NCBI GenBank assembly: GCA_947570135.1 | Contig: CANOTP010000009.1 | Coordinates: 1 to 64,000 of the forward strand | Source: an uncultured Candidatus Melainabacteria bacterium | Lineage (GTDB): Bacteria; Cyanobacteriota; Vampirovibrionia; Gastranaerophilales; Gastranaerophilaceae | Length of the DNA: 64,000 nucleotides | Reading direction: 5' to 3' | Notes under the pieces: model-generated | Told to the model about the DNA's origin: nothing | Seen by the model: the letters and a program-made list of their open reading frames with translations, nothing else | Database searches by the model: none | Part shown: piece after piece, positions 1 to 64,000 of the stretch | How positions within the stretch are numbered: position 1 is the stretch's first letter | Layout: every line of letters starts with the position of its first letter | Position numbers and translations under genes: made by a program

Positions 1-56
1 ACAAAATACTACAAGAACGACTAATGCGGCAGTTCTGAAGTCGTTATAATACAAGC

Positions 57-83
57 GGCGCGGATGATTACATCATCCGCGCC
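57..83 (+). terminator. Strong hairpin, probable terminator of an upstream gene
   Basis: A 12-bp perfect stem (57-68 with 72-83, loop of 3) is followed on the + strand by a T-rich run. It could end a + strand gene lying mostly before the window, or act in both directions, because the - strand SIS-domain gene stops at 93. Bases 1-56 are open in more than one frame for a few codons, so I cannot say which frame, if any, is the end of a gene. Confidence 0.7.
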
Positions 84-92
84 TTACTTTTA

Positions 93-1163
93 TTATTTTA
101 CTACTTTATTTAATCCGTGTGGTTTATCAACATTTCTGTGAAGTTTTAAGGCTGTTTCAAGTGCCAAAAGTTGGATTATTATGGCAATACATATTGTTTT
201 TACAATAGGTTTTTCACAGCTTGTGTTTACGTTGTATGTTGATTTAACCTGATTTGTGCGGTTTCCGATTAAACAGATTGGTGGATTATAGTTTTCTTTT
301 ATTGAATTTAAGTTTTTTATTGCAGTGTACGTGAATCCGTCATTTAGTATATAAATCAGTACTGATTTTCTATTATTAAGGATTGCGACATGACCGTGCA
401 TAAATTCACCTAAGATTGAAGAATTTGTATTGATATAAGATGTTTCTTTAATCTTTAAGGAGGCTTCTTTTGCCAGTGCGTAGCTTTGTCCGTCTGCGGT
501 TATAATAATGTGCTTATATTTAGATATAAACCTTGCAAGCTGCTTAATTTTCGGGTGAAGCGAGTATGCTTCTTCAATAAACGAAGGAATTGTTTTTAAA
601 TCCAAGATATAATCATAGATATCAATTCCTTTATCTTGAGCAAATTTTAGCGCTAACAGAGTTGAACAAAGAATTTGTGATGTAAAAGATTTTGTTGCCG
701 CAATACTTTTTTCTTCGCCCGCGTGACAAGCTAATTTATAATCTGAGGCATTCCAGATTGTAGAATTTTCTTTGTTTGTTATGCAAAGAGTTTTTACGCC
801 GAATTCTTTAGCTTTATCAACTGCTCTGTTTGTATCTGTTGTTTCGCCCGATTGGGTTATAAATATATACAAAATCCCGTCTTGGTGAGCGATTGTTTCG
901 TTTAGTAAAAATTCGCTTGAATATACTGCTCTGGCTTCGATTTTAGATATTGAGCCGAAAAGTTCTGCCGCGTATCTGGCACAATGGTAAGATGAACCGC
1001 TTGCAACAATGATAATCCTATTTATATCTTGCGGAGTTTCGATATTAATGTTTCCGTCTTTATCAAGATATGAATCGAGGATTATTTGCGAAATTTCGGA
1101 TTGCTCCAAAATTTCGCGTTCCATACAGCTTTGTTTTCTTTTCATAAATAAATCAAACAGCAT
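93..1163 (-). CDS. SIS-domain sugar-phosphate isomerase/deaminase (GlmS isomerase-half homologue)
   Basis: The 356-aa protein matches the C-terminal isomerase half of glucosamine-6-phosphate synthase. It has two SIS domains (about residues 45-175 and 215-330), the phosphosugar-binding SGSSYHCARY and TQSGETTDT segments, and a C-terminal DKPHGLNKVVK tail resembling that of GlmS. The N-terminal glutaminase domain with its catalytic Cys is absent, so glutamine-dependent amination is not expected. Such stand-alone proteins act as deaminases or isomerases of amino-sugar phosphates; the substrate is inferred only. The gene starts 9 bases after gatB, and a purine-rich GGAAGG inside the last gatB codons can serve as its ribosome binding site, suggesting cotranscription. 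Internal Met codons at residues 7 and 14 are alternative starts. Confidence 0.8.
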   Translation of the reverse strand: MLFDLFMKRKQSCMEREILEQSEISQIILDSYLDKDGNINIETPQDINRIIIVASGSSYHCARYAAELFGSISKIEARAVYSSEFLLNETIAHQDGILYIFITQSGETTDTNRAVDKAKEFGVKTLCITNKENSTIWNASDYKLACHAGEEKSIAATKSFTSQILCSTLLALKFAQDKGIDIYDYILDLKTIPSFIEEAYSLHPKIKQLARFISKYKHIIITADGQSYALAKEASLKIKETSYINTNSSILGEFMHGHVAILNNRKSVLIYILNDGFTYTAIKNLNSIKENYNPPICLIGNRTNQVKSTYNVNTSCEKPIVKTICIAIIIQLLALETALKLHRNVDKPHGLNKVVK

Positions 1164-1171
1164 ATTTTAAA

Positions 1172-2620
1172 TTAACCTTCCAACAGTCCCCTAAGCATTT
1201 CGTTAACTGTTTTAGGGTTAGCTCTGCCTTTTGTTTCTTTCATAATTTGACCGACGAAGAATCCTAAAAGGTTCGTTTTACCGTTTCTATAAGCTTCAAC
1301 TTCATTTGGATGAGCGTATACAACTTTTTGAACGATTTCTTTAATTGCGCCTTCGTCTGTTATCTGGCTTAAGCCTTTTTTCTCCACGATAGCTGATGCT
1401 TTTGTGCCTTCTTTCAGCATTTCTGTAATAATTTGTTTACCGATATTATTTGAAATTGTTCCTTTTTCGATTAAGCCGATAAGTTCAGCTAAGTTTTCAG
1501 GAGTTAATTTTGTATCGGAAATTTCAATGTGATCTTCTTTTAAGTATGCTGCAATTTCGCCCATAATAAAGTTTACTGCGATTTTTGGAGTTGCACCCAA
1601 TTCCAATACTTTATCAAAGAACAGTGCAAGTCCCATTTGTTCAACTATTACATTTGCGTCGTATTCGCTTAAGCCGATTTCCTGGTATCTTGCGCGTTTT
1701 TGAGAAGGTAATTCAGGCATTTTATCTTTAATTACTTGAACCCATTCTCTTGAAATTTCAAGCGGCATCAAATCCGGTTCCGGGAAGTATCTATAGTCAT
1801 GTGCATCTTCTTTTCCTCTCATTGAACGGGTTTCTCGAGAGTTATCATCCCATAACCTTGTTTCTTGAACAACTTGTCCACCTTCTTCTACGATATCGAT
1901 TTGTCTGTCAATTTCGTATTCGATAGCACGTTGAAGTGCAGAGAAGGAGTTAACGTTTTTGATTTCCGCGCGGGTACCGAATTCTTTAGATCCTTTTGGC
2001 ATGATTGAAATGTTAGCGTCACATCTCATTGAACCTTCTTCTAAGTTACCGTCACAAACTCCGATATAGCGAACGATGTTACGAAGTTCTTCCATGTAAT
2101 TGCGGGCTTCTTCTGAAGATCTCATATCAGGTTCGGATACGATTTCTAAAAGCGGTGTTCCTGCACGGTTTAGGTCAACTAAAGAATAGCTTGATCCAGC
2201 AAGTCCATCTGCGCCTGCGTGAACAAGTTTGCCTGCGTCTTCTTCCAAGTGAGCTCGGGTAATACCGATTCTTTTACCTTTTATATCAAGGTAACCGTTT
2301 ACACAAATAGGTTCGTCGTATTGTGAAATTTGATAACCTTTCGGCAAATCAGGATAGAAATACTGTTTTCTGTCAAATTTGCAGCGTGAAGGAATTTCAC
2401 AGTTTAGCGCCAAACCTGTTAAAATACCCATATTTACAACTTCTTTATTAAGTACAGGCAACACACCCGGCATACCTAATGTAATAGGGCTTGTTAAGCT
2501 GTTAGGTTCTTGCCCGAACTCGTTTTTATCGGGTGCAAAGATTTTTGATTTTGTTTTTAATTGTGCGTGGACTTCCAGCCCGATAACTACCTCGTATTTG
2601 TCTCTTAATTCTTGATCCAT
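1172..2620 (-). CDS. gatB: Aspartyl/glutamyl-tRNA(Asn/Gln) amidotransferase subunit B
   Basis: GatB is the tRNA-binding and kinase subunit of GatCAB, which converts misacylated Glu-tRNA(Gln) or Asp-tRNA(Asn) to the amide form using ammonia from GatA. The 482-aa length is normal. Family signatures are GLEVHAQLKT near the N-terminus, PKGYQISQYDEPI, RAGTPLLEIVSEPDM, EGSMRCDANIS and DYRYFPEPDL, followed by the C-terminal YqeY-like tail domain. The start is set by AAGGAG 8 bases before the ATG. gatC lies far away at 38324-38605 and gatA is not in the window, so the complex is encoded at dispersed loci. Confidence 0.98.
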   Translation of the reverse strand: MDQELRDKYEVVIGLEVHAQLKTKSKIFAPDKNEFGQEPNSLTSPITLGMPGVLPVLNKEVVNMGILTGLALNCEIPSRCKFDRKQYFYPDLPKGYQISQYDEPICVNGYLDIKGKRIGITRAHLEEDAGKLVHAGADGLAGSSYSLVDLNRAGTPLLEIVSEPDMRSSEEARNYMEELRNIVRYIGVCDGNLEEGSMRCDANISIMPKGSKEFGTRAEIKNVNSFSALQRAIEYEIDRQIDIVEEGGQVVQETRLWDDNSRETRSMRGKEDAHDYRYFPEPDLMPLEISREWVQVIKDKMPELPSQKRARYQEIGLSEYDANVIVEQMGLALFFDKVLELGATPKIAVNFIMGEIAAYLKEDHIEISDTKLTPENLAELIGLIEKGTISNNIGKQIITEMLKEGTKASAIVEKKGLSQITDEGAIKEIVQKVVYAHPNEVEAYRNGKTNLLGFFVGQIMKETKGRANPKTVNEMLRGLLEG

Positions 2621-2752
2621 TTTATTATATCTCCTTATTTGACTTTATTTTATCACAAAGGGGTAAATATTACTACCAATTTTCTATGAAAAAACAGCAA
2701 AAAAATTTTTTACGGTTTTTGTAATATCATAAGAAAAGATAGGAGATTAAAA

Positions 2753-3373
2753 ATGCAAATACAAAATGTAACTTTATCACAAAATAATTATTCACAAAAA
2801 CATAATCCGAATTTTACGGCAATCAGAAGTGTAAAATGCGAAGGGTTATATAAAAAATATCCTGAACTTGCTAATAACCTTGTTTCGGCTTTCAAAGAAA
2901 ACCCTACGGCAATGGCGTTTTGTAAAAAATATGATGTAGATATTGTTTTTGCTGCTATAAAACAAATGCAAGATACTGTTGAAAGTTCTATACATATAGT
3001 CTTTGATAATATTTCTAAAAGTAAAGTTAGAAGGTTTTTTGAAGGAGTTTTAGGAAAGAATGATGACAAAGTAGTTTTGCATGCTTGGGGAAATGAATAT
3101 TCCCTTCCGTGCAGTATAGAAAAAAGTACTCAAAATTTGGCTGAACACATTTCACCTGAAGTTAAGACCGCAGAAGGTTATCGCGGTGGAATGTTGGATT
3201 CCCATCTTAAAAATGCCGAGGAAAGAATACAAACTGCTCTAAATAAAAGATTAGAGAAAATTTCTAAAAAAAAAGCAAAAGCTGAAACTGCAAAAGCGGC
3301 TGAAACTAAATTAAAGACAGATGGTTCAAATTTGCAAAATTCAATAGATGATATGATTGAAAAAAGTTCGTAG
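2753..3373 (+). CDS. Hypothetical protein with N-terminal NPNFTA motif
   Basis: This 206-aa protein has no family I recognise. It begins with a short polar segment containing N-P-N-F-T-A (about residues 18-23), a motif that recurs near the start of other unassigned proteins here. The middle is mixed alpha/beta with no obvious catalytic motif. The C-terminal 60 residues are Lys/Ala/Glu-rich and probably form a helix or coiled coil. There is no signal peptide or membrane segment. AGGAG at 2741-2745 supports the ATG. An A9 run at about 3268-3276 lies in the Lys-rich region. The gene is monocistronic and convergent with the LOG gene. Confidence 0.75.
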   Translation: MQIQNVTLSQNNYSQKHNPNFTAIRSVKCEGLYKKYPELANNLVSAFKENPTAMAFCKKYDVDIVFAAIKQMQDTVESSIHIVFDNISKSKVRRFFEGVLGKNDDKVVLHAWGNEYSLPCSIEKSTQNLAEHISPEVKTAEGYRGGMLDSHLKNAEERIQTALNKRLEKISKKKAKAETAKAAETKLKTDGSNLQNSIDDMIEKSS

Positions 3374-3434
3374 GTTAATTACCTCTACCCCTGGTAGGCA
3401 TTTATCTGATAAGTTTTATCGACATCCCACACAT

Positions 3435-4025
3435 TTACCCCCTGGCGTAGATTGCGTTTTTGTCAATATCAAGAGTTGGCGGAGTGTAATTGTTTATATA
3501 CTCAATCGCATCTTGAGGTGTTTTTGCTATGTAATAATATTCACGCATGTTTTTGTTTGCGTATTTTTGTTCAATCATTACGTCAAAAAATTCAATCAAT
3601 TTATCATAAAAACCGTTTGTGTTTAAAAATACTATTGCTTTTTTGTTGTAACCAAGCTGCTTTTGAACAATCATTTCGGATACTTCTTCTAAAGTTCCGA
3701 AGCCTCCCGGAAGTGTAATAACAGCATCTGAGATACTGTCGATTTTTGCTTTTCTTTCTCTCATTCCCGCAGTCAGTATAAATTCGTCACATCCGTCTGT
3801 GAAAACTCCCATATTATGAAGTTTTTCAGGCATGACACCCGTAACTTTGCCGCCCTGAGCTTTAACTTGCGAGGCACAAGCCCACATTAAGCCTAAGTTG
3901 CTTCCGCCGTAAACTATATTATAACCGTTTTGCCCGATTAGGCTGCCTAATTCCTGAGCATCCCGATAATATTTTTCGTCTAAAAAATTACTTGAAGATG
4001 CGAATACACATATATTTTTAATCAT
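3435..4025 (-). CDS. LOG family protein (nucleoside 5'-monophosphate phosphoribohydrolase type)
   Basis: The 196-aa Rossmann-like protein belongs to the LOG/TIGR00730 family, whose members release the base from nucleoside 5'-monophosphates such as cytokinin ribotides. It shows the GGSNLG loop (residues 40-45), the RERK segment (89-92) and the signature PGGFGTLEE (106-114). Older annotations call this family lysine decarboxylase, which is not supported by its biochemistry. AGGGGT precedes the ATG at about 10 bases. The gene follows the pilin-like gene at 4037 by 11 bases on the same strand. The physiological substrate is unknown. Confidence 0.92.
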   Translation of the reverse strand: MIKNICVFASSSNFLDEKYYRDAQELGSLIGQNGYNIVYGGSNLGLMWACASQVKAQGGKVTGVMPEKLHNMGVFTDGCDEFILTAGMRERKAKIDSISDAVITLPGGFGTLEEVSEMIVQKQLGYNKKAIVFLNTNGFYDKLIEFFDVMIEQKYANKNMREYYYIAKTPQDAIEYINNYTPPTLDIDKNAIYARG

Positions 4026-4036
4026 AGAATTTACCC

Positions 4037-4678
4037 CTATTCCTCGTTAAATTCTCCGCCGATTCTGTAGTAATAAGAACAGGATATCCCGCTACCGTTG
4101 TTTGAGCAATCCTGTTTTAAATTTTCTAAATCCCAGTTATAACCAAGCGGTGTGATTTTCCCGTCAACATAAATATTCATTCCGTAAATATCTTTTCCCC
4201 AAGTATTCGGACCTTTCAGCCCGTTCATATCAAACATCATGATAAATGCGGGGTGATAATGGTTATCGTCAAGAATATCTTTTATTCCGATAATTATGTT
4301 ATTCTTACTTAAATATAAATTATCAAAATAATATTCATCATTAGGGCTTACTTTTGTTCCGTTCATATAATAAGGCGTATATCGAGAAGTCAGTTCATCC
4401 TGTTCGGTTAATCTCAGATAAGGTTTTACAAGCCGTATCATCAATTGTTCCCGTTCTTCATTCGTTTTTGCTTTTTTGAAACTTTTTACAATATCCGAAT
4501 CTGCCTGAGCTGCCATTGCTGTAAAAATATAGTCCATTTTATGATAAGTTTCGTTCCACCGAGAGATGTATGCTGCTTCTTTTGATGAAATAAGTGAACT
4601 TGGCAGCAAAAGAAGGATAATTCCAAAAATTACAAATATCGTGATTGAATATTCAATTTTCCAAAATCGTTTTCTCAT
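4037..4678 (-). CDS. Membrane-anchored protein with a prepilin-like C-terminal region
   Basis: The 213-aa protein has one N-terminal membrane helix (about residues 11-31) preceded by a basic stretch, so most of it is probably outside the cytoplasmic membrane. The N-terminus lacks the G-F-T-L-A-E prepilin cleavage site. The second half resembles the end of the prepilin-like proteins in this window: FDMNGLKGPNTWGKDIYGM corresponds to the D-V-N-G-x-K-x-P-N-x-x-G-x-D block of the genes at 16220, 32009 and 59055, followed by a P-L-G segment and paired Cys (DCSNNGSGISC). It may be a pilin relative anchored by an uncleaved helix. AAAGG lies 6 bases before the ATG. It sits 36 bases after the PHP gene. 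Confidence 0.75.
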   Translation of the reverse strand: MRKRFWKIEYSITIFVIFGIILLLLPSSLISSKEAAYISRWNETYHKMDYIFTAMAAQADSDIVKSFKKAKTNEEREQLMIRLVKPYLRLTEQDELTSRYTPYYMNGTKVSPNDEYYFDNLYLSKNNIIIGIKDILDDNHYHPAFIMMFDMNGLKGPNTWGKDIYGMNIYVDGKITPLGYNWDLENLKQDCSNNGSGISCSYYYRIGGEFNEE

Positions 4679-4714
4679 TTTGCCTTTCTTATAGACATTC
4701 GCGGCAGCGAGTGG

Positions 4715-5575
4715 CTACGCCATATCAATTCGTTTTTTTTCTTCAAGTAATTTTTCATAAACCCATTCGGGGATGAAGTTTTTACCTAAGATAATCTGAC
4801 CGTTCATAATGTTTGGTGTGTGAAAATCAGAGCCGCCCGTTACGATTAGTCCCAATTCTTCTGCCATTGATGAGAAATATTCAACACAGGCAGGCGAGTG
4901 TTTTCTGTGGTAAGCTTCAATTCCGCGAAGTCCGTAGGTCATTAATTCTTTTATCAAAGATTCTGCGATATCTAAATCGTGCGGGTGAGCAATAACAGGG
5001 ATTCCGCCTGCATCATAAATGATTTCAACAGCATCAAACGGGGTTACTGTTTTTCTCTGGACGTAAACTGGTGAATCATCATGGATGTATTTTGCGTAAG
5101 CGTCCATAATGTTATTTGTTCCGCCTGCGTTTGTGATTGCTCTTGCAATATGCGGACGACCGATACTTCCGCCTTCTGCGACAAGTTTTTTGATATCTTC
5201 AAACTTAATTTTTATCCCTTCTTTTTTTGATAAAAGAGTGATGATTTCTTTTGTTTGCTTAATTCTTGCTTGCTGTTGGTTTTTGATCAACTCAAGAAAA
5301 TCACTGTTTGTCGGGTCTGTGAAGTAGCCTAAAATGTGAACTTCGTAGTTTTTGTGCAGGGTATTTACTTCAATTCCTCGAATTATTTCGATTTTGTCCT
5401 GAAGTTGTTTATCTTTTATGTAATTTTGTGCCGCGTCATAAGCCAGAATATTATCGTGGTCTGTGATTGCGATAACTTCTAATCCGACATCGAGTGCGGT
5501 ATCCACGATTTTCTCGGGCGAAAAAACACCGTCGGAAAAATGCGTGTGGATATGTAAATCAGCTTTCTTCCTCAC
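4715..5575 (-). CDS. PHP domain phosphoesterase (TrpH/YciV-like)
   Basis: The 286-aa PHP-family metal-dependent phosphoesterase shows the first motif DLHIHTHFSDG at residues 6-16, ITDHDN near residue 40, an RPHIARA segment, IAHPHD, and the closing GGSDFH. These residues bind the tri-metal site. Relatives hydrolyse nucleoside 3',5'-bisphosphates or degrade RNA 5' ends, which would fit its position directly behind ymdB and rny. The start codon lies inside the last codons of ymdB (17-base overlap), indicating translational coupling. Confidence 0.9.
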   Translation of the reverse strand: MRKKADLHIHTHFSDGVFSPEKIVDTALDVGLEVIAITDHDNILAYDAAQNYIKDKQLQDKIEIIRGIEVNTLHKNYEVHILGYFTDPTNSDFLELIKNQQQARIKQTKEIITLLSKKEGIKIKFEDIKKLVAEGGSIGRPHIARAITNAGGTNNIMDAYAKYIHDDSPVYVQRKTVTPFDAVEIIYDAGGIPVIAHPHDLDIAESLIKELMTYGLRGIEAYHRKHSPACVEYFSSMAEELGLIVTGGSDFHTPNIMNGQIILGKNFIPEWVYEKLLEEKKRIDMA

Positions 5576-6392
5576 TTTTACTTTCCTCTTCTATATTATT
5601 ACTACTGTTAAAAATCCTTTTTATTGAGCGGGCTTTTCCTGTTGAAGTTTCAATTTCAACTTCAACGGCATTAATTTGCCTTGTTTTACCCTCTGCAACA
5701 TCGTAACGTTCAGGTATAGCGGTTAAAAATCGTGATAATGAAGTTTTATATTCCATTCCGATAACTCCGTCGGATGCTCCGCAAAATCCTGCATCCGTAA
5801 TGTATGCCATCCCGTTTAAAATACTTTCATCGGCGGTTTGAACATGGGTATGGGTTCCAAAAAACGCGCTTAGCCCTTGTTCTGAACAAAACCTGCCAAA
5901 ACAAATTTTTTCTGCCGTTGCTTCTGCATGAAAATCAAGAGCAATAATCGGTGTAATTTCTTTTATTCGCTTAATTTCATCGGCTACCATTTCCCATTGG
6001 GAATCCACAAGGTTCATAAATACTCTGCCTAAAACATTTATAATCCCGATTTTAAAACCGTCTTTTTCAAAAATTCTGCTGCCGACACCTTTTGTTCCTT
6101 TCGGGTAATTTATAGGTCTTATAAGTTTATCGGCATTATCGATGTAGCTATAAATGTCTTTTTTGTCCCAAATGTGGTTGCCGCAAGTCATACAGTCAAC
6201 CCCGTATTCTATAAATTCGTTATAATTTTTCTCTGTTAAACCAAACCCGTGGGATGCGTTTTCAATATTAGCGATAACAAAATCATATTTTTCGGAACTT
6301 TGTGCAAGAAAATCCCTGACAGCCTGCCTGCCGGGTTTTCCTACAATATCTCCGAAAAATATAATCTTTATTATGTCTGTTTTGTTTGTCAT
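5559..6392 (-). CDS. ymdB: YmdB family metallophosphoesterase (TIGR00282)
   Basis: The 277-aa calcineurin-like phosphodiesterase has the metal motifs FFGDIVGKPGR near the N-terminus, GNHIWDKK, DFHAEATAEK and GTHTHVQTAD. YmdB homologues hydrolyse cyclic nucleotides and affect gene expression and biofilm choice in Bacillus; the role here is inferred by homology. Gene order rny-ymdB is conserved in many Firmicutes and is kept here, with a strong hairpin (6419-6448) between the two genes. The last 25 residues are Ser/Glu-rich and overlap the start of the PHP gene. Confidence 0.95.
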   Translation of the reverse strand: MTNKTDIIKIIFFGDIVGKPGRQAVRDFLAQSSEKYDFVIANIENASHGFGLTEKNYNEFIEYGVDCMTCGNHIWDKKDIYSYIDNADKLIRPINYPKGTKGVGSRIFEKDGFKIGIINVLGRVFMNLVDSQWEMVADEIKRIKEITPIIALDFHAEATAEKICFGRFCSEQGLSAFFGTHTHVQTADESILNGMAYITDAGFCGASDGVIGMEYKTSLSRFLTAIPERYDVAEGKTRQINAVEVEIETSTGKARSIKRIFNSSNNIEEESKSEEES

Positions 6393-6418
6393 ATTATTTC
6401 CTGATTATAAGTTATGTT

Positions 6419-6448
6419 AAAGCGCACCGAGCAAGCTCGGTGCGCTTT
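6419..6448 (-). terminator. Rho-independent terminator/hairpin after rny
   Basis: A 14-bp perfect stem (6419-6432 with 6435-6448) with a 2-base loop lies 7 bases beyond the rny stop and 27 bases before the ymdB start. Its outer A/T arms allow action on either strand. It could partly uncouple rny from ymdB. Confidence 0.85.
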
Positions 6449-6455
6449 ATTTAAT

Positions 6456-7985
6456 TTATTTTGCAATTTCTGTTGTTCTAAACTCTCTTACAACCGTTAC
6501 TCTGATTTGACCCGGGTAATCAAGTTCGTTTTCAATACGTTTTGCAACATCTCTTGCAAGCTTGCCTGATGCTAGATCATCAAACATTTCGGCTTGAACG
6601 ATAATTCTTACTTCGCGTCCTGCCTGAACAGCAAATGATTGCTTGATACCTTCGTAGCTGTTAACGATTTCTTCGATTTTTTGAAGACGTTTAATGTATA
6701 TTTCCAAAGTGTCACGTCTTGCGCCAGGTCTGCCTGCTGAAATTGCGTCGGCAACTTTGACAAGTACCGCTTCAATGGTGTTTGCCACAACATCATCGTG
6801 GTGAGCTTCTATTGCGTGGATTACCTCAGGTTTTTCTCCGAATCTTGAAGCAAGTTCAACACCAAGTTGAATATGTGTACCTTCTTGAGTTTGGTCAACT
6901 GCCTTACCTATATCGTGCAATAACCCTGCGCGTTTTGCTATTTTTTCGTTTGCCCCGAGTTCTGCTGCGAGCATTCCTGCGATGTGTCCGACTTCAAGTG
7001 AGTGTTTTAGGACATTTTGACCGTAACTTGTTCTGTAATAAAGTCTTCCAAGAGTCTTGATAAGCTCTTTATGTAAGCCCATAACACCCATTTCTAATGC
7101 TGCGTTTTCACCTTCTGTCCAAATCTTTTTATCGATTTCTTCTCTTGCTTTTTCGACCATTTCTTCGATTCTTACAGGGTGAATTCTGCCGTCAACGATC
7201 AGTTTTTCTAATGTTAACTTTGCAATCTCGCGTCTTACCGGGTCAAAGCTTGATAATACAACTGCTTCAGGAGTATCATCAATGATTAAATCTACGCCTG
7301 TCAAAGTTTCTAAAGCTCTGATATTACGACCTTCGCGGCCTATAATACGACCTTTCATCTCATCATTTGGCAAGCCTACAACAGATACGGTTGTTTCCAC
7401 AACCTGTTCTATCATACAGCGTTGCATTGTTGTTGATAAGATTTCTTTAGATTTTTCAAGTGAAATTTCTTTTATTTTTGCTTCGTTTTCTCTAACCAAT
7501 TGCATTTGTTCTTGAGCCAAGTCGTTTTTTAATTGGTCTAAAAGTGTTCTTTTAGCGTCTTCACAAGACATCCCCGAAATTCTTTCAAGTTCTTCGGTTT
7601 GTTTTTGAACAAGTTCAGCTAAATAATCTTCTTTTTCTAAAAGCTGGTCTAATTTGTTTTGTGTTTGGATTTCTTTTTCGGTATATTCTTGAATTTTATC
7701 TTCAAGCATATCCTCTCTTTTTGCTAATTTTTGTTCTTGTCTTGCAAGTTCCTGTCTGCGTTCTCTTTCTTCTTCGTTAAGTTGTTCTCTGTCTTCTTGA
7801 AGTTCTTCTACGGCTTTGATTTTTGCTTCTTTGTAGAGAATTTTTTCTTTGTCTTCGAGTGCTTTTTTGTCTTTTTCGATAGACTCAAGAGCGTTTTTAA
7901 CTTTGTTTTTTTGAATAATCAGCATTGCAACCAAGACTATTACCGTAATAGTCGCAATAGCTAATAACAAGGTTTTTGCTTCCAT
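6456..7985 (-). CDS. rny: Ribonuclease Y
   Basis: RNase Y is a membrane-anchored endoribonuclease that starts mRNA decay. The 509-aa protein has the full architecture: an N-terminal membrane helix (about 4-22), a long Glu/Lys coiled coil (about 28-180), a KH domain with [15 protein letters not shown], and an HD domain with HSLEVGH and [10 protein letters not shown]. The length is typical. The stop is followed by a strong hairpin. The 204 bases upstream hold a short inverted repeat (8034-8039 with 8049-8054) that would lie in the leader. Confidence 0.98.
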
Positions 7986-8033
7986 AAAGTTATTTACCTT
8001 ATCCTTTTCTATTTTTTATAATACACGCAATGT

Positions 8034-8054
8034 CGGGTACATGTATCCTACCCG
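8034..8054. repeat. Short inverted repeat in the rny leader
   Basis: CGGGTA at 8034-8039 pairs with TACCCG at 8049-8054 around a 9-base loop, about 50 bases upstream of rny. It may form a leader hairpin or be an operator half-site pair. Nothing else stands out in the 8000-8189 gap. Confidence 0.35.
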
Positions 8055-8189
8055 TACGTTTATTCGGTTTTTAGTTTAAATAATCCTCATTGCATATATG
8101 TTCAAAAAATATTTCCTACTACATCTGTTTATATAATATCATGTAAAACGATTTTTGTATAGGGGGTGGATGGTGGATTTTATGAAAAA

Positions 8190-9314
8190 TTAGCAGTGAG
8201 AGGTTTTAACATATAAAGACATTACAGGTAAGCCTCTTTCTTGATTCATTTTTGTTTTTGTTACCTTATTTTCTAAAAATACAGCTCCGTCGCAGTTATC
8301 TTTTATCCCGCTTATAATATGAACTTTTACGGGGCTTGAAACACGTTCTTGAATAACTCTTTCTAAATTTGTGTGCTGTTTTTCAAATAAACGTGAATTA
8401 TGTATTAAAAAGTCATTAATTCCTGAGATAAGTTTTCCAGACATAAGTACAGTATCTAAACCTTCAGGCAATTTTAATCGTATAGCTTGCGCAACAGCAT
8501 CAATGTATCTGTTGATTGCAAATTTTGCACCTTCTAATGAAATCGGGAGGTTGTATTTTTTAATAAGTTCGGGATTTTCGTTTCGGGCAATTCTTGCATC
8601 TCCGATTGCAACCAGTTCTTTTACTGTTTTATCAGAGACATTTAGTTTTGATAGGAAGTTTTTTATTAATGCGGGAACCGATGCTCCATATTCTTCTAGC
8701 GGCTGTCCGTCCAAAAGCTGTCTGCCGTCACGGGATTCTGTTATTTGTAAAAAATCTTGTCCGTCAAGTTTAACTTTTTTGATATGACTTACACCAAAGC
8801 CGCCGCCTGTTGTGATAAACATTGCGGAATTATCTTCAAACGGTTGTTTTTGTAAACCTGCACAAGCTGCACCTATCATGTCGTTAAATACATAAACTTT
8901 ACTGTTAAATGTGTTACCTAAGTTTGTAAAGTCGATATTTGCAAGGCTTTCTCTCGTATCAATACTTCTTATGTTTCTTATTCTGTTTATTATGTAAGAA
9001 TTTTCGCCGTGTTTTTCCGGTCTTCCCGCTATAAAAATATTTATGGCTTCAAGTTGTCTTTCGTTTTTTGTTGGCAGTTTTTCCGTTGCATTTTTTGCCA
9101 TACTTGTTGCAAAGTGAATACTATCAGAAATCCTGCCGATAAATTCTTCTGAGGATTTTACTCCGCCGGGGCTTAAGTTTTTTGAAAATTCGTCAATAAT
9201 GGAACCTTTATTAAATAGTTTTATTTTAAAACTTCCGCCTGCAACGCTTGCGCCGATGTCTATTGCGGCTTTGTATCCAAAATTTATATTACGCTTGTTT
9301 CTTGAAATTTCCAT
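8190..9314 (-). CDS. ROK/ASKHA-fold sugar kinase-like protein
   Basis: The protein has the layout of the ASKHA (ROK/hexokinase/actin) fold: an N-terminal phosphate loop AAIDIGASVAGG, a central FNDMIGAACAG, TTGGGFGVS, and a C-terminal MSGKLI adenosine-type motif. Sugar phosphorylation is the usual reaction, but I do not see the zinc-binding Cys cluster of classic ROK proteins, so the substrate is open. I prefer the ATG at 9314 (374 aa) because TGAGGT lies 8-9 bases upstream; an in-frame GTG at 9344 lies inside a hairpin. The N-terminus carries NINFGYKA, similar to the F-x-A motif of other proteins here. Confidence 0.65.
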   Translation of the reverse strand: MEISRNKRNINFGYKAAIDIGASVAGGSFKIKLFNKGSIIDEFSKNLSPGGVKSSEEFIGRISDSIHFATSMAKNATEKLPTKNERQLEAINIFIAGRPEKHGENSYIINRIRNIRSIDTRESLANIDFTNLGNTFNSKVYVFNDMIGAACAGLQKQPFEDNSAMFITTGGGFGVSHIKKVKLDGQDFLQITESRDGRQLLDGQPLEEYGASVPALIKNFLSKLNVSDKTVKELVAIGDARIARNENPELIKKYNLPISLEGAKFAINRYIDAVAQAIRLKLPEGLDTVLMSGKLISGINDFLIHNSRLFEKQHTNLERVIQERVSSPVKVHIISGIKDNCDGAVFLENKVTKTKMNQERGLPVMSLYVKTSHC

Positions 9315-9325
9315 GAACAAAGACC

Positions 9326-9348
9326 TCAGGTGTTTATAAAACACCTGA
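9326..9348 (-). promoter_or_regulatory. Hairpin abutting the Shine-Dalgarno of the ROK-like gene
   Basis: A 10-bp stem (9326-9335 with 9339-9348, loop of 3) lies in the 47-base gap between two - strand genes. On the transcript its 3' arm ends in UGA, the first bases of the UGAGGU ribosome binding site for the start at 9314. It could mask that site or act as an intercistronic stabiliser. There is no U-tract, so it does not look like a terminator on the - strand. Confidence 0.5.
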
Positions 9349-9361
9349 AAGAATTTTTTTG

Positions 9362-10651
9362 CTAATTATTTTTCTTTACAAGACCCGGGTCAAGGTAAGA
9401 GCCTGTTACAAATTTATTGAATAAATATTGGGCTTTTGGGAGCGCAACAGCTAGCAAGAAACTTGAGATTCCGATATTTGCCAAAATATTGAAACATTTT
9501 ACCCCTTTTGCTTTTTTTGCAAATTTTTCAATATTTCCTGAGCTTGCGGCATTGTTTACAAATGTTTCAAATTCGTTTCTGAATTTGCGCAAATCTCTTA
9601 AGTCGACAAATCTTCTCGGATCTCTGATGCCAGATTTCATATATGTTAATTTACCCATTTTGGCTGCGGATTGAGAGAAGAAGCTTTCAGGTTTTGAGTC
9701 AATAAAATCAAAAAGAACTTTTGCGTTTCCTGATTTCGGGATTTCGACTGTTCCTGATTCTATGGCTTCAATAAGGTTTTTGTTGCCTAAGATTAGCGGG
9801 TCAAGGTCGACGTTAACTTTAAACAGTTTTTTTGCAAGTTTATCCAAACCTTTTGCAATGTAAGCCGGGGTTACAAAGTTCAAAATTATAGAACCTGTCA
9901 TACGAAAGGCGTTCATATAAGCTTCTTCTTTATTTCGTGATGTAGAAACTCTGCCGACAGTCAATCCTCCGTCAGAGATTGCCATTTTATCAACGGTTCT
10001 TAGATTTGCAATTGTAGATACAAGACTTCTTGCGCCTGTGAAAGTGATATCCTTGCCCGTAAACTCGCTAAATGACGGACGAGGTTTTGTATAGTTGCTT
10101 ACTTGCGGATTCTGAGTTTCTTTTTGTTTACGCAGTTTTCTTGTCAGAGCAAAATTGAGCGGCGGCAGGATAAATCCCATAATTACAGTCGGGATAATAG
10201 TTGCTGCTGCAAATTTTTTGGTTAACATTTTTTCAAATACGGATTTATTGTTTTTTATTTTTACTAAATCCGCAACAGCTTCTTGAACATCTTTTTGTGC
10301 CATTGAACCGAATTTTTTGATATTATATTCGATACCCTGGAATTTTTTACCGCGAGTTTTGTCAGTTTTAAATAGATTTAAGTTAACAGCAGGGTTGTAG
10401 CCTTTTTTAACGATAAATTTATCGACTATTTTTTCTGTTGCGGGGATTCCGCCAAGCCAGATAGCTGATGTAACGTATTCGTCAATGAACCTTTCGCGGG
10501 TTGCGTCGTTTGCAATCTCGCGGGATTCTTTCATATTCTCTTTGCGCGCAATCAGAATCTTTGAAGGTGCTTCTATAAAGCAGTCACGTACTAAAAGCGG
10601 GTAAATGGTACTGTTATTTCCGATAGCGGATATTATACTTGTTATTGTCAT
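9362..10651 (-). CDS. Hypothetical protein, possible lineage-type membrane protein
   Basis: The 429-aa protein is not a family I can name. Hydrophobic segments occur at about 148-168 (AAATIIPTVIMGFILPP), 255-270 and 390-408, so it may associate with membrane. The middle contains ITFTGARSL, an F-T-G-A segment like the short F-x-A motifs in other unassigned proteins here. No catalytic signature is visible. The start is supported by UUGAGGU, which directly abuts a large leader inverted repeat (10663-10737). It is followed after 47 bases by the ROK-like gene on the same strand. Confidence 0.7.
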   Translation of the reverse strand: MTITSIISAIGNNSTIYPLLVRDCFIEAPSKILIARKENMKESREIANDATRERFIDEYVTSAIWLGGIPATEKIVDKFIVKKGYNPAVNLNLFKTDKTRGKKFQGIEYNIKKFGSMAQKDVQEAVADLVKIKNNKSVFEKMLTKKFAAATIIPTVIMGFILPPLNFALTRKLRKQKETQNPQVSNYTKPRPSFSEFTGKDITFTGARSLVSTIANLRTVDKMAISDGGLTVGRVSTSRNKEEAYMNAFRMTGSIILNFVTPAYIAKGLDKLAKKLFKVNVDLDPLILGNKNLIEAIESGTVEIPKSGNAKVLFDFIDSKPESFFSQSAAKMGKLTYMKSGIRDPRRFVDLRDLRKFRNEFETFVNNAASSGNIEKFAKKAKGVKCFNILANIGISSFLLAVALPKAQYLFNKFVTGSYLDPGLVKKNN

Positions 10652-10662
10652 AATTTGTTACC

Positions 10663-10737
10663 TCAATTCTTTTACTAATAAAACAACTTCTTCGCTTTTG
10701 TTTAATATCCTGAAGAAGTTGTGTTTATAAGAATTGA
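10663..10737 (-). promoter_or_regulatory. Long imperfect inverted repeat in a 5' leader
   Basis: Two nested perfect arms are visible: 10663-10671 with 10729-10737 (9 bp) and 10684-10693 with 10712-10721 (10 bp), with an 18-base loop and partly matching sequence between the arms. On the - strand transcript the outer arm ends in UUGA, the start of the UUGAGGU ribosome binding site for the gene starting at 10651. It may control translation of that gene. Confidence 0.5.
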
Positions 10738-10868
10738 TTTATTATTATTTTTACAAGCGCATTACCAATCTTACAACCTCTTCAGGTCGATATGATGGTT
10801 TTTATAATGCTTTTGTAAAAAGTTTATTGTCATTTGTGTTTCCTTTGTTTCTTTATTATATAAGAAAA

Positions 10869-11231
10869 CTACTTATTGTCAACTGTTTGTGCTGCTGCAT
10901 CGGCTTTTGCCGCGCGTTTTTTGTTTAAGGATTTATCTCCGCTCGCACCCATTGCGTACCCGAATGCAAGGTCTAGTGCAATTGCTAATGCAGCGATAGG
11001 AGTTTTTAGTTTGTCCGGAATGGTTTTCTTAAATGTTTTTGCAAGATCTTCGATTAAGTATCCTGTAGTAAATGCTTTTGCAATTTTACTTTTTGGAAAA
11101 CAATAAGGTGCTGCATTAAGAGCAATAGCAGCGGTTAGTGCTCCTGTTTTGTATGCGTTTGATTTTTTATAGGTATTACCTTGTTCTGTTTTAGCTTCGT
11201 ATCCTATAGGGTTTAGTCTAGAAATATTCAT
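10869..11231 (-). CDS. Small hypothetical membrane protein
   Basis: The 120-aa protein starts MNISRLNPIGYEAK, then has an Ala-rich hydrophobic stretch (about 29-45) and a second one (about 78-98), and ends in a Lys/Ala-rich tail. No known family is recognised. The start is well supported by AAGGAG 9 bases before the ATG. It lies between the DUF167 gene and the 429-aa gene on the same strand, but the 217-base gap with the inverted repeat makes a single operon uncertain. Confidence 0.7.
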   Translation of the reverse strand: MNISRLNPIGYEAKTEQGNTYKKSNAYKTGALTAAIALNAAPYCFPKSKIAKAFTTGYLIEDLAKTFKKTIPDKLKTPIAALAIALDLAFGYAMGASGDKSLNKKRAAKADAAAQTVDNK

Positions 11232-11281
11232 TTAATATTCTCCTTTTTTTATTATTAAATACGAAAATAATAAAATTTGCT

Positions 11282-11566
11282 CTATTCTAAAGTTTTTTTA
11301 AGTTGGTTTATTTTTTCTTCATCTGTTGTCATAAAAAGTATTGTTTTTTCTTTAGAGGTTTCACCTTTTACAATCTTAATTGAAGTTTTTGGAATTTTGA
11401 AGTTTTTTGATAAAAATTCAACTAAAGCTTTGTTTGCTTTACCGTCAATTGGTTGTGCTGTAATTTTTATTTTTATGATTTCGCCTTCATTTATAATCTC
11501 GTTTTTCTTTGCGTTGGGGGAAATTCTGATATTAATAATTATCCCGTCGGATGTTTGTTTAATCAT
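11282..11566 (-). CDS. DUF167 family protein (YggU-like)
   Basis: The 94-aa protein matches the small YggU/DUF167 family: IRISPNAKKNEI, VxxxPxxGKAN-type KITAQPIDGKANKALVEFL, and FKIPKTSIKIVKGETSKEK. Its function is not established. It is divergent from rel, with about 90 bases between the two starts. Confidence 0.9.
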   Translation of the reverse strand: MIKQTSDGIIINIRISPNAKKNEIINEGEIIKIKITAQPIDGKANKALVEFLSKNFKIPKTSIKIVKGETSKEKTILFMTTDEEKINQLKKTLE

Positions 11567-11610
11567 GTTTTAAATATATCATAAATATCATACCGATAGA
11601 TGAAATTTTT

Positions 11611-11639
11611 TTGTTTTTCTTGAAAATCATTAATATAAT
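11611..11639 (+). promoter_or_regulatory. Predicted sigma-70 promoter of rel
   Basis: TTGTTT (11611-11616) and a perfect TATAAT (11634-11639) are separated by 17 bases. The expected start near 11646 leaves a leader of only about 12 bases before the ATG at 11658, and no Shine-Dalgarno is visible. A second arrangement, TTGAAA 11620-11625 with TATCAT 11643-11648, would give an almost leaderless mRNA. Confidence 0.6.
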
Positions 11640-11657
11640 TTATATCATTATTCTATT

Positions 11658-13865
11658 ATGTCAGACATAGAAATATTTAAAGATATCAAGGAAATTTTAT
11701 TATCGCAGAACCATACGGAAGAAGATATAGCGCTTGTCGAAAAAGCATATAAGTTTGCAAAAAAGCTTCATGACGGGCAGTTTAGGGTGTCGGGTGAACC
11801 TTATATTATTCATCCTTGCGAGGTTGCAAAGATATTAGCGGGGTTAGAAGTTGATATACATACTTTAATTGCGGCGTTTTTGCATGATATTTTGGAAGAT
11901 ACCGATACAAAGCCCGAAACCATAGAAGAACTTTTCGGAACGGATGTTTTAAATCTTGTTCAGGGGGTTACAAAACTTGGCAAGTTGAAGTTTAAGTCAA
12001 AAGAAGAACGTCAGGCGGAGAATTTCAGACGTCTGTTTATTGCAATGGCAAATGATATTCGTGTAATCTTTCTAAAGCTTGCCGATAGACTTCACAATAT
12101 GCGTACTCTTAACTTTATGGAAGAATCCAAACAGAAAAAGATTGCGCAGGAAACTTTGGATATTTTTGCTCCTTTGGCAAACCGTTTAGGTATTTATAAA
12201 ATGAAAGCCGAATTAGAAGACTTATCGCTTCGTTATTTGGATCCTGAAAAGTATTACGAAATCGCGCAACTTGTTGCACAAACCAAAGCCGATAGAGAAG
12301 AAACGGTTAATCTTTTAATAGATAAAATTTCTCATGATGTAGCCAAAAACGGTATTAATGCGCAAATTACGGGCAGAGCAAAACATTATTTCAGTATTTA
12401 CGCTAAAATGAAGCGACAAAATATTAAGTTTAACGACTTATATGATATTACGGCCGTTCGTGTAATTGTGGATTCTATTCGCGAATGTTATGAAGTTTTG
12501 GGTCTGATTCACTCGCAGTTTAAGCCTATCCCGGGGCGTTTTAAGGATTATATTGCAATGCCGAAAGGTAATATGTATCAGTCATTGCACACATCTGTTA
12601 TTGGTCCTCGCTCAAAACCTCTGGAAGTTCAGATCAGAACCTGGGAAATGCATCAGGTTGCAGAATACGGGGTTGCTGCACACTGGAGGTATAAAGAAAA
12701 GGGTTCTCAAAAAGCCGATAACGCATCAGATTTAAAATTTTCTTGGATGCATAAGCTTGTTGAATACGAAAAAGATATGAAAAACGCAGAGGATTATGTT
12801 AAAAGCGTTAAACTTGACCTATTTTCCGATCAGGTATTTGCATTTACCCCCGGCGGAGATGTTCTGGACTTACCGAAAGATGCTACTCCTGTCGATTTTT
12901 CATACCGTATTCACTCCGATGTGGGGCATAAAACCGTTGGGGCCTTAGTTAACGGTCGTATTGTTCCTCTTAATACAAAACTAAATAACGGTGATATTGT
13001 TGAAATTTTAACATCAAAAACTCCGTCACCGCGCTTAGATTGGTTGACTTTTGTTGTTACAAAACAGGCATCGCAAAAAATTAAACAGTGGTTTAAGAAA
13101 AATAACCGCGAAGAACACGTTAAGCTTGGAAAATCTAATCTTGAACATGAACTTACCAAAGCTGTGTTTGATGATTATGTAAAATCTGGTGAGTTTGAAA
13201 AAGTTGCCAAGTCCATGAATTATCAGGGCGCGGATGATTTATTTGCAGCTGTAGGTTATGGAGAAACAACGGTTAATAAGGTTTTAAATAAACTTAAAAA
13301 ACCTGTTGAAAAAAGTATTGAAGATAATTTCCATAAAGGCGGCAGAAAAGCTTCCAAAAAGGATATTGAAGGCTTAGAAGGTCTGATGTACTCATTTGCA
13401 ATGTGCTGTTCGCCTATTCCGGGAGAACCTATTGTAGGTGTTGTAACCCGTTCAAAAGGGGTTTCCGTCCACAGAATTGACTGTAAAACTCTTGAAACAA
13501 TTCCGCATGAGCGCTTAATGGATATTAAGTGGGCAGGGGTTAATACAAATAAAACTTATACAACAACAATCAGAATTGAAACCGCAGAAAAATTAGGTCT
13601 GTTAAAAGATGTTATTTCGGCAGTTTCCGATAATAATACCAATATTGTGAACGCAACTATTAAAACCAAAAATCACGTCGGTATTATTGAAATGGGATTG
13701 GAACTTGATAATATCGATACTCTGAAAAAAGTAATCGCTTGTATTCAGTCTTTGCCTGATGTATTTAGTGTAAAAAGGATTCAAACATCTTCAAGTATGT
13801 TGAAAAAATCTTCTGCGCCTAAATCCCAAAAAAGTTTTAAACAGAAAAAGAATGATAAAAGATAA
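11658..13865 (+). CDS. rel: Bifunctional (p)ppGpp synthetase/hydrolase (RelA/SpoT family)
   Basis: The 735-aa protein has the long RSH layout: an HD hydrolase domain with H52 and H76-D77 (FLHDILEDT), a synthetase domain (about 235-350; GRAKHYFSIYAKM, YDITAVRVIV, RFKDYIAMPKGNMYQSLHT), a TGS domain (about 392-455; FAFTPGGDVLDLP), a Cys-containing conserved segment (SFAMCCSPIPGE) and a C-terminal ACT domain. Both catalytic centres look intact, so it should make and degrade the stringent-response alarmone. No Shine-Dalgarno precedes the ATG. The next gene follows after 21 bases. Confidence 0.96.
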   Translation: MSDIEIFKDIKEILLSQNHTEEDIALVEKAYKFAKKLHDGQFRVSGEPYIIHPCEVAKILAGLEVDIHTLIAAFLHDILEDTDTKPETIEELFGTDVLNLVQGVTKLGKLKFKSKEERQAENFRRLFIAMANDIRVIFLKLADRLHNMRTLNFMEESKQKKIAQETLDIFAPLANRLGIYKMKAELEDLSLRYLDPEKYYEIAQLVAQTKADREETVNLLIDKISHDVAKNGINAQITGRAKHYFSIYAKMKRQNIKFNDLYDITAVRVIVDSIRECYEVLGLIHSQFKPIPGRFKDYIAMPKGNMYQSLHTSVIGPRSKPLEVQIRTWEMHQVAEYGVAAHWRYKEKGSQKADNASDLKFSWMHKLVEYEKDMKNAEDYVKSVKLDLFSDQVFAFTPGGDVLDLPKDATPVDFSYRIHSDVGHKTVGALVNGRIVPLNTKLNNGDIVEILTSKTPSPRLDWLTFVVTKQASQKIKQWFKKNNREEHVKLGKSNLEHELTKAVFDDYVKSGEFEKVAKSMNYQGADDLFAAVGYGETTVNKVLNKLKKPVEKSIEDNFHKGGRKASKKDIEGLEGLMYSFAMCCSPIPGEPIVGVVTRSKGVSVHRIDCKTLETIPHERLMDIKWAGVNTNKTYTTTIRIETAEKLGLLKDVISAVSDNNTNIVNATIKTKNHVGIIEMGLELDNIDTLKKVIACIQSLPDVFSVKRIQTSSSMLKKSSAPKSQKSFKQKKNDKR

Positions 13866-13886
13866 TAATAAGTAAAGGAGCTTTAT

Positions 13887-14453
13887 ATGGTAATACCTGA
13901 ATTTACGTTAGAAAATGTTTTAAGAATATATTTTTATATAGCGGTCTTTGCAACTGTTTTGTTTGTATTGAAACTTGCTATTTTTACTATATTTGGCGGA
14001 GACAGTGAAGTCCATTCTGATTTTACATCTGAAACAGATGCGGATATTTCGTTTCACTTTCTGTCAATTCAATCTATTTTGGCATTTTTAATGGGTTTTG
14101 GCTGGATGGGTTACACCTGCATTCATCAATTGGGGTTTGAAACTCAATTGAAACCGTTTCTAATCTCATTCTGTGTCGGTGTAATATTTATGTTTTTGAA
14201 CGCGTTTCTAATGTTTATGGTTAGAAAGTTAGAAAAGAATGTTAAAGCAGATAAAAATACCTCACTAAACCGTATGGGAAAAGCTTATACATCGTTTGCT
14301 CCTAACGCTATGGGACAGGTAGAAATTGAAATAAGTGGAAAATTAACGGTAGAAAACGCAATGAATGCCACAGATGAAACTATCAATTCTTTTGACCCTG
14401 TCAAAGTTGTTAAGGTAATTGACGGTTTATTATATATAGAAAAAGTTAAATAA
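13887..14453 (+). CDS. NfeD/YqiJ-like membrane protein partnered with flotillin
   Basis: The 188-aa protein has three hydrophobic segments (about 10-34, 55-75, 88-112) and a C-terminal soluble part with beta-strand character (GQVEIEISGKL, DPVKVVKVIDGLLYIEKV) like the OB-fold of NfeD/YqiJ proteins. Such proteins are typically encoded beside flotillins and act with them in membrane microdomains. The flotillin gene follows after 26 bases with its own strong ribosome binding site. AAAGGAG precedes this ATG. Confidence 0.75.
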   Translation: MVIPEFTLENVLRIYFYIAVFATVLFVLKLAIFTIFGGDSEVHSDFTSETDADISFHFLSIQSILAFLMGFGWMGYTCIHQLGFETQLKPFLISFCVGVIFMFLNAFLMFMVRKLEKNVKADKNTSLNRMGKAYTSFAPNAMGQVEIEISGKLTVENAMNATDETINSFDPVKVVKVIDGLLYIEKVK

Positions 14454-14479
14454 TAAAGTACATAAAAAAGGAGAGAAAA

Positions 14480-15877
14480 ATGTTCGGATTAATTCTAACA
14501 ATTGCACTGATATTGGTTTCCGTATTCATGTTTGTAGCAAACCAATATAAAAGATGTCCGTCAAACAAAATCATTGTTGTTTACGGTAAAACAGGGGACG
14601 AAAGAACCGCAAAATGTGTTCACGGGGGCGGAACTTTTGTTATTCCTCTGATTCAGGATTATGGTGTGTTATCGCTTGAACCGATGACAACTGATATTGA
14701 CTTGAGAGGCGCACTTTCTAAAGGTAATATTCGTGTTGCAGTACCGTCAACTTTTACATTTGGTATTTCAACAGATCCGTCTATTATGATTAACGCAGCC
14801 GAACGTCTTTTAGGCTTATCTAAAATGGATGTAATCAATCAGGCAAGTGATATTATTTTAGGTCAATTACGTCTAGCAATCGCAACATTAACGATTGAAG
14901 AAATTAACCAGGATCGTGAAAAATTCTTGGAACAGATTAATGCTAACGTAAATACCGAACTTAATAAAATCGGGCTTGAAATTATCAACGTAAACATCAA
15001 GGATATTACGGATGAATCAGGCTATATTGACGCTATCGGTAAAAAAGCCGCAGCAGAAGCTATAAATAAAGCAAAAGTCGAAGTAGCTCAACAGGAAAAA
15101 CTTGGTGCCGTAGGTGAAGCATCAGCAAATAAAGAAAAAGAAGTTCAAGTAGCGGAACAGGCTGCTCAAACATCTATCGGTAAAACAAATGCCGAAAAAG
15201 AACAACGTATTAAAACAGCAGAACTTGAAGCTCAAGCTGTTGAAGGTGAAAACATTTCAAAAGCTAATATCGCCGAATACAATGCAACCCTGTCAGTTAA
15301 ACAGGCAGATGCTTATAGAGAAGGTGAAGTTGCAAAAGCAAACGCTCAGCGTGATGTATTGTTAGCTCAAAAAGAACAGGAAGAAGCAAAGCTTAAAAAA
15401 GAAGAACTTGCAAGACAAGAAGTTGAAAAACTTAAAATCCAGGTTCAAGCAGATGCAGAAGCAGAACGCGCAAGAAGGATTGCACTTGGTGAAGCTGATG
15501 CTATTAAAGCTAAATATTTCGCAGAAGCTGAAGGTGTTAAGGCTGTCTTAGAAGCAAAAGCTAAAGGTTACGAAGATTTGGTTAAGATTTCAAATAACAG
15601 ACCAGAAATTGCAACAAGCTTTTTGATGATTGAAAAACTTGAAACTCTTGTTGAAAAACAAGTTGAAGCAATTAAGAATATTAAATTTGATAAGATTACC
15701 GTATGGGACGGCGGAACAGGTTCTGCTAACGGTTCAACGACTGCAAACTTTATGAAAGATTTAATAAAAGCACTTCCTGCAATGCATGATTTGGCAGGGC
15801 AAGCTGGAATCGAATTGCCGCAAATCCTTGGCAAAGTTGATTCAGGCGTTGTTGAAGCTGAAGAAGTTGAAAAATAA
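14480..15877 (+). CDS. Flotillin family SPFH protein (FloT/YuaG/YqiK-like)
   Basis: The 465-aa protein has an N-terminal hydrophobic anchor (about 2-20), an SPFH/band-7 domain (about 28-190) and a long Ala/Glu/Lys/Gln coiled coil (about 190-400) with the repeated AEAE-type pattern of flotillins. Flotillins scaffold membrane microdomains. AAGGAGAG supports the ATG. It forms a two-gene unit with the NfeD-like gene and ends before a clear terminator at 15891-15921. Confidence 0.93.
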   Translation: MFGLILTIALILVSVFMFVANQYKRCPSNKIIVVYGKTGDERTAKCVHGGGTFVIPLIQDYGVLSLEPMTTDIDLRGALSKGNIRVAVPSTFTFGISTDPSIMINAAERLLGLSKMDVINQASDIILGQLRLAIATLTIEEINQDREKFLEQINANVNTELNKIGLEIINVNIKDITDESGYIDAIGKKAAAEAINKAKVEVAQQEKLGAVGEASANKEKEVQVAEQAAQTSIGKTNAEKEQRIKTAELEAQAVEGENISKANIAEYNATLSVKQADAYREGEVAKANAQRDVLLAQKEQEEAKLKKEELARQEVEKLKIQVQADAEAERARRIALGEADAIKAKYFAEAEGVKAVLEAKAKGYEDLVKISNNRPEIATSFLMIEKLETLVEKQVEAIKNIKFDKITVWDGGTGSANGSTTANFMKDLIKALPAMHDLAGQAGIELPQILGKVDSGVVEAEEVEK

Positions 15878-15890
15878 TTGCCAATATTTG

Positions 15891-15921
15891 AAAAAAGCCC
15901 TCGATTATCGAGGGCTTTTTT
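15891..15921 (+). terminator. Rho-independent terminator of the flotillin operon
   Basis: A stem with A6 and T6 outer arms and a GC core (15891-15904 with 15908-15921) has a 3-base loop. It ends at the stop codon of the convergent HTH gene and can serve both strands. Confidence 0.9.
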
Positions 15922-16129
15922 ATTGTTTTTTTCTTAATACAAGTTCGTATCCTAAAATATCGTATAAAAGTTTAATTTCGCTGTATTTTATTGTGTCACG
16001 GTTAAGTTTTCCCGAAATATTGTGAATCGTGTACAGTTTATTCAATCGTTCGGACATCCTTTTACAAAGTTCGGTCATTGTTATTTCGTTTTGCACTAAC
16101 AAGTGCTTTATTTGCTGTTTTGTGTTCAT
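15920..16129 (-). CDS. Small XRE-like helix-turn-helix protein
   Basis: The 69-aa protein looks like a minimal Cro/XRE-type HTH: IKHLLVQNEITMTELCKRM, then a recognition-helix region ending in ISGKLNRDTIKYSEI, then LLYDILGYELVL. Small proteins of this form are common in gut Firmicutes and related bacteria, with no firm function. It is divergent from the prepilin gene at 16220, with 90 bases between starts, so it could regulate that promoter. A TATAAT (16141 down to 16136) lies only 6 bases before the ATG and no Shine-Dalgarno is present, suggesting a leaderless mRNA. Confidence 0.7.
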   Translation of the reverse strand: MNTKQQIKHLLVQNEITMTELCKRMSERLNKLYTIHNISGKLNRDTIKYSEIKLLYDILGYELVLRKKQ

Positions 16130-16162
16130 TTCAGAATTATATAACAGTGTTTAACGAAAAGG

Positions 16163-16190
16163 TTGACTTTTTAATTATAACAACTATAAT
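16163..16190 (+). promoter_or_regulatory. Sigma-70 promoter of the prepilin gene
   Basis: TTGACT (16163-16168) and a perfect TATAAT (16185-16190) are separated by 16 bases. This is among the best consensus promoters in the window. The expected leader is about 22 bases and includes AAAGG. Confidence 0.75.
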
Positions 16191-16219
16191 TTAACCATAG
16201 CGACAAAGAAAGGTGTATA

Positions 16220-16924
16220 ATGAAGAAATGTTTAGGTTTTTCATTGGCTGAGGTTTTGATAACACTTGGTATAATAGGTGTTGTTGCTGCCCTTACAATT
16301 CCTGGGTTACTTACAAATATACAGGATTCCCATCTTAAGAAAAAGTGGAAAAAAGTATTTGCCGATGTTGCAAATGCGTACAGATTAGGCATGGATGATG
16401 AAGAATTATATATTCCTAATCTTGAGGGAGAAGCTTATAATTCTGTAGATGAATTGTATTACCGAATATTTTCGAATTTAAGTCCGTTAAGTATGTGTGT
16501 AACCCATATTACAACTCCTGCTGGAAAAATGAATGGTAGTAATTGCTATAATTATGGTTTAGGTAAGCTTTATAATAAAGGTTATAATGCTATACTTTGT
16601 TCTTCATTGAGCGGAGATGTTAATGGTTGTAGTTATAATAATATGAACGGTAATGCATTATTAAAAAATGGTGCAATATTATTTGCCCATGGGCAGTTAT
16701 GGGGGTATCCTAATATTTTGGTTGATGTTAATGGCGAAGCTAAACCTAATGTTGTTGGTCGTGATATGTTTATTATTTTAATTCGAGACGGAAAGGTTAT
16801 TCCCGGCGGAGCTCCGGGGTATGAATTGAAAGGGTGCGACAAAAAAATAGCATCCAGAGCAAATCATGATGCGGAAAATCTTTCAGGCAGCGGTTGCGGG
16901 TATAAATATTTGATAGAAAAATAA
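16220..16924 (+). CDS. Type IV prepilin-like protein
   Basis: The 234-aa protein has a short class III leader, MKKCLG, then the cleavage context G^FSLAEVLITLG and a hydrophobic helix, as in pseudopilins and type IV pilins. Glu5 of the mature form is present. The C-terminal region has the block VDVNGEAKPNVVGRD shared by the family members in this window, then a P-G-G segment and paired Cys. It should be processed by a prepilin peptidase such as that encoded at 39554. This copy has an intact start, a consensus promoter and AAAGG before the ATG. Confidence 0.88.
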   Translation: MKKCLGFSLAEVLITLGIIGVVAALTIPGLLTNIQDSHLKKKWKKVFADVANAYRLGMDDEELYIPNLEGEAYNSVDELYYRIFSNLSPLSMCVTHITTPAGKMNGSNCYNYGLGKLYNKGYNAILCSSLSGDVNGCSYNNMNGNALLKNGAILFAHGQLWGYPNILVDVNGEAKPNVVGRDMFIILIRDGKVIPGGAPGYELKGCDKKIASRANHDAENLSGSGCGYKYLIEK

Positions 16925-16964
16925 AATTTTTGATATTTTTATTTTGATATGATATTTTAATTAT

Positions 16965-18344
16965 ATGAAATGGACTAAAGAAAACCTTCTTAAAGCTTTG
17001 TCGAACGTTAAAATTTATAATATGCCAGATGATTACATTTCGGGCGGAGTTTTTGTAACCCCTGTTAACGCGGGTGATAATATGATTTGTGCACTCAGGA
17101 AAGATGATGAGAATGCGGGGCTTTCTCTTGCGTTTTTTGAAACAGTAAAAGATAAATTTCAAATCCCTGCAATTATGTGTACGGATTATGAGACCTTTAA
17201 ACATATTAACCTTCCGATAATTGAGGTAGAAAATATTTCTCAGGCATTATATCAAATGGCAGGTTTTGTAAGAGATTCTTATAACGGTAAAGTTGTTGCA
17301 ATCACGGGTTCTGCGGGTAAATCCACGACTACGGGAATTTGTTATGAAGCTTTAAAACGCTATGGGGCGGACGGTAATATCAATAAAGCAAATACTGTTT
17401 TCGGACTTTCGTGGAATATGACGGATTACGATATAAGTGTTCCTTATTGGGTTAATGAGGTTTCACTCAATAAAGGAATGTACCCGAGTGCAAGGTTGGT
17501 TCGACCTGATGTTGCCGTTATTACAAATGTTGCACCTGTTCACTTGAAAACAAACGAAACTTTAGAAACTGTTGCACAGTTAAAATCAAGAATTTTTACC
17601 GATATGTCGGAAGGTTCGTTTGCCGTTTTGAATAAGGATATGGAGTATTTTGAGGTTGCATTTTCTGCAGCGAAAGCTAAAGGGTTAAATATTTTAACTT
17701 TTGGTCAAAGTGAAAATGCGAATATTAAGGTTTTTGTAAACGAGTCGAGCTGCGGGTTAATTATTGCGGGGCAAGTTGTTGAAATTTCGAAGTTACCTTT
17801 GCCTCTTCATATTTTACTTGATATGGCGGCTGTTGTCTGCGTATTTGCCGCTTTAGGTTTGTCTGTTAATGATGATTTGTTAAATGTTTTCAAATCTTTC
17901 AAACCTCTGGTGGGTCGCGGAACGATTTCACGTTTAAAGCTTGATGAAAATCGTTCTGTTCTGGTTATGGATGAAAGTTATAACGCCAACCCTTTGTCTA
18001 TGAAAATGACACTTGATGGGTTTAATTCTTTGTACGGTAATAAAGAAAACAAAATTCTTATTCTGGGTGACATGTCAGAAGGCGGGATTGATACGCTAAA
18101 TCAGCATAAAAATCTTGCGCAAATCGTTCTTGATATTGCACCTTCTAAAGTTTTTCTTGTCGGGCAGTATATGACAGTTTTATATTACGCGTTAAAAGAA
18201 AAGCTTGATGTATGTTATTACAGCGGGGTTGATGCTTTGTTAGAAAATATCACTTCCCACATTCCCGATGACAGTTATATTTTTGTTAAAGGTTCGCATT
18301 CGGTCGGGTTAGACAAAGTTATTGAGAAGTTTAAAGGAAATTGA
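16965..18344 (+). CDS. MurF-like Mur ligase (UDP-MurNAc-tripeptide--D-Ala-D-Ala ligase type)
   Basis: The 459-aa Mur ligase has the ATP loop GSAGKSTTT at 115-123 and MurF-type C-terminal motifs: DESYNANPLSMKMTL, LILGDMSEGG and VKGSHSVGLDKV. MurF adds D-Ala-D-Ala to the peptidoglycan precursor. The N-terminal domain is divergent: the usual T-D-S-R substrate motif is not obvious, and the central segment reads NKANTVFGLSWNM and EVSLNKGMYPSARL. It may therefore be a divergent MurF or a paralogue with another substrate. No Shine-Dalgarno is seen; TATGAT (16948-16953) lies 12 bases before the ATG. Confidence 0.75.
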   Translation: MKWTKENLLKALSNVKIYNMPDDYISGGVFVTPVNAGDNMICALRKDDENAGLSLAFFETVKDKFQIPAIMCTDYETFKHINLPIIEVENISQALYQMAGFVRDSYNGKVVAITGSAGKSTTTGICYEALKRYGADGNINKANTVFGLSWNMTDYDISVPYWVNEVSLNKGMYPSARLVRPDVAVITNVAPVHLKTNETLETVAQLKSRIFTDMSEGSFAVLNKDMEYFEVAFSAAKAKGLNILTFGQSENANIKVFVNESSCGLIIAGQVVEISKLPLPLHILLDMAAVVCVFAALGLSVNDDLLNVFKSFKPLVGRGTISRLKLDENRSVLVMDESYNANPLSMKMTLDGFNSLYGNKENKILILGDMSEGGIDTLNQHKNLAQIVLDIAPSKVFLVGQYMTVLYYALKEKLDVCYYSGVDALLENITSHIPDDSYIFVKGSHSVGLDKVIEKFKGN

Positions 18345-18398
18345 TATTGTTATGGATTTGTTGTATAATCTAAAATATCGCAGAAGTGAGAGTAAAAA

Positions 18399-19241
18399 AT
18401 GGGTTATAAAATATTATCAAAAAAAGAAATTTGTCCGAATCAGTTTGAAATAACGATTGATGCGCCTTATGTTGTTCGTAACGCGCAGGCAGGGCAGTTT
18501 ATTATATTCAGAGTTGAGGAAGAAGGCGAAAGGGTTCCTTTGACTATTGCCGATGTTGATAAAGAAAAAGGCGAATTGACTTTAGTCTTTATGGCTGTCG
18601 GATATTCAACAAAGAAACTTGCTCAGCTTGAAGTCGGGGATGAACTTGTGGATTTGGTCGGACCTTTAGGTAAACCTACTCATATTAAAAATTACGGTAC
18701 CGTAGTTTGCGTTGCGGGCGGATACGGAGCAGCTCCCTGTTATTTAATTTCAAAAGCCTTAAAAGATGCCGGTAATAAGGTTTATATGATATCAGGCGCC
18801 AGAACAAAAGACTTACTGTTCTGGGAAGATAAGATGAAAAATGCCTGCACTGAATTATACATGACAACAGATGACGGGTCTTATGGTATAAAAGGCTACG
18901 GGACAACCGTTTTGCAAGAAATTATAGATAGAGAAAAAGTCGATTATGTAATCGCTGTCGGTCCGATGCCGATGATGAGAGCGGTTGCCGAGTTAACCCG
19001 AGATAAAGGAATTTACACCGAAGCAAGTATGAATCCTATTATGGTAGACGGTACGGGAATGTGCGGAGCTTGCAGGGTTACGGTGGGCGGTGAAACCAAG
19101 TTTGCTTGTGTTGACGGGCCTGATTTTGATGCTCATAAAATCGATTTTGATGAAGTAATTAATAGAACAAGAATTTATAAAGATGAAGAGTGTAAACGCA
19201 GTGAAAATTGTAATTTATTGCGGCAATCAGAGAAAGTATAG
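18399..19241 (+). CDS. NfnA-like FAD/NAD-binding oxidoreductase with a [2Fe-2S] site
   Basis: The 280-aa protein matches the small subunit of NADH-dependent ferredoxin:NADP+ oxidoreductase and the related sulfide/dihydroorotate dehydrogenase electron-transfer proteins. It shows the FAD-binding barrel (RVPLTIAD), the NAD-binding GGYGAAPCYLI, AVGPMPMMRAV, and a cluster site GTGMCGACRVTVGG...FACVDG (Cys222, 225, 237, with Asp217 nearby; characterised NfnA uses three Cys and one Asp). The usual large GltD-like subunit is not adjacent. Instead a four-Cys miniprotein and etfBA follow with gaps of 9 and 15 bases, so the partner may be ETF. Confidence 0.88.
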   Translation: MGYKILSKKEICPNQFEITIDAPYVVRNAQAGQFIIFRVEEEGERVPLTIADVDKEKGELTLVFMAVGYSTKKLAQLEVGDELVDLVGPLGKPTHIKNYGTVVCVAGGYGAAPCYLISKALKDAGNKVYMISGARTKDLLFWEDKMKNACTELYMTTDDGSYGIKGYGTTVLQEIIDREKVDYVIAVGPMPMMRAVAELTRDKGIYTEASMNPIMVDGTGMCGACRVTVGGETKFACVDGPDFDAHKIDFDEVINRTRIYKDEECKRSENCNLLRQSEKV

Positions 19242-19250
19242 GTAAGAATT

Positions 19251-19436
19251 ATGGGAAGAAATGATATTCCGGTTTGTCCGTTGGTAAGTATCGGTTCAGG
19301 TATTGATATGGTATGCAGTCAGCAAAAATGTGCCTGGTATGTTCCGAGTGTTCAAAAATGTGCAATGTATTTGATTGCATATAATGCCCTGCTTGACGCT
19401 AACCAAAAGCAGCGTGCAAAACAATCTCAACAGTAG
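19251..19436 (+). CDS. Four-cysteine miniprotein in a redox operon
   Basis: The 61-aa protein contains Cys at 9, 22, 27 and 37 (C-x12-C-x4-C-x9-C) in a compact N-terminal part, followed by a helical Gln/Lys-rich tail. Four Cys in 29 residues suggests binding of zinc or an iron-sulfur cluster; which one is not determinable here. It lies 9 bases after the NfnA-like gene and 15 bases before etfB, so it is very likely part of the same electron-transfer unit. AGGTAAG precedes the ATG. Confidence 0.7.
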   Translation: MGRNDIPVCPLVSIGSGIDMVCSQQKCAWYVPSVQKCAMYLIAYNALLDANQKQRAKQSQQ

Positions 19437-19451
19437 TATAATGGATTAACT

Positions 19452-20252
19452 ATGAAAATCGCATTATGTATAAAACAGGTACCTGATACGACAGATATTA
19501 GGTGGACTGAAAATAATACCATTCAAAGAGAAGGCGTAGAAAGTGTTATAAACCCTTATGACCTTTATGCCATGGATTTTGCATTGAAATTAAAATCTAT
19601 GGTCGCGGATTCGACTGTAACCATTTTTACAATGGGGCCTGGGCAGGCTGAAAATATGCTAAAGAAAGCTTTAGCTTTAGGTTGTGATGATGCGGTTTTA
19701 ATTTCCGATAAAAAATTTGCAGGCGCTGATACTTATGCTACAGGGCTTACTATCGCAAGTGCAATAAGAACTGTAATGCCTGATTTTGATTTGGTTGTAT
19801 GCGGTCAGTTCGCGGTTGACGGTGATACCGCTCAAACAGGGCCGAATATCGCAAACTTTCTTGATTTACCGCAAGTAACTTATGTTAAAAGTATTGTTGG
19901 TATTGAAGAAAATGCTTTGACGCTAAAAAAAGAGCTTGAAGATTGTATTGAAATAGTTAAAACGACCCTGCCTGCTTTAATTTGTGTTTTAAAACAGGAT
20001 TATGAACCTCAAAGACCTTTGATTAACGGAATAATTTCGGCAGCAAATAAGGAAATCAAAACACTTTCAATGGTAGATCTTTCGCTTGTATCTGAAAAAT
20101 GCGGGCTTAAAGGGTCTCCGACTTATGTAAGCAGGGCTTTTCGTAATATTTCAATACATGATGCTCAAAAATTTGTCTTAAATTTAGAAGACAGTGTTGC
20201 GCTTTTGGATGAAAAATTAAATTCTTTAGGAGTTTTACATAATGACAAATAA
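19452..20252 (+). CDS. etfB: Electron transfer flavoprotein subunit beta
   Basis: The 266-aa protein starts with the family signature MKIALCIKQVPDT and has INPYDLYAMDFAL, the AMP/FAD-binding region around CGQFAVDGDTAQTGP, and TTLPALICV. ETF shuttles electrons between dehydrogenases and other flavoproteins, or takes part in bifurcation. The ATG has no clear Shine-Dalgarno, but a TATAAT (19437-19442) lies 9 bases upstream, so an internal leaderless promoter is possible. It overlaps etfA by 11 bases. Confidence 0.95.
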   Translation: MKIALCIKQVPDTTDIRWTENNTIQREGVESVINPYDLYAMDFALKLKSMVADSTVTIFTMGPGQAENMLKKALALGCDDAVLISDKKFAGADTYATGLTIASAIRTVMPDFDLVVCGQFAVDGDTAQTGPNIANFLDLPQVTYVKSIVGIEENALTLKKELEDCIEIVKTTLPALICVLKQDYEPQRPLINGIISAANKEIKTLSMVDLSLVSEKCGLKGSPTYVSRAFRNISIHDAQKFVLNLEDSVALLDEKLNSLGVLHNDK

Positions 20253-21258
20253 AGAAAATTCAGGAATTTTGATATACGCTCAATTAACACGGGATGAATA
20301 TATTCATACTGTTTTTTACGAGCTTGTAGATAAAGCGCACGATCTTTCAAAAAAACTTGACGGGTGTGAAGTAAACGCTGTAATTTTTGCCCGCAAAGGG
20401 CTTGTTGATTCGTTTAAAGAATCCTTTCAAAATAAGGGTTTAAATAAAGTTTTTTATTTTGAAGATGATGAATTAAAAGACTATTCAACGGATTACTATT
20501 CAAAACTTCTTGTCGATTTGGTCGGAGTTGTAAAACCTGAAATTTTGCTCATCGGCGCGACTAATCAGGGCAGAGACTTGGCACCTCGGGTTGCGTCTAT
20601 GCTTTGTACGGGTTTAACGGCTGATTGTATAGATTTGGATATAAACGAAAAAGGTCAGCTTGCGGCTACCCGTCCGACTTTTGGCGGACAGCTTATGGCA
20701 ACGATTTTATGTAAAAATTATCCGCAAATGGCAACCGTCAGGCCGAATGTCTTTAAAATTAACCGGGAAGTTAATTATTTTGATACTGAAATGGTGTCAT
20801 GCCCCGTTAATATTTCATATATGCCAAAACGGGTTAAAGTTTTAGATTTTGAAAAGACTTTGGATTCTGTGATAAACGAACTTGATACAGCAGAAATTAT
20901 TGTTGCAGGTGGCAAGGGGTTAAAAAATCAAAAAGGTTTTGAATTGTTGCAAAAATTTGCTGACCGTATTGGAGGTACAGTTGCCGCGACCCGTGGTGCT
21001 GTGGAAATGGGACTTGCTCCTGCTTCAATCCAGGTCGGGCAGACTGGTAAAACCGTTCACCCTAAAGTTTATATTGCTTGTGCCTTGTCAGGTGCTATTC
21101 AGCATACTGTCGGGATGAGCGGTTCTGATTATATTATTGCGATAAATAATGATGAAAACGCGGAAATTTTTGATATCGCGGATTGCGGAATTGTCGGAGA
21201 TGTGTTTGAAATATTACCAAAATATATGGAGTATAAAAAAGATGAAAATGTACACTAA
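20242..21258 (+). CDS. etfA: Electron transfer flavoprotein subunit alpha
   Basis: The 338-aa protein has the C-terminal FAD domain with GGKGLKNQKGFELL, TRGAVEMGLAP, QVGQTGKTVHPKVYIA and GIVGDVFEILP, and an N-terminal ETF domain with GATNQGRDLAPRVA. It is translationally coupled to etfB by overlap. Its last codons (N-V-H-stop) lie inside a 74-base segment that also occurs at the head of the prepilin gene at 44286, so the C-terminus runs into sequence belonging to the decayed prepilin locus. Confidence 0.95.
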   Translation: MTNKENSGILIYAQLTRDEYIHTVFYELVDKAHDLSKKLDGCEVNAVIFARKGLVDSFKESFQNKGLNKVFYFEDDELKDYSTDYYSKLLVDLVGVVKPEILLIGATNQGRDLAPRVASMLCTGLTADCIDLDINEKGQLAATRPTFGGQLMATILCKNYPQMATVRPNVFKINREVNYFDTEMVSCPVNISYMPKRVKVLDFEKTLDSVINELDTAEIIVAGGKGLKNQKGFELLQKFADRIGGTVAATRGAVEMGLAPASIQVGQTGKTVHPKVYIACALSGAIQHTVGMSGSDYIIAINNDENAEIFDIADCGIVGDVFEILPKYMEYKKDENVH

Positions 21259-21315
21259 GACTAGGTTTTCGCGGGGGATAAGTTTTATCGCTCCTTAGGT
21301 TTTACACTTGCGGAA
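21242..21315 (+). repeat. 74-nt prepilin-head repeat, copy A
   Basis: This segment aligns without gaps to 44286-44359 (64 of 74 identical). Both begin with ATG, encode an 18-codon peptide ending in A-P-stop, and carry the pilin GFTLAE codons in the -1 frame. The left end overlaps the last 17 bases of etfA. Confidence 0.85.
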
Positions 21316-22000
21316 TGTGCTACACACGTAACTTTGTTACTAAGAGCCGTGAAATTTGGATTCACCCTTGCTGAGGTATTAATTACCCTTGGAATTATCG
21401 GGATTGTTGCTGCTATGACTATTCCGACATTAATAGCCAAAGTTCAACATATTCAGTATCGAGTTTCTTATAAAAAAGCTTATAGTGTTATTAATCAAGC
21501 ACTAAAAACCATGGTAGATGATGGGGAAGTCTCAGGCATTCCAAGCGAGTGTAGTTCTGTTGTTGCTGAAAATTTTAAAAAACTTGCAACAAATTATATA
21601 AAAACCTCTCAAACCGGTTTTGATAACAATGCAGATAAATGCTGGTTTTGTGAAACAGGTGAATCAGGTTATATTGTAGGTACTGGTGCGCCAGAGTGGC
21701 TTGGTTGTATGAAATAAGTTATGCTTTTGTAGATATGAACGGTACTGCTTGGTATTTATATCATAATAAGGAATTCTCTATTCTGATTGATGTAAACGGA
21801 AACCGTAGACCAAATCAGCTTGTACGTGACAGGTTTGTTTTTCGGTTTGCAAATTCAATGGCGCAAGATAAGTTTTATGGTATGGAGAAAATGCCGTTAT
21901 ACCTTTGTGTGATGAGATAGCCAAAAGTCGTTGGTGCCCGCAGGGCAATTGTTTATATAAACGTGGATTCAGGGTAATAAATAAAGTAGTTTTAATCTAA
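21242..22000 (+). pseudogene. Decayed type IV prepilin-like gene
   Basis: The locus reads as a prepilin only across several frames. The first ATG (21242) is out of frame with the pilin helix. The pilin frame contains two G-F-T-L-A-E heads, at 21298-21315 and about 21358-21375; the second, with a TTG (21334) or GTG (about 21350) start, gives FTLAEVLITLGIIGIVAAMT and runs to a stop at 21717. The next part (YAFVDMNGTAWY, LIDVNGNRRPNQL) lies in a second frame (about 21696-21920). The Cys-containing end (LCDEIAKSRWCPQGNC) lies in a third frame, stopping at 21998-22000. Two internal frameshifts plus the head problem indicate a pseudogene; assembly error is less likely but possible. Confidence 0.75.
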
Positions 22001-22627
22001 AGTTTGTGATAAGTTTACTTTTTCAGGCTCAAGCGGAGTATAATCTATTAGTTCGCGTAGCCTATTAAAAGTTTCTTTTAGCTTAAATCCGCTCATTTCC
22101 ATAACAACTTTTGTGGGATAAACCCTTGATGTTCTTTTAAAGCCCAAGTCTTCGTATTTTTTTACAACATCAAACGGCCCGTTAGTTATTGCTTCAAGTT
22201 CAACTCTTCCGTTTTTAATTGGCAGTATATCGCTAAACATTTGATAGAACAAGGTTTTACCTGCAAGTTTAACCCTTTCACCAACCTGAGTAGGAAATGT
22301 GCATATACAATCAAGAAAAGTTGTTTTATTATCAGTTCTGAATGTTATAATCCCGCATGGGCGGTTGTTGCAGGTTTCTAAATAGGTAATATTTTTTAAG
22401 TTTTGGGCGTTAAAAACTGCGTATTTAAGCATCTCATCCCATCTGTCGACTTCTTGTTTACTTAAATTTGGCATAAGTTCGCCGGTTTTTATTCTCTCTG
22501 CCAGAGATGTAAGATATTTTTTATCAGCATTACCTGCTAGACGGTAAAGCTTCAAATTCCCTGTATTTGCAATATGCAGAGCTTTGAATTGCGGGGTAAA
22601 GTTTTGTCTGTTTGTTTGAATTTGCAT
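21992..22627 (-). CDS. GNAT-like acetyltransferase with N-terminal F-K-A motif
   Basis: The 211-aa protein has a GNAT-like order of elements: a strand-turn around CGIITFRTDNKTTFLDCI, a VKLAGKTLFYQMF helix, and the closing YEDLGFKRTSRVYPTKVVMEM that resembles the end of GNAT folds. The substrate is unknown. The first 16 residues (MQIQTNRQNFTPQFKA) carry the short F-x-A motif seen at the start of the proteins at 2753 and 52238. It is convergent with the decayed prepilin and overlaps its end by about 9 bases. Confidence 0.6.
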   Translation of the reverse strand: MQIQTNRQNFTPQFKALHIANTGNLKLYRLAGNADKKYLTSLAERIKTGELMPNLSKQEVDRWDEMLKYAVFNAQNLKNITYLETCNNRPCGIITFRTDNKTTFLDCICTFPTQVGERVKLAGKTLFYQMFSDILPIKNGRVELEAITNGPFDVVKKYEDLGFKRTSRVYPTKVVMEMSGFKLKETFNRLRELIDYTPLEPEKVNLSQTLD

Positions 22628-22684
22628 TGCAACATATATAAATACTCTGAAATATATAATTGCTAAAGTTTTAAGTTATATTAA

Positions 22685-23281
22685 TTAAATTTCTCTTCTG
22701 CCTTCAATTGCTTTTGCTATAGTCATTTCATCAGCGTATTCTAAATCTGCACCGACGGGAAGCCCGAATGCGATACGGGAAACTCTTATTCCAAACGGCT
22801 TAATCAATTTAGTTAGATAAAGACTTGTTGCTTCACCTTCAACAGACGGACTTAGCGCTAAGATAATTTCTTTAACTTCGTCGTTGGTTAATCTTGTTAA
22901 AAGTTCTTTTATTCTTATATCATCTGCTCCGATTCCGTCAATCGGAGATATTAATCCTTGCAGAACGTGATATAAGCCTTTAAATTCGTTTGTTTTTTCG
23001 ATTGCAATAAGGTCTTTTGTATCTGAAACCACACAAATAACCGAGCGATCACGGTTTGTTGATGAGCAAATTTCGCAAGGGCTTGAGGCAGATAAATTGA
23101 AGCAAATTTCACACGAATGCGTGTTTTCTTTTGCTTCAATTACTGCTTTTGCAAAGTTTTCAACATCGGCCTGCGGCATTCTTAGCAAATGAAATGCCAT
23201 TCTTTGTGCTGATTTTGGTCCCACTGACGGAAATTTTTGAAACTGCTCAATCAGAGCCGCTATTGCTTTCGGGTATATCAT
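22685..23281 (-). CDS. recR: Recombination protein RecR
   Basis: The 198-aa protein has the helix-hairpin-helix FPSVGPKSAQRMAFHLL, a four-Cys zinc finger (C-x2-C...C-x2-C from CEICFNL to PCEIC), and a Toprim domain with VVSDTKDLIAIE and LSPSVEGEATSLYL. RecR acts with RecF/RecO in gap repair. The start overlaps the ybaB stop by one base; ybaB-recR is a widely conserved pair. Confidence 0.97.
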   Translation of the reverse strand: MIYPKAIAALIEQFQKFPSVGPKSAQRMAFHLLRMPQADVENFAKAVIEAKENTHSCEICFNLSASSPCEICSSTNRDRSVICVVSDTKDLIAIEKTNEFKGLYHVLQGLISPIDGIGADDIRIKELLTRLTNDEVKEIILALSPSVEGEATSLYLTKLIKPFGIRVSRIAFGLPVGADLEYADEMTIAKAIEGRREI

Positions 23282-23598
23282 TAGAAGTTTAGTCCCGGAA
23301 TACTGATACCGCCTGTAATTTGTTTCATTTTAGCGCTCATTTCTTTTGAAGCTTTTTCGTTAGCCTGTTTCATTGCTGCTGCGATGATATCTTCAAGCAT
23401 TTCAGGATCTTCAGGTGTAATCACTTCAGGTGCAAGTTTGATTGATTTGAATTTACCCTGACCGTCGCAGATTACTTTAACTGAACCGTTAGCTGCTTCG
23501 CCTATAATTTCTAATTCCGCAAGTTCTTTTTGTACAGCTTCTGCTCTTTTTTGAGCGTTTTGAACTTGTTTCATAATGTTCATTAAATTCATACCCAT
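23281..23598 (-). CDS. ybaB: YbaB/EbfC family nucleoid-associated protein
   Basis: The 105-aa protein has the helical start MNIMKQVQNAQKRAEAVQKEL, the central strands NGSVKVICDGQGKFKSIKLAPEV split here by short gaps, and the C-terminal helix ending in GISIPGLNF. Members bind DNA as dimers. AAGGAG precedes the ATG; a second ATG two codons later is equally spaced for initiation. It is directly coupled to recR. dnaX, often next to this pair, is not here. Confidence 0.95.
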   Translation of the reverse strand: MGMNLMNIMKQVQNAQKRAEAVQKELAELEIIGEAANGSVKVICDGQGKFKSIKLAPEVITPEDPEMLEDIIAAAMKQANEKASKEMSAKMKQITGGISIPGLNF

Positions 23599-23675
23599 GA
23601 TTTTTCTCCTTAGTCTGTGTTTATTTATCTATACTCTTACTTTTCTTATAGCACATTTTATTATACAATAAAAAT

Positions 23676-24467
23676 ATGGAGAAGAAAACCTATTTACAAG
23701 AATCTGTAAAAAACGGTCGACTGATACGCTGGAATATGATGCCGTTGAAGGTGTATATTGCTCCTATGAAGTTTTACTCAAAACAGGGGCAGGATGTTAA
23801 ATACCGCGGTTTTGTCAAAAAAGCACTGGACGAATGGCACAGGGTTTCTAACGGTAAAGTTTCGTTTGTAATAGTTGATACTCTCTTACAATCTAATGTT
23901 AATGTTGATTGGAAAAGGGTTGAGCGTCAGGCTTTGGGTCATTGTTATTTTCAGTATGACAGAGCGAATCGTCTTTACAGTGCGGAAGTCGCGATAGGTT
24001 TAACAGACGGTCTTGTTCATGCTGATTATATGGATGAAGGCGAAGTTTATCATACGATTTTGCATGAAATAGGTCATGCTGTTGGTTTGGGGCATAGTCC
24101 TTTTAAAAAAGATATTATGTATACTCCGCACCAAAAGGGTGTTTTACATGTCGGGGAAGGTGACAGATTATCTGTTAATTGGCTTTATACGTTTCCTCAA
24201 GGTAAGACTGTTTCTGAAATTGCTTCAAAATACGGAGTTTCAGGAAATGATTTGGATGAGGTTGTAGCCCGTATTATCTCAAAAGAAGCCAAAACAGAGT
24301 TTGAAAAAGTTCGGGAATCCGTTAAAAAAGAGCCTGAGCGAAATTTACTTGAAGAATCCGAAACAATAGCAAATATCAGGAAGTATCACATGTCGCTTCA
24401 AAACATAAAAATCCCGGGGGAATTAACCGAACAAATTAGGAAACACCACAGGGACTATCCGAGTTAA
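23676..24467 (+). CDS. Matrixin-like zinc metalloprotease
   Basis: The 263-aa protein contains the extended zinc site H130-E131-x2-H134-x5-H140 (HEIGHAVGLGH) followed by the Met-turn IMY at about 146-148, the hallmark of M10-type metzincins. The preceding part (FVKKALDEWHRVSNGKVSF) fits the matrixin fold. No signal peptide or propeptide Cys switch is visible, and the C-terminal 100 residues are helical and charged. It is therefore either cytoplasmic or exported by an unusual route. No Shine-Dalgarno is seen before the ATG. Confidence 0.82.
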   Translation: MEKKTYLQESVKNGRLIRWNMMPLKVYIAPMKFYSKQGQDVKYRGFVKKALDEWHRVSNGKVSFVIVDTLLQSNVNVDWKRVERQALGHCYFQYDRANRLYSAEVAIGLTDGLVHADYMDEGEVYHTILHEIGHAVGLGHSPFKKDIMYTPHQKGVLHVGEGDRLSVNWLYTFPQGKTVSEIASKYGVSGNDLDEVVARIISKEAKTEFEKVRESVKKEPERNLLEESETIANIRKYHMSLQNIKIPGELTEQIRKHHRDYPS

Positions 24468-24576
24468 TGTAACAAAATGTAAATTTGTCCTTTTACATTT
24501 ATCAATTTCAAAATGATATAAACCTTATATATATAGGGGATATAAAAGCTTTAAAAAAGCGAAAGGGGAATTGATA

Positions 24577-25356
24577 ATGGGACTTACTATCGGAGGCGGA
24601 ACTGCTTATTTTGGAAGTAAATTTGGTTGGCAATCACCGTTGTTACAAGATTCAACTATGAAATTTAACCGAAATTTTTTGTTTCTAAATAGATTAACTT
24701 ATATGCCGTCTGTGGAATTAGAAGATGCGTTCAAGTTGCCAGGGCTAGCATTGGAATCTCAAGGGGCAGCAGAAGTTCAAGGCGAAGAAGAACAAAATAA
24801 GGAGAAATCGGAAGTTTCTGTTGCTTCCGCAGCTCAAAACAGTCAGACAAATATTGAAATCGGGGATAATAACGGCGAAGTTATTATTATCGTTGGCGAT
24901 CATAATGAGGTAAATACAGATGATCTTCCTAAACCGTTGGAAGGCGAAAAAGGTAATGCTTCCGGTTGGGTTGAATTTTTAAAACAGGAAGAACAATCTA
25001 TGGTATGCCGTGATGACAGCGGAAGAACTCAAAATATTTCGGGAAAATTTGAAACAACAAGTTTTAATACAAACCCTGATGAGTTTACAATTACCGATAA
25101 TTCATCAGGAGAAGACCATGTTTATAAATACAAAAAAGTCGGAGTCGATGATAAAGGAAGACCGATTTACACCTGCGTATCAATGAACGGTGAGGAATTG
25201 GATTCGAATCAATATACCTTAGTTTGGAAAGAAGACGGAACTCCTGAACTGGTTCAGTATTCAAATCAAGATAACTACGGAATAGGCTTAAGGAAAAAAA
25301 CATCAAAATCTACAAATAATACACCTGTTACGACATCTTCAGCCGCAGTAATTTAA
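24577..25356 (+). CDS. Hypothetical acidic protein, 5' part of an interrupted gene
   Basis: The 259-aa product begins MGLTIGGGTAYFGSKFGW; AAAGGGG lies 9 bases before this ATG (a TTG two codons earlier is less likely). It is Glu/Asn/Ser-rich, with a strand-rich stretch (IEIGDNNGEVIIIVGDHNEV) and several acidic loops, and matches no family I know. The TAA at 25354-25356 is followed in the same frame by coding-like sequence to 25797, broken once more by TAA at 25399-25401. The gene is therefore probably a 406-codon gene with two nonsense changes. Confidence 0.6.
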   Translation: MGLTIGGGTAYFGSKFGWQSPLLQDSTMKFNRNFLFLNRLTYMPSVELEDAFKLPGLALESQGAAEVQGEEEQNKEKSEVSVASAAQNSQTNIEIGDNNGEVIIIVGDHNEVNTDDLPKPLEGEKGNASGWVEFLKQEEQSMVCRDDSGRTQNISGKFETTSFNTNPDEFTITDNSSGEDHVYKYKKVGVDDKGRPIYTCVSMNGEELDSNQYTLVWKEDGTPELVQYSNQDNYGIGLRKKTSKSTNNTPVTTSSAAVI

Positions 25357-25797
25357 AATTCTGACGATAATAAAAAATATAAACCTGAAGAAGGTCGTTA
25401 ATTAAGAGTTTCTGTAAAAGCTGTCGATGTTGAACTTTTAAAAAAGCACATTGTAAAAGATTCGACACATGCAACTTATGGCGAGGGTAAGTTTGGTACT
25501 GCAAACGAAGGTACAATTAAATCAGGTGTTGTAAATAATTACTTCTACGTAAAAGTTGAACCGGGTGATCCTGAATATAATGTACCAAAAGAAGGCGGAC
25601 CTTATTATGTTCTGAAAGCCGTAAATAATTTCAACGGAGAAGAAATAAAACTTGCACATACTGAACTTTACATGTTTGAAGTTGCACATGATTTATCCGA
25701 ACCGGGAATTGATCTCTGGTGTTATAACCTTATTCAGGATAAAGGTATGGCAGAAAGCGGAAAAAGCTTTATTGATTATAGTAAACGTAAAGGTTAA
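25357..25797 (+). pseudogene. In-frame continuation of the 24577 gene after stop codons
   Basis: In the same frame as the upstream gene, this stretch reads 14 codons, TAA (25399-25401), then 131 open codons to TAA at 25795-25797. The translation is protein-like (LRVSVKAVDVELLKKHIV, GGPYYVLKAVNNFNGEE, FIDYSKRKG) with codon use like its neighbours. No start codon with a ribosome binding site serves it separately. Either two CAA-to-TAA type changes broke one gene, or readthrough yields a longer product. Confidence 0.6.
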
Positions 25798-25803
25798 TAA
25801 CAG

Positions 25804-25842
25804 AAAGCTCGTATATTTTAGTAAAGGTACGGGCTCTTTTTG
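25804..25842 (+). terminator. Probable terminator after the interrupted gene
   Basis: An imperfect stem (AGCTCGTA near 25806 with TACGGGCT near 25829, one G-U pair) is followed by T5 and lies just after the final stop at 25797. Confidence 0.6.
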
Positions 25843-25860
25843 TTAACATTATTTACCCTT

Positions 25861-25888
25861 TTGCTATTAATTTGTTTTTATGTATAAT
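25861..25888 (+). promoter_or_regulatory. Predicted promoter of accDA
   Basis: TTGCTA (25861-25866) and a perfect TATAAT (25883-25888) are spaced by 16 bases, about 50 bases before the accD ATG. Confidence 0.55.
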
Positions 25889-25938
25889 ATACTTGTAAGT
25901 AAGATTTTACTAATTAGGGATATAAAAAGGTATATTAT

Positions 25939-26802
25939 ATGACAGTTCAAGATTGGTTTGAAAAGCGTAAAGAAGCTCAAATTCAAAGAAGAGCTCTTGA
26001 AGCAAGAGTCGAAATTGAAGCAAATCCTGATTTATGGACTAAATGTGTTCATTGTGATGCTCATTTGCTCAAAAAAGACATAGAAGAAAATGAAATGGTT
26101 TGCCCTGTATGTGATTATCATTTCAGGGTTAATGCAAGAACACGTATTAAACAGTTGTTTGACGAAGGTTCTTTTGAAGAGTTATTTTCAGAAATTAAGC
26201 CTACCGATCCGTTGGATTTTGTTGATACCGAGTCTTATAAGGACAGATTAGATGCTGCTCAATCAAAAACAGGCATGGATGATGCCGTTGTAACAGGTAT
26301 TGCCTCTATTGAAGGACATAAACTAGCAACTGCCGTTATGGATTTTGATTTCATGGGCGGTTCTATGGGCAGTGTTGTTGGTGAAAAGGTTACAAGAATA
26401 ATGGAAAAAGCTATTGAATTACGCTTGCCTGTTCTTGTCATTACCTCATCAGGCGGAGCAAGAATGCAGGAAAGTGCTTTAAGTTTAATGCAAATGGCTA
26501 AAACATCTTGTGCTTGTGCAAGACTTGACGAAGCAGGGTTGTTATATATTAACCTTATTACTGACCCTACATTTGGCGGGGTTACTGCAAGTTTCGGTAC
26601 TTTAGGTGATATTATTGTCGCAGAACAAGGTGCCAGAGTAGGTTTTGCAGGTAGAAGAGTCATCGAACAGACAATCAGACAAAAATTACCATCTGACTTC
26701 CAAACTGCCGAGTATCTTATGAAATACGGGCAGGTGGATGTAGTGTCTTCACGTAAAAATCTTAGAGAAACATTGTCAAATATCCTGGCAATGCATGAAT
26801 AA
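25939..26802 (+). CDS. accD: Acetyl-CoA carboxylase carboxyltransferase subunit beta
   Basis: The 287-aa protein has the N-terminal four-Cys zinc ribbon (CVHCDAHLL ... MVCPVCDYHF), the FDFMGGSMGSVVGEK oxyanion segment and ITSSGGARMQESALSLMQM of the crotonase fold. With AccA it transfers the carboxyl group from biotin to acetyl-CoA, the first step of fatty acid synthesis. It is followed after 13 bases by accA. Confidence 0.97.
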   Translation: MTVQDWFEKRKEAQIQRRALEARVEIEANPDLWTKCVHCDAHLLKKDIEENEMVCPVCDYHFRVNARTRIKQLFDEGSFEELFSEIKPTDPLDFVDTESYKDRLDAAQSKTGMDDAVVTGIASIEGHKLATAVMDFDFMGGSMGSVVGEKVTRIMEKAIELRLPVLVITSSGGARMQESALSLMQMAKTSCACARLDEAGLLYINLITDPTFGGVTASFGTLGDIIVAEQGARVGFAGRRVIEQTIRQKLPSDFQTAEYLMKYGQVDVVSSRKNLRETLSNILAMHE

Positions 26803-26815
26803 GGAGTAATTAAGT

Positions 26816-27769
26816 ATGGCAACTGTTTTGGATTTTGAAAAACCAATATTGGAAATTCAAGAAAAAATTGAGGAATTGAAAAAAATGAGTTTGGAGTCCG
26901 GCATGGATTTAAATAAAGATATAGAAGTTCTAGAACAAGAAGCAGAGGATTACAAAAAAGAATTATTCTCTAATCTTGACCCGACGCAGAAAATGCAGAT
27001 TGCAAGACATCCTGAACGTCCTAATTTTATGGATTATGTTAATAATATCTGTACTGATTTTGTTGAAATGCACGGGGACAGAGTTGGAACTGACGATAGA
27101 GCTATTGTCGGCGGGCTGGCAAAACTTGACGGTCGTCCTGTTATGATTATCGGTACTATGAAGGGTAAATCTACCAAAGAAAATCTTGAATATAACTTTG
27201 GAATGCCGCAGCCGGAAGGTTATCGTAAGGCGTTACGTTTATTTAAACATGCCGATAAATTTAATATTCCGATTGTAACGATTATTGATACTCCGGGGGC
27301 ATATCCCGGGATTAGTGCGGAAGAGCATGCTCAAGGTGCGGCAATTGCAACAAATTTACGTGAAATGCAAAAATTAGGAGTCCCCGTTATTGCAATAATA
27401 TCAGGTGAAGGCTGTTCCGGCGGAGCATTAGGACTTGCAGTTGCAAATAAAGTTTATATGCTTGAACATGCTTATTATACAGTAATTTCGCCTGAGGGTT
27501 GCGCGTCAATTTTATGGCGTGATGCATCTAAGAACTTAGAAGCAGCTACTGCATTAAAAATTACTGCACCGCACTTAATGGCTCACGGTATAATTGATGG
27601 AGATATTAAAGAACCGACTCGCGGAGCTCACACTGATTATGAAGCTATGGCAAGTGAAGTTAAGAAAACTATCTTAAGTGCTTTAGATGAATTATCGGGT
27701 ATGTCAAGAGAAGATTTAAGAAATCAGCGTTATGATAAGTTTAGAAAAATGGGAGCTTATCTTAGCTAA
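26816..27769 (+). CDS. accA: Acetyl-CoA carboxylase carboxyltransferase subunit alpha
   Basis: The 317-aa protein is of typical length with PERPNFMDYV, MHGDRVGTDDRAIVGG, NFGMPQPEGYRKALR, IDTPGAYPGISAEE and GEGCSGGALGL. It pairs with AccD in the same operon (GGAG before the ATG) and ends at a strong terminator. accB and accC are not in the window. Confidence 0.97.
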   Translation: MATVLDFEKPILEIQEKIEELKKMSLESGMDLNKDIEVLEQEAEDYKKELFSNLDPTQKMQIARHPERPNFMDYVNNICTDFVEMHGDRVGTDDRAIVGGLAKLDGRPVMIIGTMKGKSTKENLEYNFGMPQPEGYRKALRLFKHADKFNIPIVTIIDTPGAYPGISAEEHAQGAAIATNLREMQKLGVPVIAIISGEGCSGGALGLAVANKVYMLEHAYYTVISPEGCASILWRDASKNLEAATALKITAPHLMAHGIIDGDIKEPTRGAHTDYEAMASEVKKTILSALDELSGMSREDLRNQRYDKFRKMGAYLS

Positions 27770-27782
27770 ACAAAAACTAAAT

Positions 27783-27806
27783 GGGCGAAACCTTTAGGTT
27801 TCGCCC
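27783..27806 (+). terminator. Terminator of accDA
   Basis: An 11-bp perfect stem (27783-27793 with 27796-27806) with a 2-base loop is followed by GATATTTT. It lies between accA and the convergent HD-GYP gene. Confidence 0.85.
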
Positions 27807-27825
27807 GATATTTTCAGGGTTCTTA

Positions 27826-29070
27826 TTAATATTTTTTTATAAAATGAACTAAAGCGTTTACAACATCTTTATCCCATTTTGTATCGGTTTCTGATATTAG
27901 GATTTCAAGCGCTTTTTCAGAATCCATAGCTTTTCTGTAAGGTCTGTCTGATGTCATCGCTGAATAAGCATCAGCTGCTGCAATAATTCTTGATCCAAGA
28001 GGTATTGATTGTCCTTTTAAGCCTTCAGGAGTTCCTGTTCCGTCTACTCGTTCTGTATGGTAAGTTATATACGGTACGACTTCTGATAAGAAATTAATAT
28101 TCATAAGCAGGTTAACACCGATATTTGTATGGTTTTGTACTTTTTGAAGTTCTTCTGTTGAAAGTTTTCCGTTATTTGCGAATATTTTTTCAGGTAGGGT
28201 TATTTTACCTATGTTTTGTAATAATCCTGCATAATAGATTAAATCTGTAGTTTTTTCATTCAAGCCTAATTCTTTACAAATACTTCTTGCAAGTTTTGCG
28301 GTATTTCTTGAATGTGAAACCGTATATTGACCTTTCTTGTCAACAGCATCGGCTAAAGCTTCAACAAAGTTTTGCTGATAGTCACATAAATCTCCGATTA
28401 GAGCCGTTAATTCTGCTCTTTCATGTTTTAATTCACTTTCAGATGTTTCAGTTGTTGATATTAGTTTATTTGTCAATTCAACATTATTTTGAAGTGTAAT
28501 TGTTGTACCAAGAAGGTTTGCCATACTGATAACAAGTTCAAGATAGTTATCTGCAAGTTTTTCATCTGTTTTTATTTCAATCATACCGACAGGCATTGTT
28601 GAACTCTTCATTGATATAAATATTGAGTTATCTTTTTGAATTACATCTTCATACAGTAAATCGCTTATTGTAATATTATGTTCATTGTCAGAATCGGAAG
28701 AGTTTCCGACAAGTACAATTCCTGATTCTTTTATCAGATAAATTCTGCATTCTTCGACTTCTAACATTTGAACAATTGAATTTGCAACAGATGTATAAAT
28801 AACATTTTCTTCGCCTGTTGTAAAATCCAATACACAAAGGGTATTTTTAGAAGAATAGATATCAGTAAGTTCTTTAAGCTGGTTTTGTAATCTTTCTTTT
28901 TTACTGACAGATGTACTTATTTTCTTTGCCAAATCTTCAGAAATAAGAGCTTCTGATATAAAATCTCCAAGATTCAGTGCAAACATTTCTTCAATAGGAT
29001 CTGTTCCTGTTAAGTATTCACTTTGACCAAATAAGGAAACTCCTGAGAGCTTTTTCTCTTCTTTATCCAT
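27826..29070 (-). CDS. GAF-like/HD-GYP protein with degenerate catalytic motifs
   Basis: The protein has an N-terminal region of about 240 residues resembling a GAF-type sensor (VLDFTTGEENVIYTS onward), then an HD-GYP domain. The domain keeps HSRNTAKLA, but the metal-binding H-D of LLHDIGK reads GLLQNIGK, and H-H-E-x-x-D-G-x-G-Y-P reads YHTERVDGTGTP. Loss of the H-D pair suggests weak or no c-di-GMP hydrolysis; a binding role is possible. I prefer the ATG at 29070 (414 aa), which has AAAGGA 6 bases upstream; an in-frame GTG at 29115 is the longer alternative. Confidence 0.82.
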   Translation of the reverse strand: MDKEEKKLSGVSLFGQSEYLTGTDPIEEMFALNLGDFISEALISEDLAKKISTSVSKKERLQNQLKELTDIYSSKNTLCVLDFTTGEENVIYTSVANSIVQMLEVEECRIYLIKESGIVLVGNSSDSDNEHNITISDLLYEDVIQKDNSIFISMKSSTMPVGMIEIKTDEKLADNYLELVISMANLLGTTITLQNNVELTNKLISTTETSESELKHERAELTALIGDLCDYQQNFVEALADAVDKKGQYTVSHSRNTAKLARSICKELGLNEKTTDLIYYAGLLQNIGKITLPEKIFANNGKLSTEELQKVQNHTNIGVNLLMNINFLSEVVPYITYHTERVDGTGTPEGLKGQSIPLGSRIIAAADAYSAMTSDRPYRKAMDSEKALEILISETDTKWDKDVVNALVHFIKKY

Positions 29071-29244
29071 AAATTTTCCTTTAAAATACATGCCTTCTTT
29101 TAAGTTTAACGGCACATTTAAAAAAAACTTTAACGAATTTTAGAAATATTATACTTTAGTATTAAGACAAGCAACTATTACTTTTAGTAAAAGTTATACA
29201 AGTCGACAATTGTGTTTGTTATTTACTTAAAAGAATATTAATAA

Positions 29245-30117
29245 ATGGTTAAATTAAGTATAGTTGTTCCGGTTTATAATGCCGAAAAATTTTTAGAAAA
29301 ATGTATAAATAGTTTATTAAATCAAAATGTAAAAGATATTGAAGTTATTTTAGTTAATGACGGTTCAAAAGATAATAGCTTTGATATTTGTAACGAATTT
29401 GCCAAAAAAGATTCAAGGGTAAAAGTTTTCACTCAGGAAAATTCGGGGCAAAGCAAGGCAAGAAATGTCGGAATGGATGCTGCAAGCGGGGAATTTATAA
29501 CGTTTATGGATTCTGATGATTGGGTTGATGCTGATTATTATGAAAAGCTTATTGACGCTGCTGTTAGAAATGATGCTGATATTGCTTGCGGTTCTATTTT
29601 GCGTGTCAGAAAAGAATACACTAAGTTTAGAATTAATTATAAAGAAGAAAAAGTATATGTAAAACCGCAGGAAAAAGTTGATGCTGCAAGGGTTCCTGAC
29701 ATGTGCTATGTTTGGAATAAGGTTTACAAGTCGTCTTTATTTAATCGTTTAAATTTAAGATTCATAGAAGGAATGTTTTTTGAGGATGTTGATTTCGTAA
29801 CTAGGGCCGTATATTATTCCAACAAAATAGTTACTGTTCCGGGTACTTATTATAATTACTGGACAAACGGTAATTCTACCGTTAAGACAATGATGAAATC
29901 CGATAAAAAACGTTCAGATTCTTTACGTTCAAAAGAACTTGTATTGGAGTTTTTCAGGGAGCATAATTTAACATCCAGACCTAAAAACATGATAAGAAGA
30001 AAAACCTGTATGAAGTTATTTGGTTTAACTGTTTTAAAATCTTATGAATGGGACTCTAAAACGGTATATTACCTGTTTGGAGTGTTGCCTGTATTTGAAA
30101 CAGTTTCTTATGCTTAA
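29245..30117 (+). CDS. Family 2 glycosyltransferase
   Basis: The 290-aa GT-A enzyme has the canonical start KLSIVVPVYNAEKFLEKC, VNDGSKDNS, ENSGQSKARNVGM and the metal-binding MDSDDW. It transfers a sugar from a nucleotide donor; the acceptor is unknown. The second half (FFEDVDFVTRAVYY, YYNYWTNGNSTV) is typical of capsule, exopolysaccharide or teichoic-acid type GT2 proteins. It stands alone between two - strand genes and has no clear Shine-Dalgarno. Confidence 0.92.
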   Translation: MVKLSIVVPVYNAEKFLEKCINSLLNQNVKDIEVILVNDGSKDNSFDICNEFAKKDSRVKVFTQENSGQSKARNVGMDAASGEFITFMDSDDWVDADYYEKLIDAAVRNDADIACGSILRVRKEYTKFRINYKEEKVYVKPQEKVDAARVPDMCYVWNKVYKSSLFNRLNLRFIEGMFFEDVDFVTRAVYYSNKIVTVPGTYYNYWTNGNSTVKTMMKSDKKRSDSLRSKELVLEFFREHNLTSRPKNMIRRKTCMKLFGLTVLKSYEWDSKTVYYLFGVLPVFETVSYA

Positions 30118-30593
30118 TAGCCAATGGCCCAATTAAAGTTATCGGATGCTGTTTTAATCGGGTGTTCAACTTCTTTTTGTACTGCATTTAGTGCCGTTAC
30201 TTCAATAACTTTTTCTGCTTTTTGAAGTAATTTGTATTCCCCAATTTTTGTATCAACATTATTAAAAGATTTAAATTTGTCAAGTTCAGCTTGTAAGTCT
30301 TGGTTTTCAGCATTAAGTCTAACTATTTCGTTATCAAGGTTATTTAGCTTTGCTTCGTAATTCATTGCGATATAGTAGCTTATAAAAGTAACTGCAATAG
30401 AAATACCGAGACAGAAACAAAGAGATTTGTTAATTTTTCTGGTAACCATTTCTCGAACAGTCATCGGTTTAACCTGGTAAAAAGAACCTTCGATAACGGA
30501 ACGTTCTTCTCTTATCGGGTTTTGGGCGTAATTGCCTTGACGATAAAGTAACTCGTGTTCTTCAATTGTAACTCTTGCTGAATTTAAATTCAT
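30114..30593 (-). CDS. FtsL-like single-pass coiled-coil protein
   Basis: The 159-aa protein has a 60-residue cytoplasmic N-terminus, one membrane helix (about 79-97, FCLGISIAVTFISYYIAM) and a following coiled coil (EAKLNNLDNEIVRLNAENQDL, split by register). This topology and its position 37 bases downstream of rsmH match ftsL in the division and cell-wall cluster of many bacteria. Sequence identity of FtsL is always low, so the call rests on topology and context. ftsI and the rest of the dcw cluster do not follow. Confidence 0.6.
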   Translation of the reverse strand: MNLNSARVTIEEHELLYRQGNYAQNPIREERSVIEGSFYQVKPMTVREMVTRKINKSLCFCLGISIAVTFISYYIAMNYEAKLNNLDNEIVRLNAENQDLQAELDKFKSFNNVDTKIGEYKLLQKAEKVIEVTALNAVQKEVEHPIKTASDNFNWAIGY

Positions 30594-30630
30594 TCCCTAA
30601 ACTACCTACCAATAAACTTACTGTACTCTC

Positions 30631-31566
30631 TTACCTTCGAATGCATCTTGCGATTCTTAACTTTGCGCTTCGTGAAGGCGGGTTTTCTTTTATCTCCTGC
30701 TCTGTTGCCATTATCGGTTTTTTATTCACCAACTCCAAAATCGGTGGAGGACAGGTGCATATCATTTGGTTTCTTTCGCAATGACAGCGTGTAGAATGAT
30801 ATTTAAAAACCTGTTTTACTACTCTGTCTTCAAGTGAATGAAAACTGATTACACTAATTATAGCACCAAAGTCTAATAAATCCAATACATCATTTAATGT
30901 GTTTTTAACATTTTGTAACTCTTGATTTACCTCTATCCTGATAGCCTGAAAAACCCTTGTAGCTGGGTGTATGGATGATTTTACTTTTGGCGTCGAGTCG
31001 ATAATAATTTGGGCTAATTCTGTTGTCGTATTTATATTTTTATTTCTTCGATAATTGACTATAGCCTTGGCAATTCTTTTTGAAAAACGTTCTTCTCCGT
31101 ATTCTGAAAATATTTTAACAAGTTCATCTTCCCCATATGTGTTTACAACATCATACGCGCTAAAATCAGAATCCATATTAAATCGCATATCTAACGGAGC
31201 TTCTTTCATAAACGAAAATCCGCGTTCTTGTTTTGTTAACTGATGATATGATGCACCCAGGTCAAACAAAACTCCACCTGTTATTTTTTCTATTCCAAGG
31301 TTTTTCATAACTTCTTTTATATTTGTATAAGATTTTTTTACGATAGTGAGATTTTTGTAATCTTTCAATCTTTCTTTTGCAGCGTCAATTGCATCTTGAT
31401 CTATATCAAAAGAAATAAGCTTACCTTCAGGTGAAATTCTTTTTAAAATAAGCTCGCTGTGACCGCCTCCACCTAATGTGCAGTCAATATAGATAAGTCC
31501 GTTTTTGCAATCAAGCGCATCAACTGCCTCATTTTTCATAACCGTATAATGTTTAAAATCACTCAT
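30631..31566 (-). CDS. rsmH: 16S rRNA m4C1402 N4-methyltransferase RsmH
   Basis: The 311-aa protein has the MraW/RsmH signatures HYTVMKNEAVDAL, the SAM-binding DCTLGGGGHSELIL, FDLGASYHQL, RGFSFMKEAPLDMRF, HPATRVFQAIRIEVN and ISFHSLEDRVVK. It N4-methylates C1402 of 16S rRNA together with RsmI. It is followed by the FtsL-like gene. Confidence 0.97.
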   Translation of the reverse strand: MSDFKHYTVMKNEAVDALDCKNGLIYIDCTLGGGGHSELILKRISPEGKLISFDIDQDAIDAAKERLKDYKNLTIVKKSYTNIKEVMKNLGIEKITGGVLFDLGASYHQLTKQERGFSFMKEAPLDMRFNMDSDFSAYDVVNTYGEDELVKIFSEYGEERFSKRIAKAIVNYRRNKNINTTTELAQIIIDSTPKVKSSIHPATRVFQAIRIEVNQELQNVKNTLNDVLDLLDFGAIISVISFHSLEDRVVKQVFKYHSTRCHCERNQMICTCPPPILELVNKKPIMATEQEIKENPPSRSAKLRIARCIRR

Positions 31567-31592
31567 AATTCTATACTATCATAAACCGACAA

Positions 31593-31623
31593 AACAGGTA
31601 CCTAAAATTTTTAAGTACCTGTT
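31593..31623 (-). terminator. Terminator downstream of the 73-aa gene
   Basis: A 9-bp stem (31593-31601 with 31615-31623) lies between the stop of the small gene at 31653 and the start of rsmH. On the - strand it is followed by TTTTG. Confidence 0.6.
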
Positions 31624-31652
31624 AAATCTTTTTCATACATATTAAATTTTTT

Positions 31653-31874
31653 TTACATTATAAAGCCTGCGAAGCCCTCCTTATCAAAAATTTCAACAAA
31701 TTTATCGTACGTACAATTTACTTCTGAGCCTGATTCATCAATGATTTGAATAATATTATTCATTTCATTTGCTTTAACATCTTGGTTTGTAGAAAGAATT
31801 AAATAACTGTTACTTTCGTTAAAAGGGTTGTCCTTGTGTTCAAGTAATGTTGTGTTGTCAAAGTTAAATTCCAT
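31653..31874 (-). CDS. Small acidic hypothetical protein
   Basis: The 73-aa acidic protein (many Asn, Asp, Glu) has no membrane segment or known motif. TGAGGT lies 7 bases before the ATG and a hairpin follows the stop, so it looks like a real single-gene unit. It is divergent from the prepilin gene at 32009. Function unknown. Confidence 0.6.
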   Translation of the reverse strand: MEFNFDNTTLLEHKDNPFNESNSYLILSTNQDVKANEMNNIIQIIDESGSEVNCTYDKFVEIFDKEGFAGFIM

Positions 31875-31952
31875 ATTTAAACCTCATTTTTATTATCCGT
31901 AATTTTTATATCGGCACATCAAGTGTAAATCTTTAGGAAATTAAGTTATATG

Positions 31953-31981
31953 TTTACAAATGTTTACGAAGTTGGTATAAT
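31953..31981 (+). promoter_or_regulatory. Near-consensus sigma-70 promoter of the 32009 prepilin
   Basis: TTTACA (31953-31958) and a perfect TATAAT (31976-31981) are spaced by exactly 17 bases. A start near 31988 gives a 21-base leader containing AAAAAAGGAG (31991-32000), 8 bases before the ATG at 32009. Confidence 0.75.
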
Positions 31982-32008
31982 AAAGAAGATAAAAAAGGAG
32001 ATAAATTT

Positions 32009-32740
32009 ATGAAAAGCCAAGCTACAGTTTAAATTGCGAGAGGTAGCTCTTATAGCTTAAAGCGGAGCGCGTTTACATTGGCAGAAGTTCTTATCACTCT
32101 CGGAATTATCGGGGTTGTTGCGGCGATGACTATACCAAATCTTATTAATAATTACAAAGCCACTCGGCTAAAATCTCAATTTACAAAAGTTCAATCTGAA
32201 ATAGCTCAAGCTGTCAGGATGATGAAAAATGATGATATTAGTTTGGATCCTGCAAGTTATGGTAAAAATGAGTTGTTTGTTAATACTTTTTCTAAATATA
32301 TTAAAGTCTTGCACGTATGCGGAACAAATGTTACTGATACAAAGTATAAAGATTTATGTTACATAAAAGATTCTATAACTTATCTGAAAAGTAGGTCGAA
32401 TACTCCCGTTAATTATACTTTTTTGGATGACGGACAATTTGTATTAATGGATGGAACATTATTAATTTTTAATCAAGATGATACTGATAAACCGTTATAC
32501 CTTATTGCAGATATAAACGGAATAAAAACAAAACCTAACAGACTCGGATATGATGTTTTTGTGTTTCAAATGCTGAACGAAGAATTTATTCCGTTGGGAG
32601 CTCGAGGTACGACTGCTCCTTATGATCAGAAATGTAATTTAGAAGCAGCTGCAATCATTGGTTTTACTTGTGCATATAATGCTGTCACAGATTCTGAATA
32701 TTTCAAGAAACTTGTTCGAACAAGTTTTATTGTTAAGTGA
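32009..32740 (+). CDS. Prepilin-like gene with an in-frame TAA in its leader
   Basis: The promoter and the AAGGAG site lead to the ATG at 32009, which reads seven codons (M-K-S-Q-A-T-V) and then TAA at 32030-32032. The same frame then continues IARGSSYSLKRSA and FTLAEVLITLGIIG through an intact pilin body to 32740, with the family block ADINGIKTKPNRLGYD and FIPLGARG near the end and paired Cys. The next usable start in frame is the TTG at 32078 (inside F-T-L), which would delete the leader and cleavage site. The body is undamaged, so the stop is either recent, read through, or bypassed by an unusual start. Confidence 0.7.
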
Positions 32741-32743
32741 TAA

Positions 32744-34096
32744 TTATTCTTTAATCTTTGCAGTGATAGCAGAGGCAATAAGCAAGCATGCAGCACCGAT
32801 AAAGAATGAATATTCGTAATGGTAATTTAAATACCCGCCGCTTTGGATTATTGATTTGTTGATAATCCAGGCTACAAGCGTACATACAAACACCTGAGGT
32901 CCCGCTATAAATATGTTAAATAAGCCCATTACAGACCCTTCTGTACCGGGTTTAATGTAGCGTGAAAGCATTGCAAACGGGAGCGCACAAACACTTGCCC
33001 AGCCGATTCCCGATAATGCCATTCCTGCACCAACTACAATAGGATTTGTTTTAAATATTCCCATAATAATGTATGCAATTACCATTGAAAGCATGGAGGT
33101 TATATGGATTTTTTTGTTCCCGAATTTCCCTGCCAGAATCCCGATAGGAATCGCAATAACAAAACATACAAGGTTAAATATAGCAAAACAAATTGAAGAA
33201 TAATTTGTCGCTGTTGTTTGGGTTGCTAAGAACTGAGCCTGAGTATCTGCACTTAGTTTTGTTAAATCTGGCACTCCAAACACCGTATGGATAGCAAAAT
33301 TTGTAAAAAATATCAAAAGACACATCATTCCAATCCAGGTGAAAAACTGCATTACGCAAATTTTTGAAACCTCAGGAGATAATGCGAAAAATTCTTTCAT
33401 TGATTGCCAAAATCCGACTTGATACGTTTTTTCATCATTTGTTTTATTATCAATCGAGCTGTGTTCTTTTATTGTCAGGCAGGTCCAGGTCATCGCAAGA
33501 GTGAATGCCAAAGCTGCCATAATAAATTGAGCAGGGATTGACATTTGGTAATTGAATGCGAACTTTAAAAACGGAGCTGTTGCTGCCGCAATTACAGAAC
33601 CTAATCCTATAGCAAGGCTTATATAAGAATTTGCAACAGCGTGCTGTTCAATCGGTACAACATCGGGAATCAGTGCTCTATAAGGACCTTGGGCGATATT
33701 TATACAAGCATCAATTACCCAAATCATGATTGCGGCAATAATAAGTCCGAAAATTGTCGGTAAGTGAAGAGCGGATGCAATATTGCCTGAATTTGGAAAT
33801 AACCACAACGCGATTGATGCGATAATTGCTCCGCCAAGAAGATAAGGTCTTCTTCTTCCAAAGCGGGATTTTGTTTTATCTGATAATGCACCGATTAAAG
33901 GCTGTACAACCATGCCCGTAAAAGGTCCTGCAAGCCAGATTAAGCCGTAAATAAACGGGTCAGCTCCCAAACCTTCTGTAACAGGTGCCGATAAAATTAT
34001 TCTCATCTGCCAGGCAAATTGTAAGCCTAAAAATCCCAGTGCAAAATTTAAAAAATTCACGGTAGTAAACTTTTTCATCTCAACATTATCTGTCAT
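32744..34096 (-). CDS. MFS transporter, SLC45-like sugar:cation symporter family
   Basis: The 450-aa polytopic protein has about 12 hydrophobic segments. The loop DKTKSRFGRRRPYLLGG after helix 2 is characteristic of the GPH/SLC45-type sugar transporters in the major facilitator superfamily. The start region NFALGFLGLQFAWQM also fits. The substrate is likely a di- or oligosaccharide, by family only. It converges with the prepilin gene, the two stops being 3 bases apart. Confidence 0.88.
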   Translation of the reverse strand: MTDNVEMKKFTTVNFLNFALGFLGLQFAWQMRIILSAPVTEGLGADPFIYGLIWLAGPFTGMVVQPLIGALSDKTKSRFGRRRPYLLGGAIIASIALWLFPNSGNIASALHLPTIFGLIIAAIMIWVIDACINIAQGPYRALIPDVVPIEQHAVANSYISLAIGLGSVIAAATAPFLKFAFNYQMSIPAQFIMAALAFTLAMTWTCLTIKEHSSIDNKTNDEKTYQVGFWQSMKEFFALSPEVSKICVMQFFTWIGMMCLLIFFTNFAIHTVFGVPDLTKLSADTQAQFLATQTTATNYSSICFAIFNLVCFVIAIPIGILAGKFGNKKIHITSMLSMVIAYIIMGIFKTNPIVVGAGMALSGIGWASVCALPFAMLSRYIKPGTEGSVMGLFNIFIAGPQVFVCTLVAWIINKSIIQSGGYLNYHYEYSFFIGAACLLIASAITAKIKE

Positions 34097-34166
34097 TAAA
34101 TGTTTCTCCCCCTAAAACTATTGTATATCAAGAATACGTGAAAAAAGCCTGTCCGTCAAGTTATAA

Positions 34167-35036
34167 TTAAGATATCGTAAGTAATATAATAAGTGTTATC
34201 AGATATAAACCGATAAAAATCTTTGTCATTTTATCTTTATAAATAAAATTTACGGGATCATCTGCGGTTTGTATTGTATTTACCTGATATAAAAGTCTTA
34301 AAATAATCATAGAAAACGGAATTACCGAAATATATAAAAATTCGGTACCTGCTCTTTTGATTGTTGTTTCATCCAGCATATATGTAAAGTAAAACGCAAT
34401 TGTCAGTATTGCATTCATTAGTATAAACTGGTTTACCATTTCTAAATTGTAACCTTTTATTGAATCTCGGTATTCATTTTTGTTTTTTATCAGTAATAAC
34501 TCAAGTTTTCTTTTTGAAAAAGTAAAGAACATTGAGAAAAAGAATGTTAAAAGAATAACAAGCGGAGAAGCTATAACATGTATAGCAACGCATCCTGCGA
34601 GTATTCTGAAAATAAAACCTAATGCGATACAAACGACATCAACTAATGGCACAGATTTTAACCATTTTGAATAACATATATTTAATACAAGATATAAAAC
34701 TATGAATAAATGGCATAATTGATTACTTGGTATCAAAAGACTTGATAAAGTTAACACAAAGAATAATATTATTGCTTGAATTTTTGATATTTTACCTCTT
34801 GCTATAGGTCGCTTACATTTTATCGGATGTTGTTTATCTTTTTCAATATCAATTATATCATTCATTACATATACTGCTGATGATATCAGGCAAAAAGATA
34901 TAAAAATAAATACTGAAGATTTAAGGGCAGTAAGATTAAATATATTCATTGAAAATATCAAAGGAACAAAAACTATAAGGTTTTTGACATAATGGTTTAT
35001 TTTCATTGTTTTTAGAATATCTTTAATCATGTACAC
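34167..35036 (-). CDS. UbiA-family prenyltransferase, decaprenyl-phosphate phosphoribosyltransferase-like
   Basis: The 289-aa membrane protein has about 8-9 helices. The first Asp-rich motif NDIIDIEKDKQHP followed by KRPIARG closely matches DPPR synthase, which joins 5-phosphoribose diphosphate to a polyprenyl phosphate for decaprenylphosphoryl-arabinose synthesis. The second conserved region DVVCIALGFIFRILAG also fits. Family members in other phyla may use other lipids. The start overlaps the preceding membrane-protein gene by 14 bases, so the two are coupled. Confidence 0.85.
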   Translation of the reverse strand: MYMIKDILKTMKINHYVKNLIVFVPLIFSMNIFNLTALKSSVFIFISFCLISSAVYVMNDIIDIEKDKQHPIKCKRPIARGKISKIQAIILFFVLTLSSLLIPSNQLCHLFIVLYLVLNICYSKWLKSVPLVDVVCIALGFIFRILAGCVAIHVIASPLVILLTFFFSMFFTFSKRKLELLLIKNKNEYRDSIKGYNLEMVNQFILMNAILTIAFYFTYMLDETTIKRAGTEFLYISVIPFSMIILRLLYQVNTIQTADDPVNFIYKDKMTKIFIGLYLITLIILLTIS

Positions 35037-36591
35037 CCCATTGATTCATACTAAGTAATATTGCAAATAAAATAATATAAGATATGTAAATACCAATCCA
35101 AAAGACTAAATTTTTCTCGGAAATTTTTAACAAATCTTTTGAAATTATCTTCTTTAGAATAAAAGTAATAAAAACAAAAATTACACTAACGATTATTGCA
35201 TATATCCATAGGGTTCCCCTGTTAAAAAAGCTAAGAGAATGTAAAGCTAAATATTTTGCAAATTTATGAAAATAATGGTAATTTACGCTGATTTGATATA
35301 GTAAAAATCCTGAGTAAAATACATATAAAAATCTGCATATTTTATTATTATCGGGTATTATACAGCCAATCCACATAAATACGGCAAATAAAGAATTAAG
35401 CGAATACATAAAGCATTCTTTTGAATCATAAAACATAGACATAATAAAGTTTATGAGGATGTAAATTGATAAAAAACTTATATAGGTAATATTCTCTTTT
35501 TGTTTTTTGAAATTTTTAATATACAGCCCTATCGGAATTAAGTAAAATAATGAGGATAAAACTATTGTGAATATATTATTTTTGGGCGCAAAACCTAAGT
35601 GAAAGAGGTCGCTTGATCTCAATATTTGATAATTATAGAATACAACAGGATATTTATATAAGTGATAAGGTAATGCGATTATCGGATAGATATAAGTTTG
35701 GGCAATAACACTAAATATATTTTTTAAACCAAAATCAAAGTGCAGATATTTTGTTTGTCCGCAGTGTCCCGAAAACACTGTTCCTATTGACCCTAGTAAA
35801 GCCGTGCTTTTTGGGTATGCAAATCGTTCAAAATAGCTTATAATTATTGCCAAAAGTATGAATATTATTGCAATTTTACAAAAAGATTTTAATTTAGCTT
35901 TAAATTGTTTCGGGTGTATTTTATTTATTAAAAATAATATTCCAAAAGTAAATCCTATAAAGTTTGATGTACTGATTCCTGAAACTGCCACCCCAAGAAA
36001 AGCTAAGATAAAAATATTAGCTAACGATAAGTTTTTTATTTCGAATTTTATTAAATACAGAATATAATATATCAGGCACATGAAAAAGAATGCTGAAAAT
36101 AAATAGGATTCTGGAACTATAGTGAAAAGTATCATTGAAAAACTGAACCCGTATATTGCAGTTAAAAGTAGTGATATTTTTGTATCTTTTTTTATTATGT
36201 TTTTGAAAAACGAAAACATTAGTATATTTGTTGAACTTGCCAATATAGCTTGTAATAATATGACAGATATTTTTATGTTATTTACTATGCAATTAATTAA
36301 GAACACTAAAGGCTGAAACATTATCGGGATTAATGTATGGATATTGGAACTTTGAGTTTTTAATGTTGTTAAAAGTCCAAAAATTCTCGGACAGTCTATC
36401 CCGTAAACAAGATTAAAATATTGATATATTACACTGTTAGGATATATTATTAATAGTCCTATAATTGTATATATAATAAAAAATATAAAAAATAATAATG
36501 AGCTGAGATTCTTTCGTAGTAGGCTTTTCACCCCCCCCGCACCTATTTTGGGGTCGACAGGGTCATTGAACCTTAGTCCGCTTAGTTTCAT
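35023..36591 (-). CDS. Polytopic membrane protein, possible GT-C type glycosyltransferase
   Basis: The 522-aa protein has about 13-14 hydrophobic helices and an extracytoplasmic loop after helix 1 containing [10 protein letters not shown], where GT-C lipid-linked-sugar transferases carry an Asp. No named family is recognised. It is coupled on both sides: its ATG overlaps the pyrG stop as ATGA with GAGGAG upstream, and its end overlaps the DPPR-synthase-like gene, which supports a lipid-linked pentose pathway. Codons 18-21 contain a G8 tract (36531-36538 as C8 on the + strand), and the first 22 residues are polar and glycine-rich, unlike the rest. Confidence 0.65.
36531..36538 (-). repeat. G8 homopolymer tract inside the 5' end of a CDS
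   Basis: Eight consecutive C on the + strand are eight G in the coding strand of the 522-aa membrane protein, about 55 bases after its start. Slippage of one base would close the gene early. Confidence 0.9.
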
Positions 36592-38192
36592 TTTAATCTC
36601 CTCACTGCAGCATCAATTAAACCTTTGAATAACGGATGAGGTCTATCTGGACGAGATTTGAATTCTGGATGGAATTGGCTTGCAACAAACCAATCAAGTT
36701 TTGGTAATTCAACTACCTCAGCAAGCATACCGTCAGGTGACATCCCTGAAAATACCAAACCTGCTTTTTCTATTTGTTCGATGTATTCGTTGTTAACTTC
36801 GTATCTGTGACGGTGTCGTTCTGAGATTATATTGCTTCCATAAGCATTAGCGGCTTTTGAATCTTCTTTTAAGTGGCATTCGTAAGCTCCTAATCTCATT
36901 GTTCCGCCGTAACCTTTTACGTTTTTCTGTTCTAACATCAAGTCTATTACAGGATAAGTAGGGTTTTCGTCAAATTCTTTTGAGTTTGCACCTTTTAGTC
37001 CTGCTACGTTTCTTGCATATTCTATTACCGCACATTGCATGCCTAAGCACAATCCCAAGAACGGAAGATTGTTTTCTCTGGCATAACGAATTACATTAAG
37101 TTTACCTTCTATTCCGCGAACGCCGAAACCTCCGGGTACTACAACCGCATCAACATCAGATAATTGTTTTTTACAATTAGCGTAATCAACACAGTCTTCC
37201 GAATTTATCCATTTAATATCAATTGCAACAGCATTTGAGTATCCTGCGTGTTTTAGAGATTCAACAACAGAAATATATGCATCAGAAAGCTTTGTATACT
37301 TACCTGCAATAGCTACTTTTACTGTGTTTTTCGGATTTTTAATCTTGTTAACCAAAGCTGTCCAAGAATCTAAATCAGGTGTGCGTTCTTCCATCCCAAG
37401 CATTTTAAGAATAACCGAACACATGTTTTGAGCTTCCAAGGCAAGCGGAACTTCGTAAATAGTTTTCATATCACGGCATTCGATAACCGCGTCTTTTGGA
37501 ACCGAACAAAACAGTGCAAGTTTTTCTTTTTCTGTTTTCGGGATAGGTTTTGATGTTCTGCAAACCAATAATTCAGGTTGAATTCCGTAACTTCTTAATA
37601 CGTTAACGCTGTGCTGTGACGGTTTTGTTTTCAATTCGCCTGAAGTCGGAAGATACGGTAATAACGTGCAATGTACGGAAATTGCGTTTCCTATGCCGAT
37701 TTCTGATTTAAACTGTCTTATTGCTTCGATAAACGGTAAACTTTCAATGTCGCCGATTGTTCCACCGATTTCAATAATATGAAAATCAGGTTTAAATTGT
37801 TTTGTTGCTGCAACAATTTTTGACTTAATTTCATTTGTAACGTGCGGAATAACTTGAACTGTAGCTCCTAAGTAGTCTCCGCGGCGTTCTTTATTTATGA
37901 CTTCCTGGTAAATCCTTCCTGAAGTTACATTGTTTACCTGACCAAAGCTTGTGTCGGTAAATCTTTCATAGTGACCTAAATCTAAATCTGTTTCAGCGCC
38001 GTCATCTGTTACAAAAACTTCGCCGTGCTGAAATGGGCTCATAGTCCCGGGGTCAACATTAATATACGGGTCAAATTTTTGAATAATTACAGAATAATCT
38101 CTTGATCTGAATAAACGCCCCAGAGACGCTGCTATAATCCCTTTCCCAAGAGAACTTACAACACCGCCTGTTACAAATATATACTTTGTCAT
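36588..38192 (-). CDS. pyrG: CTP synthase
   Basis: The 534-aa protein has the N-terminal synthase domain ([43 protein letters not shown] in pieces) and a C-terminal class I glutaminase with the nucleophile in [11 protein letters not shown] and the His-Glu pair in [10 protein letters not shown]. It makes CTP from UTP and glutamine. The stop codon overlaps the start of the next membrane-protein gene. The 130-base upstream gap contains an imperfect GC-rich hairpin (38254-38293). Confidence 0.98.
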
Positions 38193-38253
38193 AATCCAAC
38201 TTTCTTTTTATCTTATTTTATATCCCAAATGTTTATGCTGACAGTAGCAAAAT

Positions 38254-38293
38254 CCCCCGTGTTTTGGAGTTGTTCCGCTCTCCACAGTTGGGG
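38254..38293 (-). terminator. Imperfect hairpin between gatC and pyrG
   Basis: CCCC/GGGG ends (38254-38257 with 38290-38293) plus inner GGAG/CTCC form an interrupted stem. On the - strand it is followed by GATTTTG, so it may be a weak gatC terminator or a pyrG leader structure. Confidence 0.35.
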
Positions 38294-38323
38294 AATATTA
38301 CGATACCCCTTGATATTTATCTC

Positions 38324-38605
38324 CTAGTTGATTTTCGGAACCTTAAAGAATCCGTTTTCTTCATCAGGTGCGTTAGACATCAGTGCTTCTTTTGAGATTT
38401 CCTGATTAGGAACATCCTCTCTTGTGACGTTCACAAAATCAATAACCTGAGTCATCGGTTTAACGTTTGATGTATCAACTTCGTTCATCTGGTCAACATA
38501 TTTTAATACATCGCCAAGCTGTTTTGTATATAAAGTTTTTTCTTCTTCCGTTAACTCTAATCTTGCAAGTTTTGCAACGTGTTCAACATCTTTTACGGTA
38601 ATCAT
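38324..38605 (-). CDS. gatC: Aspartyl/glutamyl-tRNA amidotransferase subunit C
   Basis: The 93-aa protein has the GatC pattern: VEHVAKLARLELTEEE, LGDVLKYVDQMNEVDTSNV, REDVPN and the C-terminal FFKVPKIN. It wraps around GatA and stabilises GatCAB. gatB is at the other end of the window. Confidence 0.96.
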   Translation of the reverse strand: MITVKDVEHVAKLARLELTEEEKTLYTKQLGDVLKYVDQMNEVDTSNVKPMTQVIDFVNVTREDVPNQEISKEALMSNAPDEENGFFKVPKIN

Positions 38606-38743
38606 TAAATTTACTCCTTAAAATATTAACTATAAGGTTATGATAGCATAAAAATGTGTCATGAAAAATTTTTATTAAAGAAATTTTAAAATTTAGCCAA
38701 AGTCTTGTTGTTATGGTATATTGTATAATATATCGGAGTTAAT

Positions 38744-39541
38744 ATGACACAAACAAAGATTTCAGAGCTTGAAAAGTTGGAGGAGCTTATTGCCGAATAC
38801 CGTACTGAAACGGATTTGAAGCGTAAGCATGTTGTCTATCTTCATCTTATTGAAGAAACGATGAAACTTGTAAAAAAAATTGTTTTGTCGTTTTATCCTC
38901 TGCCCTCAACTGTGTCAAAAGATGATTTGATACAGGTTGGTGCTGTCGGGGTTTTAAGAGCTATCGAAACTTATAGAGCTGAAGAAAAAGGAAGCTTTAA
39001 AACTTATGTAAGTAAAGTTATTAAGGGTAAGATTTTCCATTACCTCAGAGATAAAGCAAATATTGTTAAAACTCCGCGAGAAACTTTGGCTAATATGTCA
39101 AAAGTTAAAGATGCAATTGACGAACTATCCGAAAATAATACAAAAATTCCTACAGTTGAAGAAGTTGCAAGCTATGTAGATTTACCTCGCGATAAAGTTG
39201 AAGAGATTATGAATATCGAGCTTCTTAAAAACATGGTATCTTTAGATCAAAATGTTTATTCAACAGAGGGTGGAGAAACCTTATTAGACAGAATTCCTAC
39301 AGATGAAAGTTCAAGTTTTGAGGATACTTACGCCAATAAAAAGATTATAGAATTTGCAATATCAAAGCTTCCGCCGTCAGATAAGACTGCTATTTGTCTG
39401 TATTACATTGAAGGTGAGTCAAGAAAAGATATTGCAAAAGTTCTGAATGTATCGGCAACGCAGGTGTCAAGAATTTTAAAAAGAGCATTAAACAGATTAT
39501 ATATAATTATACAAAGAGAATTAGACGGAAAAGAGTTATAA
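38744..39541 (+). CDS. RNA polymerase sigma factor, FliA/SigB-like group
   Basis: The 265-aa sigma-70 family protein lacks region 1.1. Region 2 shows DDLIQVGAVGVLRAIETY and GSFKTYVSKVIKGKIFHYLRD, region 3 follows (VEEVASYVDLPRDKVEEIM), and region 4 has SKLPPSDKTAICLYYIEGESRKDIAKVL in pieces with the HTH VSATQVSRILKRAL. This fits the alternative group that includes SigB/SigF/FliA. It is followed after 12 bases by the prepilin peptidase gene (AAGGAGG before its ATG), so it may control the pilus system. Confidence 0.9.
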   Translation: MTQTKISELEKLEELIAEYRTETDLKRKHVVYLHLIEETMKLVKKIVLSFYPLPSTVSKDDLIQVGAVGVLRAIETYRAEEKGSFKTYVSKVIKGKIFHYLRDKANIVKTPRETLANMSKVKDAIDELSENNTKIPTVEEVASYVDLPRDKVEEIMNIELLKNMVSLDQNVYSTEGGETLLDRIPTDESSSFEDTYANKKIIEFAISKLPPSDKTAICLYYIEGESRKDIAKVLNVSATQVSRILKRALNRLYIIIQRELDGKEL

Positions 39542-39553
39542 AAAGGAGGAAAA

Positions 39554-40669
39554 ATGGCTTTATCACTTGTGATTTTAGGCTTTATATTTGTAGTTGGCTT
39601 ATGTATAGGCAGTTTTTTGAACGTTGTTATATTAAGAACGGTGAGCGAAGAATCAATAGTTTTTCCGGCTTCAAAGTGTCCTAAATGTCAAAATCCTTTA
39701 AAATGGTATCATAATATCCCTGTATTATCTTACCTTTTTTTAAGAGGAAAATGCGCGTTTTGCAAGGAACATATCAGTATTCAATATCCGATAGTGGAAC
39801 TTTTAACAGCGCTGCTTTTTGTGGGCTTATTTATTAGATATTGCAATCCTTTTGATCCGTTGTTCGGATTATCTGTGATGAATCCTATAAGTTTAGCGCA
39901 AGTACTTATATATTTATTTGTTCTTGTTATAACTTGTTTATTTATCGCAATTTCGGGAACCGATATTTTAGAAAATAAAGTTGCTGATGCTCATGTTGTT
40001 CCTGTAATTGTGCTTGGTATTTTATATAGTATCGTTTATTCTGTCGTGTCTTTTGTTGCTTATACAAAAGCAAACGGAATGCCAAAATTTGATTGGGTAT
40101 TTATTTCAACTTGTCCAATTGTTTATTCGTTGGCTGCTGCTATTTTAGGATTCCTTATTATGGAAGCAATATCAAGATTAGGTTTGGTAACAGTAGGCGC
40201 AAGAGCGTTTGGCGAGGGTGACTCTTATATCGCAGCAGGAATCGGTGCTGTTTTTGGCGGGTTGCTTGCTTCTATGCCATTATATACTGCAACTCCGTTA
40301 GTAGTAGAAAACTTTTTTCCGATATTTCAAACTTTGATTGCAACGCTTATTTTAAGCGGAATTATACAAATTATTATAACCCTTCCGATATTTCTCAAAA
40401 AACTTATTATTAATAAAAACTGGGTAACATTGGGTGCAGTCAGTGTATTTATTATCTATACAATCGGGTATTTGTGCGCTCAGCAGCTAAATTGGCTAAT
40501 CAACCCTGTAGCCTATTGGTCAAGCACAATTGTACTGCTTGCTTTGGGTATCTTTACTTGCCGCGAACTTCTTTGCGGGCTTAAAGAAAACAAAGCTGCT
40601 GATGCCTTGTACTTGCCGTTTGGGCCTGCAATGATTGCTGCAACATTGATTGTGATATTTGTAATTTAA
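39554..40669 (+). CDS. pilD: Prepilin peptidase / N-methyltransferase
   Basis: The 371-aa polytopic A24 peptidase has the start CIGSFLNVVILR, two C-x2-C pairs (42-45 and 67-70) of the N-terminal domain, and both aspartate catalytic sites: Asp137 in SGTDILENK and Asp223 in FGEGDSY. It cleaves class III prepilin leaders after Gly and methylates the new N-terminus, so it should process the G^FTLAE proteins in this window. It is longer at the C-terminus than most members by about 100 residues (three or four extra helices). The symbol is by function. Confidence 0.93.
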   Translation: MALSLVILGFIFVVGLCIGSFLNVVILRTVSEESIVFPASKCPKCQNPLKWYHNIPVLSYLFLRGKCAFCKEHISIQYPIVELLTALLFVGLFIRYCNPFDPLFGLSVMNPISLAQVLIYLFVLVITCLFIAISGTDILENKVADAHVVPVIVLGILYSIVYSVVSFVAYTKANGMPKFDWVFISTCPIVYSLAAAILGFLIMEAISRLGLVTVGARAFGEGDSYIAAGIGAVFGGLLASMPLYTATPLVVENFFPIFQTLIATLILSGIIQIIITLPIFLKKLIINKNWVTLGAVSVFIIYTIGYLCAQQLNWLINPVAYWSSTIVLLALGIFTCRELLCGLKENKAADALYLPFGPAMIAATLIVIFVI

Positions 40670-40679
40670 AGAATAAAAC

Positions 40680-41297
40680 CTATAAAGACAAAAGTTTCAA
40701 AGATTCCTTCAAAATTTCCTCAGCACTAGCGGTTGGGGAAATTTTTTCCAGTGTTTTTGAAATAGCTTGAGAAACTTCGTTTTTATCATAACCAAGAGAT
40801 AACATAACAAGCTGGGCGTCTTCAACGTTGGGCGATTGGATAAATGTTTTACCGACAGACGTTGTAACAGGAGAGCTTCCTTGGTAGGTTGTTAATTTAT
40901 CTTTCAATTCTAAGATTATTTTTTGTGCAAGTTTAGGTCCGACACCTTTTGCTCGGGTTAATTCTTTATAATTACCTTCCAGTACAAATCCGACTAAATC
41001 CGTTACGTCAAACGCGTTTAAAAGAGTTAATGCCATTTTTGCTCCCACGCCTGAAACAGATGTCAGGATATTAAATATATCACGGTCTTCTCGTTTTAAA
41101 AATCCGCAAAGGCTCATTTTGTCTTCTCTGTGGAGTAATACTGTATAAATTTTAAGTTCCTGGTTGATTTCGGGCAATTTTACAAAATCGCGTTCCATAA
41201 TCTCGAATCTGTAACCGATTCCAAACGCTTCAACCGTTATATAATTTCCTTTTACATCAGTTTTGTATGAAAAAACACCTTTTATATAATCGTACAT
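40680..41297 (-). CDS. ruvA: Holliday junction branch migration protein RuvA
   Basis: The 205-aa protein has the OB-domain start MYDYIKGVFSYKT, the two helix-hairpin-helix motifs (TSVSGVGAKMAL and TRAKGVGPKLAQKII) and a C-terminal domain that binds RuvB. It targets RuvB to Holliday junctions. It follows dnaA after 4 bases, an uncommon arrangement. Confidence 0.97.
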   Translation of the reverse strand: MYDYIKGVFSYKTDVKGNYITVEAFGIGYRFEIMERDFVKLPEINQELKIYTVLLHREDKMSLCGFLKREDRDIFNILTSVSGVGAKMALTLLNAFDVTDLVGFVLEGNYKELTRAKGVGPKLAQKIILELKDKLTTYQGSSPVTTSVGKTFIQSPNVEDAQLVMLSLGYDKNEVSQAISKTLEKISPTASAEEILKESLKLLSL

Positions 41298-41301
41298 ACC
41301 C

Positions 41302-42726
41302 CTATCCTTTTATTAGTGCCGTAAGCTCTTCAACTTCCGATTGAATATTTCTGTCTGATTTAAGTTTATCAGCTACAATATCGCAAGAATACATTATAGT
41401 AGTGTGTTTTTTTGCAAAGTATTCTCCGATAGCTTCGTAGCTTAGTGTAAGAACTTCTCTAGATAAATACACCGCCAAGTGTCTGGCATGAGCGATTTTT
41501 TGCTGACGCGCAGTACTTTTTAAATCTTTTACCGTTAAGTCAAAATAATTTGCCGTAATTTGAGCGATTTTTTCAATCGTAATATCTTTTTTGCGAACTT
41601 CGCAATTTAAGGCTTTTTGCGCAAGTTCTAAAGTTACGCCCGTACCTGAGAATTCCGCGTAAGCGCTGACCTTATTAAACGCACCTTTAAGTTCTCTTAC
41701 GTTACTTACAAAATTATCCGCAATGTATTCAAATACATCATCATCCGCTTCGACTTCAAGTTCTTTAGCATAAGCTTTGACAATCTCAAAACGTGTTTCA
41801 AAATCAGGCGGAACAATATCTACAACAAGTCCCATTTCAAAACGGGTACGCAAGCGATTATCCAGTGTCGGAATATCTTTCGGCAGTCTGTCAGAAGCGA
41901 TTACGATTTGTTTATTATTAGTGTATAAGGCTTCAAATGTTGAGAAAAAGTCTTCCATAGTTTTCATTTTAGACTCGATAAACTGAATATCATCCATAAG
42001 TAAAATATCAACATTTTGGAATTTTTGGTGAAATTTTCTCATCAAAGCGTTGTTACAGCCCTGTTTTTTCTTTCCGTTCGGGGTGTCGTTATACTGAAAA
42101 CACCTTACCCATTCGTTGAAATATTCTTCCATTCGGATATAGCGGACTTTTAAATTCGGTTTGTTAAAAATTATATAATGCCCGATTGCCTGCATCAGGT
42201 GGGTTTTTCCTAAACCTGACGAGCCGTAAATAAATAACGGGTTAAACTTTTTAGAAGGGTTATTTGCAACTGAAAATGCTGCATTATAGGCAAATTTTGA
42301 GTTATCTCCGACAACAAAATTGTCAAATTTTAAATTAAGGTTTAAGTTTGCCTCAGATTGCATTTGGGCTAACGAAAGCTTGGTTTCTTCCGTTTTTTTC
42401 TCTTCTTCAGTTTGTCCCGCAACTTGTTTTGATAACTCTTTTTTACGGGCTTTTATATAGCGGGATGCAAAATCGGCATCAAATGTTAAAGATACCGCAG
42501 CGTCTTCACCAAGCACGGATTTTACGGCAGATTTAATGTTATTTAACCAGCCTTTTTTTAACACATCAACTGCCATTTGATGTGGTGAAAGGATTACAAG
42601 AGTATTATTCTCAAAGTCAGCAGCCTCTAAAGGCATTATCCATGTTTGAAAAACGTGCTCGGGAACATTTGCTTCAAGCTCGTCTTTAACCTTATTCCAT
42701 AAAACATTAACTTCCGAAATATCCAT
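41302..42726 (-). CDS. dnaA: Chromosomal replication initiator DnaA
   Basis: The 474-aa protein has domain I (VLWNKVKDELEANVPEHVF), a variable linker, the AAA+ domain with Walker A YGSSGLGKTHLM and Walker B LLMDDIQFIE, and the C-terminal DNA-binding domain with KIAHARHLAVYLSR and KKHTTIMYSCD. It opens the replication origin. I see no cluster of TTATCCACA-like boxes around the gene and dnaN is not adjacent, so oriC need not be here. Confidence 0.98.
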   Translation of the reverse strand: MDISEVNVLWNKVKDELEANVPEHVFQTWIMPLEAADFENNTLVILSPHQMAVDVLKKGWLNNIKSAVKSVLGEDAAVSLTFDADFASRYIKARKKELSKQVAGQTEEEKKTEETKLSLAQMQSEANLNLNLKFDNFVVGDNSKFAYNAAFSVANNPSKKFNPLFIYGSSGLGKTHLMQAIGHYIIFNKPNLKVRYIRMEEYFNEWVRCFQYNDTPNGKKKQGCNNALMRKFHQKFQNVDILLMDDIQFIESKMKTMEDFFSTFEALYTNNKQIVIASDRLPKDIPTLDNRLRTRFEMGLVVDIVPPDFETRFEIVKAYAKELEVEADDDVFEYIADNFVSNVRELKGAFNKVSAYAEFSGTGVTLELAQKALNCEVRKKDITIEKIAQITANYFDLTVKDLKSTARQQKIAHARHLAVYLSREVLTLSYEAIGEYFAKKHTTIMYSCDIVADKLKSDRNIQSEVEELTALIKG

Positions 42727-42788
42727 AAGGAAATTTTACAATAAAAAATATTTCGGTTAAAGAGAAGATAAAGTTTTGTTATTTAAAC

Positions 42789-43265
42789 TTAACCTTTTAG
42801 CGGACCGCCGGGGGTGCCCCAGCCAAAGAAGTTTTTCAATACGCTGTAAGCGGCATAAACTCCGAGTCCGCCTGCGAAACATTTTGACATTTTACCTTTT
42901 GTAAATAATGCCCCGATACCTAATCCTAAAGGAACAACATGTTCAATAAGCATAGATGTAAAACCTTTGACATAACCGACGCCGAGGTTTAAAAATCTTC
43001 TCCAGCCTTGGTCTAATTGCATTTGAAGCGCTTTATTTTTGATTCCCGCTTCAAATTTACTCATATTTGTTGAGTACATAGCATTGTTTGTATAATAGGA
43101 AGTTGCAGCGGCATCTTTTTCACTTGCATAGTAGTCAGCTTGAACTTTTCCGATATGATTGGCGTCATACGCGACAATGCCAAGCCCTGCCGCGCCTGCT
43201 GCTTTTGCGGCAAGCTGTGCGGGGGTTCCTTTAAATATTCTGCCTATACTGCTTAAAATTTTCAT
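42789..43265 (-). CDS. Hypothetical Gly/Ala-rich membrane-associated protein
   Basis: The 158-aa protein has an Ala-rich segment (about 15-33), a polar middle with many Tyr/Asn, and hydrophobic stretches at about 107-122 and 129-145. It ends in GWGTPGGPLKG. There is no known family. It follows the Pro-rich HEAT-like gene after 9 bases on the same strand and is upstream of dnaA by 62 bases. Confidence 0.65.
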   Translation of the reverse strand: MKILSSIGRIFKGTPAQLAAKAAGAAGLGIVAYDANHIGKVQADYYASEKDAAATSYYTNNAMYSTNMSKFEAGIKNKALQMQLDQGWRRFLNLGVGYVKGFTSMLIEHVVPLGLGIGALFTKGKMSKCFAGGLGVYAAYSVLKNFFGWGTPGGPLKG

Positions 43266-43274
43266 TTACTACAC

Positions 43275-44177
43275 CTATTTCATATCATATAAAGGGTTTT
43301 TGACGGATTTTTTCTTTGTTTCGTCAACTTCAAATTCTTTTTCTGCGGTTTGCGCTGACATTTTCAACAAGATGTTGCTTGCATCAATTGCTTCTTGTCC
43401 GAAACCTTTGTCTGAAGTTTGCATTTTCTTTAATACGCCGACCGTATAATCATCACCTGTTACCATTCGAGAGTTAAGTGCTGTCAGTGCCAAAAATCTT
43501 ATGTCATCGGCCGGGTCTTGAAGCATTTTATTAATCAATGCGTTTAAGGCTTTATCGTCTTTTCTTGAGTCGTCTTCTTCAAGTCTTGCGAATACTTCTT
43601 TTGCTGCGGTTAATCTTATTGCTTTATCCTGACTGTTTAAGTAGTTTTCAAGATTTTTTATATAATCATCGGTTAATACAACTATTTTACGTTTTTGAGT
43701 TTTCTTTTTTTCGGGTGTTTCTTCTGTTTTTACGGGAGCTTGAGTCTCTGTTGGCTGAGTTGGTGCAGGCTCAGGAGCCAGAGTTGGAACTGTTGCTTGC
43801 TGAACTTCCGTCGGCTGTGTTTGCGGCGGAGTTTGTTGAACGGGAGCCTGCGGAATTTGTACAGGCTGAGGTGATGGCATTGGAATTGTATATGGCGGCG
43901 GATAATAACATCCTCCGCTCGGTCCGACTGTTGGACTGTAGATTTGAATATTAACGCCTGAAGCCGTTGGCGCTTGGGGCATTGGTGCCTGCTGCGGAAT
44001 AGGAACCCCTTGAGGGTAATAGTATCCGCACGGATAAGCTACCTGAGGCGGAGCCTGACAAGGTTCTTGTACTGTTGTACCGTTTGTGGGAGCTGCAGCT
44101 CCGCAGTTGTAACTGCTGTTATACTGCGGTTGCGGTACTAATGGTGTTGTATTATTGTTTTGACCCGAGATTTGCAT
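43275..44177 (-). CDS. Pro/Gln-rich protein with a HEAT-like C-terminal domain
   Basis: The 300-aa protein has a low-complexity N-terminal half (about 1-155) rich in Pro, Gln, Thr and Tyr, then a basic linker (EKKKTQKRKIVV) and a helical C-terminal domain with two or three HEAT-like repeats (AIRLTAAKEVFARLEED, DIRFLALTALNSRM). HEAT domains mediate protein contacts. No signal peptide is evident. AGGA lies before the ATG. Function unknown. Confidence 0.65.
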   Translation of the reverse strand: MQISGQNNNTTPLVPQPQYNSSYNCGAAAPTNGTTVQEPCQAPPQVAYPCGYYYPQGVPIPQQAPMPQAPTASGVNIQIYSPTVGPSGGCYYPPPYTIPMPSPQPVQIPQAPVQQTPPQTQPTEVQQATVPTLAPEPAPTQPTETQAPVKTEETPEKKKTQKRKIVVLTDDYIKNLENYLNSQDKAIRLTAAKEVFARLEEDDSRKDDKALNALINKMLQDPADDIRFLALTALNSRMVTGDDYTVGVLKKMQTSDKGFGQEAIDASNILLKMSAQTAEKEFEVDETKKKSVKNPLYDMK

Positions 44178-44285
44178 AACATGTCCTAATTTTCTACCCT
44201 TATTTATATAAAGTAGTTTTTTTTGAATTATTTGCTTTTTTGTAAAGATATGTTAATATAGAAAAGTATTAATAGGAGGAAAATA

Positions 44286-44359
44286 ATGAAAAAGTACACT
44301 ATGACTAGGATTTCGGGGGGGGTAACTTTTCTCGCTCCTTAGGATTTACACTGGCGGAG
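44286..44359 (+). repeat. 74-nt prepilin-head repeat, copy B, with G8 tract
   Basis: This copy aligns without gaps to 21242-21315 (64 of 74 identical). It contains G8 at 44315-44322. AGGAGG at 44274-44279 precedes the ATG by 6 bases, and an extended -10 (TG at 44251-44252, TAATAT 44254-44259) lies upstream. Confidence 0.85.
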
Positions 44360-45061
44360 GTTCTAATTACCCTCGGAATTATCGGAGTGGTTGCCGCGAT
44401 GACGATACCGACATTAATTGCAAACACAAGAAGTCAGCAGTATCGTTCAGCTTTTAAAAAAACTGTTTCTGTTCTCGGGCAAGCTGCCAGAATGTCACAG
44501 GCTCAATATGGGTTTGATTATGCGGGGATTAATCAGCTTTGCGGGGCAAACGCTGCAACAGAGCATCCTGATAATGTTATGACGGTTTGTTCTTTATTGA
44601 ATGGGGCTTTGACGGGTTCGACTTATTTTGAACGGGCTTCTGATATTCCGATGAAAGGCAGTTCAAAATATACTATTACAAGAGGGCCGTTTATGTTGGC
44701 TGATGGAGTAAGAGTAATTAATAATTACCGTGCGTATGTATTAAAAGACGGGACTATTGTTGGGATTTATAAGGATATGGGATTAAATACTTGTACATTG
44801 TCTGTTGGTAAAACCTTAAATGATCTTATCGGAGGTAATGATGAGATGAGATTTTGTGTCGGGTTTATCGACGTAAACGGGGTATCTTTACCGAATAAAG
44901 AAGTAAGCTGTTCATCAGGTTCTGATTCTTTAAAACAAAACAATTGCATCGTGAAAAACGACGCCAAACATATGACTGATATTTATCCGATAAGATTTCA
45001 TGACGGGATTGTTGAACCTGCTTCGGCTGCTGCAAGATATGTTTTAAAAACCGCTAAATAA
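44286..45061 (+). CDS. Prepilin-like gene with start out of frame across a G8 tract
   Basis: The ATG at 44286 has a strong ribosome binding site but reads an 18-codon peptide to TAG at 44340-44342. The pilin frame (-1 relative to it) contains SRSLG^FTLAEVLITLGIIG and an intact body to 45061 with FIDVNGVSLPNKE and several Cys. That frame has a TAG at 44306-44308 and no ATG, GTG or TTG before a GTG at 44387, which would remove the leader. One extra G in the G8 tract, or a -1 slip there, joins the two into a normal prepilin with leader MKKYTMTRISGGGNFSRSLG. Off-phase or recoded expression is therefore likely; 44387-45061 is the minimal ORF. Confidence 0.75.
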
Positions 45062-45066
45062 AAAAT

Positions 45067-45094
45067 AAAAGGGTTAACTTAGGTTAACCCTTTT
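45067..45094. terminator. Bidirectional terminator between prepilin and GH57 genes
   Basis: A 12-bp perfect stem (45067-45078 with 45083-45094) with A4/T6 flanks ends both convergent genes. Its right arm also encodes the last residues (K-K-G-stop) of the GH57 protein. Confidence 0.88.
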
Positions 45095-47606
45095 TTGCAC
45101 ATAATTCTAATTTATCTAATTTAACTTTGTAAAAATCCACATTGATATTTAAGTTCGTACCTATTTGAAGTAGGAGTTTTATGAACTTCATATCTTTATC
45201 TTTTCGTGATTCTTCGTAGGTTTCCAAAATATCTCCGATTCTGTGGTAAATCTTGTTATAATAAATATTTTGAGATTCCGAGATATCTATTTGCAAATCA
45301 AGTTTTTCGATAATTCCGAACATTTCAACTATCGCATCAGCCTGTTGAATTTCAAAGCTTTTGGTTAAGCGATTAAGATTTGTATTGATTCTTTTTGCAA
45401 AGTGTTTATTTGACGGTGTTTTATCTATTGTAATATTCATTTTCTTTGCTTCAAAGTTAATATCCATAATTTCTTGAACTACGGTTTTTTCAACAAATCC
45501 GTCACTGTGCGCTAAAAGGTCATTATATCTTTGACTTAGTGCGTAAGCCGCTGAAATCTTAAACTCATCAGGAATCTCTAAACCAAGATTTTGCATGTGA
45601 TAAATTGAACCTTTACCTTGTGCGTACATATCTTTGTAGGTGTCTGCAAATTTTTCCAGTTGGTCTTTCAACAGGATTTGAAGAATTTTCTTTCTTTCTT
45701 CGATGAAGATATCTTTTAGCGTAAAGTATTCTCTGCCGAAGGTTTCATCAAGAGTTCTTATTATTTCAGTTAATGTATTTAACATAAATGTTTTAATAAG
45801 GTTTGTTTTAAGTTCCTGGAATTCTTCGTTTGTAGAAAATTCTTTAATTGTACAGTGGAAATCTCCGCCTGCGTATTGCATAAGAGCAAACATCAGGTTA
45901 GATTTTTGCAGTGTAACTTTTGATTGAATTTCGATGTTACCGATAACAAAGTTTGCGTTACCTTTTGCAACTTTTTGATAATCCTTGCATTTTACTGTGT
46001 AACAGTAAACATCTTCTTCGTCTTCAAATTCTTGGTATAGTGATGATATTGCCCACAGGCAGGCTATTTGTTTTAGTGTTACAACTGATGGTTTCACAAA
46101 CCTTTCATAAATATCTTTACCCGTTCCAAATTCTGTAATGTTACTTTTTGCTTGAGCGAGAATATTTAAGAAATTTTGTTCAAGGTTTTCCGTGTAAAAA
46201 CTTGACGCCAATTGAATTGCGCGGGCAGCGTACTTCATAATCTGAACGGTTTCAATTCCTGAAATTTCAGAGAAGAACCAGCCACAGCTTGTGTACATAA
46301 GCAATGCCTGACGCTGAATTTCCAATAATTCCATACCTTTAACTTTTTCTTCTTCCGTTAAGTCAGGATTAAAGTTAGCTTTTTGGAATTTTTTAATATT
46401 TGTATAACTTCTGTCTAAGATTACTTCAATATAGTTATTTCGAACTTCCCAAACATTTTTTGAGAAATATTTAGAACCTTCTGTTTCAAATATTTTGGCA
46501 AATTCATCTCTTAGGTAGTCAAGAGCATCGCGAAGAGGTTTTCTCCATTTTTGGTTCCAACCTGGGTGTCCGCCTGTTGAACAGCCGCAATCTTCGCACC
46601 AGCGTCCGACTCCGTGGAAACAACTCCAGGATGAGGCTTGCTTGATATCTGCTTCGTAATCGCTTTTGTATTTATCAAGATACTGCGCGTAGTTTGTGAT
46701 TTTAAAGCCTTCATCTTCTGCTTTAATTTTTAAAACATAAGATAATGCCATATCTCCAAATTTTGTGTGGTGTCCGTAGCTTTCACCGTCGGTTGCGATG
46801 TTTATCAATTGCGGATAATCTCGAACTTCGGATACTCCTTCTTTCAGGCGTTTAATAAATTTGTTTCCATCTGTTAAAAGCTCGTCAAATGCGACAGAAC
46901 GAGAGATTGCGCCATCATAGAAGAATAGATCAATTTTCTTTGACGTGTCTGATTTTAGTGAGTATTCGTAAGATCTGGCAGGGTCAATGTTACCCCAGCT
47001 TACGTCTTCCCATTCTTTAGCTGATTTTTTCTTCATTTTTAAGGCTTGATAAGGAGATAAAACAGTAAATTTAATACCATTTTCAATTAAAACTTTAAGT
47101 GTTTCATCGTCAACCCCTGTTTCTGCAAGCCAAATTCCTTCGGGCTTTCTTCCAAATCGGTATTCAAAATCGCGGATTCCCCATTTTACCTGGGTTTCTT
47201 TGTCTTTGTAATTTGCAAGCGGCATAATTATGTGGTTATAAACCTGCGCCATAGCGTTGCCGTGGCCGTCGTGTTTTGAGATACTTTCAATATCAGCTTT
47301 AATTATACGTTCATAAGTTAAAGGAGCATACTGTTCCATCCAGGAAAGTAATGTCGGGCCGAAGTTAAAGCTCATATATTCGTAATTATTTACAATATCA
47401 AGTATGCGATTTCTGTTATCAACGATTCTTGATACAGAGTTCGGATTGTAGCATTCTTTACAGATTCGCTCGTTCCAATCATGAAACGGCAGAGCACTTT
47501 CTTGAAGTTCAATAGCTTCCAACCACGGATTTTCTCTCGGCGGTTGGTAAAAGTGTCCGTGTATTGTTAAAAATTTATTGTTAGTTGTAGACATAATCTT
47601 ATTCAT
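45084..47606 (-). CDS. GH57 family glycoside hydrolase with DUF3536-type C-terminal region
   Basis: The 840-aa protein begins with the GH57 hallmark LTIHGHFYQPPRENPW (HxHxxQP-like), followed by WMEQYAPLTYERI, FGRKPEGIWLAETGVD containing the nucleophile-type Glu, and IATDGESYGHHTKFGD. The C-terminal 400 residues match the DUF3536 type. Relatives act on alpha-glucans, so a role in glycogen metabolism is plausible but unproven. A second Met at residue 5 (47594) is an alternative start. Confidence 0.92.
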   Translation of the reverse strand: MNKIMSTTNNKFLTIHGHFYQPPRENPWLEAIELQESALPFHDWNERICKECYNPNSVSRIVDNRNRILDIVNNYEYMSFNFGPTLLSWMEQYAPLTYERIIKADIESISKHDGHGNAMAQVYNHIIMPLANYKDKETQVKWGIRDFEYRFGRKPEGIWLAETGVDDETLKVLIENGIKFTVLSPYQALKMKKKSAKEWEDVSWGNIDPARSYEYSLKSDTSKKIDLFFYDGAISRSVAFDELLTDGNKFIKRLKEGVSEVRDYPQLINIATDGESYGHHTKFGDMALSYVLKIKAEDEGFKITNYAQYLDKYKSDYEADIKQASSWSCFHGVGRWCEDCGCSTGGHPGWNQKWRKPLRDALDYLRDEFAKIFETEGSKYFSKNVWEVRNNYIEVILDRSYTNIKKFQKANFNPDLTEEEKVKGMELLEIQRQALLMYTSCGWFFSEISGIETVQIMKYAARAIQLASSFYTENLEQNFLNILAQAKSNITEFGTGKDIYERFVKPSVVTLKQIACLWAISSLYQEFEDEEDVYCYTVKCKDYQKVAKGNANFVIGNIEIQSKVTLQKSNLMFALMQYAGGDFHCTIKEFSTNEEFQELKTNLIKTFMLNTLTEIIRTLDETFGREYFTLKDIFIEERKKILQILLKDQLEKFADTYKDMYAQGKGSIYHMQNLGLEIPDEFKISAAYALSQRYNDLLAHSDGFVEKTVVQEIMDINFEAKKMNITIDKTPSNKHFAKRINTNLNRLTKSFEIQQADAIVEMFGIIEKLDLQIDISESQNIYYNKIYHRIGDILETYEESRKDKDMKFIKLLLQIGTNLNINVDFYKVKLDKLELCAKKG

Positions 47607-47618
47607 ACCCCATTAATT

Positions 47619-48116
47619 TTATTTTTTATTCTCTTCTTTTTTTATTTTATTCACAACTTTGAAATCGTCAACATCAATCCAGGCATCACCTAATGCTGTA
47701 GAAAAAACTTTTCCGCAAAATTCTACTTCATCACCTGCGTCAAGGTCGATGTTTTTTTCTGCTACTTCTTTTTTCAAGAAGATTTTAAGCTCTGATAACG
47801 GAATATTATGATTAGTGATATCAGGTCTTTGGATAAGGAATGAGATATATTTATCTGATGATCTTTTTGCGGGCGGATAGTCAAGCCCTAAAGTTGAGAA
47901 TTTGTCAAACTTTGCTCTGATTTTGATGTTTCTGTTTAAGTATCTGTAAGGATTTGAAACAAGTTCTAATGCGTTAACCGTTGTATACTGAGCTTGTGGT
48001 GCAGAAGGTGCTGAAACCGCAACGGTTGCTGTCGGTTGAGAGCAAACTTTATTTGCGCTGACGCCTATTCCTGCTGAAATTATTATTGCAAGTGTTATTA
48101 TTTGTAATTTTTTCAT
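47619..48116 (-). CDS. Exported hypothetical protein, OB-fold-like
   Basis: The 165-aa protein has a signal peptide (MKKLQIITLAIIISAGIGVSA) and a mature part that resembles small OB-fold exported proteins: ELVSNPYRYLNRNIKIRAKF, GDEVEFCGKVFSTALGDAWIDVDDF in pieces. Function unknown. It lies 12 bases downstream of the GH57 gene start, so it is upstream of and probably cotranscribed with it. Confidence 0.7.
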   Translation of the reverse strand: MKKLQIITLAIIISAGIGVSANKVCSQPTATVAVSAPSAPQAQYTTVNALELVSNPYRYLNRNIKIRAKFDKFSTLGLDYPPAKRSSDKYISFLIQRPDITNHNIPLSELKIFLKKEVAEKNIDLDAGDEVEFCGKVFSTALGDAWIDVDDFKVVNKIKKEENKK

Positions 48117-48205
48117 TTTTGACCTCTTATTTAAACTGATTTTACTCTAAGATTTTAGCACATAATTTAAAATAAGGAAACTGTACAGATTAATTATTTT
48201 GCAAT

Positions 48206-48239
48206 AAAAAACGGAACCTGTTATAAGATTCCGTTTTTT
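48206..48239 (-). terminator. Terminator of rpsP
   Basis: An 11-bp stem (48206-48216 with 48229-48239) has A6/T6 arms and a 12-base loop. It lies 22 bases past the rpsP stop. Confidence 0.85.
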
Positions 48240-48261
48240 ATATGAAATTTCAGATTTAAAA

Positions 48262-48633
48262 CTATGCTTCTACAGGAGCTTCAGCTTGTTCCGCTGCTGC
48301 AGCTTCAGCGGCTGCTTTAGCAGCTTCTTCTTCAGCTTGTTTTTTAGCTAATGCTTTTTTAGAAAGTTTTACTGTTTCTTTCTTAACATAGTTTAAAGTA
48401 CCGTCTTCGTTGCAGTTTTTGATTAAATAAGCAACTGTTTCTGTAGGTTGAGCGCCTTTAGAAATCCAATCAAGAGCTGCTGCTTTGTCCAACATCATAA
48501 CTTTAGTTTTTGGGTTGTAGTGACCTAATTCTTGGATAGGTCTTCCTTCACGTTTAGTTGTTGAGTTGATAACGATAATTCTGTATGTAGGGTTTTTCTT
48601 AGCACCCAATCTTTTTAATCTGATTTTTAACAT
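48262..48633 (-). CDS. rpsP: 30S ribosomal protein S16 with Ala/Glu-rich C-terminal extension
   Basis: The true start is the ATG at 48633 (AAGGA 8 bases upstream), giving MLKIRLKRLGAKKNPTYRI, the standard S16 N-terminus; reading further upstream adds 37 unrelated residues. The S16 core covers about 80 residues (YRIIVINSTTKREGRPIQELG). The last 35 or so residues are Ala/Glu/Lys-rich (KKQAEEEAAKAAAEAAAAEQ), which lengthens the protein to 123 aa. Such low-complexity tails on S16 occur in some lineages. Confidence 0.96.
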   Translation of the reverse strand: MLKIRLKRLGAKKNPTYRIIVINSTTKREGRPIQELGHYNPKTKVMMLDKAAALDWISKGAQPTETVAYLIKNCNEDGTLNYVKKETVKLSKKALAKKQAEEEAAKAAAEAAAAEQAEAPVEA

Positions 48634-48841
48634 TTTGTTTTTCCTTCTTTTGTTTTGTATCTTTTTCGGTAATTCAACCGCCGCTTGTCGTTTTACCTTA
48701 ATCAGGGTTAGAGGAATCACCTGACTATGCTTTGATTGAAGCACAAATATATTATTTTTGCAAGTATTTGTTAATATTATAAAATTTTACCTCCAAATCA
48801 GATGTAGTCTGTTTATATGAGTTGCTTTTATTATTTTTTGA

Positions 48842-48870
48842 TGTAAAATCTAACAAGATACATGTATAGT
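48842..48870 (+). promoter_or_regulatory. Possible promoter of tig-clpP-clpX
   Basis: TATAGT (48865-48870) with a weak TGTAAA (48842-48847) at 17 bases lies just upstream of the tig leader, which contains AAGGA about 8 bases before the ATG. Confidence 0.4.
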
Positions 48871-48892
48871 AATTTAAATAAGGATATTAAAA

Positions 48893-50215
48893 ATGAAAAC
48901 AACATTAACAAAGGGAAAAGACAATTTAGTAAGTATCAGTATGGTTATTCCGTCAGCAGAAGCATCAAGTGCTTATGCAACTGCAGTTTCAAGAATCTCT
49001 CAATATATCAATGTTGACGGATTCAGAAAAGGTAAAGCTCCTCGCGCGGTAGTTGAAAGACACGTTGGAGTTGACAGAATCCAACAAGAAGCTTTAGAAA
49101 TTTTGTTACCTAAATACTTAGGTCAGGCAATTCACGATAACGAACTTGATGTTATTACTCAACCTGCAATCACAGAATACAAGTTTGAGTTAGGTAAAGA
49201 CGCGGAAGTTACTTTTGAAGTTGAAACAAGACCTGAAGTTTCTTTAGGTTCTTATAAAGGATTGGATGTTAAAGTTGAAGTTCCGTCAACTGACGACGGA
49301 GCTTTTGATAGAGCTTTAGAAGGTTTCTTAACCCAACATTCATCTATGGAATTGGTTTTAGATAGACCGTCAAGTGAAACAGATACTGTTGTATTTGATT
49401 TTGACGGAACCTGTAACGGCGAAAAAATCCAAGGCGGTTCAGCTAAAGGTTATGCTTTAGACTTGGCTCATTCTAACTTTATTCCGGGATTTGCAGAACA
49501 ATTAGTCGGTCACAATATTAAAGACGAATTTGATATTCAAGTGACTTTCCCTGCAGAGTATCACGATGAAAAATTAAAAGGTCAACCTGCAACTTTTGCA
49601 ATTAAAATCAACGAAATTAAACAAAGAGTTCTTCCTGAATTAAATGATGAATTCGTTCAAAAAGTAACTGATTTTAAAACTGTTGATGAATTAAAAGCTG
49701 ATATTCAATCTTACATTGATAACCAAAGAGAAAGCATCAAAAAAATCAATGCTGAAAATACGGTATTTAAATCAGTAAGTGATTCTACATCTGTTGAAAT
49801 TCCTGAATCTATGATTAACCGAGAAGTTGAATCTTTAAAAGCTGATTATCAGCAAAGACTTTCATACCAGGGAATTGATTGGGATACTTTTGTAAGCTCT
49901 CAAGGCGAAGACTTTAATAAAAATATGATTGAAGATGCTAAATCAAGAATTAAAAATTCTTTAATTATTGATAAAATTTCTAAAGAAGCTGAAATCAAAG
50001 TTGAACAATCTGATTTCCAAGACAAAATCGCTCAAATGTCAGGAGCTTACGGTGTTTCTCCTCAGGAAATGCTTAAACAATTCGGTCAAAACCCTGACTT
50101 CTTGACAACTTTATCTCAACAGATCGTTAACGATAAAGTAAGAGAATATCTTGTTTCTAACAACAACATTGAATATGTTGAAGTTAAAGCAGATAAAGAA
50201 GCGGTTGAAGCGTAG
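48893..50215 (+). CDS. tig: Trigger factor
   Basis: The 440-aa ribosome-associated chaperone has the ribosome-binding signature GFRKGKAPRAVVER in the N-domain, a PPIase (FKBP-like) domain around DFDGTCNGEKIQGGSAKGY in pieces and FIPGFAEQLVGH, and a helical C-domain. The order tig-clpP-clpX is the common conserved arrangement. Confidence 0.97.
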   Translation: MKTTLTKGKDNLVSISMVIPSAEASSAYATAVSRISQYINVDGFRKGKAPRAVVERHVGVDRIQQEALEILLPKYLGQAIHDNELDVITQPAITEYKFELGKDAEVTFEVETRPEVSLGSYKGLDVKVEVPSTDDGAFDRALEGFLTQHSSMELVLDRPSSETDTVVFDFDGTCNGEKIQGGSAKGYALDLAHSNFIPGFAEQLVGHNIKDEFDIQVTFPAEYHDEKLKGQPATFAIKINEIKQRVLPELNDEFVQKVTDFKTVDELKADIQSYIDNQRESIKKINAENTVFKSVSDSTSVEIPESMINREVESLKADYQQRLSYQGIDWDTFVSSQGEDFNKNMIEDAKSRIKNSLIIDKISKEAEIKVEQSDFQDKIAQMSGAYGVSPQEMLKQFGQNPDFLTTLSQQIVNDKVREYLVSNNNIEYVEVKADKEAVEA

Positions 50216-50257
50216 AAAATTGTAGTTATAATAAATAATAAGAAAGGGAATTAAATC

Positions 50258-50848
50258 ATGAGTTTTGTACCTGTAGTAGTTGAACAATCAAGCAGAGGCG
50301 AAAGATCTTTTGATATCTTCTCAAGACTTTTGAGAGAAAGAATTATCTTTTTGGGAACTGCCATTGATGATATGGTAGCTAATTTGGTTGTTGCACAATT
50401 GTTGTTATTAGACAGCGAAAATCCTGAAAAAGATATTATGTTATATATCAATAGCCCGGGTGGAAGTGTTACTGCAGGGTTTGCAATCTATGATACAATG
50501 CAGCATATTAGAGCAGATGTTTCAACAATTTGTTTGGGTCAAGCTGCTTCAATGGGCGCATTCCTTTTATCATCAGGTACTAAAGGTAAGAGGATGGCTT
50601 TACCTCATTCAAGAGTATTGATTCATCAACCTTTAGGCGGAGCTCAAGGTCAGGCAACAGATATCGAAATCCAGGCTGCTGAAATTATCAGAATCAAAAA
50701 ATCATTAAATGAAATTTTAGCATCTAACACAGGTCAATCTATTAAAAAGATTGAAAAAGATACGGATAGAGATTACATCATGACACCTCAAGAAGCTCTT
50801 GAATATGGTATGATTGATAAAGTTATTTCCCGTGACATTGTTAAATAA
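50258..50848 (+). CDS. clpP: ATP-dependent Clp protease proteolytic subunit
   Basis: The 196-aa serine protease has [12 protein letters not shown], catalytic Ser98 in [11 protein letters not shown], catalytic His123 in SRVLIHQP, and an Asp in the [11 protein letters not shown] region. It forms the barrel that degrades substrates unfolded by ClpX. GAAAGGG supports the ATG. clpX follows after 17 bases. Confidence 0.98.
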
Positions 50849-50865
50849 TAATTTGGAGAAAATAA

Positions 50866-52170
50866 ATGCCAAAAAATGATGACAAGTTAAAATGTTCCTT
50901 TTGCGGAAAAACTCAAGACCAGGTTAAAAAATTAATAGCAGGTCCTGAAGTTTATATCTGTGATGAGTGCGTTGAACTTTGTAACGAAATTCTTGATGAA
51001 GAATTTTTCGAAGCAAAAGATAAAGAAGGTAATTCAGGAGAAGGTAATCTTGAAAAATCAGAAAAACCTATTCCAAAACCTCACGAAATCAAGGAATATC
51101 TAGATCAATATATTGTAGGGCAGGATGATGCTAAAAAAGTATTATCTGTAGCTGTTTACAATCATTACAAACGTTTGAAACATAACAAAGAAACCGACAA
51201 GGATTCTGTAGAAATCCAAAAATCTAACATTTTGTTAGTCGGTCCTACGGGTTCGGGGAAAACTTTGCTTGCTCAAACTTTGGCAAAAATGCTTGATGTA
51301 CCGTTTGCTGTAGCTGATGCTACAACCTTAACCGAAGCAGGTTATGTTGGTGATGATGTTGAAAATATTCTTCTTCGTTTATACCAAAACGCTGAATTTG
51401 ATGCATCAAAAGCTGAACGCGGTATTATTTATATCGATGAAATCGATAAAATTTCAAGAAAGTCAGAAAACACATCTATAACACGTGATGTTTCAGGTGA
51501 AGGTGTTCAACAGGCATTGTTGAAAATGATTGAAGGTACGGTTGCTCATGTTCCGCCGCAAGGAGGAAGAAAACACCCGCATCAGGAATTTATCGAAATC
51601 GATACAAGCAATATCTTGTTTATAGTCGGCGGAGCGTTTGTTGGTTTGGAAAAAATCATTGATGCCCGCGCAGGCGAAGGTAATTCTGTAGGATTTGGCG
51701 CAAAAGCTGCAATGTCACAGGCTGAAAAGGAAGCTAACGCTGTTAAGATGTTGAAAAAATTACAACCGGAAGATTTGATGAAATTCGGCTTAATCCCTGA
51801 ATTTATCGGTCGTGTTCCTGTTTATGCGGTATTAGACCAATTGAACGAAAAAACTTTAAAAATGATTCTGACAGAACCGAAAAACGCTGTATTGAAACAA
51901 TATCAGGCCCTTTTAAAAATGGACGGAGTCGAGCTTGAATTTGAACCTGATGCGGTTGAAATGATAGCAAAAGAAGCTATTCGTCGTAAAACAGGTGCTC
52001 GTGCATTGCGTTCAATTGTTGAAGAAATCATGCTTGATGTTATGTACGATGTTCCGACAAAAGAAAATCTTGATAAATTTGTCGTAACAGCCGATATGGT
52101 TAAAAACAGAAAAAATGCCGAAGTTGTAAAACTTCCGACAAAGGAAACTACAAGCGAGATTTCAGCTTAA
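50866..52170 (+). CDS. clpX: ATP-dependent Clp protease ATP-binding subunit ClpX
   Basis: The 434-aa AAA+ unfoldase has the N-terminal zinc domain ([10 protein letters not shown] ... CDECVELC), Walker [16 protein letters not shown], Walker [11 protein letters not shown], and the ClpP-contact loop region in the SVGFGAKA part. It works with the ClpP gene just upstream. The transcript probably ends at the hairpin 52194-52239. Confidence 0.98.
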
Positions 52171-52193
52171 TAAATATTAATAATATAGCAAAT

Positions 52194-52239
52194 AAAACAC
52201 TGTCTTTGGTTTAATAAATATAAGAAGGCGGTGTTTTTT
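52194..52239 (+). terminator. Hairpin with T-tract after clpX, overlapping the next start
   Basis: A 13-bp stem with G-U pairs (52194-52206 with 52225-52237) has an 18-base loop and is followed by TT. Its 3' arm contains AAGG/AAGGCGG, the only candidate ribosome binding site for the next gene, and the TTG start of that gene (52238) lies in the T-run. Confidence 0.6.
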
Positions 52240-53293
52240 GCTAAGTAAAGTAAATTCTGTTAATTTTAATAATTCATTTACAGCAAGAGAAAAATTATCT
52301 ACTGCGGATAATTTTATATCGGCTTCTGATAAGCTTGCCAAAAAACGAAAAGAAGGCGGATTATCTTCAAAATATTTATGGTCCTCAACGGCGATTTATC
52401 CTGCTATGGCCGGGGTTTTAGGTTATGAGTTTTATAACATTCATAAGATTTCAAAATTAGAAAAAGCAGAAAAGTTTTTACAAGCCGCCGCACTCAAAAA
52501 TTCTTTTTTAAAGAAATTTGCGTTGGTTGCACTTTCGGGAATTGGGCTTGTTGCTGGGCTGCAGTATTTATTTAACAAAAACAGTAATAAAAAATATGAA
52601 AATATAAAAAAATATTTTAACGAAATAAATACACAAACCGGTGCAACAATTGAAGATGAACCGTTTCGCTCAGGTTCTTTGGGGGCTGCATTTAATCCGA
52701 TTTCAGGAAAAGTTTCAATTAATAGAAACTTGATAAATGATCCGCTAACAAACAGAAAATGTAAAAAACTTCTTAAACACGAACTTGTGCATGCAAGACA
52801 ATTTGAAACTATCGCAAGAATGGATGAGGGGATAGAAAAGCTTAATTATGCAACAATGAAGCGTATAGCTAATAAATCGGAAAATCCGATTATAAAAAAC
52901 GTGTTTATTGATATGTATAATGATATTAAATCCAATCCCGGAAAATATGAAGATAAAATTGTTAAATTAGATGGTGCTGATGTTAATTTTAAAGATTATA
53001 TAACTTCAATTCATACGCTGTTAACAAATAAAGATGCGACGGATAAAGATATTCCGATGGTAATAAACAGAGATTACTATGAAAATGTACGCGCTAAAAA
53101 AGGTCCGTTAACACCTGAAGAAACTCAAAAAGCTCAACAATACTATCAGGCACAGATTGATTATCCGAATTTTACGATTTTTCAGGCGTTAAATCCGTTC
53201 TCAAAATATTATAATAATCTTCTTGAAAAAGAAGCATATAAAGAGAATCCTGGCTTTATGGGCTTTATAAGAAGAATCTGCGGTAAAGATTAA
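52238..53293 (+). CDS. Putative membrane-anchored HExxH metallopeptidase
   Basis: The 351-aa protein has a TTG start, an N-terminal NSFTA motif (residues 12-16), two membrane segments (about 47-67 and 93-111), then a soluble domain with the zinc motif H181-E-L-V-H185 in LLKHELVHARQF. A later LLEKEAY may supply the third ligand. It resembles gluzincins in pattern only. Both the TTG start and the upstream ribosome binding site lie in the 3' part of the clpX terminator hairpin. Substrate unknown. Confidence 0.65.
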   Translation: MLSKVNSVNFNNSFTAREKLSTADNFISASDKLAKKRKEGGLSSKYLWSSTAIYPAMAGVLGYEFYNIHKISKLEKAEKFLQAAALKNSFLKKFALVALSGIGLVAGLQYLFNKNSNKKYENIKKYFNEINTQTGATIEDEPFRSGSLGAAFNPISGKVSINRNLINDPLTNRKCKKLLKHELVHARQFETIARMDEGIEKLNYATMKRIANKSENPIIKNVFIDMYNDIKSNPGKYEDKIVKLDGADVNFKDYITSIHTLLTNKDATDKDIPMVINRDYYENVRAKKGPLTPEETQKAQQYYQAQIDYPNFTIFQALNPFSKYYNNLLEKEAYKENPGFMGFIRRICGKD

Positions 53294-53352
53294 TAATTTG
53301 AATTGCCAAACTCTCGTTTTTATGCGAAAATTAATAAAAAGGGAGAATTGTT

Positions 53353-56229
53353 GTGGGTGAGTCAAAAACATTAATATTAATAGACGGTCACGCTTTAGCG
53401 TTTCGTCAGTATTATGCGCTTGAGCGCACAAATATGAAAACCAAAGACGGAACACCTACGTGGGCTGTTTACGGATTTTTTAAGGCTGTTTTTGACCTGC
53501 TTAAAAATGACAACTTAAAACCTGATGCAATCGGTGTTGCGTTTGATGTGTCACACCATACGTTTAGAACGGAAATGTATGAGGAGTATAAATCAAACCG
53601 TCAGGCAATGCCTGATTCTATGCGGGTTCAAATGGAGCTTATATATGAAGGCTTAAGAGCATTTAATATACCGATTTATACAAAACAAGGGTTTGAAGCC
53701 GATGATGTTATCGGAACTATTTCCCGCAGGGCATGTGAACTTGGGCATAAAGTTTATATTTTAACAGGCGATCAGGATTCTTTTCAGTTGATTGAAAAAA
53801 GCGGATGTGTCAAAGTTATTATTCCGTCAAAGGGTGAACTTGCCGAATATGATTGGGACAAAGTTTATCAAAAGTTGGGAGTCTTTCCAAACCAAGTCAT
53901 TGATTATAAAGCCTTAAGGGGTGATGTATCAGATAATATTCCGGGGATTCGCGGGATTGGTGAAAAAACAACGGTTAAACTTCTTGCCGAATTTGGAACA
54001 GTTGATAAAGTACTGGCTAATGCCGATAAGATTTCAGGGAAAGCTATCCAGGAAAAAATCAGAAACGGAGTTGAGGTTGCTAATTTAAGTAAAACTCTTG
54101 CAACAATTGACAGGTATGTAGATATTCCTTTTGATTTTGAAAAAACGAAGATTGAACTGCCTGATATCTCATCTGTTACCGAATTTTTAAGACGCATGCA
54201 GTTTTATATGTTCTTGAAAAATATCGAGTTTATTTTAAAATCCTTTGACAAAAATGCTCAAATCGTTATTCCTAAAGAAGCAAAGACGCAAGAAGCAGTA
54301 ATACAACCTTCAATTCAGCTCCCGAAATCAAACAACGGACAACTGGGGCTGTTTGCTCAGGCTGTACAATCAGAAGTTAATAAAGAAGAATTAAATTATA
54401 AAATTAATCTTATTACGGATAGTGAAGATTTTAATTCAATGGTTGAAATTTTATCAGAGCAGAATATTATAGGGTTAAAGCTTTTTTCTGATGTTGTTAA
54501 TGCTGTTGATTTTAAGTTATACGGTATTTTAATAGCTTATAATAAAAACTTTTCGTTTTCAGACAGGCTTAATGTTGAAAAAAATGATGATGTGATAACA
54601 GAGTCTTATTATATTCCATTTTCACATAATATAGAAAAGCAGCTTCCCGTTGATTTTGTTTTAAAGGGCTTGAAATTTATTTTGGAAAATTCTGAGATAA
54701 ATAAGATTACTCATGATATTAAGGTCGAAGATTGTATTCTGAAAAACTTTAGTATAAATATTACAGGTGTTGTATTTGATACAATGCTTGCCTGTTATAT
54801 TAAGGATTCAAATGCAAACTCGGCGTTTGATATTCAGTGTATGGAACAGATTGATCATATTTTACCTTCAATTGTTTCAGGCGGTAAAAAATCTACAATT
54901 GCAGATCAAAATATTACAGAAGTTAAAGACTACGCGGGAGATTTAGCTTCAAGTTTATTTAAGTTGACCGATTATTGGAATGGGTGTCTTGATTTAAAAG
55001 AGTATAAAATTATGCGCGATATTGAGATTCCGTTAGCGCATGTTCTTGCAGATATGGAGTACCAGGGTGTATCTGTAGATGAAGAATATTTAAAAAAACT
55101 GACCGTACTTTTTGATAAGCATTTATGGCGAGTAAGTTCAAAGATTTATGATTTGGCAGGTGAAGGGTTTAATATTAATTCACCTCGTCAGGTTGGAGAA
55201 ATGCTTTTTGATAAATTAGGTTTAAAAGGTAAGAAAAAGCGCGGTAAGAATAAAAATTCAACAAGTGCTGAAGTTTTGGCATCATTAGCTGAGGATTATG
55301 AAATTGCAAGATTGATTCTTGAATACCGAAAATATTCAAAACTAAAATCAACATATACGGATTCGCTGCCTTCATTGATAAGTTCAAAAGATAAACGCAT
55401 TCATACAACTTATAATCAGACGGTTACTACAACGGGAAGATTATCTTCATCAAATCCTAATTTACAAAATATTCCGATAAGAACAGAGGAAGGTAATAAA
55501 ATCAGACAGGCTTTTGTGCCGACAGACAGAGAAAATTATATGATTCTTTCTGCCGATTATTCTCAGATTGAATTAAGAATTTTGGCTCATGTCTCAGGGG
55601 ATGAGAATTTGATTAATGCTTTCAATTCCGGAATTGATGTTCACACAATAACTGCGTCTAAGGTTTTTGAAGTTCCTGTTGAAGAAGTTACAAAAGAAAT
55701 GCGTTATAAAGCAAAAGCCGTTAACTTTGGAATCGTTTACGGGCAAAGTAAATACGGGCTTGCCAAGTCTTTAGGTATAAAAGCTGATGAAGCTGATAAT
55801 TTTATAAATAAGTATTTTGAAACTTACCCGGGTATTAAAGAATATATGTTCAATATGGTTGCTTTGGTAGAAAAACAAGGGTATGTTGAAACGATTTTCG
55901 GTCGCAGAAGGTATTTGGAAAATGAGATTAACAGTACAAATACAATGACAAGAGAGTTTGCAAAACGTGCGGCGATAAACCAGCCTATGCAAGGTTCTGC
56001 GTCAGATTTGATTAAGCTTGCCATGATTGATTTTGCAAAAAGTTTAAAGGAACATAATCTTAAATCAAAAATGATTATTCAGGTTCATGATGAATTGGTT
56101 GTGGAAGTTGAAAAAAGCGAATTAGAGCAGGTTAAAGAATTGATATTAAAATCAATGGAATTGGGGCAGCCCCTAAAAGTTCCGCTGCTTGTAGATATTA
56201 ATGCGGGTGAATCATGGAAAGAATCTTAA
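53353..56229 (+). CDS. polA: DNA polymerase I
   Basis: The 958-aa protein starts at GTG (AGGGAGA upstream). The 5'-3' exonuclease domain (about 1-290) shows LILIDGHALAFRQYY, GFEADDVIGTI, TGDQDSFQLI and IRGIGEKTTVKLL. The middle domain lacks the D-x-E of proofreading enzymes (IGLKLFSD at that place), so 3'-5' exonuclease activity is probably absent. The polymerase domain has NLQNIPIRTEEG, LSADYSQIELRILAH, RYKAKAVNFGIVYG and QVHDELVVEV. It functions in repair and Okazaki-fragment processing. Confidence 0.97.
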   Translation: MGESKTLILIDGHALAFRQYYALERTNMKTKDGTPTWAVYGFFKAVFDLLKNDNLKPDAIGVAFDVSHHTFRTEMYEEYKSNRQAMPDSMRVQMELIYEGLRAFNIPIYTKQGFEADDVIGTISRRACELGHKVYILTGDQDSFQLIEKSGCVKVIIPSKGELAEYDWDKVYQKLGVFPNQVIDYKALRGDVSDNIPGIRGIGEKTTVKLLAEFGTVDKVLANADKISGKAIQEKIRNGVEVANLSKTLATIDRYVDIPFDFEKTKIELPDISSVTEFLRRMQFYMFLKNIEFILKSFDKNAQIVIPKEAKTQEAVIQPSIQLPKSNNGQLGLFAQAVQSEVNKEELNYKINLITDSEDFNSMVEILSEQNIIGLKLFSDVVNAVDFKLYGILIAYNKNFSFSDRLNVEKNDDVITESYYIPFSHNIEKQLPVDFVLKGLKFILENSEINKITHDIKVEDCILKNFSINITGVVFDTMLACYIKDSNANSAFDIQCMEQIDHILPSIVSGGKKSTIADQNITEVKDYAGDLASSLFKLTDYWNGCLDLKEYKIMRDIEIPLAHVLADMEYQGVSVDEEYLKKLTVLFDKHLWRVSSKIYDLAGEGFNINSPRQVGEMLFDKLGLKGKKKRGKNKNSTSAEVLASLAEDYEIARLILEYRKYSKLKSTYTDSLPSLISSKDKRIHTTYNQTVTTTGRLSSSNPNLQNIPIRTEEGNKIRQAFVPTDRENYMILSADYSQIELRILAHVSGDENLINAFNSGIDVHTITASKVFEVPVEEVTKEMRYKAKAVNFGIVYGQSKYGLAKSLGIKADEADNFINKYFETYPGIKEYMFNMVALVEKQGYVETIFGRRRYLENEINSTNTMTREFAKRAAINQPMQGSASDLIKLAMIDFAKSLKEHNLKSKMIIQVHDELVVEVEKSELEQVKELILKSMELGQPLKVPLLVDINAGESWKES

Positions 56230-56630
56230 AATATATAGCGATTTTGACGTTTTTATTGTTTAGTGGAGTGCAGGTATTTGCTTCAGGTGAGCAGTTAAGC
56301 TTAAGTACGCTTGTGACGGCACAAAATATAAGTTTTGAAAATTGTACAAAAGTTTTTAATACCGATAATGTGTCGTTGTTTTATCTGACAATAGCGGCAA
56401 TTAATGCCAATCGCTTTGCTGTGGATGAAATTCAATCTCAATCGGGTTATGTACTGTTTACCGCTGTAAATAAACAGTTTATCGCATCGGTTTCAAACGT
56501 TAATACAAACCAAGGAATGCTTAGAATTACTCCTGCTGACGGAAATTATTACTTTCAGCCCGGGATTATTTTAAATATTTATAAGTATATTGAATTGAAC
56601 ATGTCAAAGAAACCTCAGGTGTTGTTTTAG
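56214..56630 (+). CDS. Exported hypothetical protein
   Basis: The 138-aa protein has a signal peptide (YIAILTFLLFSGVQVFASG) and a small mature domain with strand-rich segments (GYVLFTAVNKQFIASVSNV, GMLRITPADGNYYF). Its ATG overlaps the end of polA by 16 bases, so it is cotranscribed with polA. No known family. It is convergent with tlyA with no gap. Confidence 0.65.
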   Translation: MERILKYIAILTFLLFSGVQVFASGEQLSLSTLVTAQNISFENCTKVFNTDNVSLFYLTIAAINANRFAVDEIQSQSGYVLFTAVNKQFIASVSNVNTNQGMLRITPADGNYYFQPGIILNIYKYIELNMSKKPQVLF

Positions 56631-57443
56631 TTATCCGAGATTTTCAAATGCCGAATGTACGATTTCTTCAATATCGTAATTGTTTTCAATTTCTTCTGTT
56701 GAAAGCCAAATCAGGTATTCAATGTTTCCTGCGGGTCCTTTAATTGATGAATATGTAAGTCCTTTTATCGAATATTTAAGACTTTTTGCACATTCTATAA
56801 CATTTTTTATAACTTCTTGGTGTGTTTTTTTATCACGTACGACACCGCCTTTTTCAACTTTTTCTTTACCTGCTTCAAATTGAGGCTTAATAAGACAAAT
56901 CATTTCGTGAAACTTTGGATTTAACAGTGTTTTAAGGTTTGGCAGGACTTTTGTAAGCGATATAAACGATAAATCACTGACCAAAAGATTTGCAACTTCA
57001 TCTCCTTCGTTATAAATTTCTGAAAATGCACAGTTTTTGAGGTTTGTTTTTTCGATTGTTTTAACTTTGCTATCCGAGCGAATTTTCCAATCAAGCTGTC
57101 CGTACCCCACATCTGCCGCGTAGACAAATTTTGCCCCGTTTTGAAGCAGACAATCAGTAAAACCTCCTGTTGAAGCTCCTGCATCAAAACAAATTCTGTC
57201 TTTTATTTCAGGATTAAAGGTATCAATAGCTTTTTTTAACTTAAACCCGCCGCGAGATACATAAGGCATTGATTTTACGACAATGTCGTATTCTTTTGTA
57301 AGATTTATCTGAAATCCCGCTTTTGTAATGTATTCATCGTTAATTTTAACGTTACCTGCCAAAATTGCAGATGCGGCTTTACTTTTTGTTTCAAAGTAGC
57401 CTATATCGGTTAAGTATTTATCTAATCTTTCTTTATTTTGCAT
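56631..57443 (-). CDS. tlyA: TlyA family rRNA 2'-O-methyltransferase / S4-domain protein
   Basis: The protein has an N-terminal S4 RNA-binding domain (ERLDKYLTDIG, SKAASAILAGNVKIN) and a Rossmann methyltransferase domain (YVSRGGFKLKKAI, CFDAGASTGGFTDCLLQ, ADVGYGQLDWKIR, LVSDLSFISL). TlyA methylates 16S and/or 23S rRNA ribose. I prefer the ATG at 57443 (270 aa; AAAGGA about 12 bases upstream) to the ATG at 57467, which has no ribosome binding site. It overlaps the end of tatD. Confidence 0.95.
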   Translation of the reverse strand: MQNKERLDKYLTDIGYFETKSKAASAILAGNVKINDEYITKAGFQINLTKEYDIVVKSMPYVSRGGFKLKKAIDTFNPEIKDRICFDAGASTGGFTDCLLQNGAKFVYAADVGYGQLDWKIRSDSKVKTIEKTNLKNCAFSEIYNEGDEVANLLVSDLSFISLTKVLPNLKTLLNPKFHEMICLIKPQFEAGKEKVEKGGVVRDKKTHQEVIKNVIECAKSLKYSIKGLTYSSIKGPAGNIEYLIWLSTEEIENNYDIEEIVHSAFENLG

Positions 57444-58212
57444 TGAAATTAAAAATCCTTTCGGCATTTTGGGTTGTTGCAGCCGCTATTTCTTCTGTTG
57501 AGCAGTCGCGAATGTTTGCGATACATTCTGCCACGTATTTTACGTACATTGGTTGGTTTTCTTTACCTCTAAACGGAACGGGTGCAAGGTAAGGGTCATC
57601 CGTTTCCAGTAACAGGTATTCAAGCGGAATTTCTGCTGCAACTTCTTTGGCTTTAATTGCGTTTTTAAAGGTTACTACACCGCCCAATGCAATATATATC
57701 CCTTCCTTTATACATTCTTTCGCAAATTTCAAACTGCCTGAAAAACAGTGAAGAATTGCGGTTGAGTTTTTGTTGTATTTTTTTAGAATTTCTAGTGTGT
57801 CAAAATGAGCATCGCGAGAATGAATGTTTAGCGGTAAGTTCATTTGATTTGCAAATTCAATTTGCTTTATAAAAACTTCTTTTTGAAGTTCTTTAAAAGA
57901 TTTGTCCCAATAATAATCAAGTCCGATTTCTCCGATTCCGATAATTTTAGAGTTTTTGCGGATAATTGATTCCATATCATTTAAAGTTTTATCCGTAAAG
58001 GTTTTTGCTTCTTCAGGGAAAACTCCGACGTATCCGTAAACGTTATCATATTTTTGTATAAATTTATCGACTTCAAAAATATCTTGTGCCGTGCTTGACG
58101 GAACTATTGTTATTATATTTGATTCTTGCGCGTTTTTTATTGCTGAATCAATATTTGTTTCTTTCAGCATATTCGCGTGGGAATGAGTGTTTATTATGTA
58201 TGGATTTTTCAT
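57433..58212 (-). CDS. tatD: TatD family metal-dependent hydrolase
   Basis: The 259-aa TIM-barrel protein has INTHSHANM (the usual D-T-H-x-H with Asn for Asp), GEIGLDYYW, PLNIHSRDAHFDTLEIL in pieces, LHCFSGS and LLLETDDPYLAP. TatD-type enzymes are metal-dependent DNases or esterases. The Asn for Asp change at the first motif is uncommon. It is followed by tlyA. Confidence 0.93.
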   Translation of the reverse strand: MKNPYIINTHSHANMLKETNIDSAIKNAQESNIITIVPSSTAQDIFEVDKFIQKYDNVYGYVGVFPEEAKTFTDKTLNDMESIIRKNSKIIGIGEIGLDYYWDKSFKELQKEVFIKQIEFANQMNLPLNIHSRDAHFDTLEILKKYNKNSTAILHCFSGSLKFAKECIKEGIYIALGGVVTFKNAIKAKEVAAEIPLEYLLLETDDPYLAPVPFRGKENQPMYVKYVAECIANIRDCSTEEIAAATTQNAERIFNFNAK

Positions 58213-58243
58213 AACCTGATTATACCATACTCAAACTTTGTGA

Positions 58244-58249
58244 TATAAT
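58244..58249 (+). promoter_or_regulatory. Extended -10 element giving a leaderless gatD mRNA
   Basis: TGA-TATAAT (58241-58249) is an ideal extended -10. Seven bases further is the A of the gatD ATG (58256), so transcription is expected to begin at the start codon. No Shine-Dalgarno is present. Confidence 0.5.
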
Positions 58250-58255
58250 TCGGGT

Positions 58256-58990
58256 ATGGAAGAGAAAAATTTAAAAATTTCAATAGCGCATTTGTATCCG
58301 AAGCTTTTGAATTTATACGGGGATTTAGGAAATATTATAACCTTAACAAAACGCTGTCAGTGGCGTGGGATTGAGGTTGAATTTGAGCAAATTAATATCG
58401 GAGATAAGATAAAAAATCACGACCTTTATTTTATCGGTGGCGGACAAGATAAACAACAGGAAGAAGTTGCCGAAGAGCTTTATTCAAACCGTGAGGAATT
58501 TCTTGCCCAACGTGATGATGGTGCCGTGTTTTTAGGGATTTGCGGTGGGTATCAACTTTTCGGGCATTACTATAAACCGCACGATAAGGATCAATTAAAA
58601 GGAATTTCCCTAATGGATGCTTATACTGTTGCGGGTAAAAAAAGATTTATCGGAAATGTCACGGTTGAAACTGATTTTCTGAGTCCTAAAACTCTTGTCG
58701 GGTTTGAAAATCACAGCGGACTAACGTACATACAAGGCGATACCAAACCGTTAGGTAATGTTGTTGTCGGGAACGGTAATAATTCAAAAGACGGGTTTGA
58801 GGGCGGAAGGTTTAAGAATGTTTTCGGAACGTATCTTCACGGATCTTTGCTTCCAAAAAATCCTCATTTTGCGGATTATTTGATTTCACTTGCACTTGAA
58901 AAACGTTACGGTGAAAAAATTAAATTATCGAATTTAGATGATTTTATTGAGGTTCAAACACATAATTCTCTTATCAATAAACCTTATTAA
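58256..58990 (+). CDS. gatD: GatD-like type 1 glutamine amidotransferase (lipid II amidation)
   Basis: The 244-aa CobB/CobQ-like amidotransferase opens LKISIAHLYPKLLNLYGDLGN as in GatD, has the nucleophile elbow FLGICGGYQLFG, GFENHSGLT and a catalytic His in GTYLHGSLLPKNP. GatD supplies ammonia to MurT, which converts D-Glu to D-isoGln in the peptidoglycan stem peptide. murT, usually next to gatD, is not adjacent; the MurF-like ligase at 16965 is not of MurT type. Function therefore depends on a MurT elsewhere. Confidence 0.88.
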   Translation: MEEKNLKISIAHLYPKLLNLYGDLGNIITLTKRCQWRGIEVEFEQINIGDKIKNHDLYFIGGGQDKQQEEVAEELYSNREEFLAQRDDGAVFLGICGGYQLFGHYYKPHDKDQLKGISLMDAYTVAGKKRFIGNVTVETDFLSPKTLVGFENHSGLTYIQGDTKPLGNVVVGNGNNSKDGFEGGRFKNVFGTYLHGSLLPKNPHFADYLISLALEKRYGEKIKLSNLDDFIEVQTHNSLINKPY

Positions 58991-58994
58991 AACC

Positions 58995-59023
58995 TTGAAA
59001 ATCTTGTACAAATCGTTTATACT
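58995..59023 (+). promoter_or_regulatory. Sigma-70 promoter of the Cys-rich prepilin gene
   Basis: TTGAAA (58995-59000) and TATACT (59018-59023) are spaced by exactly 17 bases. The leader holds TTGGAG about 8 bases before the ATG at 59055. Confidence 0.7.
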
Positions 59024-59054
59024 TAGTTTATGAGTTAAGAGATTTGGAGATTTT

Positions 59055-60302
59055 ATGAATAAAAATAAAGGGTTTACTTTAACGGAAGTTTTGTTGGCTG
59101 TAGCGATAGTCGGAATAATTGCGGCATTGGTACTTCCGATGGTTGTAAAAAATTATCAGGAAAAAACGCTTGATGCGGCACTAAATCGAGAAAAACAAAC
59201 CTTGGATGCGTCTGTAAAAGCTTTATTAATTAATGAAAACACTGATGCTTATGAAAAAACAATGCTTTATACTTATGAAGCCAAACCAACAAGTTATGAA
59301 AATACTTCAGGAAAGTTTATAAAAAAATATCTAAAAGTTTCTAAGTACTGTGGAGATTCAAATGGAGATTGTTTTGCATCTAAGTATTATAAATATGAAA
59401 ACGGTGATAAAGTAGTTCATACTCCGACTTATAAAGGTGCTTGTGCAAGCTTGAAAAACGGTTCAAGTATTTGTATTCAGCCGCAAACATCTTCTGAAAT
59501 CGTAAAAATATTACTTGATGTTAACGGTAAAAAAGGTCCTAATGTTTTAGGAAGAGATTTGCGGGAATACGAGATTTCATTACCTAAAAAAGCCGGTTTA
59601 GACAGATCAAGCAGTGATATAGATTGGGATTACAAGCTTGTAAAAATAGAAGAACCTACAACTCCGGAAACTCCCGATCCCCCGGAACCTTCGGAAACTT
59701 GTTCTAAAACAGCAGGAACGGATGCTGCATGCTGTATGAAATCAAGTGAGTATGCAGTATGGCATGAAAGAAGTTGTTGCGGAAATATTAAGGAATATTT
59801 TGACCTTCATCAAACAACATGTTGTTCTAAATGGGGATCTAATCCTTGGTGTCCGTCTTCACCTCCAAAACAAAAAGCATCAATACAACTTACGTTAGAA
59901 TATGACAGACAAGGTTCTTATAATTCTTCAAATCCTTTTCATGGTGTAATTATTAAAACAAGTACCGTAAATGCCCCAAGCTATATTACTATTCAATGTA
60001 ATGCAACTTGTTCCTTGAGTTCATCCGCATCTTCATCCAGGTGGATGGTTTCAACGGTAGACGGTTATAAAAATTTTCCTATGGTAGCACAACAAGTTGG
60101 TCCTTCTTGCAGGATTTCAGCATATGCCGGGCAGCAACCATGTGCGGCTCATAATTGTATCGGTTATGAAACAAGAGATTATACCCAAATATCAGGCTAT
60201 TGTCAAGTTTATGCTTCAGCAGGTATTCCATCTTGTCGGGTAACCATACCTAACGGGACTTCTAATAAATCTGACAAATGTCGTATCGATTTTGATATAT
60301 AA
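59055..60302 (+). CDS. Prepilin-like protein with Cys-rich C-terminal extension
   Basis: The 415-aa protein has an intact leader MNKNKG^FTLTEVLLAVAIVG, a pilin-like domain ending in the family block LDVNGKKGPNVLGRDL, then a Pro/Glu/Thr linker (about 205-220, PTTPETPDPPEPSET) and about 190 extra residues with some 20 Cys in pairs (ACCMKS, SCCGN, TCCSKW). The extension looks like a disulfide-rich extracellular domain, possibly a tip or adhesin part. The helix sequence diverges from the FTLAEVLITLG type of the others. Terminator at 60301-60329. Confidence 0.85.
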   Translation: MNKNKGFTLTEVLLAVAIVGIIAALVLPMVVKNYQEKTLDAALNREKQTLDASVKALLINENTDAYEKTMLYTYEAKPTSYENTSGKFIKKYLKVSKYCGDSNGDCFASKYYKYENGDKVVHTPTYKGACASLKNGSSICIQPQTSSEIVKILLDVNGKKGPNVLGRDLREYEISLPKKAGLDRSSSDIDWDYKLVKIEEPTTPETPDPPEPSETCSKTAGTDAACCMKSSEYAVWHERSCCGNIKEYFDLHQTTCCSKWGSNPWCPSSPPKQKASIQLTLEYDRQGSYNSSNPFHGVIIKTSTVNAPSYITIQCNATCSLSSSASSSRWMVSTVDGYKNFPMVAQQVGPSCRISAYAGQQPCAAHNCIGYETRDYTQISGYCQVYASAGIPSCRVTIPNGTSNKSDKCRIDFDI

Positions 60303-60329
60303 AAAAAGGCGCTTATTAAGCGCCTTTTT
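60301..60329. terminator. Terminator between Cys-rich prepilin and trkH
   Basis: A GC stem (60307-60313 with 60317-60323) has A6 before and T7 after, so it can stop both convergent transcripts. Confidence 0.88.
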
Positions 60330-61795
60330 TATTTCTTGATTGTCCAAAAATCTTTGTGGAACAACACCAAAAACGGGATTATTTCCAAACGTCCGATTAG
60401 CATATTTAATATTATAATCAATTTGGATAATGTTTTTAATGGTGCAAAGCTGCCCATTGGTCCGACAATATCGCCTAACCCCGGTCCGATATCGCCGATT
60501 GCCGAAATTGATGCGGTTAATCCAAGAGTAAAATTCTGTTCGATAACGGCAAGCGTTATTGCAGTTACTCCCCATAATCCAAAGAAACAGCAGGCAAAAA
60601 AGATTGTTTGTCTGATAACTTCAGGCTGAACAACCCTGTTATCAATTTTTATTGCCATTACAGCTTTCGGGTGAAGAATTTTATAAAGTTCGTTTTTAAT
60701 ATATTTAAATATCAAAATCCATCTTGCAATTTTTAAACCGCCGCCCGCAGAACCTGAACATGAGCTTACAAACATTGTAATAAACAGAACGATTTTAGCA
60801 TCAAGTGTCCATAGTTGAAAATCTTCACTTGCCGCACCCGTTGAGGTTGCAAGTGATAAAACCTGAAAGATTGAAGCTCTAATTGCATGCATAATATCGT
60901 AATGCTGTTGAACAAAAAGGATTGCAGCCACAACTAATGAAATAAACGTTATTATACCTGCGTAACCCCGAAATTCTTCACTTTTCCAAAATAATGACAG
61001 TTTTTTTCTTGTTATAACTCGAGATTGCAGTACAAAACTTGCACCTGATATAAACATAAAAAAGATTATAATCCAACAAACCGCATTTGAGCCGTAACCT
61101 GCTATACCTAACGCGTTAGGTGAAAATCCTCCCGCAGATAGTGTTGATAAAGCATTACAGATTGCATCAAACGGGTTCATCCCGACAAGCCACAAGCTCA
61201 GCGCGCAAACAAAAGTTAATCCCGCATAAATTATCCACAGTGCAGATGCCGTATTTTTAATTCTTGGTGTAAATTTATCCTCAGTCGGTCCCGGGGCTTC
61301 CGCGAAAAACATCTGACGTCCCGCAACCGCAAATTGAGGTAAAATTGCGACAAATAATACTATAATACCCATACCGCCAAGCCATTGTGTGAATGAGCGC
61401 CAAAACATTATAGTCTTTGGCAGGTCGAAATTTTGAAGTATTGTAGCTCCTGTTGTTGTAATTCCCGAAACTCCTTCAAATAAAGCATTAATCGGTGTAA
61501 AACCGTAAAAAAGAAACGGTACTGATACGATTAAACCTACAATTAACCAGGATAAAGATACTACTAACAATGCTTCCGAGCGCTTAATATCATTTAATGA
61601 GTCCTCTGCATAAGCTTTTTTTTGTAGTTTACCAAACAGTATTCCTATAAATAAAGATAAAAATCCTGTTGTCATAAACGGTAAAATCGAGTTAAAGTCA
61701 TGGTAATACAATGCTACAATTATCGGAATAAATGCAACAAGCCCGATATCTTTTAATATTAAACTCAGGGCATTTGTAATATAACTTATACGCAT
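60329..61795 (-). CDS. trkH: TrkH family potassium uptake protein
   Basis: The 488-aa membrane channel subunit has the four selectivity-like loops of the SKT family, including GISTTGATIL, LSTLSAGGFSPN and STGAASEDF, and the conserved FSSCSGSAGGGLKI-like segment SSCSGSAGGGLKIAR. It forms the K+ pore with TrkA as regulator. The start overlaps the end of trkA by 10 bases. Confidence 0.95.
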   Translation of the reverse strand: MRISYITNALSLILKDIGLVAFIPIIVALYYHDFNSILPFMTTGFLSLFIGILFGKLQKKAYAEDSLNDIKRSEALLVVSLSWLIVGLIVSVPFLFYGFTPINALFEGVSGITTTGATILQNFDLPKTIMFWRSFTQWLGGMGIIVLFVAILPQFAVAGRQMFFAEAPGPTEDKFTPRIKNTASALWIIYAGLTFVCALSLWLVGMNPFDAICNALSTLSAGGFSPNALGIAGYGSNAVCWIIIFFMFISGASFVLQSRVITRKKLSLFWKSEEFRGYAGIITFISLVVAAILFVQQHYDIMHAIRASIFQVLSLATSTGAASEDFQLWTLDAKIVLFITMFVSSCSGSAGGGLKIARWILIFKYIKNELYKILHPKAVMAIKIDNRVVQPEVIRQTIFFACCFFGLWGVTAITLAVIEQNFTLGLTASISAIGDIGPGLGDIVGPMGSFAPLKTLSKLIIILNMLIGRLEIIPFLVLFHKDFWTIKK

Positions 61796-63129
61796 ACTTT
61801 AAAATATTCCTTTACTTTTTGTGCGCTTTCAGCTTTTGTAAATATAATCAAAATATCGTGTAGTTTAAGTTTAGTGTCACCCATAGGGATTATTACATTA
61901 TTTTTTCTCTGGATAATCCCGACAATGGCAGGTGCAGGAAATCTTAAGTCCTTAATAAGTTTTCCATCAAATTCATTGAGTACGGGAATCTCTAAAACTT
62001 CCGCTTCGCCCTGTTCTACTGTTGCAAGAATATCAACATTTGTTTCATCAATATCGTTTCGAACTTCATTAATCGCAGATGTTTTAGGTGATACCGCAAT
62101 ATCAATCCCGACTTTTTCAAATAACGGAATATTCAAAACCTTAGACACTCTTGAGATAACGCGTTTTACACCTAACTGTTTTACAAGAAGCGAACATAAC
62201 AGGTTTCTTTCATCGTTGTTTGTAACAGCTATTGCAACGTCGCTTGAACCGATTTCTTCTTCATCTAAAAGTTTTAAATTCGTTCCATCTGCGTTAATTA
62301 CAAGTGTTGATTTGAGTTCTTGCGATAAAAATTCGCAGCGTTCGTAATTTTTTTCGATAATTTTTGTCTTGATTTTCATATCTTCAAGACTTTTTGCAAG
62401 CATATAACCGACATTTCCGCCACCTATGATTGCAACGGTTTTAACCTGTTCTTTTTCATGGAAAAATGTTCCTGCTAAAATGTCTAATGAGTGCGAAGTT
62501 CCCATAAAGATTAATTTATCGTCTTCATTAATTTCGGTTAAACCGTTTGGGATAAATAACAGGCAGTTTCTCTTAATCCCTACAATAATCGTATCTTTTG
62601 TAAATCCACAGTCTTTAACCATTTTTCCGACAATTGAAGATCCGGGTTTGACCTTATATTCTAAAAGGCGGGCTTTTCCGTCGGCAAAATTTTCAACATC
62701 AAGCGCGTGTGCTACCGTTACAATCCTGAAAAGTTCCTGAGTTAAAAGTTCTTCTGGCCAAATGATAAAATCGATAAACAGATTGCCTAAGTATTCATCC
62801 GTTTTATCAAAGGCCATAGCGTTTCTGTATTCTTCTTTTGACACAAAACAGATTGTTCTTATTCCGCTTACTTTTTTAACGGAAAGGCAGGCTACGATAT
62901 TAGCTTCATCAACCGCGGTACATGCAATAAATACATCAGCGTTTAAAATATCGGCAGATTTTAGAACTTTGTTATCCGTGATGTTCCCTTGAACAAAACT
63001 TATATCCAGCTTGTCAAATTCTTCTGTACGGTTTTCTTCTTTATCAATTACCGTAATATCGTGATCTTCAAAAAATTCTGTAGCAAGAAGACATCCGATA
63101 TCTGTTGCTCCGTAAATTACTATTTTCAT
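61786..63129 (-). CDS. trkA: Trk system potassium transport regulator TrkA
   Basis: The 447-aa protein has two tandem RCK units, each with a Rossmann NAD-binding start (IVIYGATDIGCLLATEF and VAIIGGGNVGYMLAKSL) and a C-terminal RCK_C part (LRFPAPAIVGIIQRKN near the end). The first glycine motif is G-A-T-D-I-G rather than the classic GxGxxG. It gates TrkH in response to nucleotides. It is coupled to trkH. Confidence 0.95.
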   Translation of the reverse strand: MKIVIYGATDIGCLLATEFFEDHDITVIDKEENRTEEFDKLDISFVQGNITDNKVLKSADILNADVFIACTAVDEANIVACLSVKKVSGIRTICFVSKEEYRNAMAFDKTDEYLGNLFIDFIIWPEELLTQELFRIVTVAHALDVENFADGKARLLEYKVKPGSSIVGKMVKDCGFTKDTIIVGIKRNCLLFIPNGLTEINEDDKLIFMGTSHSLDILAGTFFHEKEQVKTVAIIGGGNVGYMLAKSLEDMKIKTKIIEKNYERCEFLSQELKSTLVINADGTNLKLLDEEEIGSSDVAIAVTNNDERNLLCSLLVKQLGVKRVISRVSKVLNIPLFEKVGIDIAVSPKTSAINEVRNDIDETNVDILATVEQGEAEVLEIPVLNEFDGKLIKDLRFPAPAIVGIIQRKNNVIIPMGDTKLKLHDILIIFTKAESAQKVKEYFKVCV

Positions 63130-63130
63130 A

Positions 63131-63421
63131 CTAACTTATAGCTCCTGTCATTGCAAAAATAAATATTGCAAGTTTAATAATAATGTTTCTCAAGAAAAAT
63201 AATACCAGCATTGCAACCATTGGTGACAAGTCAAACGGACCGACAGGAGGGATGAATTTTCGGAAAAGATCAAGATAGATATCTGCCCCGTCTTTTATCA
63301 GTTTTAAAATAGGGTTGTTCCAATCCAGGTTTGGAATCCAGGTTAACAAACATCTCACTACTAACAAAAGCCCGTAGATATAAAAACAGTTTGCTATTGC
63401 TATTATTATTTTAATCGCCAT
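63131..63421 (-). CDS. YggT family membrane protein
   Basis: The 96-aa protein has two hydrophobic segments and the YggT core RCLLTWIPNLDWNNPILKLI and DLFRKFIPPVGPFDLSPM (in pieces). YggT proteins are small membrane proteins with roles in osmotic stress or, in cyanobacteria and plastids, cell division. It overlaps the preceding gene by 11 bases and precedes trkA by 1 base, so the group is one operon. Confidence 0.88.
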   Translation of the reverse strand: MAIKIIIAIANCFYIYGLLLVVRCLLTWIPNLDWNNPILKLIKDGADIYLDLFRKFIPPVGPFDLSPMVAMLVLFFLRNIIIKLAIFIFAMTGAIS

Positions 63422-63746
63422 TTTTATTGTCCTCTTTGTTTATAAACTTTTTTTCAAATTCTTCTTGCGAGAGAATCACGATTTTCGGTTCATTTTTTGC
63501 ATAGAATTTCACATATAGTTTTTTTAATCCCATAGAACCTAAGACTAACGCAATCATTGACGGCATAGGAGATATATTTATTCCAAATATCGGAGGGATT
63601 AAGTAAAATCCTGCAAACTTAAATATACAATGAAACAACGGGTAATTAGGGTTTATATTGGGTACAAGCGACAAAAAACAAGCCATTACGACAAAGTATA
63701 AGTACAAGTTTATAAGTCTGTCTAAAAATAAAATAAATTTACCCAT
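63411..63746 (-). CDS. YggT-like membrane protein with a cytoplasmic tail
   Basis: The 111-aa protein repeats the YggT layout (SLVPNINPNYPLF, FYLIPPIFGINISPMPSMI) and adds a charged C-terminal tail (KIVILSQEEFEKKF). It appears to be a divergent tandem copy of the YggT gene downstream, with which it overlaps. The W-I-P motif is replaced by L-V-P. Confidence 0.72.
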   Translation of the reverse strand: MGKFILFLDRLINLYLYFVVMACFLSLVPNINPNYPLFHCIFKFAGFYLIPPIFGINISPMPSMIALVLGSMGLKKLYVKFYAKNEPKIVILSQEEFEKKFINKEDNKNGD

Positions 63747-63758
63747 AATTACCTTTGA

Positions 63759-64000
63759 TTATATATCAAGTTTAGCGGTATTCACGCATTCACAATTTTG
63801 AGAAGTCGGAATATTTTCTATCATAGTAAATAATAAAGATTTTAAATTCGCCACATTGTTATTAAACACTTCCATAACGGCTTCATGAGAAACCGGAGGA
63901 ACATCACCTACAAGTCCTGCATCATAGTCTGTTATAAGTGAAATATTCAACGGGCACATATTTAATTCTTTAACAAGATATGCTTCAGGAAAAGCTGTCA
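63759..64000 (-). CDS. S-methyl-5'-thioadenosine/purine nucleoside phosphorylase, 3' end only
   Basis: The coding frame runs off the window at 64000. The visible C-terminal 80 residues read TAFPEAYLVKELNMCPLNI and then LITDYDAGL, matching the MTAP/PNP family (substrate-binding N-x-x-F-P-E-A...E-x-x-M-C and T-D-Y-D). The enzyme cleaves methylthioadenosine or purine nucleosides with phosphate. The ATG at 63959 is an internal Met, not the start. It lies 12 bases upstream of the YggT-like gene. Confidence 0.88.
   Translation of the reverse strand, partial: TAFPEAYLVKELNMCPLNISLITDYDAGLVGDVPPVSHEAVMEVFNNNVANLKSLLFTMIENIPTSQNCECVNTAKLDI

Follow-up and report, generated by a model that had tools for sequence, protein, structure and literature searches.

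Blocked leaders in front of intact pilin bodies in this uncultured Gastranaerophilales bacterium point to a large contingency repertoire of prepilins with poly-G tracts in their leaders. From the sequence comparisons described below, the repertoire is probably phase-variable by slipped-strand mispairing at poly-G, with the locus at position 32009 as a locked-off relic.

Prepilin loci in the window

The window, i.e., the whole stretch of 64,000 nt that was analysed, has five prepilin loci. An earlier note on this DNA described locus 32009 as the third among the five with a leader-level block, with two of the three blocked loci having intact bodies, and this is borne out. The loci at 21242, 32009 and 44286 are blocked, whereas those at 16220 and 59055 have ordinary leaders. 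The bodies of 32009 (222 codons) and 44286 (238 codons) are intact and that of 21242 is broken (118 codons). The recurrence of leader blocks before intact pilin bodies is a real pattern and calls for an explanation. The emphasis of the note was on the TAA codon of 32009 (a TAA/CAA polymorphism, or readthrough), and this emphasis is not supported. What recurs among the leaders is a poly-G tract: the block at 44286 is a frameshift at G8, and the blocks at 21242 and 32009 are decay of the same leader.

Locus 44286 (44286 to 45061, plus strand) is the standard copy. It consists of a poly-G leader, with the G8 tract at 44315 to 44322 (plus strand), and an intact pilin of 238 codons in the -1 frame relative to the ATG at 44286. 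The body scores above the cut-off with PF07963 and TIGR02532. The leader is one base out of frame with the pilin, and an in-frame prepilin leader is not present. For comparison, the ordinary prepilins at 16220 to 16924 and 59055 to 60302 (both plus strand) have short in-frame leaders.

The locus at 21242 (21229 to 21717, plus strand) is a second relic, in which the leader contains CGCGGGGG, a segment FTLAEC... is inserted and the body is broken. Its leader matches the shared-leader profile with an nhmmer E value of 1.4e-9. At 21290 to 21375 a small element makes a duplicate of the prepilin motif within the leader (FTLAEGATHVTLLPT...FGFTLAEVL), and it is also present at loci L014, L060, L034 and L063; it resembles a repeat with the prepilin motif as its insertion site.

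A poly-G leader shared across the genome

The genome (1.9 Mb) has 93 matches to N_methyl (PF07963), most of them at loci where the leader is short and ordinary. A longer leader is common to at least 27 tract-bearing loci and 7 relics, and has the form AGGAG-ATG-about 30 nt-C-G8-TAACTTTT-(about 14 to more than 200 nt)-FTLAEVLITLG. Across the genome the core GGGGGGGTAACT is found 28 times and the reversed pattern not once. At 44286 and the tract-bearing loci, which number at least 27, a homopolymer between the start codon and the mature protein sets the frame. G8 copies read NCG GGG GGG GTA ACT TTT in the start codon frame, with a stop soon after, and the pilin frame lies one base back (GGT AAC TTT ..., ending in SLG or RSA immediately before FTLAEV). 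Three copies have G9 (L104, L148 and L149) and enter the leader in frame; of these only L149 is a complete locus, and it continues in frame into the pilin. Tract length is otherwise very uniform in this genome and is mostly G8. Undercalling of the homopolymer, whereby G9 would be read as G8, is unlikely, since several contig ends share 55-base overlaps, which is the pattern of a short-read de Bruijn assembly, and copies with G7, G8, G9 and G11 coexist.

Contigs C1, C2, C3 and C15 at their ends, and C5 at its start, break at poly-G leaders with 55-base overlaps. Thus tract-bearing genes may be undercounted. All 34 poly-G and relic leaders are on the plus strand of their contigs, compared with 21 on the plus and 44 on the minus strand for ordinary-leader prepilins (Fisher 2e-12). 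GC skew is positive on the plus strand in every sampled contig.

The region between the tract and the prepilin motif contains palindromic repeats of about 100 to 250 bases at L036, L044, L016, L001, L091 and L095. These repeats (translated ...HSEFISES... and RFRVKHGMT...) are open in the pilin frame and sometimes bring a new in-frame ATG.

None of the seven tract-less relics of the genome is simply open. In L001, L042 and L072 the -1 frame is kept and the tract is interrupted, L073 has ATA for ATG, 32009 has the TAA, and the bodies of L062 and 21242 are broken. An inserted repeat in L001 contains a downstream in-frame ATG, and alternative starts may thus still allow the expression of some relics.

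Frame states and selection on the pilin bodies

Seventy poly-G prepilin leaders were compared, nearly all from this genus and many of them recent paralogs that are not independent. Sixty-six are out of frame (46 at -1 and 20 at +1) and 4 are in frame. Between the tract and the cleavage site, 69 of the 70 have an open pilin frame, and both other frames are closed in 64. In 24 leaders at least 60 bases, often palindromic repeats, separate the tract from the motif, and 23 of these are open. For the 25 most similar pairs of bodies, of which nearly all are out of frame, dN/dS is 0.08 to 0.35, and the bodies of out-of-frame genes thus show purifying selection. Intact genes make up 26 of 27 tract-bearing loci, as compared with 52 of 65 with ordinary leaders (p 0.058). 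As judged by open frame, purifying selection and intactness, three tests say that the poly-G leader family is alive, with the test of intactness being weak.

Two attributes of phase-variable genes are found. Homologs differ in both tract length and state, with on and off forms: L149 (G9, on) is 85% identical to L095 (G8, off), and L230 (G10, on) is 83% identical to L231 (G9, off). In addition, the off copies retain bodies under purifying selection and nearly all tract-bearing genes are intact, as given above. Genome G013 has a mixture of G10 to G13, in which G10 is on, G11 is at +1 and G12 is at -1, and genome G001 has G11 in 31 of 36 parsed leaders. In a sample of 30 genomes with one locus each (G8 to G13), 3 are on, 18 at +1 and 9 at -1; here starts were assigned by script from Shine-Dalgarno matches, and single calls may be wrong. 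These mixed phases, in the 70 leaders, in G013 and in the 30 genomes, are as slipped-strand mispairing predicts. However, under neutral slippage more in-frame states would be expected than were found (3 of 30, p 0.003).

A proposed switch, and possible slippage in expression

In the proposed switch, a poly-G tract lies between the start codon and the prepilin-peptidase cleavage site in dozens of prepilin genes. Replication slippage would alter the tract length, such that the pilin is on when in frame and off when out of frame. Prepilin peptidase removes the prepilin leader, and the variable glycine run would therefore not touch the mature pilin; the switch would be located in the cleaved leader, and the mature pilin would be independent of tract length. 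Slippage within a population, expression and surface display are steps that we infer from these comparisons. Given the intact-looking switch copies before dozens of pilin genes, and similar ones in 13 genera, these bacteria are probably able to vary the pilins on display.

The out-of-frame tract could instead be the working state, with the pilin expressed by slippage of the ribosome or of RNA polymerase (-1 frameshifting at G_GGG_GGG, or a transcriptional equivalent). This is possible but rather unlikely. The approximately 24 G8 copies in the genome are all at -1, with G_GGG_GGG in the canonical register and intact bodies, and out-of-frame states are in excess across genomes. Programmed -1 frameshifting looked a strong candidate when this genome was considered by itself, but is weakened by the mixed phases elsewhere. 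A programmed frameshift is expected to have a conserved direction, and a stimulatory structure is usual, although not obligatory. The slippery heptamer fits in register here, but the direction varies: it is -1 in this genome, +1 in G001, and mixed in G013 and in the order. Signs of a conserved structure downstream are weak and not convincing (five weak pairs, a folding energy of -3.8 kcal/mol and covariation of -0.1), and in-frame copies occur among homologs. Transcriptional slippage, on the other hand, requires no fixed direction. A tentative form of this alternative is that slippage leaks a little of dozens of pilins in each cell, and that replication slippage adds rare full-on variants; if so, each cell would have a mixed and changing pilin coat.

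The out-of-frame excess poses the question of whether it reflects default-off selection or slippage-driven expression. Considering this excess together with the uniform G11 of G001, more weight is given to default-off selection, although expression by slippage would explain both as well.

Locus 32009 as a decayed copy of the leader

Upstream of the 32009 leader is a sigma-70-type promoter, TTTACA-N17-TATAAT (31953 to 31981, plus strand), with the -35 element TTTACA at 31953 to 31958, a 17 nt spacer, and the -10 element TATAAT at 31976 to 31981, preceded by TG. It has 11 of 12 consensus matches and is a consensus match only; promoter-like sites around 32009 are not above the number in shuffled sequences (6 vs. 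5.6). The Shine-Dalgarno sequence AAGGAG (31995 to 32000) is followed, after 8 nt, by the ATG at 32009. These elements had been termed ideal. All are present, including AAGGAG and ATG, but the term is slightly strong, as the -35 element has 5 of 6 consensus positions.

The reading frame from this ATG, MKSQATV (32009 to 32032, plus strand), is ended by TAA at codon 8 (32030 to 32032). As had been described, the same frame then continues into leader residues and a full body; it reads IARGSSYSLKRSA immediately followed by FTLAEVLITLG, and the body of 222 codons (32072 to 32740, plus strand) ends with the stop at 32738 to 32740. The body matches N_methyl PF07963 (E value 7e-5) and is above the cut-off for TIGR02532; like that of 44286, it has the type IV prepilin pattern of a (G/A)-F-T-L-A-E cleavage motif and a hydrophobic helix after it. 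Between the TAA and the FTLAEV motif there is no in-frame ATG, GTG or TTG, and the body is without a usable standard start. An ATT directly 3′ of the TAA is in frame and is a weak start. Thus 32009 does not have the short basic leader, translated in frame, that is typical of a prepilin.

The segment from the Shine-Dalgarno sequence to the cleavage site (31995 to 32071, plus strand) is a relic of the shared poly-G leader, as identified by nhmmer and by alignment. A profile trained on 21 G8 and G9 leaders, with 32009 left out, matches at 31995 to 32058 with an E value of 3.3e-6, and the likeness is therefore more than chance. In the leader alignment GAGAGG (32038 to 32043, plus strand) is in place of the G8 of other copies, and 32009 thus has no phase-variable tract. 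As this segment is two bases shorter than G8, the ATG and the pilin are in one frame. The Arg codon that precedes the tract in other copies is TAA in 32009, a lesion found in no other leader of the aligned set.

Ordinary decay, i.e., damage to an old poly-G switch copy, is the most likely origin of the TAA at 32030, which is probably not a recoding signal. The tract would have been lost and the TAA gained at codon 8, such that the locus would now be fixed off, as a recent pseudogene or a presumably silent body. A nonsense lesion is present and the body is intact. No close ortholog of the body was found in the genus (best 44 to 49%) or in the genome_contigs collection (39%), and the closest homologs, at or below about 49%, are too distant for dN/dS. 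Two relatives of the body were found in named genomes, one of them in a Gastranaerophilales MAG, and the repertoire of prepilins is likewise in keeping with this order.

It is improbable that 32009 is a plain pseudogene unlinked to switching and that poly-G leaders are generally dead repeats. The nonsense codon, the missing in-frame standard start, and the relics with broken bodies (L062 and 21242) are what would be expected. However the leader of 32009 shares its ancestry with the poly-G leader, and for the family as a whole both the purifying selection on bodies and the proportion of intact genes (26 of 27 vs. 52 of 65, p 0.058) are contrary to dead repeats. For 32009 alone, a plain pseudogene differs from a relic of phase variation only in history. 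Readthrough of the TAA, or translation that begins at the adjoining ATT, is very unlikely in spite of the intact body, the good promoter and the ribosome binding site: the stop codon is shared by no other aligned leader, no recoding signal was identified at it, no in-frame start other than the weak ATT follows it, and the lesions of other relics differ (ATA for ATG in L073 and the interrupted tract of L072), which fits decay.

Poly-G leaders in the order

Tracts of at least 8 G shortly before a prepilin motif are found in 67 of 286 genomes of the order and in 13 of 50 genera, with up to 73 tract leaders in one genome; the reversed pattern was found in none of them. In other genomes of the genus, L168 and L173 have poly-G followed by TAACCCTTAAAGCC in the apparent signal peptides of non-prepilin secreted proteins, and the switch may therefore extend to further kinds of surface protein.

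In the open-licence literature, no report was found of such phase variation in the non-photosynthetic gut cyanobacteria (Gastranaerophilales, Melainabacteria or Vampirovibrionia), nor of a single poly-G leader common to dozens of prepilins in one genome.

Comparison with known systems

Phase variation by slipped-strand mispairing is a familiar mechanism, chiefly from pathogens. In Neisseria, variation of the type IV pilin involves pilE and silent pilS copies and proceeds by gene conversion of the body, whereas here the leader is the variable part. The poly-G genes of Campylobacter are mixed surface-structure genes, and are not known to have one common leader before a pilin family. A similarity is the presence of many poly-G contingency genes in a small genome, the Campylobacter phasome (PMC6321876).

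The opa genes of Neisseria have CTCTT repeats in the leader-peptide region (PMC3960869), and a gonococcus has about 11 opa genes (PMC3745409). The two systems share a multi-copy surface-protein family in which each copy is, or here would be, switched by repeat slippage inside a cleaved leader. They differ in that opa has pentamer repeats, encodes outer-membrane proteins and has had its switching measured; here there are poly-G tracts and pilins.

In Bifidobacterium breve, sortase-dependent pilus clusters have G10 or G11 tracts; the reference genome is out of frame, and an in-frame minority detected by deep sequencing rises in the mouse gut (PMC9187656). This is likewise a gut commensal with poly-G near the start of a pilus gene. 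However B. breve has one or two clusters per genome, its pili are sortase pili, the tract is outside a prepilin leader, and there is no paralog family dozens strong.

Locus 32009 on its own is most likely ordinary decay. The Gastranaerophilales are an order of non-photosynthetic gut cyanobacteria and are little-studied commensals. If the switching is real, these commensals would possess a large repertoire of phase-variable pilins. Many of the pilin genes would then appear disrupted in assemblies and could be overlooked or wrongly annotated.
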